Positions 1 to 40,275 of a stretch of DNA of 40,275 bases are shown here, piece after piece. Every line of letters starts with the position of its first letter. The first letter of the stretch is position 1. Made by a program: the position numbers and the translations under genes. This DNA comes from Pleurocapsa sp. CCALA 161 (lineage in GTDB: Bacteria > Cyanobacteriota > Cyanobacteriia > Cyanobacteriales > Xenococcaceae), in NCBI RefSeq assembly GCF_003003995.1, contig NZ_PVWF01000042.1:1-40275 (forward strand), read 5' to 3'. Below the pieces are notes generated by a model. The model saw only the letters and a program-made list of their open reading frames with translations. It had not been told where the DNA came from and searched no databases.

Positions 1-37
1 TTACTCAAAGTTCTTGCTGCTTCGATTCCCCTACAGT

Positions 38-286
38 CTAACTTATCTGATAGCTGAATTTTCTTGCGCTTACCCTGGCTACATCATTGGCTTCTAAGAC
101 ACTTGCTAAATCAATCTCATATTGATCACAATATGAATTTACAACGCCTCTTTGCTCCTTAAACAGTCTGCTAAATATTTCATCCGCTGGCACATTTAAA
201 CGCTCATAAACTAGCTCACTAATGCGATCGCAATGTTGGGCATAGCCAGCCTCAATCAATTCTAAAATGTTATTTGATATTTCCAT
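38..286 (-). CDS. Small hypothetical protein, 82 aa
   Basis: I do not recognise this protein. It starts at an ATG and is acidic and largely helical in appearance, with no signal peptide, membrane segment or metal motif. The N-terminal part (MEISNNILELIEAGYAQHC) and the phrase LVYERLNVPADEIF suggest a soluble folded domain rather than a chance frame. Codon use, including an internal GCGATCGC, matches the neighbouring genes. It stands alone on the minus strand upstream of tRNA-Gly. It could be a small regulatory or stress protein, but nothing visible assigns a function. Confidence 0.55.
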   Translation of the reverse strand: MEISNNILELIEAGYAQHCDRISELVYERLNVPADEIFSRLFKEQRGVVNSYCDQYEIDLASVLEANDVARVSARKFSYQIS

Positions 287-465
287 AATGATTTTTATTT
301 ACAACTTCTATGTATATGAAATAGCCCCCTAGTGATACCAATTCTCCATGAAGATGCATTATTACCTTCTGAAGTGTTTAAGATTACTAAAATTTTTCTT
401 GAAAGACTTGACCAAAGTACGAAATCTCGTTACTATTACTAAGTTGATAATTAAATTAACAAGCT

Positions 466-536
466 GCGGATGTCGTATAGTGGTAATACCTTAGCCTTCC
501 AAGCTAAAGCTAGGGGTTCGATTCCCCTCATCCGCT
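466..536 (+). tRNA. tRNA-Gly (anticodon UCC)
   Basis: A full cloverleaf can be folded. The acceptor stem GCGGATG pairs with CATCCGC, with discriminator T at 536. The anticodon stem TTAGC/GCTAA encloses loop CTTCCAA, giving anticodon TCC. The T arm is AGGGG-TTCGATT-CCCCT. The CCA end is not encoded, as is usual in cyanobacteria. No intron is present. Confidence 0.95.
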
Positions 537-737
537 CTCAGTATATAAAATAAATATTACTTCTATTGCGAAATTTGTAGTATGTACTATTAATTCTTGA
601 TCTTCAGATAGACATATATATCTTTAGTCGGACTTTTAATTATAAATTAATTATAAACTTCTCTCCTACAATAGATGTGCGATCGCTTGGCTAGTTGGTT
701 CAATGAAGGTGTAAACAAACAACCAAAAATCTTACTT

Positions 738-1277
738 ATGCCACAGCCAAATATTGGACTAACCGAAGAACAACGCCATGGCGTTATTGAGTTGTTAAAC
801 AGAGATTTAGCAGATCAATATTTGTTACTCATCAAAACCAAAAAGTATCATTGGGATGTAGTTGGGCCTCAATTCCGTACTCTACATACCCTTTGGGAAG
901 AACATTATAATACTTTAACCATCAATATAGACGCAACAGCAGAGAGAGTGCGCGCTTTGGGTGGTTATCCTCTGGGTACAGCAGCAGGATTTATTCAGTA
1001 TAGTTCAATTAAAGAACATGCCAACGATTTGCCATCTGCTAGTGAAATGGTTAGTCGTCTGGTACAGGATCACGAAGAAATTATCCGCAATTTTAGAGAA
1101 GACATTGATAAGTGCGGGGAAAATTACCATGATGAAGGTACTGCCGACTTTCTAACAGGCTTGATGGAACAGCATGAAGAAATGGCTTGGATGCTACGTT
1201 CCTTCATTGAAGGAGAAAATTTAAAAGGCGACGGCCAGCGCTCTGGTGCAGAAACTAAACCAGCAGTCAATGCCTAA
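738..1277 (+). CDS. dps: Dps family ferritin-like DNA-protection protein
   Basis: Dps proteins form 12-subunit cages that oxidise Fe(II) with peroxide and protect DNA. The protein (179 aa) opens MPQPNIGLTEEQRHGV, as cyanobacterial Dps proteins do. It shows the inter-subunit ferroxidase set: the His of KYHWDVVG, the His of RTLHTLWEEHY, and the Asp and Glu of NIDATAERVRALGG. The C-terminal four-helix-bundle region LMEQHEEMAWMLRSF is present. An in-frame ATG at 675 would add 21 residues, but that extension contains a HIP1 site, is not typical of the family and has no ribosome-binding site, so I prefer 738. A long hairpin at 1379-1418 follows. It is probably monocistronic. Confidence 0.93.
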   Translation: MPQPNIGLTEEQRHGVIELLNRDLADQYLLLIKTKKYHWDVVGPQFRTLHTLWEEHYNTLTINIDATAERVRALGGYPLGTAAGFIQYSSIKEHANDLPSASEMVSRLVQDHEEIIRNFREDIDKCGENYHDEGTADFLTGLMEQHEEMAWMLRSFIEGENLKGDGQRSGAETKPAVNA

Positions 1278-1378
1278 GATTAAACTTCTTAGACTTCTAG
1301 CACGATTCATAAGGCCAGTTTTGGTAAGAAGTTTCTTATCCAATGCAGAGTAAAAGTATTCTTGCAGTCGGCTTGTGA

Positions 1379-1418
1379 GTAAAAATAAGACTTATTTGTA
1401 AATTAAGCTTATTTTTAC
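1379..1418. terminator. Inverted repeat downstream of dps, possible terminator
   Basis: Perfect 11-bp arms GTAAAAATAAG (1379-1389) and CTTATTTTTAC (1408-1418) enclose a loop that can itself extend the stem by CTTA/TAAG. The stem is AT-rich and lies between dps and the next gene. The right arm contains the T-run. Termination activity is inferred, not shown. Confidence 0.4.
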
Positions 1419-1470
1419 TTCATTCTTTTGATTTCCACCATAAAAAAAGTCACTTAAAATTTTTAGCAAT

Positions 1471-2238
1471 ATGACAGAAACATATCAAGCAGAACGGACG
1501 ATTACTGCTGTCTTCAAAGAGGAAAAGCAGGTAGATAATGTGGTTCGTCGGCTCATCGATCGCGGTGTAGCCCAAGACCATATTTCCTTAATGGGTCAAA
1601 ATTTTCAATCGGAAACTCGGATTGCAGGCTTCATTTCTAAAAAAGATGTAATTCTCGGTGGTTTACGGACAGGAGCAGTTTTTGGCTCTTTGTTTGGTTC
1701 TCTACTTAGTCTCTTTACTGGCATAGGGGTGCTATTTATTCCCTTCATCGGTTCTGTAGTAGCGGCTGGTCCAATCACCGCAGTCTTATTAGGAGCAGCT
1801 ACTGGGGCGATCGCTGGTAGTGCTGGTGCAGGATTAGCTTCGGCTTTAGCTACCCTAGGAATGCCTAAAGAAAAGGCAGCAGTTTATGAAACCCGTGTTC
1901 AAGCTGGGGAATTTTTGTTGATGGCAGAAGTCCCTGCCGATCGGTCTGGGGAATATCAGCTTTTGATTGAAAGTGCTGGTGGTGAGGAGATTCATATTAA
2001 CGATTCGATCTTGCCTCGTCCTTGTCTTGGTAAGTGTGAAGATGTAGCCGATCTATCTCCTGAAATTCGTTCTCATTTATCAGAAGCAGCACAGCAAGAC
2101 TTTATCGCTAGCTATAATGCTGCTTTGGCTGAAACCAACGACGAAACTAAAGCAGAACATCAAGCTTGGGTAACCATTAAAGACAAATACGACGAAGACG
2201 ACCAAGGTGTCTGGTCGAAAGAAAAAATAAGTGCCTAA
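1471..2238 (+). CDS. Stress-type protein: YflT-like N-terminus, glycine zipper, ChaB-like C-terminus
   Basis: Three parts are visible in 255 aa. Residues 1-55 ([23 protein letters not shown] and onward) resemble the N-terminal domain of general stress protein 17M/YflT. Residues 65-130 are a Gly/Ala-rich hydrophobic stretch ([21 protein letters not shown]) of glycine-zipper type that probably packs in or on a membrane. Residues 195-255 ([17 protein letters not shown], then [19 protein letters not shown]) match the ChaB fold, known from the E. coli cation-transport regulator ChaB. The gene lies between dps and a J-domain gene, which fits a stress setting. The biochemical role is unknown. Family placement is from motif recognition, strongest for the ChaB end. 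Confidence 0.75.
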
Positions 2239-2599
2239 AATCTAGGCGATTGGGCAATGCTTACCATTAGCGATCGCCAAAGTCATTTTAATTGATTTTT
2301 GAGCGATTAGCTAATTTTTCAATTATTTAAAGTCCAAATTCACATTGCCTTGCTTAAGAAAAGTCATCGTGACAATACTTTAAAACTACGGTGTGATGAT
2401 GACTGTTTTTTGTGGTCAATAGTGTCAGAAATAGCCAAGAGTATAAATTAACTAGCCATACTCAGGTTACTAAATCAACATAATTACCAGTAAGATCTTG
2501 CTGACCATAGCTAAAATAAAAAAGTGCCAAAAAAAAAGAATTTGTAGTTATTCTAGGTTAAGAACACAAATTCTTAGTTGAAAAAATCAATTCAAGCCT
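2239..2599. other. Intergenic, no gene seen; leader hairpin at its 3' end
   Basis: A 361-base gap with stops in all frames and no convincing small gene. It contains one HIP1 site near 2270 and the perfect inverted repeat at 2536-2575 listed separately. The promoter of the J-domain gene is presumably here, but no clear -35/-10 pair stands out. Confidence 0.6.
2536..2575 (+). promoter_or_regulatory. Perfect 10-bp inverted repeat 25 nt upstream of the J-domain gene start
   Basis: AAGAATTTGT (2536-2545) and ACAAATTCTT (2566-2575) are exact reverse complements separated by 20 nt. The right arm ends 24 nt before the ATG at 2600. It is not a CIRCE element (TTAGCACTC-N9-GAGTGCTAA). It could be an operator, a 5'-leader hairpin, or a terminator for minus-strand transcripts, because an A-run precedes the left arm. 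Confidence 0.4.
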
Positions 2600-3568
2600 A
2601 TGGCTGTTAACGACTTTAAAGATTACTACCAGGTACTAGGCATTAACAAAAATGCTAGTTCTGACGAAATTAAGCAAGCTTATCGCAAATTAGCCCGCAA
2701 ATATCATCCTGACCTCAATTCGGGAGACAAGAATGCGGAAGCTCGTTTTAAGGAAGTTAACGAGGCACAAGAAGTATTATCAGACCCCGATAAACGTCGC
2801 AAATACGATCAATACGGTCAATATTGGTCGCAAATGGGAAAATCAGGTACGTCATCAAAGTCGTCAACCAATCCTGGAGTCAGTGTAGATTTTGGCGATT
2901 TTGATTTTGGTCAATATGGCAATTTTGAAGATTTTATCAACGAAATGTTAGGTCGTGGTGTAGCACGTGGGACGCGCAGCTATCGATCTTCTACTAACAG
3001 CGCTAGTACTAACTACGGTAACAATATGCCTCCTCCAGATAGTGAGGGGTCAATTACACTCTCTTTCTCGGAAGCTTTTAACGGTACAGAGAAACAGTTT
3101 GTCTTGGGTAATGAGACAGTAAAGGTACGAATTCCTTCTGGTGCTAAATCAGGAAGCCGTTTAAAAATTAAAGGTAAAGGTCCATCTAGTTCTGTTTCTG
3201 GACAAAGGGGAGATTTATATCTCAATATTGAACTACACCCTCATCCTTTTTTTAAGTTTCAAGGGGATAATTTAGTTGCTGAAATACCTATAACTCCCGA
3301 AGAAGCAGTGTTAGGTGCAGAAATTGATGTGCCAACTCCCGATGGCAAGGTGGCGATGAAAATTCCGCCAGGTGTAGACTCAGGACAATCTTTAAGACTC
3401 AAAGGTAAAGGCTGGTGGAAACCAAGTATGCAGCGTACAGATTTAATGCTGACCTTAAAGATAGTGACTCCTAAAGATTTGAACGAGGTTGAACAAGAAT
3501 ATTATCAAAAACTGCAACAGGCTAGTAACTTTAATCCACGACAAAAGCTCGATAATATTAAGCTGTAA
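2600..3568 (+). CDS. J-domain co-chaperone, CbpA/DnaJ class B (no zinc finger)
   Basis: This 322-aa protein stimulates the ATPase of a DnaK partner and delivers substrates. Residues 8-73 are the J domain, with the catalytic HPD in [10 protein letters not shown] and the helix IV end [11 protein letters not shown]-poor, Ser/Asn/Gly-rich linker follows to about residue 145 ([15 protein letters not shown]). The two DnaJ C-terminal beta domains follow, ending in paired GxxxGxxLxxKGKG motifs ([15 protein letters not shown] and [14 protein letters not shown]). No CxxCxGxG repeats are present, so it is not canonical DnaJ. It starts at ATG 2600, 24 nt after an inverted repeat. It appears monocistronic and follows dps and a stress-type gene on the same strand. 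Confidence 0.93.
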
Positions 3569-3732
3569 TTCCAGCAGCATTACAGTCAGGTAGGGCGTAG
3601 TAGGAGTAAGTAACATCAGTTAGTTAGCAAGAAGAATAGAGCAAGCATTAGAAAAAAGACAAGGCAGGGAAATTTGACTCTAACTCAGGTGTTAATATTT
3701 ACAGAGCATATTTATACTGGACATAATTTTGC

Positions 3733-6700
3733 ATGTCTAATCTTACTCCCGAACAACAAGCAGCAGCTTATGCACCCTGTGGCGTAGTAATCACAGCAGG
3801 AGCGGGTACGGGAAAGACACACATGTTGGCAGAGCGATATTTATATTATCTGCGATCGCGAAATTTATCGCCTTTAGAGATAGTTGCGGTAACTTTTACC
3901 GAAAAAGCTGCTACAGAATTGCGATCGCGCATCCGCGCTTTAGTCAGCCAAGAGTTACCCCAGCGTTGGGATCTGCTAGCTGAATTGGAAGCTGCTCAAA
4001 TTAGTACGATTCATGCTCTTGCTGCTAGAGTCTGTCAGGAACACTTTCAGCTAATTAACATTCCTGCGGATTTTCAGGTATTGGATGATTTAGAAGGACA
4101 AGTTTGGTTAGATGATGGATTACAACAGGCAATAGCGCAACTATCGCCAGAGGTTTTTCAGCTCATTCCTTATTCTTTATTACAGGATATTTTGCTCAGG
4201 CTGCTAGATGATCCTTATACGGCGAGTCAAGCCTTGCACCAAGGTATTCAAGATTGGCAGCAATTAATAATTAATGCCCGACTACAGGCGGTAAAAACCA
4301 TTGTTAATGACGCTGTCTGGCAGTCTATGCAGGAGATCCTCAAACAGCATCAGGGGCAAGCAGGAGATAAGTTAGAAGTAATTCGCATCTCTATCTTACA
4401 GGCGATCGCTAATTTAGAAAATAGCGAAAATATTGAGCAGGCAATTGCAACTATCGAACGGGTTAACCTGAGAGTAGGCAGCAGTAAGAATTGGCAGGAT
4501 ATGAAAGCTGTTAAAAGTGCCTTAACTAACCTCAGAGAGTCGGTTAAAAAAGTCACTAGTCAAGGGTTGCTAAATTTAGCCATTGGAGAGGCTGACGAAC
4601 AGTTAAAATTAATCCTGCCCGCCTTAAATGAAGCCTATCAAGAGGTTACTGATTATCTTAGTCGGCTTAAACTCCAGCGGAAAGTACTTACCTTTAGCGA
4701 TCTAGAACTATATGCTCTCCAGGCGTTAACTGATAATTCAGTACAAGACTACTATCATCAACGATGGCAAGTATTTTTAGTTGATGAATTTCAGGATACC
4801 AACCCTACCCAGGCTCAATTGCTGAATAGTTTAACTGCGAAGGCAGAATTAACCGTGGTGGGGGATATCAAACAGTCAATCTATGGTTTTCGGCGGGCGG
4901 ATATTCGCGTATTTCAACAATTTCGCGATCGCATTTTAGACAACAACGGGAAAGAAGTTATTCTCAGCACCAGCTTTCGCACCCATGAAACTTTAATCCA
5001 TCAGTTTAATCAGATCTTTGCCCCCCTGTTGGCGGAAAAACATCAAGATTTACATGCCTTTCGTTCGTCAGAATCATTAGAAGACAACAATGGAACAGAT
5101 AAATATTTAGATAACTATCTACAAGTGTTAGTTATTGGCGATCCTCTTAAACCAGAAGGGGAAGAAAAACCAGCGAAGCCTAATAAGGCAAATCGACAGC
5201 GAGTAGAAGCATTTAGCCTAGCAGCAAAAATCAAGCAGATGCTGGAGGGCAAAACTTCTGTATTTGATCGACATACCAGCCAGACACGTCCAATTGAGCC
5301 AAAAGATATTGCGATTTTGACTCGTACCTGGCAACCATTAGAAGTATACGGCGAGGCGCTAGCAGCGGTGGGTATTCCTGTCGCCCCTGCGGGGGGTGGT
5401 AATTTGTTAGCTACCAGAGAAGCTAAAGATGCAACGGCTTTACTACGTTTTCTGGCTAATCCAGAGGATGACATTGCCTTAGTGGCGGTGTTGCGGAGTC
5501 CTTTTTTTGCCGTGAGCGATCGCCTTTTATTTACAGCACGAGCATCTTTTGCCACTTCAAAAGAACAGGATACCTGCTGGTGGGATGAATTACCAAAATT
5601 TGACTTAAACATGAACAAATTTAGTCAATTGTCTCGCCCTGTGAAGGTATTACAGCAGCTCTTAAAATCTCGTGAATCAGAAATGCCCTCTCGTGTCTTG
5701 CAGCTTGCAGATCGTTTGACGGGATATACGGCAGTAATTGCTAATTTAGCTGGTGCAGAGAGAAGATTGGCAGATTGGCGCGGATTTGGGCAGCTAGTTA
5801 AGGATCTCGAACAGGGAACTTATGATCTGTTTGGAGTAGTGCGTCGGCTCAAGCGTCTGTATCAACAAGAAGTAGCAGTTCCCCGCCCCATAGTTGCGGT
5901 GAATAACGCTGTTTCCTTAATGACAGTCTATGCTGCTAAAGGTTTAGAATGGGGTTTGGTAATTGTGGCAGATCTGAGCAAAGAACGCCCTAAGTCCTAT
6001 CCAGTAATCCGTTTTGACGCTCAATTAGGTGTGGCGGTAACCAGTAAAACCCTGCTGGGAGAAACTCAAAAACCAGTCCTCTATAGCTGGCTAGAATACC
6101 TTCAGGAACAACAAGAACGCGAAGAAGCTGTGCGCGTATTATATGTTGCCTTGACCAGAGCTAGGGACTACCTCATCTTGAGCGCTGCTGAACCCTATAA
6201 AGGAGAACTAAACCGCCTACAGCGGGGGCTATCTGCTGCCAATATACCCACCCAGACTATCCCCTACACTGATGCTAAAGCACTTCCCCCCATACCCCAA
6301 ACGCCTCCTTTACCAGCACACCTGCCATCATTATTAATTAATACTGTAGGTTCGGGATTATCAGAACTTCCCGTCATTGCCTTAACTGACTATGCTCGAT
6401 GTCCTCAACGATTTAAACTGCATTTTATCGATGGGCATCCAGGTTTAGGAGAAGGTCTCCTAAAGGATACCGCTTCGCATATAGCCTACGCAATGCAGAC
6501 AGGAACTTTAGTCCATAAAGCTCTAGAACACAACCTTACTCAACCTCAAGACTTATTACCCTTTGCCGAAGAAGATTGTTCACAGTCCGTACTTGATGAA
6601 GCGATCGCTTTAGCCATCAGATTCTTTAAACTCCCTTTATATCAACACCTGCGTCAAACAGCCGTTGCTAAAGAACAGCAGATTAGCTTTAAACTCGATC

Positions 6701-7020
6701 GCCTCACCTTTAACGGTGTAATCGATTTAGTGGGTCATGATTGGGTCTTAGACTACAAAAGCGATCGCACTATCCAACCCGAAGATCACCGTTTCCAACT
6801 TTGGGTCTATGCAGCAGCTTTAAATTATTCTCAGGCTCACATTGTCTATCTCCGCCACGACAAGATCCACACTTTTACGAAGAGTCACTTAGAAGAGATT
6901 GCATCTGAAGCTCATGGCTTAGCGCAGAACATATATCAGGGTAACTACATAGCTACCCCGACGATGGAAAAATGCGCCTACTGCCCTTACCTAGCTTTTT
7001 GTGACGACGCGACGATTTAA
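3733..7020 (+). CDS. UvrD/AddA-like helicase fused to an iron-sulfur PD-(D/E)XK nuclease
   Basis: This 1095-aa helicase-nuclease is predicted to process DNA double-strand ends in the manner of AddAB or RecBCD. SF1A helicase motifs are complete: Walker A AGAGTGKT (22-29), FTEKAATELRSRI (Ia), DEFQDTNPTQ at 351 (II), GDIKQSIYGFRRAD (III), TVYAAKGLEWGLVI (V) and RVLYVALTRARDYL (VI). The C-terminal RecB-family nuclease shows GTLVHKALEH, NGVIDLVG and DYKSD with a Q-rich motif QLWVYAA. Cys 890, 1081, 1084 and 1090 (CAYCPYLAFC) form the C...CxxCx5C pattern of Fe-S nucleases such as AddB, Cas4 and Dna2. No AddB-like partner is visible nearby. A repeat-like stretch sits in the coding region at 6457-6492. 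Confidence 0.9.
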   Translation: MSNLTPEQQAAAYAPCGVVITAGAGTGKTHMLAERYLYYLRSRNLSPLEIVAVTFTEKAATELRSRIRALVSQELPQRWDLLAELEAAQISTIHALAARVCQEHFQLINIPADFQVLDDLEGQVWLDDGLQQAIAQLSPEVFQLIPYSLLQDILLRLLDDPYTASQALHQGIQDWQQLIINARLQAVKTIVNDAVWQSMQEILKQHQGQAGDKLEVIRISILQAIANLENSENIEQAIATIERVNLRVGSSKNWQDMKAVKSALTNLRESVKKVTSQGLLNLAIGEADEQLKLILPALNEAYQEVTDYLSRLKLQRKVLTFSDLELYALQALTDNSVQDYYHQRWQVFLVDEFQDTNPTQAQLLNSLTAKAELTVVGDIKQSIYGFRRADIRVFQQFRDRILDNNGKEVILSTSFRTHETLIHQFNQIFAPLLAEKHQDLHAFRSSESLEDNNGTDKYLDNYLQVLVIGDPLKPEGEEKPAKPNKANRQRVEAFSLAAKIKQMLEGKTSVFDRHTSQTRPIEPKDIAILTRTWQPLEVYGEALAAVGIPVAPAGGGNLLATREAKDATALLRFLANPEDDIALVAVLRSPFFAVSDRLLFTARASFATSKEQDTCWWDELPKFDLNMNKFSQLSRPVKVLQQLLKSRESEMPSRVLQLADRLTGYTAVIANLAGAERRLADWRGFGQLVKDLEQGTYDLFGVVRRLKRLYQQEVAVPRPIVAVNNAVSLMTVYAAKGLEWGLVIVADLSKERPKSYPVIRFDAQLGVAVTSKTLLGETQKPVLYSWLEYLQEQQEREEAVRVLYVALTRARDYLILSAAEPYKGELNRLQRGLSAANIPTQTIPYTDAKALPPIPQTPPLPAHLPSLLINTVGSGLSELPVIALTDYARCPQRFKLHFIDGHPGLGEGLLKDTASHIAYAMQTGTLVHKALEHNLTQPQDLLPFAEEDCSQSVLDEAIALAIRFFKLPLYQHLRQTAVAKEQQISFKLDRLTFNGVIDLVGHDWVLDYKSDRTIQPEDHRFQLWVYAAALNYSQAHIVYLRHDKIHTFTKSHLEEIASEAHGLAQNIYQGNYIATPTMEKCAYCPYLAFCDDATI
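6457..6492 (-). repeat. Short dispersed repeat motif inside the helicase-nuclease gene
   Basis: On the minus strand this reads TGCGAAGC-GG-TATCCTTTAGGA. Almost the same 21 nt (TGCGAAGC-T-TATCCTTTAGGA) occurs at 31464-31484 in an intergenic region. In the protein it corresponds to KDTASHIAYA, just before the conserved GTLVHKALE motif, a place where a short in-frame insertion would be tolerated. Confidence 0.4.
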
Positions 7021-7118
7021 ACTAGTACTACTATTGAGGAATGGGGTGATGAGATTTGAGAGTTATACTCAGTTAAGGAATCACAAGTGCGATCGCTTCA
7101 TACTATTAGATTCTGAAT

Positions 7119-8882
7119 CTACATTTTTGATTGGAGAACTTGTTCTAATAATTTAGGTGTCAAATATCCTTGGGTTAAGACAAAATCATGAAATCTTCTG
7201 GCGGTAAATTTTTTGCCAAGTACTTTTTTCGCTTGCGATCGCAATTTTAGAAATTGTTGATAACCATAGAAATAAGTGGGTGCTTGACCTATAAAAGTTT
7301 CGGTATAACGCTTAATTTCTTGTTGGGCAAAAAACTTGGAAAATCCAGCATCTTGAGTCAAAACCTTTAAAGCATCGGCAGTTGTGATTTTTCCCAATTG
7401 AAGTTCTGGTTCTAAAAATGCCCGAGCAGCACGAAGTAGTTGAAACTGGAGAGACATAAATCGTCCTTCAAGGGGCATATAAGGCTGCATCATTGACTCG
7501 GCATAGGTTGCCCAGCCTTCTACATTAGTGGCATTGAAAGCAAAATCAGTGCGAGCTTTAGATAGATTTTGGTTTTTAATTGTGGTTATTTGTAAATCGT
7601 GTCCAGGTCTTCCTTCGTGAACCGTCAGCGTCCATGACATGGCAGGATTGGTAAAATCATTGTACAGTTTTGCTTTTTTTCGATTTTGCAGTACAGGAAT
7701 GACAAAGGTACTGGACTCACCATCGTAGAGCGGGACTGGAAAATTCCTATTTTCATTAGCTGTAGCTAAACGAATATTGAATTGATCCTTGGGGAGAGTT
7801 ACTAAATCTTTCTGTTGAATAATAGTTTCCAGAGCTTCAGCGCGGTTTTGATAAAGACGTAAAGTGTCTTCGGCGGAAAGCTGTTCTTGTTTGAGCGCTT
7901 GAATTACATCTCGATAATGTACTGTCTTGAGTCCTTTCTGGCGAGCAATTTGAGGCGCGATCGCTTCCATTTGCTGCTGTACTTGAATAAAGGCAGTATG
8001 TGCCTGCTGGATTATTTCTTCAATAGGCGTTTCAATGCCTTGCTCTGCCAGCTTTAGCGTATACAATTCGGTTGGCAGGCGAAAATTATTCTCTGTCCTG
8101 GTTAAAATCTCCCGACGAATAAAGGTTTCATAATCAAATAACTGCCTCTTCAGTTTTGCGTAAACTTGCTCATAGTTGGGAACTTTTTGCTGTTGCAAAA
8201 AAGCTTGAATTTCGTAGACTTGGGATGCGTTTTTTTTGAGGTCACTCTTTAGCTGGGTTTTACTTGGAAGAACAACTGCCGATTTTTGGAGTTTAGTTTT
8301 GATGGTTTGTTCCAGGTAAGAAGTAAATGCTGTTTTGCCTGCCTTGAGTCCAGCATATTGTTTGAGCTTGGCAAGTATTGCCTGTCGCTGTTGGGAGGGT
8401 GATTCTGTCTCATTTAACGTAATTTTGAGAGTATCTAAAATAGCTTTACTCAGATCGACATAGGGTACACGATATTTTTCGTCAAGCTGATACGATCGCA
8501 ATGTTTGCTGTCCGACTTTAAGCAAAATTTCTAAATCTAGATGGAGTTCAGGATTCTTTTCTTGAGCAAGTTTTTGCTCTAGATTTTTTACTGTTTGAAG
8601 AACACCTTTTTGTCTACATGCTCTAAAGGTGGGATTAATTTCTAGCAAACTTTCGCTGACGGAAAGCTTTTTCTGGCAGTCCTCGGCGGCGATCGCTTTT
8701 GATAAACCATCGGCAAACTCATTACTACGAACGATCCAAGCTGGCGATTTGGCAATGACAGGAGTTACTATTGCGATCGCTATACAAATGCAGCACGTTA
8801 AAATTGCGATCGCGCTCAATCTTAGCCTGCGAATCGCTTGAAACTTTGCCGAACGTATAGATAATATTTGGCACAATTTCAT
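7119..8882 (-). CDS. Secreted DUF885 family protein (HEGxPGH putative metallohydrolase)
   Basis: This 587-aa protein has a basic N-terminus followed by a hydrophobic segment (LSAIAILTCCICIAIAIV) ending near TPVIAKS, a signal peptide or N-terminal anchor. The DUF885 hallmark HEGRPGHDLQ starts at residue 422, with the family companion motif NVEGWATYAESMM about 30 residues later. In the family these resemble zincin-like peptidase motifs (HEGxPGH, EGW). The substrate is unknown. One deviation is HDLQ where many members have HHLQ. I chose the ATG ending at 8882 over a TTG one codon upstream. It is convergent with the helicase-nuclease gene, and probably acts in the periplasm. Confidence 0.85.
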   Translation of the reverse strand: MKLCQILSIRSAKFQAIRRLRLSAIAILTCCICIAIAIVTPVIAKSPAWIVRSNEFADGLSKAIAAEDCQKKLSVSESLLEINPTFRACRQKGVLQTVKNLEQKLAQEKNPELHLDLEILLKVGQQTLRSYQLDEKYRVPYVDLSKAILDTLKITLNETESPSQQRQAILAKLKQYAGLKAGKTAFTSYLEQTIKTKLQKSAVVLPSKTQLKSDLKKNASQVYEIQAFLQQQKVPNYEQVYAKLKRQLFDYETFIRREILTRTENNFRLPTELYTLKLAEQGIETPIEEIIQQAHTAFIQVQQQMEAIAPQIARQKGLKTVHYRDVIQALKQEQLSAEDTLRLYQNRAEALETIIQQKDLVTLPKDQFNIRLATANENRNFPVPLYDGESSTFVIPVLQNRKKAKLYNDFTNPAMSWTLTVHEGRPGHDLQITTIKNQNLSKARTDFAFNATNVEGWATYAESMMQPYMPLEGRFMSLQFQLLRAARAFLEPELQLGKITTADALKVLTQDAGFSKFFAQQEIKRYTETFIGQAPTYFYGYQQFLKLRSQAKKVLGKKFTARRFHDFVLTQGYLTPKLLEQVLQSKM

Positions 8883-9055
8883 CAATAAATTACAGCCAAT
8901 CTGGTCATGCCTAAATTAATACCCGACTCATCGATCAAAACAACGATAGATTAATTTTTTTCACAAACGACTGACTAACTTGAAAATTGAATTATGAAAT
9001 TGCTCAATTCCCGTGATAGTTTAATGACCAACGAGAATTGAAGCAGCAAAGCAAT

Positions 9056-9412
9056 TTAAAAGTATTTTCCTTCTGTCTCAGGGCTTTCCATTCGTGGTAG
9101 ACCCATGCTATAGTTACGCACTCTTGCATTCAGGTTATAGCTCAGTTCACCATTAAGTAATAAAGAACGAATAAAGTGTTCTAAATCCGAACCAATACGA
9201 CGCAGATTATATTCACTTAAGTCTGCCCCATTATTTTCTTCTACCAGTGCGTCAAACTGGCGATATACCTTTTGTAAAGTATCTTCATTCCAATTAAACT
9301 CATTGTCTGGGTCAATATCTAGAGTTAAGACGCGATCGCTAGGAACTAGCTCATTGCCCTTGACTTCGGCGCTATAGAGGCGAACATGACGGGTGGTTGA
9401 TTTTACAAGCAT
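9056..9412 (-). CDS. ndhM: NAD(P)H-quinone oxidoreductase subunit M
   Basis: NdhM is a small peripheral subunit of the cyanobacterial and chloroplast NDH-1 complex, which drives cyclic electron flow and respiration at the thylakoid. The 118-aa length and sequence fit: [17 protein letters not shown] at the start, [13 protein letters not shown], the central [18 protein letters not shown], and [14 protein letters not shown] near the end. It lies 98 nt downstream of ppa on the same strand, so the two may be cotranscribed. This gene is one of the firmest markers that the window is from an oxygenic phototroph. Confidence 0.95.
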
Positions 9413-9510
9413 ACTAAATACTAAATATTTGAGGATCGAAGAAATTAGGGAATGATTGGCAGGAAAACCAGAGTTACCTCATCTATCCCTACCAAATATA
9501 ACTATCGTAA

Positions 9511-10020
9511 TTACTTATAAGCTTTAATACATTCTTCAACTAAAGGAGTAACTGCGTCAACATCTTTCCAGCCTTGAATTTCGGTAACTTTCTTTTCTAG
9601 ATTTTTGTAAGTCCTGAAAAACTCAGCAATTTCTTCTAAGCGGTGAGGCGCAATATCTTTTAAGGAATTGACTTCATTGTAACGAGGATCTTCTGCGGGA
9701 ACACAAAGAATTTTTTCATCGCGATCGCCACCATCAATCATCAACAGCATACCAATTGGTCGAGCAGCAATTATACAGCCAGGAAAAGTAGGCTCATCCA
9801 TCATCACCATCCCATCCAAAGGATCGCCATCATCAGCTAAAGTATTGGGGACGAAACCATAATCATAAGGATATTTAACTGAGGCAAACAAAACGCGATC
9901 TAAAGCAAAAGCGTTCATGTCTTTGTCAAATTCATACTTGTTTTTGCTACCACCAGGAATTTCAATTAAAACATTAATGATGCCAGGTTTGGGCTGAGCA
10001 GGAATAAGAGATAGATCCAT
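9511..10020 (-). CDS. ppa: Soluble inorganic pyrophosphatase
   Basis: This enzyme hydrolyses pyrophosphate to two phosphates in the cytoplasm, pulling biosynthetic reactions forward. The 169-aa protein is a family I enzyme: the signature DGDPLD lies at residues 64-69, preceded by [12 protein letters not shown], and Lys/Asp ligands follow in [10 protein letters not shown] and the helix [15 protein letters not shown]. Length is typical for the bacterial hexameric form. ndhM follows downstream in the same orientation. moaE is divergent across 169 nt. Confidence 0.97.
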
Positions 10021-10189
10021 AAAATTCTCCGAATACTAATTGATTTATTTACAATAATGATTAAGCTAAGTTTTCTCAAGCCCAATCAAACCGTCATGAA
10101 AATTCTACCTGATTAACTAACCAAATCTAAATCCAATTTTCGTTAATCTTGTACAGTAGGATGAAAGAAGATGAGCTATTTAAACAACT

Positions 10190-10678
10190 ATGGTCAACCT
10201 TGGTTCACTCCCTCTGACAACTGATACTAATCCTGGTGACAGTTTCGCCATTACGATCGCACCCTTATCTTTGGCAGAAGTATACAAACTGGCAGATGAT
10301 GCAGCAAACGGCGCTGTGGTGGTCATGAGCGGGACGGTGCGTAACCAAACCGAGGGAAAAGCCGTAGAATATCTTGAATATCAAGCTTATCAACCCATGG
10401 CGATCGCTGTCTTTAATACTATTGCTGCTCACATTCGTCAGCAGTGGCAGGATGCTAACCGAATTGTGATTCATCATCGGGTAGGTAAACTTAAGATTGG
10501 TGAAATTAGCGTGATTGTGGCGGTAGGTTGCCCTCATCGTGGAGAGGCTTTTGCTGCCTGTCGTTATGCGATCGACACCCTCAAACATAATGCGCCCATC
10601 TGGAAAAAAGAGTTTTTTCGTGAAGATGACGGTACTGCTCACAGTACCTGGGTATCTATCGGCGCTTGTGAAGAGTAG
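10190..10678 (+). CDS. moaE: Molybdopterin synthase catalytic subunit
   Basis: MoaE, with thiocarboxylated MoaD, inserts two sulfurs into precursor Z to make molybdopterin. The 162-aa protein shows the conserved core GAVVVMSGTVRNQTEGK, YLEYQAYQPMA, HHRVGKLKIGE, VAVGCPHRGEAF and APIWKKEFF. Lys132 and Lys139 have the 7-residue spacing of the E. coli catalytic lysines 119 and 126. The first 20 residues are not conserved in the family. The start at 10190 is the first ATG in frame after upstream stops. No moaD is adjacent. Confidence 0.95.
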   Translation: MVNLGSLPLTTDTNPGDSFAITIAPLSLAEVYKLADDAANGAVVVMSGTVRNQTEGKAVEYLEYQAYQPMAIAVFNTIAAHIRQQWQDANRIVIHHRVGKLKIGEISVIVAVGCPHRGEAFAACRYAIDTLKHNAPIWKKEFFREDDGTAHSTWVSIGACEE

Positions 10679-10791
10679 TTAATGTTAACCTGAAGTCTTG
10701 AGAAAATTCCTAGCTTTATTGGGAGTCGAGCTTCTAAGTAGCTGGGTGAAATTAAATATAAAATAACGGATTCTTATTTTTCTCCCCTATC

Positions 10792-10815
10792 TCCACTACT
10801 CCACTACTCCACTAC
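10792..10815. repeat. Three tandem copies of an 8-mer (TCCACTAC)
   Basis: TCCACTAC occurs three times head to tail at 10792, 10800 and 10808, between the convergent moaE and cheA-like genes. It resembles the short tandem repeats of cyanobacterial intergenic DNA. Confidence 0.8.
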
Positions 10816-10851
10816 CTCACATAAGTCTTTAAATTAATTATGCCTAGCTAC

Positions 10852-13800
10852 TTAATTGATTATTTCTGATAGCTTCTCTAATAACTCCTGTTCATTATAA
10901 GGCTTAGAAAAATAAGCAGCAGCTCCCAAATTAAACGCTAGTTTACGATGTTTCTCGTTACTACGAGATGTGAGCATAGCAATCGGTAAATTGCTCAATT
11001 CTGGTCGTTCTTTAATCTCTTCTAGCACACCATAACCATCTAGACGAGGCATTTCAACGTCACAAATGACAGCCTGTACCAAGAGTCCCGCCAATAGTTT
11101 ATCCAAGGCTTCTCGACCATCTTTAGCCTGCTCGACGCGATAGCCAGCTTTTTCTAAAGTCAGACTGAGATAGCGACGGACATTGATTGAATCATCGACA
11201 ATGAGAATAGTTTTAATGGCAAGATGGCTAATTTCTTGGTTTAAACCAGATTGATCGTTCAAGCGATCGCCTAAATTTTCGGCAACTAAGGCCAAAGGAT
11301 CGATTAGAGGTATGACCTTACCATCACCAATAATCACTGAGCTAATAATCCCCGAAGGTAGAGGAATAGGACTATCTATGGTTCTAATAGTCGATTCTTG
11401 TTCATTCCAAAAACGACTAAGTTTCAAAGCAGCAAATGAATTATTGTTACCCACCACCAAAGTCATCGTGCGATTGATGACGGGATTGCCAGCTAGACCG
11501 ACAGTATGGCGTGCAGCATGATAGGGTAAAACTTTTTCTATTTCAATCAAGGGAATTTCTGTTTGATTCCAAGCTACATGTTGCTCTTTGTCTGAAGCTA
11601 ACATTAGTTCTGGGTCAACAGCGATTAATTCTCTAATGCTATCGGCAGGAATGGCAAAAATAAACTCTTTCTGTTCGACAATTGCTACTCTGAGAATGGA
11701 TAAAGTAAAGGGAATTCTTAAAATAAAAGTTGTACCTTTGCCTGGCTCAGTATTGACTCGAACATCACCCCGAATTTCTCGCAAGTTGCTGCGGACGACA
11801 TCCATCCCAACTCCCCTACCTGAAAGTTCGGTCACTTTTGCTGCGGTACTAAATCCTGGTTCAAAAATAAAGTCTAGAAGTTCTGTTGTTGATATTTGTG
11901 CTACCTCAGCTTGAGTTAGACCCATTTGGCAGACGCGATCGCGAATTTTGTCGAGGGAAATCCCCCCACCATCATCACTTAAAGTAATAATGCTATAAGT
12001 ACCCAAATTGTTTGCCTGAATGGTAATTGTGCCTGATTCTGGTTTCCCTGCAATGATGCGAGTTTGGGTGTCTTCAATACCATGGTCGAAGGAGTTACGG
12101 AGCAGGTGCATCAAAGGATCGCTCAATGCCTCGATCACCGAGCGATCTAACAAAGTTTTTTCGCCTAAGATTTTCAGGTCTACTTTTTTATTAAACTGAA
12201 GATTGAGGTCGCGGATCACGCGAGGAAAACGTTTCACTGCTTCAGTAAACGGTAGCATTTGAGTACGGGTAACGTTGCCCTGCATCGACTTGGTAGTGTA
12301 GTACAAATCTTGTACCGACTGATTGACTTCTTGTACCCCCAAAGAGACATCCGTTGCCACCTCTTGAAGTTGCACAATTGTTTCTAGTTGTTCTTGGCAA
12401 ATCAAATGAATATCGCTGTAGCGATCCATTTCTAGACTATCAAAGCTATCTTGTTGATTATTGCCCAAATTAACAGCCGTCACTAGCTGCTCTTGTTCGC
12501 TCAAAAGTCCTTCAACTGAAGCGCGATCGTACCATTGTTTTAATTGGGTATTAGAACGTTCCATCTGCAACATTCTTTGACTCATTAAGGCAACTACATT
12601 TTCTAGCTGTTCTAGTCGCAAACCAATACTGTTACGATTTAAAACTAGTTGTTCAAACAACGTATTAAACTGTTGGAGTTGCGAGACTGGCACTCTCACC
12701 ATCTTCTCTACCTGTGGTAAGGATGGAGATTCTAGTAGTAGTGATGAAGATGTATTAGCTGTGGTTTCTGCTGAAGTTAAGGTGATTGTTTCCTCTAGTT
12801 CAGGCAAGTCGAAGGCAGACTGTAATCCAGTTAAATTTAGTGACTCTAGATCTAAAGGAATAAAATCTTCTTGTTCTGCGGATTCGTTCAGTTCAAAAGC
12901 AGAATGTATTTCACCCAATTCTGGATCTTCTTCCCAAGATAAATCGGCATCATTAATTGATACCGAGGCAAAAGCAGACTGCAATCCATCGAGTTCTTGA
13001 GTATCTAGGGCTAAAGAATCGAAATCTTGCGCGATCGCAGTATTATCTAAAAATTCTTGCCGAGCAAGTTCAAAATTGATTGTAGAATTAAAGTCTTGAG
13101 TACCAGTTTCTAGAGAAGATGGCAATCTATCAATACTGCCCCGTAAAACTAGGGCGTGGGATCGCCTCCAGGTTTTTAAAGCTTGCTCTGCTAGAGAGAC
13201 AATTGCTGAGTCCGCTATGCTGGCAGCTTGTTGTTGAATAGATTCACACAGTTGAATAAAAGCATCAAGATTCGCCATATTACCAAAGCCGATTAACTCT
13301 TCGGCTGTGGCGGATAGTTCTTGGGCTAATTCACTGAGACTTAATGCTGATAATTGGCTTTCAAAGCGGTCTAGAACCCCATCTACTCCCTCTTCAAAGA
13401 TTAATACCGCAGGGTCAAAATCTTCATTTTGGGAGAGCAGAGCATTCTCGTCTGTTGCTCGTAAATCGCCTAAATGCGATCGCAATTGAGTAAAAATTGT
13501 TTGAGTGCGATCGCTGAGTAATTCTAGCTGTTGATTAATCACTTCAGAAGCATCTGTTGATAGTTCCTGGCGATTTAAACTTGCTAGATTGCGTAAATAA
13601 TCGACGCTTTGCAATAGTAAAGTTTCGATCTCAACAATGACAGTTTTATCCGCATAACGAACTCGTAAGATTTTAAAAAAATCTTCTAGACGGTGGGCTA
13701 CCTGACTTAAAGCATTCAAGCTCATCATTGCTGCGCCCCCCTTAATTGAGTGAGCCGCCCGCAAGACAAGATCCACTTTCTGCGGATCGATTGCCGTATC

Positions 13801-13890
13801 GGCTAGTCCGAGTAGATTAGACTCCATCAGATTGAAGTATTCTTCAGCCTCATCGAGAAAGTTTAGGCGAATCTGTTGTTCTGTATCCAT
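10852..13890 (-). CDS. CheA-type hybrid histidine kinase with C-terminal receiver (PilL/PixL/HmpE-like)
   Basis: This 1012-aa kinase is the core of the operon's chemosensory array. An HPt domain lies at the N-terminus, with phospho-acceptor His47 in RAAHSIKGGAAMM. An acidic, low-complexity linker of about 250 residues follows (roughly 150-400), then the dimerisation helices, and the CheA-type ATPase with N-box DPLMHLLRNSFDHGIED, DDGGGISLDKIRD and GRGVGMDVVR. A CheW-like domain follows, then a CheY-like receiver (ILIVDDSINVRRYL; acceptor Asp944 in CDVEMP; FSKPY). It is the last gene of the operon, 62 nt after the MCP gene. In cyanobacteria such operons control type IV pilus motility, phototaxis or hormogonium formation. 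Which one applies here cannot be told from this gene. Confidence 0.93.
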   Translation of the reverse strand: MDTEQQIRLNFLDEAEEYFNLMESNLLGLADTAIDPQKVDLVLRAAHSIKGGAAMMSLNALSQVAHRLEDFFKILRVRYADKTVIVEIETLLLQSVDYLRNLASLNRQELSTDASEVINQQLELLSDRTQTIFTQLRSHLGDLRATDENALLSQNEDFDPAVLIFEEGVDGVLDRFESQLSALSLSELAQELSATAEELIGFGNMANLDAFIQLCESIQQQAASIADSAIVSLAEQALKTWRRSHALVLRGSIDRLPSSLETGTQDFNSTINFELARQEFLDNTAIAQDFDSLALDTQELDGLQSAFASVSINDADLSWEEDPELGEIHSAFELNESAEQEDFIPLDLESLNLTGLQSAFDLPELEETITLTSAETTANTSSSLLLESPSLPQVEKMVRVPVSQLQQFNTLFEQLVLNRNSIGLRLEQLENVVALMSQRMLQMERSNTQLKQWYDRASVEGLLSEQEQLVTAVNLGNNQQDSFDSLEMDRYSDIHLICQEQLETIVQLQEVATDVSLGVQEVNQSVQDLYYTTKSMQGNVTRTQMLPFTEAVKRFPRVIRDLNLQFNKKVDLKILGEKTLLDRSVIEALSDPLMHLLRNSFDHGIEDTQTRIIAGKPESGTITIQANNLGTYSIITLSDDGGGISLDKIRDRVCQMGLTQAEVAQISTTELLDFIFEPGFSTAAKVTELSGRGVGMDVVRSNLREIRGDVRVNTEPGKGTTFILRIPFTLSILRVAIVEQKEFIFAIPADSIRELIAVDPELMLASDKEQHVAWNQTEIPLIEIEKVLPYHAARHTVGLAGNPVINRTMTLVVGNNNSFAALKLSRFWNEQESTIRTIDSPIPLPSGIISSVIIGDGKVIPLIDPLALVAENLGDRLNDQSGLNQEISHLAIKTILIVDDSINVRRYLSLTLEKAGYRVEQAKDGREALDKLLAGLLVQAVICDVEMPRLDGYGVLEEIKERPELSNLPIAMLTSRSNEKHRKLAFNLGAAAYFSKPYNEQELLEKLSEIIN

Positions 13891-13952
13891 GTTGCGTTAT
13901 CAATAATATGAGCAATATGAGCGTGAGTGATAAATAATCAATAGTTCAATAA

Positions 13953-16145
13953 TTATTTGGCTACCTTAAACTGACCAACTGTAGACTCTAACTGAGCTGC
14001 AACTTTGGCTGTTGCTAAAATTGACTGCGCCACTTCTGTAGAGGATTTAGATGTGTTACTAGAGAGGTGGGCAATTTTTTGCATTAAGCTAATAATATTT
14101 TGCGAAACATCCGCCTGAGATATCGCACTTTGAGAAATAGAACTCATTAACTGATTTATTTCTTGAGATTTCTCTAAAACTAGATTTAAACTTTGTTTGG
14201 TAGTTTCTACCAGACGGGTAGTTTGCACCACCTGGGTAGTTCCCGATTCCATTGCTTGGTTTACTTCCTGGGTTTCGGTTTGAATCGCTGCGACAATACT
14301 GGCGATTTCTTTGATTGCTGCTGCCGATTGTTCTGCCAAAGCACCCACCTGTTCGGCTACAATCGTAAAACCTTGACCGTATTCACCTGCACGCCCCGCC
14401 TCAACACTCGCGTTAATTGCTAATACGTTGGTCTTAAGGGCAATTTCTTCAATAAAAGAAACCACCTGAGAAATTTTTTGAGAAGATTCTCCTAAGCGTT
14501 TCATTTTTTTGGCTGTTTCCCCTACCGTAGTTCGCAGTTCTAAAATACTGTTAACGGTCAAATCCATATTTCCTGTACTGTCAACAATGGTATTGTAGGT
14601 ATCGTCAGTAATCTTTTCGGCTTGGCTGGCATTGGCAGCAACTTCTTGAATTGATTGCGACATCAGGGCAACCGATTTTAAAGTATCTCTGGTTTCTTTT
14701 GCTTCTAAGAGCGCTTGCTCGGCTAATAAACGAATCGCCTCTTCGTTTTGTTTGAGGGAATCACCCACTTGTTCAGAAGACTCTTTGGCTTCGATCGCAA
14801 TGTCTTGCAAGTTGCCAATAATCGCATTGAACAAATCCGCAACTGTACTTAATTCCAGTGAGTCCAAGTTAGCTCGAACGGTCAAATCTCCTTCTGTAGC
14901 ATCACTAACTTCTTCAATTAGCGCATAAATAGCTAGTTCTAGCTGTTCTTTTTCTTGTCGTATTTGTTCGGCGACTGTTTTTTGTTCTTGGAGGGATTTT
15001 TGAATTTGTTCGGTCATCAAGTTGATATTAGTATTCAATTCTCCCAACTCATCTTTACTATTCACCGCTAGGCGGGTATCAAGCTCCCCACTACCAATTT
15101 TTTTCACCGCTGTCACTGCATCAATGATCGGCATGGTGGCACGGTTAGCGAGATAGGATGCGATCGCAGCTACGAGTAAGGCAGTAATCCCAATACCAAC
15201 CCCGAAAGTTAAAGCTAGCTGTCTTTGGGCGGCAAAAGCAAAGTCTACATCTTCACTAATGATGGCTTTCCAACCAAGTTCTTGGATTCCCTCTAGTTGA
15301 GTTGGGGCAGTAACGGAGACTAGTTGTCGAGTATTGGTAAGTTGATTGGTAATAGTCTGATTACTGCTTTCTTTTTTATCAGTAGTTAACGCCAAATCAG
15401 CAAAAATATCTTTGATCTGTAATTTTTGCTGTCCGTTTTTGCTAGCAAATTCTTCCGCTCCCAGAAAAACTTCGCCAGCATCATTAACTAGATAGTATTG
15501 CTGTCCATCTGTTTGATAGCTTTTAGCAATTTCTGCTAAAACTTTAACGGGTAAGCGGTTGCGAGCAAAACCAATGGGCTTGCCAGTAGTTTCATCGTGA
15601 ATCGGTGAAACAGCATAAATACTATAAGTATCAGTAGATTTAGAAGCAATCGGCTGGCTAAGTATAGCCCTATTGGCTTTTAAGGCTGCCTGAACATAGG
15701 GACGATCAAGGTGATTTTCGAGTTTTGCTCCTTTGTCGGTTTGCGCAATTACATTCCCTTTTAAGTCAAAAACAGCGATACTATCATAAACACCATAAGC
15801 CTTATAAACACGCTGCAAAATCTCAGTTTTATCTTTAACAGTAAAATTTTCAGGGTCAACAAAAACTTTCAAACCCGTCAATACCTTAATATCACCAAGT
15901 CTTTCTTGCATAAAGCGACCGATTTTATCTTGTAACTCTCTCGCCCGCTCTTCTTCCAGCAAGATAGCATCTTGGGTAATCAACTTGTTGGCAAAATAGT
16001 AACCAGTTGCCCCCGTTACCAGCACGGGAATTGTGCCAATGGCGATCGCTAATAAAGTTGCTTTGGTTTTGAGCTTTAAGGATTTGCCCATACTAGGGCT
16101 TGAAGATTTAACCGAATTTAAATTGGCTTGTTTGTGATTATTCAT
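13953..16145 (-). CDS. Methyl-accepting chemotaxis protein (PilJ/PixJ/HmpD-like)
   Basis: This is a 730-aa transmembrane receptor. TM1 lies at about 29-52 (LLAIAIGTIPVLVTGATGYY). A dCache/PAS-like periplasmic sensor follows (VFDLKGNVIAQTDKG, LDRPYVQAAL, YSIYAVSPIHDETTGKPIG). TM2 lies at about 309-331, followed by a HAMP domain (ELDTRLAVNSKDELGELN), a second HAMP-like segment (EGDLTVRANLDSLELS) and the coiled-coil signalling domain with the tip EEIALKTNVLAINASVEAGR. No GAF domain is present, so it is not a bilin-binding PixJ photoreceptor of the usual type. The ATG ending at 16145 is preferred over an upstream TTG. A heptamer tandem repeat lies upstream, between it and cheW. Confidence 0.93.
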   Translation of the reverse strand: MNNHKQANLNSVKSSSPSMGKSLKLKTKATLLAIAIGTIPVLVTGATGYYFANKLITQDAILLEEERARELQDKIGRFMQERLGDIKVLTGLKVFVDPENFTVKDKTEILQRVYKAYGVYDSIAVFDLKGNVIAQTDKGAKLENHLDRPYVQAALKANRAILSQPIASKSTDTYSIYAVSPIHDETTGKPIGFARNRLPVKVLAEIAKSYQTDGQQYYLVNDAGEVFLGAEEFASKNGQQKLQIKDIFADLALTTDKKESSNQTITNQLTNTRQLVSVTAPTQLEGIQELGWKAIISEDVDFAFAAQRQLALTFGVGIGITALLVAAIASYLANRATMPIIDAVTAVKKIGSGELDTRLAVNSKDELGELNTNINLMTEQIQKSLQEQKTVAEQIRQEKEQLELAIYALIEEVSDATEGDLTVRANLDSLELSTVADLFNAIIGNLQDIAIEAKESSEQVGDSLKQNEEAIRLLAEQALLEAKETRDTLKSVALMSQSIQEVAANASQAEKITDDTYNTIVDSTGNMDLTVNSILELRTTVGETAKKMKRLGESSQKISQVVSFIEEIALKTNVLAINASVEAGRAGEYGQGFTIVAEQVGALAEQSAAAIKEIASIVAAIQTETQEVNQAMESGTTQVVQTTRLVETTKQSLNLVLEKSQEINQLMSSISQSAISQADVSQNIISLMQKIAHLSSNTSKSSTEVAQSILATAKVAAQLESTVGQFKVAK

Positions 16146-16213
16146 AGTAATAAAAATAGTAATTAGGCTAATATAGCCGTACAAAGTTAGATTAGGATAA
16201 GTTTAGTTAACTG

Positions 16214-16275
16214 TTAGTAGGTAGTAGGTAGTAGGTAGTAGGTAGTAGGTAGTAGGTAGTAGGTAGTAGGTAGTA
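16214..16275. repeat. Heptanucleotide tandem repeat (GTAGTAG)n
   Basis: Seven perfect GTAGTAG units run from 16221 to 16269, flanked by one imperfect unit on each side (16214-16220, 16270-16276). It lies between the cheW-like and MCP genes inside the operon. Heptamer repeats of this kind (STRR) are known from cyanobacteria. Confidence 0.95.
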
Positions 16276-16349
16276 AATGTCCTAGCTTGAGTAGGGATTG
16301 CTATAAATAAGTAATTTAGATCAAATAGCAAATAGACTATAATTTTGCT

Positions 16350-16874
16350 TTATGCTTGTGTGGTTAAAGTTTTCAAAACATTATTTAATTCAATAATCGG
16401 CATCATAGATTCTCCCTCCTGAACAAATCCACTTACCAAAGAAACAATATTGGCAGGAGCATTATCCCAAGATAATTTAATCTTTTCTGCTGACAAACGG
16501 ACAATTCCCTGAATTTGAGATACGGCAAAACCAACAAAAATTGCTGGCTCATTCATGGTTTTCAAGACAATAATTTGATACTGTCGAGAACTGATTAATT
16601 CAGCAGATAGAGTCAGCAATTGAGCTAAATCAAAAATACAAAATACGCGATCGCGTGAGTTCATCATGCCAATAGTAGATTTTGGCATACTAGGCAAGGA
16701 AGTTATTTTTGCTGCTTCGACAATTAATGATTCCTGTACTTGCCTCATCGACAACAAAGCCTTAACCTCTGGGGTAAGCTGAAATTTGATATAGGCATCC
16801 CCTGATGCGAGCTTACCCTCAAATAACTCTTGTAGGTTAGCTTGAATTCTCGAAGCCGCGCTAGATGTTGACAT
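16350..16874 (-). CDS. CheW-like adaptor protein (PilI/PixI/HmpC-like)
   Basis: This 174-aa CheW-domain protein couples the MCP to the CheA-type kinase. Recognisable parts are the beta strand YIKFQLTPEVKALLSM, then RVFCIFDLAQLL, YQIIVLKTMNEPAIFVGF and VSQIQGIVRLSAEKI. The ATG ending at 16874 (MSTSSAASRIQANLQELF) is preferred. A longer frame opens at a TTG ending at 16964, but it runs through a 40-nt palindromic repeat at 16930-16969 and its extra residues look non-conserved. It is the third functional class in the operon order PATAN-REC, CheY, CheY, CheW, MCP, CheA. Confidence 0.9.
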   Translation of the reverse strand: MSTSSAASRIQANLQELFEGKLASGDAYIKFQLTPEVKALLSMRQVQESLIVEAAKITSLPSMPKSTIGMMNSRDRVFCIFDLAQLLTLSAELISSRQYQIIVLKTMNEPAIFVGFAVSQIQGIVRLSAEKIKLSWDNAPANIVSLVSGFVQEGESMMPIIELNNVLKTLTTQA

Positions 16875-16929
16875 GATAAGTAGTCGTGCTGGTATTAATT
16901 GTATAGTTAAGAAAAGGTAGAAACTAGCG

Positions 16930-16969
16930 CGTGGGGCGTGCTGGGGGAATCCCAGCTTACGCAACCACG
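16930..16969. repeat. 40-nt nested palindromic element upstream of cheW
   Basis: It begins CGTGGGGC and ends GCAACCACG. The outer arms CGTGG/CCACG pair, then GCGTG/TACGC (one G-T), then CTGGG/CCCAG around a GGAAT loop. Another 40-nt element with the same ends and a different self-complementary core lies at 23995-24034. Confidence 0.75.
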
Positions 16970-17027
16970 TAAGACGAAACTATAAACTAGATAAATAATT
17001 CTGCTTAGGTACTTAATTTATGATGAT

Positions 17028-17390
17028 TTATCCAATAACTTCTTTGACAGCATTTACCAATTGATCCTGAGTGAAGGGTTTGGTTACATATGCTTTAACC
17101 CCCTGTTTCTTTGCCCACATGCGATCGACATCTCGATCTTTAGCAGTACAGGCAACTACTGGAATATGCTCGGTTTCAGGATTTTTGCTCAATTTACGAC
17201 AAACATCTAATCCTCCCATCTCTGGCATCATCCAATCGGTGACGATCAAATCTGGTTTACTAGCGATACTTTGAGCGATCGCTTCTTTGCCATTGTTGAC
17301 GGCAATAATTTTGTACCCAGCATCGGCTAGATATTTTTCCATTAAATCCAACTGGGATTGTAAATCATCAACGATGAGAATTGTTTTCAT
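17028..17390 (-). CDS. CheY-like single-domain response regulator, copy A (PilH/PixH-like)
   Basis: This 120-aa receiver domain has the acidic pair in ILIVDDLQS, acceptor Asp in VTDWMMPEMGGLDVC, Thr in ACTAKDRDVD and Lys in YVTKPFTQDQL. It has no output domain, so it acts by protein contact, probably on the pilus motor or as a phosphate sink. The ATG ending at 17390 aligns exactly with its neighbour, copy B. The two share long identical runs such as DRDVDRMWAKKQGV. An intrinsic-terminator-like hairpin lies upstream, between the two copies. Confidence 0.93.
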   Translation of the reverse strand: MKTILIVDDLQSQLDLMEKYLADAGYKIIAVNNGKEAIAQSIASKPDLIVTDWMMPEMGGLDVCRKLSKNPETEHIPVVACTAKDRDVDRMWAKKQGVKAYVTKPFTQDQLVNAVKEVIG

Positions 17391-17600
17391 AATTTTTAGG
17401 TTGATTAAGTTAATTGAGCAAAGCAATGCTTGATTTAAAACTATTACTTACGCCACAGTGTAATTACATAATTATTGATAGTTCTTAAGTTAATCACTCT
17501 CCACCCTTTATGGTTAATTTAAGTTAGATTCTTATAATTCCCAGAAGCGCAGAAAATATTCATCTCTCAACTTAAAACTTATTAATTTTTATAAATACAA

Positions 17601-17646
17601 AAATCTGCCACAACATCCAATTAACCTGAATATTAAGGGCAGATTT
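17601..17646 (-). terminator. Hairpin with T-run between the two cheY genes
   Basis: On the minus strand AAATCTGCC (17646-17638) pairs perfectly with GGCAGATTT (17609-17601) and is followed by TTTGTATTTAT. It lies 18 nt past the stop of copy B and 211 nt before copy A. This is where a partial terminator would separate the first two genes of the operon from the rest. Confidence 0.6.
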
Positions 17647-17663
17647 GACGCTCTGGGCTGAAA

Positions 17664-18026
17664 TTAAAGCAATACTTGTCGAACTGCATTGACTAAATCA
17701 TCCTGAGTACAGGGCTTGGTAACGTATCCATTGACCCCTTGTTTTTTTGCCCACATGCGATCGACATCTCGATCTTTGGCAGTACAGGCAATTACAGGAA
17801 TATTTACTGTTTCTGGGTCTTTTTTTAGTTGGCGACAAATATCTAATCCGCCCATTTTGGGCATCATCCAATCAGTGACGACAACATCAGGTTTATTTTG
17901 GGAAATTTTGGCGATCGCATCTTCTCCGCTATTAGCCATCACAATATTATAGCCAGCTTGAATCAAGTAATTTGCCATCATATCTAATTCTGATTTTATG
18001 TCGTCTACAACTAAAATAGTTTTCAT
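17664..18026 (-). CDS. CheY-like single-domain response regulator, copy B (PilH/PixH-like)
   Basis: This 120-aa receiver has DD in ILVVDDIKS, acceptor Asp in VTDWMMPKMGGLDIC, Thr in ACTAKDRDVD and Lys in YVTKPCTQDDL. It is clearly paralogous to copy A, about two thirds identical by eye, with a nearly identical nucleotide stretch around the DRDVDRMW codons. It can start at the ATG ending at 18026 or three codons earlier at 18035. The shorter start matches copy A. It lies 98 nt downstream of the PATAN-REC gene. A T-tailed hairpin follows it. Confidence 0.93.
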   Translation of the reverse strand: MKTILVVDDIKSELDMMANYLIQAGYNIVMANSGEDAIAKISQNKPDVVVTDWMMPKMGGLDICRQLKKDPETVNIPVIACTAKDRDVDRMWAKKQGVNGYVTKPCTQDDLVNAVRQVLL

Positions 18027-18124
18027 ATTTTTCATATTTTTTATATTTTCTAATTAGTAAAACTTGGAAGCTAAGGTATTGTTAAACAATAAAAGCTATA
18101 TTTAATTGGTATGAATTTATCAAG

Positions 18125-19378
18125 CTAAATAAGATGTTTTTCTACCAGCTGATTCAAATCATGTTTGCTAAAAGGCTTGGTAAAATAATCAGTTGCACCC
18201 GATAATTTTGCTCTGGCTTTGTCAATTAAACCAGTATTTCCTGTAACCATAATAATAGGAATATGATTACATTTGCCACTATTTCTTAGTAATCCACATA
18301 GTTTATAACCATTAATTTTAGGCATAGTAATATCCAATAAAATCAAGTCTGGATTAATTTTAAAAACTTGAGATACAGCTCGTACAGGATCGTCAATTGC
18401 TGTAACTTGAAATTTATCTTGATCGAGAAAACGTTTGATTTCGCTGAGGATAGTTGGACTATCATCAATACACACTATTTTCCAAGTTTTTCCTGGAGCA
18501 TCAACTCCAACAGCCTGAGTCATGTCATGATCATCATTATCATTGGTTTCAAATGACATCAGTGGAGCATTCACAATGCTTCTAGGAATATGGGGTATTT
18601 TATCGAAGGGTGCTTGAGGGTGATTTAAATAAATTATTTTATGTTCAATGTAGGGCGAGAGAACTTTGGCAACGTTAATTTCGTCTTTTTTGAGCAAGAT
18701 TGAGAGTTGACGAATACTAGTACTTCCTTTTAAGACTTGAGTTAAATTAGTCAGTACTTTATGATTAAGCGAACCAGAAACTGGTAAAGACTTTTTTTCC
18801 CAACTGGGAGGAAAATAAGGACGTTGATATACCGATAGTAATTGCTCACTGCAACTACTCCACTGTCTTTCTTTAATCTCTGCCTCATTTAAACATTCCG
18901 CTACTTTCAAAGAAAGAGAACCTTGAATCTGTTGCGGAATCCAGTCAGGAAGTGTAGATTCAGCTTGCCAGGAAGATGTGCCAGATTCTAACCACAGACA
19001 AGATAATAAATCATCTTTGGTAATATGTTGAATTAGTTTTAGGACTTGAGAAAGATCGAGAACATGTTCGGCTAAAAGCCAAAGAATAACCTGTTTATAA
19101 ATGTGATCGGCGGGTTGACTGTGTATGGATGATGAACTGTTGAGCAAAGAATTAGGCAACTGTTTAATAGCAGCAATTGCTTCTTGCCATCCAAAGTAAT
19201 AGAGATGATATTTAAGCTGTTCTAACAGTTGTGCAGAGCAATATACATACTGTATCTTTCCCTGGGATAAATAAATTTGCCAAGTCAGATCTGCACTAAT
19301 CTCAAGACAACCAGAACTATTAGCATCTGCTAGTTGAGATAATAACCTTTTAAGATTAAGCTTGATAGTTGTTGTCAT
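18125..19378 (-). CDS. PATAN-REC response regulator (PilG/PixG/PatA-like)
   Basis: This 417-aa first gene of the operon carries an N-terminal PATAN (DUF4388-type) region, LNLKRLLSQLADANSSGCLEI with LTWQIYLSQGKIQYVYC. A middle helical region of about 170 residues follows, then a C-terminal receiver: VCIDDSPTILSEI, acceptor Asp in LILLDITMPKINGYKLC, MVTGNTG and YFTKPF. The same architecture leads the pixGHIJL-, pil- and hmp-type operons of cyanobacteria. The ATG ending at 19378 is preferred over a TTG five codons upstream. About 130 nt separate it from the next upstream gene, so the operon promoter should lie there. Confidence 0.9.
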   Translation of the reverse strand: MTTTIKLNLKRLLSQLADANSSGCLEISADLTWQIYLSQGKIQYVYCSAQLLEQLKYHLYYFGWQEAIAAIKQLPNSLLNSSSSIHSQPADHIYKQVILWLLAEHVLDLSQVLKLIQHITKDDLLSCLWLESGTSSWQAESTLPDWIPQQIQGSLSLKVAECLNEAEIKERQWSSCSEQLLSVYQRPYFPPSWEKKSLPVSGSLNHKVLTNLTQVLKGSTSIRQLSILLKKDEINVAKVLSPYIEHKIIYLNHPQAPFDKIPHIPRSIVNAPLMSFETNDNDDHDMTQAVGVDAPGKTWKIVCIDDSPTILSEIKRFLDQDKFQVTAIDDPVRAVSQVFKINPDLILLDITMPKINGYKLCGLLRNSGKCNHIPIIMVTGNTGLIDKARAKLSGATDYFTKPFSKHDLNQLVEKHLI

Positions 19379-19507
19379 AATGATAAAAATCAAATTAATG
19401 GTCTTATCATTCCCTAATCAAGCCAATTATCGATCAGTTTTAATCAGAAATAATTATTAAAATTAAATTGATGCCTGGAAATATCTGCGCAATATTTAGG
19501 CAAAAGT

Positions 19508-19723
19508 TTAGAGTACCCTGTAGGATTCCACCTCTAGTACAGCGCCAATCATCGCTATAGTCATAATATCCTTACGGATCTTGCCCTTAACTTCTACCTT
19601 AAGACCTCCTTTTTGTAATGCGGACACGGGATCTTTTAATTCGTAGGTTGTACCATCATCGGTTACTAATGCCCAAGTACCAAAACCAAAGCCTTTTTTT
19701 TCAATTGTTCCTATTAAGGTCAT
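19508..19723 (-). CDS. Small OB-like beta protein, conserved hypothetical
   Basis: This 71-aa protein reads MTLIGTIEKKGFGFGTWALV and continues with DDGTTYELKDP, VEVKGKIRKDIMTIAMIG and VLEVESY, an alternating pattern that suggests a single small beta barrel. Similar short proteins with unknown function are found in cyanobacteria. A good ribosome-binding site (GAGGTG) lies 9 nt before the ATG ending at 19723. The function is not known. It lies between the chemosensory operon and a subtilase gene, all on the minus strand. Confidence 0.7.
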   Translation of the reverse strand: MTLIGTIEKKGFGFGTWALVTDDGTTYELKDPVSALQKGGLKVEVKGKIRKDIMTIAMIGAVLEVESYRVL

Positions 19724-19815
19724 ACTTATTCACCTCGATCATTAATAAGGGCTTGGTACTACCAAACCCTTAACCTAATTATAGGTGTCTACCTGTTAGT
19801 TAATTGACACTTGAT

Positions 19816-21591
19816 TTAAACTCGTTGAGAATTTTTTTGGCTAGCTATATATGCCAAACCTAGACAAGCCAAAGCGTTGAGGATCAAATAGCTACGAGCG
19901 ATCGCGCCACTACCCAATAGCCAGATGCCAGGATCGGCAAAAGCACTGACTCCCAAACAAGCAGCAACGCCAATACTAGAGCCAATGGCAAACCATTTAA
20001 GGTGGGAATTTAACAGCAAGGCGATCAAGATAAAAGGAATCAATGCGCTGGCAAACAGCGGATTAAGGTTAGCATTGCCAAACACCACATTACCTAATTC
20101 GGGCAAAGAGCTACCAAATAAACGCATCGGCCATTGCGGTAGATCGAACCAATATAGTCCCTGAAGGAAAAATAACCCAGAACTACCCAAGATCAGACCA
20201 CTGTTTAAACCAAGGGTGACAGGCAGATAGTTGCGTAAAAACCAAGCTAGTAGATAAGACCCCAGTACCATAGCCAGCTTGGGTAATAGCGCCACTGCAC
20301 CACCATCAATCCAGAAACCAAGGTTGAGATAACCACTTTTACGCAGCCAACGGAAAAAATCATTAAAGGTAATTTTGCCTTTAAGCGCTAGCTGAACTGC
20401 TGCATTAGCATCCAAATGTCCTGAACCAAAGTGATTGAGATGATCTTCCTCAACTTTACGCGCAGATTGCAGCAGAATATCTCGAATCTCATCTGGAGTC
20501 TCAACACCAGTAGATCTAACTAACGCAGCTACCCCAGATACATGAGGTGCCGCCATACTAGTTCCAGGAAAACCGACAAACACTGATTCACCAGTTGCAG
20601 GATTAATCGTATTTTGAATGATCTTACCGCTATTACCTTTACCCTCAGCACTACCTCCAGGAGCCGAAATATCGACCCCCGCCCCAAAGTTTGAATAGGA
20701 AGCTTTATCTCCCGCAGGATTGGTGGCGGCAACGCTAATCACATCAGGATAGCGAGCAGGATAAGACGCTGCATTACGACCTGCATTCCCCGCAGCAGCA
20801 ACAATGACAACACCTTTATTATGGGCATATTTAATTGCTTCTTCCATCATGTTGCTAGCACCGCCACCACCCAAGCTCATGTTGATCACATTAGCACCGT
20901 TATCCGCTGCAAATTTAATCGCTTCAGCAATATCAGCGACCGTTCCGCCACCACTACTAGCTAGCACCTTCAAGGGCATAATGCTAGCCTCATAGGCGAT
21001 TCCTGCTACTCCATAGCCATTGTTAGTAGATTGAGCGATAGTACCTGCTACATGAGTTCCATGTCCATTATCATCACTGGCATCATCTTTATTTTTAACA
21101 AAATCGTAACCTGGGACAAACTTAGTTGACTTCAAATCGGGTACGATGCTGACTCCTGTATCAATTACCGCAACAGTTACCCCTGCTCCCCTAGTTTCAT
21201 CCCAAGCCTGTTCGATATTAATATCTCGAAAGTTCCACTGTCGATTGTATTGAGGATCGTTAGGAACATTACTGATGTGATATAGGTAATTTGCTTCAAT
21301 ATATTCTGTATCTTTACGCAGAGGAGAGCGCTTTAATTCCTTAAGTACTTGTTTGTCTCCCTCAACAATATAAATGCGATCGCTGATAGAGAAAAAACTG
21401 TTTAAATTAACCTGCTGATCATATTTTTCTGATAGCTGTTGAATCTCTTCGCTAATCTTAGTGATCGGTACATCTTCTTTAAAATCTAAAATAATTGAAT
21501 TGAATTCTCCTTGGCGTGCCAGTCCTTGAAAATTAGCGAGAGCAAATCCAATTCCCAGAACAAATAAGCACAGCAGCAACAACTTTTTCAT
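19816..21591 (-). CDS. Subtilisin-like S8 serine protease with C-terminal membrane domain
   Basis: This 591-aa enzyme has a signal peptide (LLLLCLFVLGIGFALA), an I9-like propeptide region (about 30-105) and a complete S8 catalytic domain: Asp144 in VIDTGVS, His177 in NGHGTHVAGT, oxyanion Asn269 in AAAGNAG and Ser345 in GTSMAAPHVSG. After the domain ends near residue 405, about 180 residues contain several hydrophobic segments (LLPKLAMVLGSYLLAWFL, LFASALIPFILIALLL and others). The protease is therefore probably membrane-anchored, with its catalytic domain outside the cytoplasm. This tail is unusual for simple secreted subtilases. Its substrates are unknown. Confidence 0.93.
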   Translation of the reverse strand: MKKLLLLCLFVLGIGFALANFQGLARQGEFNSIILDFKEDVPITKISEEIQQLSEKYDQQVNLNSFFSISDRIYIVEGDKQVLKELKRSPLRKDTEYIEANYLYHISNVPNDPQYNRQWNFRDINIEQAWDETRGAGVTVAVIDTGVSIVPDLKSTKFVPGYDFVKNKDDASDDNGHGTHVAGTIAQSTNNGYGVAGIAYEASIMPLKVLASSGGGTVADIAEAIKFAADNGANVINMSLGGGGASNMMEEAIKYAHNKGVVIVAAAGNAGRNAASYPARYPDVISVAATNPAGDKASYSNFGAGVDISAPGGSAEGKGNSGKIIQNTINPATGESVFVGFPGTSMAAPHVSGVAALVRSTGVETPDEIRDILLQSARKVEEDHLNHFGSGHLDANAAVQLALKGKITFNDFFRWLRKSGYLNLGFWIDGGAVALLPKLAMVLGSYLLAWFLRNYLPVTLGLNSGLILGSSGLFFLQGLYWFDLPQWPMRLFGSSLPELGNVVFGNANLNPLFASALIPFILIALLLNSHLKWFAIGSSIGVAACLGVSAFADPGIWLLGSGAIARSYLILNALACLGLAYIASQKNSQRV

Positions 21592-21714
21592 GGCTATTTG
21601 ATTTAGCTATTATTTTCTTATCTTTAAAGATAACGCAACTCTAATCTGGTAGTAGTGGCGATCGCCTTTTTCATCTCTACACGTAAAAAAAGCGATCACT
21701 TTAGAAATAAATAT

Positions 21715-21759
21715 ATTGTTTTGTGTGAAATGGTTTGGGTTTTAAGAGGAAAACCATAC
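21715..21759 (+). pseudogene. Remnant of a second vapC gene
   Basis: This 45-nt frame encodes IVLCEMVWVLRGKPY, identical to the internal segment of the intact vapC product at 22965-23354, with only a few silent differences. It runs into KI-stop. Neither the start nor the PIN catalytic ends are recoverable. It is a fragment of a duplicated and decayed copy. Confidence 0.8.
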
Positions 21760-21873
21760 AAAATTTAGAAGAATTTATTAACGCTTTGTGAAATTTTAAA
21801 CATACTTTACTCATTTTGCGCTCGCATTAACATCCAGTAAAATAAAAAAGCGATTACGCGATCGCCCAAATTA

Positions 21874-21906
21874 CTATTTGGCTAATGCAATAGAATCAAT
21901 TGGTAA
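21874..21906 (-). pseudogene. Remnant of a second DUF2283 gene (C-terminal end)
   Basis: On the minus strand this encodes LPIDSIALAK-stop. The intact DUF2283 gene at 23556-23774 ends LPINSIALAK-stop. The nucleotide match continues a few bases to each side. Its orientation relative to the vapC remnant (convergent) equals that of the intact genes. Confidence 0.75.
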
Positions 21907-21968
21907 TGTATTTTAAATTCTATAGTTTAAAAGAAAAGTAATTAGAACGAACAAACGTACAATTAAAA

Positions 21969-22005
21969 AAGAAGCTGCCCAATCGACAAAATAGTACAGC
22001 TTCTT
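21969..22005 (-). terminator. Hairpin AAGAAGCTG/CAGCTTCTT with T-run on the minus strand
   Basis: A 9-bp perfect stem (21969-21977 with 21997-22005) is followed on the minus strand by TTTTTAATT. The gene to its right is on the plus strand, so no minus-strand gene obviously uses it. It may be a leftover of the decayed locus or a leader structure of the gene at 22033. Confidence 0.4.
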
Positions 22006-22032
22006 CATTTAAAACCTAACTGAATTATAGCA

Positions 22033-22338
22033 ATGAGTGTACAAATAGAATCAGACCTCAAAGAAATCCTGACTCGATTCGAGCAGAGATTTGACAAACT
22101 CGATCAAAAACTAGACAAGCTCAATGACAATACTACTGATATAAATTTGAGGCTAACTAAGGTAGAAACCAAACTTGATGCAGCCACCGAAGATATTAGA
22201 GAAATTAAATCTACACAAAAGGCTTTAAGTACTGATGTTTCAGACCTCAAAGGGGCCAAATCTTTGATTATTCCAATATTGGTTGCAGTGACGACTAGTA
22301 TATTGACTTTAATCATCAGAACCATACCGATTAGTTAG
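22033..22338 (+). CDS. Small coiled-coil protein with C-terminal membrane anchor
   Basis: In this 101-aa protein, residues 1-70 form heptad-rich helix (FEQRFDKLDQKLDKLNDNTT, LRLTKVETKLDAATEDIREI). Residues 76-97 are hydrophobic (LIIPILVAVTTSILTLII). This coiled-coil-plus-tail-anchor design is common among small cyanobacterial proteins of unknown function. It starts at the ATG 13 nt after the end of a TTTAAAACC-type stretch, with no clear Shine-Dalgarno. It lies between the decayed toxin-antitoxin copy and the intact one. Function unknown. Confidence 0.7.
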   Translation: MSVQIESDLKEILTRFEQRFDKLDQKLDKLNDNTTDINLRLTKVETKLDAATEDIREIKSTQKALSTDVSDLKGAKSLIIPILVAVTTSILTLIIRTIPIS

Positions 22339-22496
22339 TTTGAACTAGAAGCCTAGCAAGTAACTATCCTGATATTTCCAGTTTCTTGTTGCTCTATTTT
22401 ACCTAGGTGTCCACATTTTGTAGTATACCAAGAAAGCGATCGCTTTCTCAATACGGTATTGCTTAATTTTAAAATATTTCAAATTAGCGGAATTGG

Positions 22497-22633
22497 CGAT
22501 CGCCTGTTAGGAAAATTATTAAGGCGATCCGAAGGCTACGCGATAGCGTAATCGCTATTAATCAAAACATCTGTTGCGATCACCTTAACATCGAGTCAAA
22601 CAGAAAAGCGATCGCACTTACTAAATGCGATCG
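22497..22633. repeat. Direct repeat block B, copy 1 (with 24-nt insertion)
   Basis: Outside 22529-22552 this block aligns without gaps to 24264-24376, with 108 of 113 bases identical by my count. Together the two copies flank the vapBC and DUF2283 gene pairs in direct orientation. Confidence 0.9.
22529..22552 (+). mobile_element. 24-nt small dispersed element inserted into a HIP1 site
   Basis: The sequence begins CCGAAGGC and ends GCGTAAT. It splits GCGAT from CGC, and the paralogous site at 24291-24298 is an intact GCGATCGC. It contains a hairpin TACGC-GATA-GCGTA. If AT is a target duplication, the element is 22 nt. It resembles the very small repeats described for cyanobacterial genomes. 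No transposase is involved in the sequence itself. Confidence 0.85.
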
Positions 22634-22732
22634 TGCATTTGAACTGAACAAACTGAAAAATTCAAGTTTGGTTTAAGTCAAGTATTTTTGGATTATAATT
22701 TAGGTAAGGAGCAAAAGTAAGGAAAAATTCAA

Positions 22733-22978
22733 ATGGTACAGGCTCGCTTAACAGGTAAAGGACAAGTTACTATCCCCAAGGCAATTAGAGACTATCTACA
22801 CCTAGATACTGGAAGCAAAATAGATTTTGTCATTGATGAAAATGGAGAAGTCAAAGTTATCTCTTTAAATGTCGCTGTAGAAAGCTTGTCTGGTATTCTC
22901 CACCGTTCAGGAATGAAAGCAGCTTCTTTAGCAGACATGGAACAGGCAATCGCCCAGGGTGCTAGTGATTGGACTTGA
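22733..22978 (+). CDS. AbrB/SpoVT-type antitoxin (VapB-like)
   Basis: In this 81-aa protein, residues 3-47 form a swapped-hairpin AbrB domain: RLTGKGQVTIPKAIRDYLHL, GSKIDFVIDENGEVKV. Residues 50-81 form the helical toxin-neutralising tail (SLSGILHRSGMKAASLADME). It binds DNA as a dimer and is expected to repress its own operon, with the toxin as co-repressor. The ribosome-binding region AAGGAAAAATTCAA lies just before the ATG. Its 3' end overlaps the downstream PIN toxin gene, a typical translationally coupled pair. Confidence 0.92.
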   Translation: MVQARLTGKGQVTIPKAIRDYLHLDTGSKIDFVIDENGEVKVISLNVAVESLSGILHRSGMKAASLADMEQAIAQGASDWT

Positions 22979-23354
22979 TACTAATATTTTGGTGCGATAT
23001 CTAACCAAAGATGATCAGGCACAATGGAAACAAGCAGTAGAAATAATCAATAATGCTGAATCTTGTTTTATCTCTAACATCGTTTTGTGTGAGATGGTTT
23101 GGGTTTTGAGAGGAAAACCCTATCAATATCCTCAATCAGAAATTTTGAAAATCATAGAACTTTTACTGCAAAGCTCTAAATTGGAATTTGCAAATCGTAC
23201 TGTTATTTACCAAGCATTGAAACTTAACAAGTTAGGAAAAGCTGATTTTGCCGATTATCTCATTGGTGCAGTCAATCATTTTCACGAATGCAGCACAACA
23301 GTAACTTTCGATCAAAAGCTGAAAGATGATAAATGGTATCGAGTTTTAGATTAA
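22965..23354 (+). CDS. PIN-domain ribonuclease toxin (VapC-like)
   Basis: This 129-aa PIN toxin is expected to cut RNA, in known VapC proteins often tRNA or rRNA, when unbound from its antitoxin. The acidic metal-binding residues are visible: Asp in MIGLDTNILVRYL, Glu in VLCEMVWVL, Asp in KADFADYLIG and Asp in VTFDQKL. The GTG at 22965 fits the family N-terminus and overlaps the antitoxin stop by 14 nt. Another GTG at 22959 would add two residues. A fragment of a second copy lies 1.3 kb upstream at 21715-21759. Confidence 0.92.
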   Translation: MIGLDTNILVRYLTKDDQAQWKQAVEIINNAESCFISNIVLCEMVWVLRGKPYQYPQSEILKIIELLLQSSKLEFANRTVIYQALKLNKLGKADFADYLIGAVNHFHECSTTVTFDQKLKDDKWYRVLD

Positions 23355-23392
23355 ATTAATCTGCCATTAAGTTTTTTCAAATATTCCTAAGT

Positions 23393-23478
23393 GCGATCGC
23401 AAAATATAAATTCCCAGAAAAAAAACGATCGCCCTACCTAGAGAGATCGCATAACTCCATTAAAAAAGCGATCGCACT
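23393..23478. repeat. Direct repeat block A, copy 1
   Basis: This 86-nt block is about 95% identical to 24174-24258 (one 1-nt length change in an A-run plus three substitutions). It contains several GCGATCGC or near-HIP1 sites. The two copies bracket the DUF2283 gene pair in direct orientation. Confidence 0.9.
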
Positions 23479-23555
23479 AGACAGGGCGATCGCCAATAAA
23501 TTAAAATGACGAGGAATTGACGTTGCTAAACTTTAAAATTAACTAGCAACTTGGA

Positions 23556-23774
23556 TTATTTAGCTAATGCAATAGAATTAATTGGTAAAGCTTCTGCTTC
23601 CAGACGAGTTAAATCCACAACTTTACTAGCATGGTCTATATCAATACCAACTAAATTACCTTCACTATCAAAGTCAAGCACAATGCTAGGAGAAACTTCC
23701 TGAGAGTCGGTGCTAGGTTTTTCGCTCAGACTAATATAAAGCGAGTCTGTTTCGGGATAGTAATTAAATTTCAT
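23556..23774 (-). CDS. DUF2283 domain protein
   Basis: This 72-aa protein shows the DUF2283 pattern MKFNYYPETDSLYISLSEKP, then VVLDFDSEGNLVGIDIDHAS (here SIVLDFDSEGN). Members are small, often found in toxin-antitoxin-like pairs, and have no established activity. The start codon lies two nucleotides after the stop of the partner gene, so the two are cotranscribed. A decayed C-terminal copy is present at 21874-21906. The whole pair sits between two copies of repeat block A. A role as antitoxin is inference from gene pairing. Confidence 0.88.
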   Translation of the reverse strand: MKFNYYPETDSLYISLSEKPSTDSQEVSPSIVLDFDSEGNLVGIDIDHASKVVDLTRLEAEALPINSIALAK

Positions 23775-23776
23775 AG

Positions 23777-24058
23777 TTACTGGTTCTTAAAATTTCGGTC
23801 TAGAAAAGCATTATGAATTGTTTCCCCATCTTCTAGAGTAACAACTCTAAAATATTTATTTAGTTCGGCAATGTATATCCAGTGACGAATTCGTCCGTCG
23901 GGTTGTACTTCCTTTTTGGCAGGCTCTTGAATTGCTTTTTGACACCACTCTCGATTGATATAAGGTCTTTTTAATAGGACTTGTTCCTCAACAACGTGGT
24001 TGGATTTGCGCCGTAAAACGACGCATCCCCCACGTTCAAAATAACGAGTTGTTTTCAA
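23777..24058 (-). CDS. Partner of DUF2283 protein, candidate toxin, interrupted by a repeat in frame
   Basis: This 93-aa protein's recognisable body (RPYINREWCQKAIQEP, DGRIRHWIYIAELNKYFRVV, DGETIHNAFLDRNF) belongs to the small proteins that precede DUF2283 genes in cyanobacteria, sometimes assigned to DUF4258. The compact alpha-beta pattern resembles RelE/BrnT-like folds, but this is not demonstrated. Residues 9-24 (RGGCVVLRRKSNHVVE) correspond to a 40-nt nested palindrome plus 8 nt. Without them the N-terminus would read MKTTRYFEEQVLLKRPYI, as relatives do. The frame is kept, so the protein may still be made, possibly with altered activity. Confidence 0.75.
   Translation of the reverse strand: MKTTRYFERGGCVVLRRKSNHVVEEQVLLKRPYINREWCQKAIQEPAKKEVQPDGRIRHWIYIAELNKYFRVVTLEDGETIHNAFLDRNFKNQ
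23995..24034. repeat. 40-nt nested palindromic element inside the DUF2283 partner gene
   Basis: On the gene strand it begins CGTGGGGG and ends AACCACG. The stems are CGTGG/CCACG, GGAT/ATCC and GCGTCGT/ACGGCGC (one mismatch). Its length and ends match the element at 16930-16969, while the inner stems differ. Confidence 0.75.
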
Positions 24059-24173
24059 TATAGCTTCCCTTGTGTTCCTTTGAGCAAGTTATTTTATCTC
24101 TTTTGCGTGCAAAAACTTGGGTTAGTTTCTCATAAACAAAGCGATCGCATGGCTTAAATACAACTTGAAACAG

Positions 24174-24258
24174 GCGATCGCAATATATAAATTCCCAGAA
24201 AAAAACGATCGCCCTACTTAGAGAGATCGCATAACTCCATTAAAAAAACGATCGCACT
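24174..24258. repeat. Direct repeat block A, copy 2
   Basis: Second copy of the block at 23393-23478, ending five nucleotides before block B copy 2. Confidence 0.9.
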
Positions 24259-24263
24259 TAATA

Positions 24264-24376
24264 CGATCGCTTGTCAGGAAAATTATTAATGCGATCGCTA
24301 TTAATCAAAACATCTGTTGCGCTCACCTTAACATCGAGTCAAACAGAAAAGCGATCCCACTTACTAAATGCGATCG
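24264..24376. repeat. Direct repeat block B, copy 2 (uninterrupted HIP1 site)
   Basis: Second copy of the block at 22497-22633. At 24291-24298 it keeps an intact GCGATCGC exactly where copy 1 carries the 24-nt element. Confidence 0.9.
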
Positions 24377-24417
24377 CTTTTTTATTAATTCAAATTAATT
24401 CAGATCAAAATATTTAT

Positions 24418-26178
24418 TTAGTCTGAGATGGGATCTGTAACTCCAGTAATGGTCATAGTGACGGTGGCACTAGCAGTATTATTACTATTATCACTTACAG
24501 TATAAGTAAAAGTATCCGTGCGAGTTTGTCCGTCGTTTAAAGACTCAAAGCTGCTATTAGGATTATAAGTGAAAGTTCCATTGCTATTAAGAGTGACCAA
24601 AGCACCTGATGAAAGAGTAACTGCTGTCCCGACATTAGCTGCAACTCCGTTGACCATGGTGATAGTAAGAGGATCGCCATTAGGATCGGTGTCATTAGTT
24701 TTGACGTTACCAGTAGTCGCAGTATCTTCATTAGTAGTGAAAGAATCTGGTACGGCATCGGGGACATCAGCAGCCCCATTAATGGTCATGGTCACAGTCG
24801 CAGTACTAACGTTGTTTTTACTATCTTTAATCTCATACGAGAAAGTATCAGTGGCTGTCTGACCAAGATTTAAAGACTCAAACTTGCTATTGGGATTATA
24901 AGTAAAAGTTCCATCGCTATTAAGAGTGACCAAAGCACCAGAGGGTAAATTAACTTTCTTACCGACATTCGCTGCAACACCGTTGACCTTACTAACACTC
25001 AATCCATCACCTAAATCGTTAGTGATAACATTGTCGTTAGTTGGATTATCTTCATTAGTAGAAACTTGATCTGCCATAGCAGTAGCCAAACGCTCGACGG
25101 CTGTACCTCTAATAGTTTGATTGGCTGCTGAAAAAGTATGATTATCAGATTCAAATTTTGCCCCACTAGTTACTAAAGTTTGAATCACGATTTCATCGTA
25201 TACTTGGTTATTAAAGAAGACGTTGACATAAGCAAATGGTTCGCCATTGTGACCACCACTTTGATTAAGTCTATTGGGATTACCGCAATATTGATTGGTG
25301 TTATTAGTATTGTTACCATTGCATGATCCACTACTGCCAGCAATACCCGAATTTTGAATAAATTTAGTTAAATCTTTGGTTTCAAAAACAGTTACATCCT
25401 GACCATCATTTTTAAAAATTATTTTGTTAGCTGCATCGCCTGCTGACCACCAGAAACCAAAGTATCTTTGGTCTTGGTTAACTTTAACGTTAAAACTATT
25501 TTTGCCATCAGCTTGGGTAATATATTTAGTTGCGTCTGCACCACCCCATTGGTCTGCGTTCATAACGTTTAGATCGCCACCATAAGTATAAGTAGTAGTA
25601 CCGTTAGTTTTGGTAAATCCTGCTGTTCCAGATTGCTCGTTAAAATTAACGACATAAGTTCCTGCTGCTGGTAACTGTGAAGCTTGAGTCCTAGGTGCTT
25701 CTAATGTTACTGTAATTGACTTTTCAACTGATGCACTACTAGAGTTATTGGAGCTAGAAGTAGTAGCGGTTGATGTACTGCCAGAGCCACAATTTGAGCC
25801 AGTGGAGCTTTGACCACGCAATTCGACATCATTGACTAATAGTTGAAGTTTATTTTGAGCTTCTAAAATCTCTAAAGAAGATAAAGTTGAATTAGCAGCC
25901 TCAATTCTTCTAGTGATGTAATCGCCATTACCAGGGTTACTGGGATCAAATTGCGTTACAGTGATTGTTTTTCCTGTGGATAAAGTGATCGGGATAGGTG
26001 CATTATTACCCTGACCATTATTGGTGTTGCAAGATTGACTACTATTACTATTACCATTGCCATTGCCATTGCCATTGCCATTATTAGCTAATGCAGACTG
26101 TGCAATTAAACTTCCTGCTATCAAAATAGCGACAAAAGTACAAGCTGTTAGTTTTTTTAGATTAATAAATTTAAGCAT
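24418..26178 (-). CDS. Secreted protein with exosortase-type surface domain and two VCBS/cadherin-like repeats
   Basis: In this 586-aa protein the signal peptide (TACTFVAILIAGSLIAQSALA) is followed by an NG-dipeptide run. The middle part (YFGFWWSAGDAANKIIF, GEPFAYVNVFF, KFESDNHTF) resembles the central domain of Npun_F0296-type exosortase-dependent surface proteins. The C-terminal half has two Ig-like VCBS repeats of about 100 residues with near-identical cores (SGALVTLNS-GTFTYNPNS-FESLN) and TNEDNPTNDN/TNEDTATTGN linkers. It stops soon after the second repeat (TGVTDPISD). No PEP-CTERM anchor or type I secretion tail is visible, so it is either truncated or freely released. It may serve in the cell surface or adhesion. 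Confidence 0.83.
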   Translation of the reverse strand: MLKFINLKKLTACTFVAILIAGSLIAQSALANNGNGNGNGNGNSNSSQSCNTNNGQGNNAPIPITLSTGKTITVTQFDPSNPGNGDYITRRIEAANSTLSSLEILEAQNKLQLLVNDVELRGQSSTGSNCGSGSTSTATTSSSNNSSSASVEKSITVTLEAPRTQASQLPAAGTYVVNFNEQSGTAGFTKTNGTTTYTYGGDLNVMNADQWGGADATKYITQADGKNSFNVKVNQDQRYFGFWWSAGDAANKIIFKNDGQDVTVFETKDLTKFIQNSGIAGSSGSCNGNNTNNTNQYCGNPNRLNQSGGHNGEPFAYVNVFFNNQVYDEIVIQTLVTSGAKFESDNHTFSAANQTIRGTAVERLATAMADQVSTNEDNPTNDNVITNDLGDGLSVSKVNGVAANVGKKVNLPSGALVTLNSDGTFTYNPNSKFESLNLGQTATDTFSYEIKDSKNNVSTATVTMTINGAADVPDAVPDSFTTNEDTATTGNVKTNDTDPNGDPLTITMVNGVAANVGTAVTLSSGALVTLNSNGTFTYNPNSSFESLNDGQTRTDTFTYTVSDNSNNTASATVTMTITGVTDPISD

Positions 26179-26556
26179 TATTTGTGGGTCTTCTTCCTAT
26201 CGTTTTTATATAGATTGTTTGTGTAGTAACTTGAGTTCGTTTTTCTAACTTATTAAGAAAATTCATTACACTAGATTTCCTAGTTCATCAACAATAACAG
26301 TGGTGAATTGCTAACGTAAACTCTTGAAAATACTGAACTTATTTGGCTTTCTATTGCGAAGCAATCATGTTTACTGATTGTCTTTGACGAATTTGCTATG
26401 AAGAAGGTTATAGACTGCATAATGTAATCAACAAAAAAAAGCGACCACACTTAGGGCGATCGCTTGTAATTAATAACTGTAATTATTATGTTTTGGTTGG
26501 TTTTTATATATCAATAATTGGTTTATTTTCTAGATAAATATACGTATCATTACTTT

Positions 26557-26633
26557 AAAGCCCCCTAAATCCCCCAAACTTGGGAGACTTTCAATTGTTC
26601 TCCCCCCAGAATTGGGGGGCTGGGGGGGGCAAA
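26557..26633. repeat. C/G-run inverted repeat of the common cyanobacterial intergenic type
   Basis: AAGCCCCCTAAATCCCCCAA at the left is answered by TTGGGGGGCTGGGGGGGGC at the right, with an inner CTTGGGAGAC...TTCTCCCCCC part. It can fold into a long, imperfect stem. Elements with this look are spread through many cyanobacterial genomes. Confidence 0.75.
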
Positions 26634-26706
26634 ACCTAGAAGCCAAACGTAAAAAAATAACTTTCTTGACTGGCGATCGCCAAATGTGGTTTAATTAAGA
26701 TTAAGA

Positions 26707-26764
26707 TTTTCATAATGGGAGCATTTGGAGCTATGTATTGAAGTCACCACTCCCATTATAAAAA
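26707..26764. other. Long perfect hairpin in gene-poor DNA
   Basis: ATAATGGGAG (26712-26721) and CTCCCATTAT (26750-26759) are exact complements. TTTT and AAAA flanks extend the stem past one mismatch to about 15 positions, with a 28-nt loop. No adjacent gene explains it. It could be a small-RNA structure or the relic of a mini-element. Confidence 0.45.
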
Positions 26765-26825
26765 AAATTATAACATTACAGCGATCGCTGAGTAAACCCC
26801 AAAATTTAAAATAAAATCATCAAAA

Positions 26826-26858
26826 AAGCACTGTTAATTTAATCGTTTAACAGCGCTT
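26826..26858 (-). terminator. Intrinsic terminator of the small gene at 26900-27115
   Basis: On the minus strand AAGCGCTGTTAA pairs with TTAACAGTGCTT (one mismatch) and is followed directly by a T-run (TTTTTTG). It begins 42 nt beyond the stop codon. Confidence 0.75.
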
Positions 26859-26899
26859 ATATATCAATTAGAGATACTAAAAATAATTAAAAAATACGC

Positions 26900-27115
26900 T
26901 TAATTACTTTTTAACTTATAGTTGCTATCTAGCCAGCATAGAGGAAGAGCTTCTCCTGAAGGAAAAACCAAATCAGATTTCTTTACGGGTTCAGGAGGCT
27001 GTTCATTCTGCCCTTCTTGAACCTGCACCATCACTTCTTCCTTAAAAGGATCGATCAGATCGCTTACTTCGTTAATCTCTACCAATCCATCGTCTTCTTT
27101 ACTTTTTAATAGCAT
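26900..27115 (-). CDS. Small acidic hypothetical protein, 71 aa
   Basis: The N-terminal half is acidic (KSKEDDGLVEINEVSDLIDP), followed by a Gln/Glu/Pro-rich linker (QEGQNEQPPEPVKKSD) and a hydrophobic end LVFPSGEALPLCWLDSNY. No membrane segment is present. The ATG ending at 27115 has a ribosome-binding site (GGAAG) 8-9 nt upstream and is preferred to a TTG two codons earlier. A good terminator follows. The design looks like a small conserved cyanobacterial protein, but I cannot name it. Confidence 0.65.
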   Translation of the reverse strand: MLLKSKEDDGLVEINEVSDLIDPFKEEVMVQVQEGQNEQPPEPVKKSDLVFPSGEALPLCWLDSNYKLKSN

Positions 27116-27200
27116 TAGCAACTTCCTATTTATTGTTAATTAAATCTTTCGCTATTCAAAAGTATTACCAATTAGGGGTTGTTTTCATCTGACCAAAGAT

Positions 27201-27575
27201 TTATTTATTGATCCATTTCCAAAGAGGATGTCTTTTTCCCTTAGCCTGAATTCTTTCAACTTGCTTTTCTAGCTGGTGTTTTTCACTAGCAGGTAGTCCC
27301 CAGATAATATTGCGACTTTGCCAGACTAAAACAGAGACAGTAGTGGCGACACAAAAAGCCAAACAGAGAGTTGGGATTAAATTAAAGTGAAATCCATAAT
27401 AGACGGCTGCCCAGGTGAAATAGTCGAACCAGAGGGCAATCTCTGACTTAAGTTGCCACAGGGCATAGATCCCAAGCGTTAGCCAACTAACCAAGACAAA
27501 CAACCAGCGACCATATACCGTTAGCCGATGGAGTTTAGCTACCTGCTGTTTAAAATCAGATTGATTATTAGTCAC
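27201..27575 (-). CDS. Small membrane protein downstream of secDF, hypothetical
   Basis: This 124-aa protein has three hydrophobic segments (WLFVLVSWLTLGIYALW, FTWAAVYYGFHFNLIP, LCLAFCVATTVSVLVW) and a basic C-terminal tail (KQVERIQAKGKRHPLWKW). It starts at GTG, with no ATG nearby that would keep the first helix. It lies 66 nt downstream of secF on the same strand and could be a cotranscribed membrane protein. No functional motif is recognised. Confidence 0.7.
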   Translation of the reverse strand: MTNNQSDFKQQVAKLHRLTVYGRWLFVLVSWLTLGIYALWQLKSEIALWFDYFTWAAVYYGFHFNLIPTLCLAFCVATTVSVLVWQSRNIIWGLPASEKHQLEKQVERIQAKGKRHPLWKWINK

Positions 27576-27641
27576 TGTGTCTTGTTCAATAGAACCTGTA
27601 TTGCAAAATTCTAATTATTAATTATCGCTCGCCAATTGTCA

Positions 27642-28604
27642 TCATTCCGATGCTGGGGTGTCAGTAATTACAACAGGCTTGTTATTTTTATCTTTGCGCC
27701 ACCAAGCTAACAGAGTACTGGCAACGAAGATACTAGAATATGCACCCAGAACAAAGCCCACAATTAAGGCTAGAGCAAAGTATTTAAGGGTTTGCCCGCC
27801 AAAGAAAAATATGCCCAGCAGTGGTAGCAAAGTAGTCAGAGTGGTGTTAATCGATCGCCCTAAGGTTTGAGTAACGGCATCATCAACTACTCGATTAATC
27901 GAATAGTCAGGATTAGCCGCCATGTTTTCGCGGATGCGATCGTAGATTACTACAGTGTCGTTAACGGAGAAACCCACAATAGTTAGCAGTGAAACGAGGA
28001 ATAAACTATCAACTTCGACACCCATGGTTACGCCCAAGATAGCAAATACCCCTGCCGTAATCAGCACATCATGAAACAATGCCAAGATCGCAAACAAAGC
28101 ATAATCAAACTGGAAGCGAATACTTAAATAGACAATAATGCCAAAGAAAGCGACTAATAACGCCAATATCCCTGAAACAAACAATTCTTCGCCAACTGTT
28201 GGCCCTACAGAATCGATCTGAAGGGTTTGAGGATCGAACTTACCGATTAGCTTAGTTAAAGAATTTAATAATTCCTCACGGCGGTCAGTATCAAGATTTT
28301 CTGTTCTCACAGAAAGAATCTGTCGATCATTTCCTAGTAGCTGAATTGTACCGTTACCTAATCCTTGCTCATTGAGTACTTCTCGTACCTGCGCCACATC
28401 TATAGGCTGGTCACAATTATTGGCGATGGAACAATCACGGGCAATCTGGATGCGAGTACCACCGACAAAGTCGAGACTAGGGCGAAGAGGTGCGCCCAAG
28501 GTAGTAAAGGAAAAAATCATTGCAGCAATACTGGCGAGCATTGCTATTCCCGAAATTGCCCACCATAAGTTTCGTTTCTGGGTAACTCTAAATTTCATTT
28601 CCAT
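27642..28604 (-). CDS. secF: Protein translocase subunit SecF
   Basis: This 320-aa inner- or thylakoid-membrane RND-like protein works with SecD to complete Sec-dependent export using the proton gradient. TM1 is [18 protein letters not shown], followed by the SecF motif DFVGGTRIQ. The periplasmic P4 domain follows. Five further membrane segments follow, with the conserved [18 protein letters not shown] and [14 protein letters not shown]. Start: ATG ending at 28604 (MEMKFRV), with another ATG two codons in. It is downstream of secD by 82 nt, a gap that contains a perfect 20-nt palindrome. Confidence 0.96.
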
Positions 28605-28636
28605 TGTTTAAATTGCAAAACTTTTGGCTTTTGTAC

Positions 28637-28656
28637 GGGCGAACGGCCGTTCGCCC
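28637..28656. repeat. Perfect 20-nt palindrome between secD and secF
   Basis: GGGCGAACGG followed by its exact reverse complement CCGTTCGCCC, with flanks GTAC/CTAA. GC-rich palindromes of this type recur between cyanobacterial genes. In this operon it could form a hairpin in the secD-secF mRNA. Confidence 0.85.
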
Positions 28657-28686
28657 CTAACTTGACTTTTGACTCTTGTAAAATAA

Positions 28687-30129
28687 CTACTGACGTTGTA
28701 CCCCTGTGGTATTACTAGGGACAGAATTAACATTGGGGCAGAATAATTCTGGTTTCTGGCGAATTTTCTTGTTGCTTAACACTACTAATAACATTAGAGT
28801 ACGGCTACAGGTAACAGCGGTAAACATACTAACCACGACTCCAATCAAAAGAGTGATGGCAAAACCTTTAACTAAACCCGAACCTAGCCATAACAGAGCA
28901 AGACAGGCGATCGCTGTAGTGACGTTACTGTCTAAAATACTGGAAAATGCCCGAAAAAACCCTGATTCGACCGACTTATAGAGGGTTTTCCCTGCCTTTA
29001 ATTCTTCTCTAGTGCGTTCAAAAATAAGCACATTAGCATCTACCGCCATCCCAATACTGAGAATAAAGCCAGCAATTCCAGGGAGAGTCAGAGTAACCCC
29101 GATTAGGGCATAACAAGCCATAGTGAGCAAACCATAAACAATCAGAGCAACATCGGCAATTGCTCCTGGTAGACGATAGTAAACCACCATAAAGATTAAG
29201 ACTAAGAACAAGCCGACACTACCTGCAATAATGCTCTGACGGATACTATCTTGCCCCAGAGTTGCCCCAACAGTGCGATTTTCTACTACAGCCACGGGGA
29301 AGGGTAAAGAACCACCTTTAATCTGGATCGCTAAATCTTTTGCGCTTTCAAGGTCGAAGTTACCTGTAATGACTGCACGACCACCGGCAATGCCGGTATC
29401 GGCAAATTCAGGCCCAACTACGGGAGCGCTAAGGAGATCATCATCGAGGAAAATACCAAGACTACGACCAGTCCCCGCCAAGTTTTTGGTTAACTGGGCA
29501 AACTTTTTGCCCCCAGCATCATTAAAGTTAATCGCTACTTCCCAACGATTTCCTGTGGCATCAGGTTGAGGACGAGCATCTGTAAGGTCTGTCCCAGTTA
29601 AACCAACAGATTCAAATAGGCTAGCGATCGCTTTATTGGATTCTTCTAAAGATTGCCTCGCTTCAGCTATCTTCTCCTGATTTGCCTTGGCTAACTCTCC
29701 CTGGGTCAAAATCGCTAATGCGGAGGCTTTTTGCTGCCTAACTTGATTTTCCGCTAGATATTCGCCTTCTGTGCCTTGGCGTTGCTCTTTAAACTCTAAT
29801 TTAGCCGTTCCTTTTAAGCGTCTTTCCGCTTCTTCAGGCTGACTTTCTCCTGGTATTTGGATCAAAATTTTGTCTTCGCCGATAGTTTGTACCGTAGTCT
29901 CGGACACTCCAAACTCGTTGATCCGATTTTCTAAGACTCGCTGTACTGCCTCAACATCTTTGATTGTGGGCTTAACGTTGGGGTTTTCTTTGGTCGGGTT
30001 GACCTGAATAGTTAACTGAGCGCCCCCTCTTAGGTCTAGTCCTAACTGGGGTGGAATGGTTATCAAAATGGCGATCGCCGCTGCGACCAATGCCAAAATT
30101 AAAATAATGTAGGCTCTTTGTTTCTGCAT
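28687..30129 (-). CDS. secD: Protein translocase subunit SecD
   Basis: This 480-aa protein starts [20 protein letters not shown] (TM1), followed by the SecD motif [14 protein letters not shown]. The large periplasmic P1 domain includes [18 protein letters not shown] and [18 protein letters not shown]. Then come [17 protein letters not shown] and five C-terminal membrane segments with [19 protein letters not shown] and the conserved ITTLLIGV-like region (here [14 protein letters not shown]). It is the upstream gene of the secD-secF pair. Length fits cyanobacterial SecD. Confidence 0.96.
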
Positions 30130-30298
30130 TTACTTATTATCACCTGCCTAATATGAGGGCAGCTTTTTCTCTTCTTGAACTATGGTACTTTAGCTCAACA
30201 TTACATTCTGCCGTAGTAAATGCCATGATAGATCCTTTTTGTACTCTTGCCAGAGCCATTAATCCGCAATCAGTGAATCTGTTACTATCAGTAGTCTG

Positions 30299-31408
30299 TT
30301 AAATATTGGTGGCGATCGCAATTATGTTTTCCATTTGGGCATCAGTTTTGATTCCTTCTGGTGAGATATGGGTGGCTGCTGCCTGATAGCCTCGATCTTG
30401 AAGGGTTTTAATTAAATGCGATCGCTTGGGTAGATCTAGTTTGCCTCGATTACCAATTTCTCCCAGGGTATAAAAGTAAGGTGGAAAGTCGATTTCCCCC
30501 TGCATTAGATTTAGTAACTTGATTATTTTTGACCAATTCCACTCTTGAGCTAGAGTTTGAAAACGTTGTAGCTGTTGCTCATCGTGTAATTTACCCAGCC
30601 ACATTGCACCGCTGACGGTAATAGCAGGATTTTTACAGATACAGCCAACTTTATTTAATTTACGCCAGGAATAAGTTTGATAGTTACCGCAATGATGACA
30701 ATAAGCCAGAAAGCCATAGTTATTTGCAGTCAACTGGGGTTTAGATACTAGACGCAGCATCACCCGATAAGTTTGTCCTGTAAATAACGAAAAGATCGGT
30801 TCAATGCCTAATCCTTTGGTTGCAGCCTGTTGTTGAGTTGCCCCAATCAGTAATCTTAAAGCCTGTTCTTGAATAGCGGGATGGGAACGAGCGATCGCAT
30901 TATAAGCCTGAACTGTTTGTTCGGGAGGATGTCCTGTTAAAGTTCTGCCATCGGTGCAGGTGAGATACATTAACCCACCGATTTTAGTTGCCCAAAGCAT
31001 CGTATTCAGATAGGGGACAGCACTGCCAAAACAGTCTACGTCTACTAAATCGTAGTAGTCACGCTCTTGATAACAGTGAAAGAAAACTCGATGGGCATCC
31101 TGATGAGTGAGCTGAAAATGTTCTGGGGCGATCGTTAAACTCAAATTTGGCTGTATTGTAGAATTAAGCTGGTAATTCCCGTCATTAACCCACAAGTAAT
31201 CGGCATTGCTCTCTAGATAGTAGCGCAAGCTGCGAACGCCACAACCAGCTAGAGTATCTAACACTTTGAGGCTACCATGAGCTTGTTTGTAAGCCGTAGC
31301 TGCCAACACCCCCAAATCCCGCACATATTTAGTTCGAGGATTATAAAAAGCCTGACCTACCTGAAACTTAGCTTTTTCTTCCTGATGCCAATTAGGTTGA
31401 TTTTTCAA
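30299..31408 (-). CDS. trm1: tRNA (guanine26-N2)-dimethyltransferase, Trm1 family
   Basis: This 369-aa enzyme is predicted to methylate G26 (and G27 in some bacteria) of tRNA using SAM. Family motifs: KAKFQVGQAFYNPRTKYVRDL at the start, the SAM site VLDTLAGCGVRSLRYYLE, VDVDCFGSAVPYL as motif IV (other members often have DxDPFGS), LTCTDGRTLTG, and a zinc-ribbon-like CHHCG with CIC later. The C-terminal GEIGNRGKLDLPKR and GYQAAATHISPEGIKTDA are typical. It begins at TTG, since no in-frame ATG precedes the conserved N-terminus. Trm1 is common in archaea and eukaryotes and patchy in bacteria, with cyanobacteria among its hosts. Confidence 0.9.
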   Translation of the reverse strand: MKNQPNWHQEEKAKFQVGQAFYNPRTKYVRDLGVLAATAYKQAHGSLKVLDTLAGCGVRSLRYYLESNADYLWVNDGNYQLNSTIQPNLSLTIAPEHFQLTHQDAHRVFFHCYQERDYYDLVDVDCFGSAVPYLNTMLWATKIGGLMYLTCTDGRTLTGHPPEQTVQAYNAIARSHPAIQEQALRLLIGATQQQAATKGLGIEPIFSLFTGQTYRVMLRLVSKPQLTANNYGFLAYCHHCGNYQTYSWRKLNKVGCICKNPAITVSGAMWLGKLHDEQQLQRFQTLAQEWNWSKIIKLLNLMQGEIDFPPYFYTLGEIGNRGKLDLPKRSHLIKTLQDRGYQAAATHISPEGIKTDAQMENIIAIATNI

Positions 31409-31703
31409 TTGTTAGATTTATTTGTAGCCTTAATTCTTTACTGATGTTAACCCACTACCTATTTGCGAAGCTTATCCTTTAGGACTACCCACTCTTAGCA
31501 GATTGATTAGTGCGTAGCCTTAATTATTTACTTTTATCTTATACGTCTGGTGTGAATTAAAAATTGCTTGTGAACTAGTACTTGTCATAGTGAATTTTAA
31601 TTCAAGGGATGAAATAACGTTGTTTCGCTGTTACTGGGTAATATTTAAAAGCTAAAAGCTAATAGCTAATAGCTACGAACTAGTAAACTCGAACGAAGCT
31701 AAT
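31409..31703. other. Intergenic, repeat-rich, no gene seen
   Basis: Contains a direct repeat GTAGCCTTAATT-TTTACT at about 31424 and 31514, the TGCGAAGC-TATCCTTTAGGA motif at 31464-31484, an inverted pair TGAATTAAAA/TTTTAATTCA near 31552 and 31594, and an AGCTATT-rich stretch at 31647-31682. No frame here looks coding. Upstream signals of trm1 must lie at its left end. Confidence 0.65.
31647..31682 (-). repeat. AGCTATT-type short repeat, copy 1
   Basis: On the minus strand it reads GTTCGTAGCTATTAGCTATT and continues with AGCTTTTAGC. The plus strand at 34087-34127 has GTTCGTAGCTATAAGCTGTA and continues with AGCTATAAGCC. Both start with the same 12 bases. Confidence 0.6.
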
Positions 31704-31880
31704 TCACACTAAGCGTCTTATGTATTCGTCATCATCAAAAGTGGTTAAGACCAAAATCCGCATCCAAGGATAGCGTCGGCAGATCTCACGAGTGGCAGTA
31801 ACTCCATGACAAATAGGCATTTGAATGTCCATTAAGATTACATCTGGCTGTAATTTTTCGGCTAAGGCGATCGCTTTCCT
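31704..31880 (-). pseudogene. Remnant of a NarL/LuxR-type response regulator receiver domain
   Basis: The frame reads KAIALAEKLQPDVILMDIQM, then PICHGVTATREICRRYP and WMRILVLTTFDDDEY. This is the central part of a receiver domain with the acceptor Asp in LMDIQMP and the Thr of LTTFDDDEY. The first third of the domain (DD motif) is missing, with a stop just upstream (EF-stop-RK). The frame ends at IRRLV-stop before the Lys motif and the HTH output domain. No kinase gene is adjacent. It is a truncated, non-functional fragment. Confidence 0.85.
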
Positions 31881-31960
31881 TTAAAATTCCTGCCGACATG
31901 GAAGCTGAAACCATTGATACTATAACCGTCGAAACACAATATTGAAATAAAAATTCTTGC

Positions 31961-32491
31961 TTAACTAAGCATGGCGATCGCTTCTTCACACCAAGCGATC
32001 CAAGAACTTTCGTAACGAATGCCACAACGCAAGGTTAGATAATGACATTTTTGTTTATAGGATAATTGAGCCAGATCGGAAAATTTTTCTTGTTCTTTTG
32101 TTTTGTACACTAATAACTGTTTACTGTGGATTTGAAGACGACTTTGAATCTGTTGCAAGATGACTGATTTGGGAACTAAATTGGCTGCAATCAGTTTGAC
32201 TAGCAACTCTTCGCGAACTGCCATTGGTTCGGCTGGTTCTAAAAGCCAAGTTTTTAGTTTTTCTACTCCTTGGTCGGTGATTCGATAAAGCTTTTTGTCA
32301 GGACGACCTTCTTGGGGAACAACTTCTGAAGCGATCGCTCCTTCTTTTTCTAATTTTCCTAATTCTCGATATATCTGCTGTTGGCTGGCTTGCCAATAGT
32401 ACCGACTGGTTTGCGAAAATTTCTTCCAGAGATCGTAACCGCTGTAAGATTCGTCTCCCAGAGTTACCAAAATTGCATGTGTTAGTGCCAT
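31961..32491 (-). CDS. PadR family transcriptional regulator
   Basis: This 176-aa PadR-like winged-helix repressor has the N-terminal wHTH (ALTHAILVTLGDESYSGYDL, SQQQIYRELGKLEKEGAI, RPDKKLYRITDQG) and a C-terminal dimerisation helix region (QIQSRLQIHSKQLLVYKTKEQ) of the Vir_act_alpha_C type. It is divergent from the efflux adaptor gene across 173 nt. PadR proteins commonly repress adjacent efflux genes and are released by their substrates, so it probably controls the MFP/transporter cluster and itself. Confidence 0.9.
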   Translation of the reverse strand: MALTHAILVTLGDESYSGYDLWKKFSQTSRYYWQASQQQIYRELGKLEKEGAIASEVVPQEGRPDKKLYRITDQGVEKLKTWLLEPAEPMAVREELLVKLIAANLVPKSVILQQIQSRLQIHSKQLLVYKTKEQEKFSDLAQLSYKQKCHYLTLRCGIRYESSWIAWCEEAIAMLS

Positions 32492-32571
32492 TTCATTATT
32501 TAGTCAAAACAAATATCTGCTTGTTCCTATAGGGTGATTGGTATCGATCATAAGCGAATTTTAGCGATCGC

Positions 32572-32650
32572 TTGACATACTCAACTAATTGTATATATAT
32601 TTATATAATACTAAATTTGTTGTGTATTAACTAAATTGTATATCGATAAA
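32572..32650 (+). promoter_or_regulatory. Promoter and AT-rich dyad region between padR-like and MFP genes
   Basis: TTGACA at 32572-32577 is followed by 16 nt and TATATA at 32594-32599. The -10 lies in an AT-rich dyad (TTGTATATATATTTATATAA). The motif CTAA(A)TTGTATAT occurs twice, near 32585 and 32632. PadR operators are often AT-rich palindromes overlapping the promoter, so this is the likely control region. Confidence 0.5.
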
Positions 32651-32664
32651 CCATTTATGACTAG

Positions 32665-34047
32665 ATGGAAAATAAAATGAGCTTAAAAAAATCTCCTCAA
32701 GCTGAACCAATCGATACATCAAAAGAAAATGCTCAAAATCACATTAAACTTCCCCCTCAAATGAAACCCAAAAAACCAGTGCAAAACTGGCAGCTAGCGA
32801 TCGCTACTGTAATTTTATTAGGATTAGGTTTTGTCTTGGGGCAAAAATTCCAGCCACAGCAGACAACAGAGGCTAAAGTCTTAGCTAACAAGCAAACAAA
32901 TATACTGCCAGTTAAAACTATAGCCATTGAAGCAGTTCAATCATATTCGACTTCTCAAACTTATACGGGAGAAGTAACGGCGTTACGGACAAGCGAAGTT
33001 GGTTTTGAGCGTGGGGGAAAGTTAACTGAAGTCTTGGTGGAAGAAGGCGATCGCATTTCTCTTGGTACTCCTCTAGCTAAGTTAGATACAGCAAACCTAG
33101 AAGCACAACATCAGGGCTTAGTCGCCCAAAAAGCGCAAGCAGCAGCACTCCTAGCAGAATTAAGCAATGGTGCGAGGACGGAGAAAATTACCGCAGCCCA
33201 AGCAAAGGTAAGGGATATTGAACAACAGCTAAAACTAGAGCAACTCAAAAGTTCTCGTCGAGAATATTTATATGGTGAAGGGGCGATCGCTCGCGAAGAG
33301 TTGGACGAAATCGCCTTTAATCAAAAAGCCTTAGCCGAACGTTTAGTCAATGCTCAAAGTAATTTAGCTGAGTTGAATAACGGTACTAGAGTAGAACAGA
33401 TTAACGCCCAACAAGCAGCAGTAGATCGACTGTCGGCGGAGATCGAAGATTTAGATATTACCATCGCCAAAAGTACCCTGAAGTCTCCCTTCGACAGCAT
33501 AGTTTCGGCTCGTAATTTAGATGAAGGAACTGTAATTCAACCAGGTCAATCTATTTTACGCTTGGTGGAAAATGCTCAACCCAAAGTTAAAGTGGGGTTA
33601 CCAATTTTAGTTGCCAACAAAATGCAGGCTGGCAGTGAACAACAAGTGACAATTGGCGACAAAAAATATAGTGCTAGAGTAAGTTCTATTTTACCTGAAG
33701 TTAATCCCGCAACACGCACCAGGACATTAGTTCTGAAGCTCTCACCCACCGCAGCTACTCAAGTATCTCCCAAAGAAATCGCCCGTTTAAATGTTACTCA
33801 TACTAATAAGACTGATGGATATTGGTTACCCATTACAGCTTTAGTCAAAGGCGATCGCGATTTATGGTCTTGTTATGCTGTCGTGGCAAATGATTCTAAT
33901 ACCAGCCGAGTTGAACGCAGATTAGTAGAAGTCTTGGAAACTGATGGGGAAAGAGTTTTAGTTAGAGGCACATTAAAAGCAGGTGATGCGATCGTCACTG
34001 ATGGTACGCAAAGACTTGTTTCTGGTCAACTGGTTAGTATGGACTAA
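32665..34047 (+). CDS. Efflux periplasmic adaptor (HlyD/MFP family)
   Basis: In this 460-aa membrane fusion protein a cytoplasmic tail is followed by a membrane anchor (LAIATVILLGLGFVLG, about 44-59), the first lipoyl half (TYTGEVTALRTSEVGFERGG), a long alpha-hairpin (about 150-260, e.g. LDEIAFNQKALAERLVNAQS) that would meet an outer-membrane channel, the second lipoyl half (STLKSPFDSIVSARNLDEGT) and beta-barrel domains with LPEVNPATRTRTLVLKL. It would bridge an inner-membrane pump to a TolC-like pore. A second ATG at 32677 with GGAAA upstream is an alternative start. The RND permease it would normally precede begins 3.8 kb downstream. Confidence 0.9.
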   Translation: MENKMSLKKSPQAEPIDTSKENAQNHIKLPPQMKPKKPVQNWQLAIATVILLGLGFVLGQKFQPQQTTEAKVLANKQTNILPVKTIAIEAVQSYSTSQTYTGEVTALRTSEVGFERGGKLTEVLVEEGDRISLGTPLAKLDTANLEAQHQGLVAQKAQAAALLAELSNGARTEKITAAQAKVRDIEQQLKLEQLKSSRREYLYGEGAIAREELDEIAFNQKALAERLVNAQSNLAELNNGTRVEQINAQQAAVDRLSAEIEDLDITIAKSTLKSPFDSIVSARNLDEGTVIQPGQSILRLVENAQPKVKVGLPILVANKMQAGSEQQVTIGDKKYSARVSSILPEVNPATRTRTLVLKLSPTAATQVSPKEIARLNVTHTNKTDGYWLPITALVKGDRDLWSCYAVVANDSNTSRVERRLVEVLETDGERVLVRGTLKAGDAIVTDGTQRLVSGQLVSMD

Positions 34048-34050
34048 TGG

Positions 34051-34182
34051 CGTTGCTGATTTGAGGCTAGAAATAAAAAATTAGACTGTTCGTAGCTATA
34101 AGCTGTAAGCTATAAGCCATAAGCTTTTTGATTTTTCTACTTAATAACGAAAAGTTGAAAATCACATCCTGATTAAGCAACG
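34051..34182. repeat. Candidate degenerate mini-element between MFP and ABC genes
   Basis: CGTTGCTGAT at the left is answered by ATTAAGCAACG at the right, giving short inverted ends (7 exact bases). The interior, 34087-34127, is an AGCTATAAGC-type repeat, copy 2 of the one at 31647-31682. There is no coding frame. It marks the left edge of the gene set that separates MFP from RND. Confidence 0.4.
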
Positions 34183-34278
34183 TCGAACTGATTAACTCAT
34201 CGTGGAAATTACCGAGCGCTTTGGGAAATTTAGCCATTCATAACCTAAATTTTCTAGAACAAGTAAAACTATTGCCTT

Positions 34279-35928
34279 ATGAAAATTATCCGTCTTTTAT
34301 TTCAGAAATCAGGAAAACTCTTTGTTCTAGGAGCGATCGCGAGTATTTTTACTGGCGTTAGTAGTGCAGGTTTGATTGCACTGATCAATTATATTTTACA
34401 AAACATAGACCAAATATCGACTGGAATAGTAGTAAGTTTTATTGGTTTGTGCTTGTTGCTAATGATCTCGTCAGCTATATCTTGGATGCTACTAACTCAA
34501 CTAGTTCAAGATATTATTTATAATCTTCGTTTGAATTTAACTCAAGGTATTTTAGCCTGTCCTTTAAGCGAACTAGAAACTTTAGGCGCACCAAAATTAT
34601 TAGCTGCTATTACGGAAGATGTTAATACTATTGCTGGTTCTTCCATTGCCATCTCGGGTATGGGAGTTAATATTTCCTTAGTTTTAGGATGTTTAGTTTA
34701 TTTATGTTGGCTATCTTTTCCAGTATTTATCTTATTTATAGCGATGATTATTTTGGGTATTTTTAGTTATCAATACATTGCTAATCAAGGTAGATCGGGA
34801 TTAAAAAATGCTAGAGCAGAACAAGACATTTTATTCCAACATTTTCAGACAGTCACTCAAGGTATTAAAGAATTAAAATTACACCGTCAAAGACGTAATA
34901 CTTTTTTCCAAGAAGACTTAAAAGCTACAGCAAAAAGTGTGCGCCACAATTGGATGCAGGGAATGATTGCTTTTGCGATCGCTGGTGGTTATGGATTGGG
35001 TTTATTTTTTATTCCTTTGGGTATTTTGTTGCTTGGTCTGACTAGAATTATGTCAATTCCTCATGATGTTTTGACTAGCTACACGTTGACTTTTTTATAT
35101 GCAATTACTCCTTTACGTGGAATTTTAAATACGCTACCAGAAATCAGTAAAACGAGTGTTTCACTAGAAAAAATTGAGTCTTTAGGACTATCTCTTGCCG
35201 AACAAATCACAGAACCTGATTTTCCTACTGGTTCTGATTTCAATGATAAGTGGACAAGTTTAAAATTAGTAGATATTAATCATACTTATCGGGGAGACAG
35301 TGAAGAACATCAGTTTACCTTAGATAATATTAATCTCAAGTTTCAACCAGGAGAAATTGTCTTTATCGTTGGTGGCAATGGTAGTGGTAAATCGACTTTA
35401 GTTAAATTAATTACAGGTTTATATACTCCCGATCGCGGTCAGATTTTGTTAAATAATATTCCTGTAAGAGATGATAATCGTGAATGGTATCGGCAACAGT
35501 TTTCAGTAGTGTTTTATGATTTCTATTTATTTGATCGTCTGTTGGGAATAGAATCAAACCGTGCCACAGAAATACAGAATTATCTAAACTTACTGGAAAT
35601 AGAACATAAAGTCACAGTTAAGGATGGTACTTTATCCACTACAAATTTATCTCAAGGACAGCGTAAAAGATTAGCTTTACTAACTGCTTATTTAGAAGAT
35701 CGTCCGATTTATGTCTTTGATGAATGGGCATCGGATCAAGATCCTGTATTTAAAGAAATATTCTACAAAAAACTATTACCCCAATTAAAAAGCCGAGGTA
35801 AAACTGTTATTGCTGTTAGTCATGATGATCGATATTTTGAAGAGTGCGATCCGAAGGGTAGGCGTAAGCCTAATCGCCTTGTGAAACTAGATTATGGTCG
35901 AATAATTGAAGATCGATATTTGAGTTAA
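34279..35928 (+). CDS. Cyclic-peptide-type ABC exporter (PvdE/SyrD family), fused TMD-NBD
   Basis: This 549-aa half-transporter has six hydrophobic segments in residues 10-290 (LFVLGAIASIFTGVSSAGLI and others) and a nucleotide-binding domain from about 325. Walker A is GGNGSGKST (365-373), the signature is LSQGQ (457-461), Walker B is YVFDEWASDQDP with Asp481 and Glu482, and the H-loop is His515 in AVSHDDRYF. The DEWASDQDP form is characteristic of the PvdE/SyrD group, which exports siderophore precursors and lipopeptides. Residues 525-532 (PKGRRKPN) come from a 24-nt repeat inserted in frame near the C-terminus. Without them it would read EECDRLVKLDYGRI. No peptide synthetase is in the window. 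Confidence 0.92.
   Translation: MKIIRLLFQKSGKLFVLGAIASIFTGVSSAGLIALINYILQNIDQISTGIVVSFIGLCLLLMISSAISWMLLTQLVQDIIYNLRLNLTQGILACPLSELETLGAPKLLAAITEDVNTIAGSSIAISGMGVNISLVLGCLVYLCWLSFPVFILFIAMIILGIFSYQYIANQGRSGLKNARAEQDILFQHFQTVTQGIKELKLHRQRRNTFFQEDLKATAKSVRHNWMQGMIAFAIAGGYGLGLFFIPLGILLLGLTRIMSIPHDVLTSYTLTFLYAITPLRGILNTLPEISKTSVSLEKIESLGLSLAEQITEPDFPTGSDFNDKWTSLKLVDINHTYRGDSEEHQFTLDNINLKFQPGEIVFIVGGNGSGKSTLVKLITGLYTPDRGQILLNNIPVRDDNREWYRQQFSVVFYDFYLFDRLLGIESNRATEIQNYLNLLEIEHKVTVKDGTLSTTNLSQGQRKRLALLTAYLEDRPIYVFDEWASDQDPVFKEIFYKKLLPQLKSRGKTVIAVSHDDRYFEECDPKGRRKPNRLVKLDYGRIIEDRYLS
35851..35874 (+). mobile_element. 24-nt small dispersed element in the ABC exporter gene, second family member
   Basis: The sequence begins CCGAAGGG and ends GCCTAAT, between GCGAT and CGCC, so removal restores a HIP1 octamer and the reading frame. 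Its hairpin TAGGC-GTAA-GCCTA matches the position of TACGC-GATA-GCGTA in the element at 22529-22552, with a compensated base-pair change. Confidence 0.85.
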
Positions 35929-36052
35929 ATTCTCTGGAAAAATATTTATGATGAATTCATTTTAATTTAAGGTAGGAAGCATTGAATTACTCCCATATTG
36001 TCAAAATCTTTGGGAATTATTCGTTGAAAATCAAATTCAAAATGCGGGAGAA

Positions 36053-36412
36053 ATGGCTGATGGTATTGCAGCTTATCTACAAAGTCAGTGCGACGGTGCT
36101 TTATTAGCCAAAGCTAGTGATGGAAAACTGCATATTCAGTTAGTTTATACCAGTAATCATCACGAGCCAATTGGATTTTGTATTACTTCCTTATCTAGCG
36201 ATCGCATTGGCGAAGTAGAAGCTTTATATGTTTTAGATAAATATCAAGGCAATAATCTCGGTACTAAACTTATGCAAACTAGTTTGCAATGGCTAGAAGA
36301 AAATAATACCTTAGAACAAAAACTAATAGTTGCAGCAGGTAATGAACAAGTTTTTTCTTTCTATCAAAAGTTTGGCTTTCATTCTAGTTACACTACTTTA
36401 TTTCGAGTGTAA
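36053..36412 (+). CDS. GNAT family N-acetyltransferase, N-terminus uncertain
   Basis: The acetyl-CoA-binding region is clear: VEALYVLDKYQGNNLGTKLM (motif A, here YQGNNLGTKL) and the C-terminal FYQKFGFHSSYTTLFRV. From the ATG at 36053 the protein has 119 aa, short for the fold. The frame stays open 24 codons further upstream and reads plausibly (IELLPYCQNLWELFVENQIQ). At 35981 there is an ATT preceded by AAGGTAGGAAG, a good ribosome-binding site, where a start codon would be expected. Either translation begins at ATT, or the original start was lost. The substrate is unknown. It lies between the exporter and methyltransferase genes, same strand. Confidence 0.82.
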   Translation: MADGIAAYLQSQCDGALLAKASDGKLHIQLVYTSNHHEPIGFCITSLSSDRIGEVEALYVLDKYQGNNLGTKLMQTSLQWLEENNTLEQKLIVAAGNEQVFSFYQKFGFHSSYTTLFRV

Positions 36413-36481
36413 TTTAAACTCTAAATGGATTCATAAAATCTAATTTCCAAATAAACAAGACAGTAAAAAATAGTAAGAAGC

Positions 36482-37294
36482 ATGAATAATCTTATTAATG
36501 TCTCAGAGTTACAAGAAGTATCAGAAACTCTTTTAATTACGGTATATCTAAGAAGCCTGGAAACCAAAAGAGAAGACAGATTAATAAAAGATGACAAATC
36601 AGTTGAAATTGTAAACAGTATAAATTACAACTTTCCTAAATTTGACTCAGAATCAAATCAAACTATTGTTGCCATTAGAACGGCAATTATAGATGAAGTT
36701 GTTAAAAATTTTATTAGTCAAAATCCCCATGCCACAATTGTTAGTTTAGGAACAGGCTTATCTACCCGATTTTTTCGAGTTGATAATGGTTTAATTAATT
36801 GGTTTGGTATAGATTTACCTAGAGTAAAACCAGCTTGGGATACTTTGCTTGGTGGTGAATCCGAAAGATTTCAATATCTCCCCTATTCTGTCTTAGATTT
36901 TGAGTGGATTAAACAAATACAGTCAAAAACATCCAAAAAAATTCTTTTTATTGCTGAGGGTTTATTAATTTATTTCTCGGAATCAGAAGTTAAACAGTTA
37001 ATTATTACTTTGAAAAATAACTTTGCTGGCTCAGAACTAATTTTTGATGCAATGGGGAAATTTTCGGCAAAAAACAGTCAGCTAAATCCTGGCGTATCAG
37101 AAACAAATGCTTCTTTTAAATGGGGAGTTAATAATTTAAAAGAAATAGAAACTTGGGATCGAGGAATTAAATTAATCGATCAATGTTATTACTTTGATAA
37201 ATATAAAAAACGATTAGGATGGCTGGGATTAATCAAGTATATTCCCGTATTAAAAAGTCAAGGCAAAATAGGACATTTGAGATTTATTCAATAG
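36482..37294 (+). CDS. Leucine carboxyl methyltransferase (LCMT/PPM)-type SAM methyltransferase
   Basis: This 270-aa class I methyltransferase of the PF04072 type, found in O-methylation of polyketides and other small molecules, shows AIRTAIIDEVVKNFI, the SAM motif IVSLGTGLSTRFFRVD, GIDLPRVKPAWDTLL (acidic end of beta-2), LFIAEGLLIYFSESEVKQL and the C-terminal FDAMGKFSA. It follows the GNAT gene by 69 nt on the same strand. With the ABC exporter it forms a tailoring-and-export-like set. Substrate not inferable. Local composition looks more AT-rich than in the genes around. Confidence 0.88.
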   Translation: MNNLINVSELQEVSETLLITVYLRSLETKREDRLIKDDKSVEIVNSINYNFPKFDSESNQTIVAIRTAIIDEVVKNFISQNPHATIVSLGTGLSTRFFRVDNGLINWFGIDLPRVKPAWDTLLGGESERFQYLPYSVLDFEWIKQIQSKTSKKILFIAEGLLIYFSESEVKQLIITLKNNFAGSELIFDAMGKFSAKNSQLNPGVSETNASFKWGVNNLKEIETWDRGIKLIDQCYYFDKYKKRLGWLGLIKYIPVLKSQGKIGHLRFIQ

Positions 37295-37428
37295 AGATAA
37301 AAAGCGATCGCTTTACCTATTCACCTACCTACTTACTCTACAAAAAATTCAATAACAATAACTATGATTAACAATCAACAACAACCAAAATACATACTAT
37401 ATTTCGTAGATATAAAAAACGCCATGTA

Positions 37429-37779
37429 CTAAGATTGACTACCCAATTGCCGTTTAATTTGAACTATTTCTTGTTCCATTTTAATCAGTCTTTCCAATAA
37501 GTTTAAGCGATCTGAATCAGCGGATTGATGATAACCATAAAATTGATTGAATTTTTCCCGTTGATCTACTGTCAACTTAGCTATTTCTACAACTAAAGTG
37601 CCAATATCCTCTTTTAAAGAGCGAATATCTTCTCTGTTATTTCTAATTAAGGCTGCGTTTTCCTGAATCTGAAGATCCACTCTAGCTATATTATCTGTGT
37701 TTCTGATTTGACTTTCTTGAATTTGTCTTTGAACAGCCAACATTTGTTCGATAGTATTTCTAATTTCTTCTGGTGTCAT
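37429..37779 (-). CDS. Coiled-coil hypothetical protein, 116 aa
   Basis: Nearly the whole protein is predicted helix with heptads (IRNTIEQMLAVQRQIQESQI, NREDIRSLKEDIGTLVVEIA, LLERLIKMEQEIVQIKRQL). It has a short break around YGYHQSADSD and no membrane anchor. Proteins of this design are frequent in cyanobacteria and have no known role. It is divergent from the RND permease gene, with 34 nt between the start codons, so the two share a promoter region. Confidence 0.72.
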   Translation of the reverse strand: MTPEEIRNTIEQMLAVQRQIQESQIRNTDNIARVDLQIQENAALIRNNREDIRSLKEDIGTLVVEIAKLTVDQREKFNQFYGYHQSADSDRLNLLERLIKMEQEIVQIKRQLGSQS

Positions 37780-37813
37780 AGTCTATTCAATAATCAATAA
37801 TCAATACTCAACA

Positions 37814-40275
37814 ATGTTTACTCTATTTTATCGCAACACTCGTCTCCTAATCCTAACTATTATTTTAATTGCTGTTTGGGGTATTTCTTCTTATTTCGCA
37901 TTACCTAGATTGGAAGATCCTGAATTAGTTTCGCGTTTTGCAATTGTGAAAACTTTCTTTCCTGGTGCTGATGCCGAAAGAGTTGAAAATTTAGTTACCG
38001 AAAAAATCGAAAACAAATTAACAGAAATTGAAGAAATAGATCAGTATAGTTCTACTTCTCGGGCTGGCAGTTCAATTATTCAAATTGATTTACAGGATAG
38101 TGTCACTAAACAAGAAGTAGATGCAGTTTGGTCAAGGGTTCGCAATAAAATTGATGAAGTCCAAGTTGAATTACCTGCTAATATTACTGAACCAGAATTA
38201 GAAGAAGGTAAAGTTAAAGCCTATGCTTTGATTGCTGGTTTAACTTGGCAACAAGATGACCAACCTAACTATGGAATTTTACGCCGACAAGCAGAAGTTT
38301 TCAAAGAGCGTTTAGAAGGTATTGCAGGTACAGAAGAAGTAGAACTTTTGGGCGATCCTGATGAAGAAATTATTGTCGAAATTAATCCTCAAGCTTTAGC
38401 TAGTTATAATCTCACCGCAACGGAATTATCACAGCAAATTGCTCAAAGTGATAGTAAGATTGCTGCTGGACAATTACGCGGTAACGATCGCGATTTATTA
38501 ATAGAAGTCGCTGGAGAACTGGATACTTTAGCCAGAATTAGAGAAATTCCCATTAGTTTTGCTGATAACGGTCAATTTGTAACCCTACAAAACATTGCAA
38601 CTATCCGTAAAGGGATTACCGAACCTGCGAATGAACTGGCTTTAATTAATGGCTATCCTGGAGTAGCGATCGCCGTTCATGTTGAATCAGGACAAAAACT
38701 GGATTTATGGCGCAAAGCAGTGCAACCTAAGATTACTGAGTTTCAATCAGAGTTACCCAGTAGCATTGGTTTACCAATTATTTTCGATCAAAGTAATTAT
38801 GTTGAGGCAAGACTTAATAACCTAAATATCAATTTCTTATTCGGTGCAGCCTTAGTCTTTGGCATAACTGTAGTAATGATGGGTTGGCGCAGTGGTTTGA
38901 TCGTTGGTACAGCCTTACCTCTATCGGTTTTAATGGTCTTGGGTTGGATGAATTGGTTTAATATTCCTCTCCACCAAATGTCGATTACAGGCTTAATTAT
39001 CGCCCTGGGTATCTTAATTGATAATGCCATCATTATGGTCGATGAGGTACAAAATCAACTACGACAGTCAACGCAAGCCAAAACTGCAATTACTAATAGC
39101 GTCAAGACTTTAGCCATCCCTCTGTTGAGTTCAACTCTCACAACTGTAATTGCTTTCTTACCTATTGCACTATTACCTGGGGCTACGGGAGAATTTGTTG
39201 GGGAGATCGCTGTAACCGTAATTATCGCTGTCTCTTGTTCCCTATTTATTTCTCTAACAATTATTCCTGCCTTAACAGCTAAGTTACATCCTACTTCCCC
39301 TACCCCCTCTACCTCCCCGTCGGGATGGTTGCAAACAGGTGTTTCTTTTCCTGCTTTAACTCGCATATATCAACGCAGTTTAAAATGGACACTTGTTCAA
39401 CCTGTCTTATCAATCTTCCTGGCTTTATTAATTCCAATTATTGGTTTTATTCAAGCTGGTAATCTCGAACAACAATTTTTTCCTGCTGCCGATCGCGATC
39501 AACTACAAATAGAACTAGAATTATCATCCTCAGCCTCTCTGACACAAACTCAGACTTTAATTAAACAAATTCGCCAACAAATAATCGCTCGTCCAGAAGT
39601 AAAAGATGTTCACTGGTTATTAGGCACAAGCATTCCTCGTTTTTACTACAATTTAACTAGCGGCAAAGAACAACAAGCTAATTACGCTCAAGCTTTAGTC
39701 CAATTAAAATCCCTCGCATCTAGTTCGGTGGCTCAAAAACTGCAAACCGAATTAGATTCAGCTTTTCCCACCGCCAGAATAATTGTCAGACAGCTAGAAC
39801 AAGGGCCTCCTTACAATGCACCGATTGAAATGCGGATTTATGGTTCTAATTTAGCCACCTTGCAAACATTAGGAGAACAAGCCAGACAAACTTTGATCCA
39901 AATCCCCGATATTACCCATACCCGGGCCAGTTTAGACGAAATTCAACCCCAGCTACAGTTTCAAGTAGACGAAGAACAAGCGCGTTTAGCAGGATTAGAT
40001 CGTACAACCATCGCCCAACAATTAGACACTACCCTAGAAGGTGCGGTTGGTGGTTCAGTTTTAGAAGGAACAGAAGAATTACCCGTCAGAGTGCGTTTAG
40101 GAAATCGCGATCGCGCTAACTTATCTCAAATCTCTTCCTTAGATTTACTGGCAACTTCTCCCAGCCGTAATAGTAATCAGAATAATTCCCTTGCCACTGT
40201 CCCTCTCGACTCCTTGGGTAAAGTACAAGTCAAACCAGAACTAGCACAAGTCAGTCACTACAACGGACAAAGAGT
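37814..40275 (+). CDS. RND efflux permease (AcrB/HAE1-like), 5' part, runs off the window
   Basis: The frame is open for 820 codons with no stop. TM1 is LLILTIILIAVWGISSYFAL. The porter-domain entry LEDPELVSRFAIVKTFFPGA and EKIENKLTEIEEIDQYSSTS are typical of HAE1-type RND pumps. TM4 carries LIIALGILIDNAIIMVDEVQ, where the Asp-Asn pair belongs to the proton relay region, and further TM segments follow (PLLSSTLTTVIAFLPIALLP). A second porter repeat begins after residue 540. It would pair with an MFP such as the one at 32665, which is 3.8 kb upstream on the same strand. The missing C-terminal fifth prevents checking completeness. Confidence 0.92.
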   Translation, partial: MFTLFYRNTRLLILTIILIAVWGISSYFALPRLEDPELVSRFAIVKTFFPGADAERVENLVTEKIENKLTEIEEIDQYSSTSRAGSSIIQIDLQDSVTKQEVDAVWSRVRNKIDEVQVELPANITEPELEEGKVKAYALIAGLTWQQDDQPNYGILRRQAEVFKERLEGIAGTEEVELLGDPDEEIIVEINPQALASYNLTATELSQQIAQSDSKIAAGQLRGNDRDLLIEVAGELDTLARIREIPISFADNGQFVTLQNIATIRKGITEPANELALINGYPGVAIAVHVESGQKLDLWRKAVQPKITEFQSELPSSIGLPIIFDQSNYVEARLNNLNINFLFGAALVFGITVVMMGWRSGLIVGTALPLSVLMVLGWMNWFNIPLHQMSITGLIIALGILIDNAIIMVDEVQNQLRQSTQAKTAITNSVKTLAIPLLSSTLTTVIAFLPIALLPGATGEFVGEIAVTVIIAVSCSLFISLTIIPALTAKLHPTSPTPSTSPSGWLQTGVSFPALTRIYQRSLKWTLVQPVLSIFLALLIPIIGFIQAGNLEQQFFPAADRDQLQIELELSSSASLTQTQTLIKQIRQQIIARPEVKDVHWLLGTSIPRFYYNLTSGKEQQANYAQALVQLKSLASSSVAQKLQTELDSAFPTARIIVRQLEQGPPYNAPIEMRIYGSNLATLQTLGEQARQTLIQIPDITHTRASLDEIQPQLQFQVDEEQARLAGLDRTTIAQQLDTTLEGAVGGSVLEGTEELPVRVRLGNRDRANLSQISSLDLLATSPSRNSNQNNSLATVPLDSLGKVQVKPELAQVSHYNGQR

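Follow-up and report, generated by a model that had tools for sequence, protein, structure and literature searches.

A 24-nucleotide stretch within a HIP1 site of Pleurocapsa as a very probable copy of a small dispersed repeat

Two repeat blocks lie in the window (the whole stretch of 40,275 bases analysed here), and one of them carries 24 nucleotides (nt) that its partner lacks, placed exactly inside a HIP1 sequence, the short palindrome GCGATCGC, that the partner keeps whole. Passages of Elhai 2015 (PMC4390886) describe HIP1 as greatly enriched in many cyanobacteria and as a sequence of unsettled role; the window holds 67 occurrences versus 0.22 expected in shuffles. The locus raises the question of whether the 24 nt are a mobile unit that uses HIP1 as its target and, if so, by what route such a small unit could enter. 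In our reading, the stretch very probably belongs to a non-autonomous small dispersed repeat whose copies enter HIP1 precisely, lengthening the site by 23 or 24 nt and deleting none of it. The data support its dispersal, its specificity for HIP1, insertion into HIP1 that was already there, paired and covarying hairpins, and repeat hits on one HIP1.

A filled and an empty HIP1 site in one window

Re-alignment of the two blocks (Table 1) gives 108 identical positions of 113, with five mismatches and a single gap of 24 nt that falls inside GCGATCGC, just as described in an earlier note made from this DNA by reading the letters, which had placed the gap between GCGAT and CGC. The filled junction reads GCGAT, CCGAAGGCTACGCGATAGCGTAAT, CGC, and the partner block has an intact GCGATCGC with no scar, confirming the pair of filled and empty sites that the note had recognized within a single window. 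This junction fits insertion between HIP1 nt 3 and 4, which the AT common to insert and target prevents us from telling apart from 4/5 or 5/6; all three breaks, and both placements of the insert given in Table 1, are equally valid. Judged from the letters at the junction, the mobile unit may be either 22 nt with a duplication of AT or 24 nt with none, and both fit. As for the features of a MITE, terminal inverted repeats are not evident in the core (CC...TA), and the AT is compatible with a duplication or with none.

Table 1. Features of the window that bear on the insert, with positions counted from the first base
Feature	Position	Strand	Basis
Repeat block A, filled site	22497-22633	+	alignment
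24-nt insert, core 22529-22550 plus AT	22529-22552 (equivalently 22527-22550)	+	alignment to block B
Left half of split HIP1, GCGAT	22524-22528	+	sequence
Right half of split HIP1, ATCGC, its AT common with the insert	22551-22555	+	sequence and alignment
Possible mini-hairpin 1, CC-GAA-GG	22529-22535	+	sequence; absent from the predicted fold of the 22529 copy
Hairpin 2, TACGC-GATA-GCGTA, GNNA tetraloop	22537-22550	+	predicted fold; family covariation of the S-S pair
Repeat block B, empty site	24264-24376	+	alignment
Intact HIP1 of the empty site	24291-24298	+	sequence
ABC transporter ORF, 549 aa, PF00005 and PF00664, carrying the second copy in frame	34279-35928	+	
Second family copy, CCGAAGGGTAGGCGTAAGCCTA; HIP1 halves at 35846-35850 and 35873-35877	35851-35872	+	hairpin pattern

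Beyond the window, two blocks of genome G002 that match the window block are empty, with GAGATCGC, and a block of genome G003 has a 24-nt stretch at the same place that resembles a decayed copy, an ambiguous case. At up to three mismatches, the 22-nt core finds only itself, both in the window and across the whole of its own genome (5.37 Mb searched, in 249 contigs).

A narrow family built of two hairpins

Relatives of the insert emerge once the pattern is relaxed to its hairpins. With three mismatches allowed, the hairpin pattern gave 8 matches in the own genome versus 6 for the reversed control, and we accepted as members at that step only the three with at most two mismatches: the copy at 22529, the second window copy, which the earlier note does not mention, and one on contig C60, all of them between GCGAT and ATCGC. 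A fourth match (contig C237, three mismatches) also has HIP1 flanks. A search with the left end (GCGATCCGAAGG, one mismatch) returned 22 matches, versus 8 in the control, comprising 13 full members, one member with a nested second element (L064) and 8 degraded or unrelated sequences. The pattern CCNNNGGNTANGCNNNGCNTA, which leaves both flanks and the loops free, yielded 90 matches, of which the own genome holds 19, in 13 of the 27 genomes that make up family f1, versus 1 for the reversed control, so that many copies are found at unrelated loci.

These 90 matches and one copy from genome G021 make up the 91 copies, all from Pleurocapsa-like genomes, that could be read with their flanks. The flanks are a perfect GCGAT/ATCGC in 71 of them, with one mismatch in 13, two mismatches in four and more than two in three (L127, L143 and L149). 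The preference for HIP1 flanks that the earlier note had proposed is therefore borne out by a flank-free search: 88 of the 91 copies lie within two mismatches of ten, and the flanks are not random. Chance was also considered as the origin of the insert and of the family, and is ruled out by the searches, their controls and the block alignment.

The sequence family is narrow. A scan of the whole class found the Pleurocapsa core in 3 of 388 genomes, a sample that held only two genomes of the window's own genus, and one of these three matches (G256) has no HIP1 flanks. G005 belongs, and G004 probably belongs, to the genus of the window genome. Repeats of the form GTAGGGTACGC-nnn-GCGTACC (Methylobacter, Methylotuvimicrobium, Thiodictyon and others; L247-L326) are like the family in core letters and hairpin but differ in having no HIP1 flanks. 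A look-alike control set of 110 matches listed, of nearly the same core and mostly from methanotrophs and other proteobacteria, includes four that are HIP1-flanked, which are the G003 and G005 copies already in the family set; none of the other 106 listed comes within two flank mismatches.

Two minor observations concern the copies themselves. A second 24-nt element, CGACGCGAAGCTAGTCCTTTAGGG, is nested in several of them (L075, L064 and L014), and it too follows GCG. On contig G010:C7, seven of eight copies lie on the forward strand, too few for a claim of strand bias.

The copies fall into three main subtypes. Type A, GCGAT-CCGNAGG-C-TASGC-GNA-GCSTA-ATCGC, adds 23 nt, while type B, GCGAT-CCC-GAA-GGG-TASGC-GNA-GCSTA-ATCGC, and type C, GCGAT-GCC-TTC-GGC-TASGC-GNA-GCSTA-ATCGC, each add 24 nt. 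Pairing can be judged at two positions, the remaining stem letters being imposed by the search pattern and hence uninformative. In hairpin 2, S pairs with S in Watson-Crick fashion in 86 of the 88 HIP1-flanked copies that have 3-nt loops (shuffles average 43.7 and reach at most 61), and in hairpin 1 the extension pair is Watson-Crick in 30 of 33 copies of the 24-nt types (mean 16.2; 0 of 10,000 shuffles reach 30); these counts, like those for the loops, come from related copies and not from independent events. Of the 91 copies, 70 have GAA, GTA or GCA as loop 1. For loop 2, 78 of them show GNA, N taking all four bases, versus 4 of the 106 look-alikes listed, and in the two window copies it is GATA (22529) and GTAA (35851), i.e., GNNA. 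According to passages of PMC4686876, DNA mini-hairpins that have a GNA or GNNA loop and a minimum of two closing G-C pairs are extraordinarily stable; the family has this loop type on at least two G-C pairs.

Folded as DNA, types B and C are predicted to form a perfect three-way junction in which the HIP1 halves make up the base stem (type B, -7.6 kcal/mol, z -2.0; type C, -7.9 kcal/mol, z -1.6). For a type A example (z -0.7) and for the 22529 copy (z -1.2), the base stem and hairpin 2 are predicted and hairpin 1 is absent, and for the 35851 copy (z -2.7) all three stems are predicted, with a 4-nt loop in hairpin 1. The TACGC-GATA-GCGTA hairpin that the earlier note had drawn is thus part of the predicted fold of the 22529 copy, and its S-S pair covaries across the family.

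Empty sites and copies in reading frames

Coding sites, where relatives can be aligned across the junction, allow the state before insertion to be read. The earlier note had suggested looking for intact HIP1 in related strains and had held that an insert carried by all relatives, together with signs of a precise deletion in the 24264 copy, would speak against its reading; some relatives lack the insert, and at all five f1 coding sites tested at least one empty relative has an intact HIP1 at the junction, with 20 intact sites in total. One of the five is the ABC transporter gene of the window, and the other four were tested by a fused query on fetched loci. The ABC copy lengthens the protein by eight residues, which separate an Asp from an Arg that is its direct neighbour in most relatives. 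All 13 readable orthologues or paralogues are without this copy: the three closest empty relatives (G033, G010 and G004) have GCGATCGC exactly at the insertion codons, one of the remaining relatives has GCGATCGT, and nine have no HIP1. Intact HIP1 is likewise found in five of six empty relatives at site L158 (where G003 has a longer insert), in three of three at L239, and in 8 of 13 at L148, where one more has HIP1 with one change and four have none. At L141 it is present in G002, the own genome has GCGGTCGC, and seven more distant relatives are without HIP1. Insertion into pre-existing HIP1 is thus well supported.

At two of these loci the history goes beyond a single gain. In the ABC gene of G005 (L098), the same HIP1 is split by an unrelated 24-nt sequence, TTGCGGAGCTATGCCGTTAGGCTT, which brings an in-frame TAG and folds no better than its shuffles (z 0.00). 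At L239, the own genome (contig C96) and G002 are filled with the same subtype, while G003 is empty with an intact HIP1, although G003 is 93.8% identical to the own locus over 1,754 positions and G002 only 69.4%; a near relative that is empty and a distant one that is filled imply clean loss or repeated gain in the family. Separately, the type C copy at L148 (own contig C104) adds an in-frame TAG to a conserved ORF of ~360 aa, of which intact relatives exist.

Once the site is made empty, 13 of 90 copies fall within ORFs of 150 aa or more, here unannotated stop-to-stop stretches, a rule that misses the ABC copy of the window, which is too near the gene end. The 24-nt form accounts for 10 of these 13 coding copies versus 27 of the 77 others (Fisher P 0.006), an excess inside genes that is probably due to the addition of eight codons. 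A type C copy on own contig C18 (L407) lies in frame in an ORF that we take to resemble an IS transposase.

The same plan in other lineages and how the unit may move

The architecture recurs with other sequences. A pattern of HIP1 halves and CC-NNN-GG has matches in 103 of the 388 class genomes; the reversed control is unfair to this pattern, which contains the HIP1 halves, and the structure test accordingly used only pattern-free parts, in 127 distinct sequences from the 139 rows listed outside f1. Among the matches listed, a hairpin of at least 4 bp adjoins the right HIP1 half in 42 of 127 (two kinds of shuffle average 2.7 and 4.7 and reach at most 10 and 13), and the extension pair is Watson-Crick in 72 of 127 (means of 32.9 and 45.1). 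About a third of the CC-NNN-GG matches listed are therefore structured, and the remainder may be chance matches. In the 42 structured matches listed, 27 have G..A or its complement T..C as loop 1 and 27 have it as loop 2, compared with one in eight by expectation; outside family f31 the figures are 9 of 20 for loop 1 and 13 of 20 for loop 2 among the structured matches listed. The sequences in these loop statistics are related, which makes the P-values too small.

Family f31 has the form GCGAT-TCC-nnn-GGA-AGC-TTGC-nnn-GCA-ATCGC, and of the 20 copies fetched, 18 fall within stop-to-stop ORFs of 120 aa or more, not necessarily all of them genes. An empty counterpart with intact HIP1 exists at four of six f31 sites tested. 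In the RNB gene it is found in two empty relatives, some other aligned relatives being without it, and in the SNF2 gene and in recJ it is found in one empty relative each, other aligned relatives being without it; in a TPR gene, GCGATCGC is kept in two sibling repeats where the third repeat has the insert. HIP1 is absent from the two aligned empty relatives at the PlsC site and from five aligned, distant empty relatives at the alpha/beta hydrolase site. The recJ element of G131 is in the opposite orientation to those of G119 and G085, and recJ of G108, the nearest to that of G131 (79.7%), is empty, which makes two or more separate hits on one recJ HIP1 most likely.

How such units travel can be proposed from their shape. 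The two mini-hairpins would stand side by side on a folded strand, where the self-complementary HIP1 halves would close the three-way junction, and a trans-acting enzyme would cut and join at HIP1; this could be a HUH-type single-stranded DNA (ssDNA) transposase or another recombinase that recognizes the folded strand. That the element moves as folded ssDNA through such an enzyme is a proposal to which we give a little less than even weight. Y1 transposases, the first candidates for such an enzyme, show neither a spatial link to the copies in the loci read nor a numerical one across 27 genomes (figures are given below with the REP reading). Slightly more tentatively, HIP1 might be a common landing pad in cyanobacteria for a wide class of 23-24-nt units that move as folded ssDNA and are kept in architecture (the HIP1-closed three-way junction) and not in sequence, and these units might be the source of some in-frame differences of eight residues among cyanobacterial proteins. 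The entry of TTGCGGAGCTATGCCGTTAGGCTT into HIP1 without a notable fold implies that the three-way plan is not required for entry.

The main rival moves the specificity from the element to the cut: HIP1 would be opened by a nuclease or recombinase that recognizes it, a hairpin oligonucleotide would be captured, and the AT would be the duplicate left by a 2-nt stagger. The same G005 sequence, unrelated and without notable fold, speaks for this rival; the insertion is symmetric around the HIP1 dyad, within the ambiguity of the AT, and directed cutting at HIP1 is suggested for SDR5 in passages of Elhai 2015 (PMC4390886). Capture alone, however, leaves the constant length of 23-24 nt and the conserved plan of two hairpins unexplained, and we consider it unlikely, at about one chance in a few. 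A REP origin, in which the element would be a REP sequence moved by a TnpA-REP tyrosine transposase, appears improbable. Size, hairpins and in-frame insertions are REP-like (parts of PMC6006769), the core variant CCGTAGGGTA is similar to GTAG repeats of methanotrophs, and within the genus the number of Y1 genes shows a weak positive trend with copy number (rho 0.55, P 0.053). Yet the hairpin is not preceded by a constant GT[AG]G foot: C, G or A precedes the stem of hairpin 2, which mostly starts with TAC or TAG, and GTAG occurs in the family only where a linker G joins TAGGC, within paired sequence. Nor do family copies neighbour Y1 genes in the roughly 42 distinct loci read (out of 316 Y1 matches, and including four of the own genome's six), made up of 30 fetched loci and 20 stretches, of which 8 repeat those loci; across 27 genomes, Y1 number and copy number are not correlated (rho -0.02). 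To our knowledge, a HIP1 target is no feature of REP sequences.

Two further readings were weighed. That the 24264 block and the other empty sites were formerly filled and then cleanly lost the element is favoured by the C96 locus and by the decayed-copy-like stretch in the G003 block. As to the earlier note's concern that the 24264 block might bear signs of precise deletion, its HIP1 is intact and scarless, but a precise deletion would yield the same product. Empty HIP1 sites across several lineages and five genes nevertheless make deletion unlikely as a general rule, the two G002 blocks are empty, and the opposite orientations at one recJ HIP1 indicate separate insertions; we regard precise deletion as quite improbable. 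Least probable of all, and hardly credible, is that GCGAT and ATCGC are merely parts of a longer repeat of 31-32 nt with no target preference. Conservation in the flanks comes close to that in the core, and the HIP1 halves pair with each other in the predicted fold, but HIP1 stands at the same codons in empty relatives and in the two sibling TPR repeats, and the empty sites largely refute this reading. It possibly survives as a statement about mechanism only, since a 32-nt unit replacing HIP1 would yield an identical product.

Insertion of a small repeat into HIP1 is itself a known phenomenon. Elhai 2015, in the passages concerned, cites Elhai 2008 for SDR5 inserting precisely between HIP1 nt 3 and 4 (PMC4390886). 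SDR5 is likewise a small repeat module in HIP1 at nt 3/4, which fits the present site, and the two are likened by insertion site and not by sequence. The element belongs to this known kind of SDR5-type, HIP1-targeted repeat, and HIP1 as a target of small repeats is not new; in literature searches with limited full-text coverage, Elhai 2015 (PMC4390886) was the only prior link of this sort. What is added here are sites seen before and after insertion, the three-way-junction fold, the GNA loops, and the same plan with different sequences in other lineages. Neither the three-way-junction plan nor the GNA loops nor the recurrence with other sequences was met in what these literature searches listed or in the passages concerned, though other papers may describe them. 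REP/REPIN sequences with their RAYT (TnpA-REP), as presented in parts of PMC6006769, are similarly short, hairpin-forming, dispersed and at times in frame in genes; the present element differs in its lack of a constant GTAG foot and of Y1 proximity and in its fixed HIP1 target. Subterminal hairpins and a short fixed target are found in IS200/IS605-type elements and derivatives as well (parts of PMC6006769), whereas the present units are 23-24 nt long and geneless, and no longer element sharing these ends was met, in what was not a systematic search. A tiny unit with a fixed target, and a fold that recurs despite different sequences, offers a direct handle on HIP1; with its pairs of empty and filled sites, its GNA loops and its repeat hits on one HIP1, it opens the rule for the target and the rule for ssDNA to testing. 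A HIP1 within a reading frame is also one route by which proteins acquire eight residues.

The intergenic tract around the window blocks deserves a description of its own. Viewed at both blocks, at L394 (~4000 and 4850) and at L393 (3981-3820), it resembles a mosaic of short HIP1-bounded tiles, some of which recur in G002 and G003 in a different order, as if reshuffled at HIP1. The genes between the two window blocks, at 22733-23354 and 23556-24058, are a MazE-like/PIN pair and a DUF2283 gene, the latter partnered by a small ORF that has no Pfam match, and a 62-nt piece of the DUF2283 gene is found again in the G003 tract.
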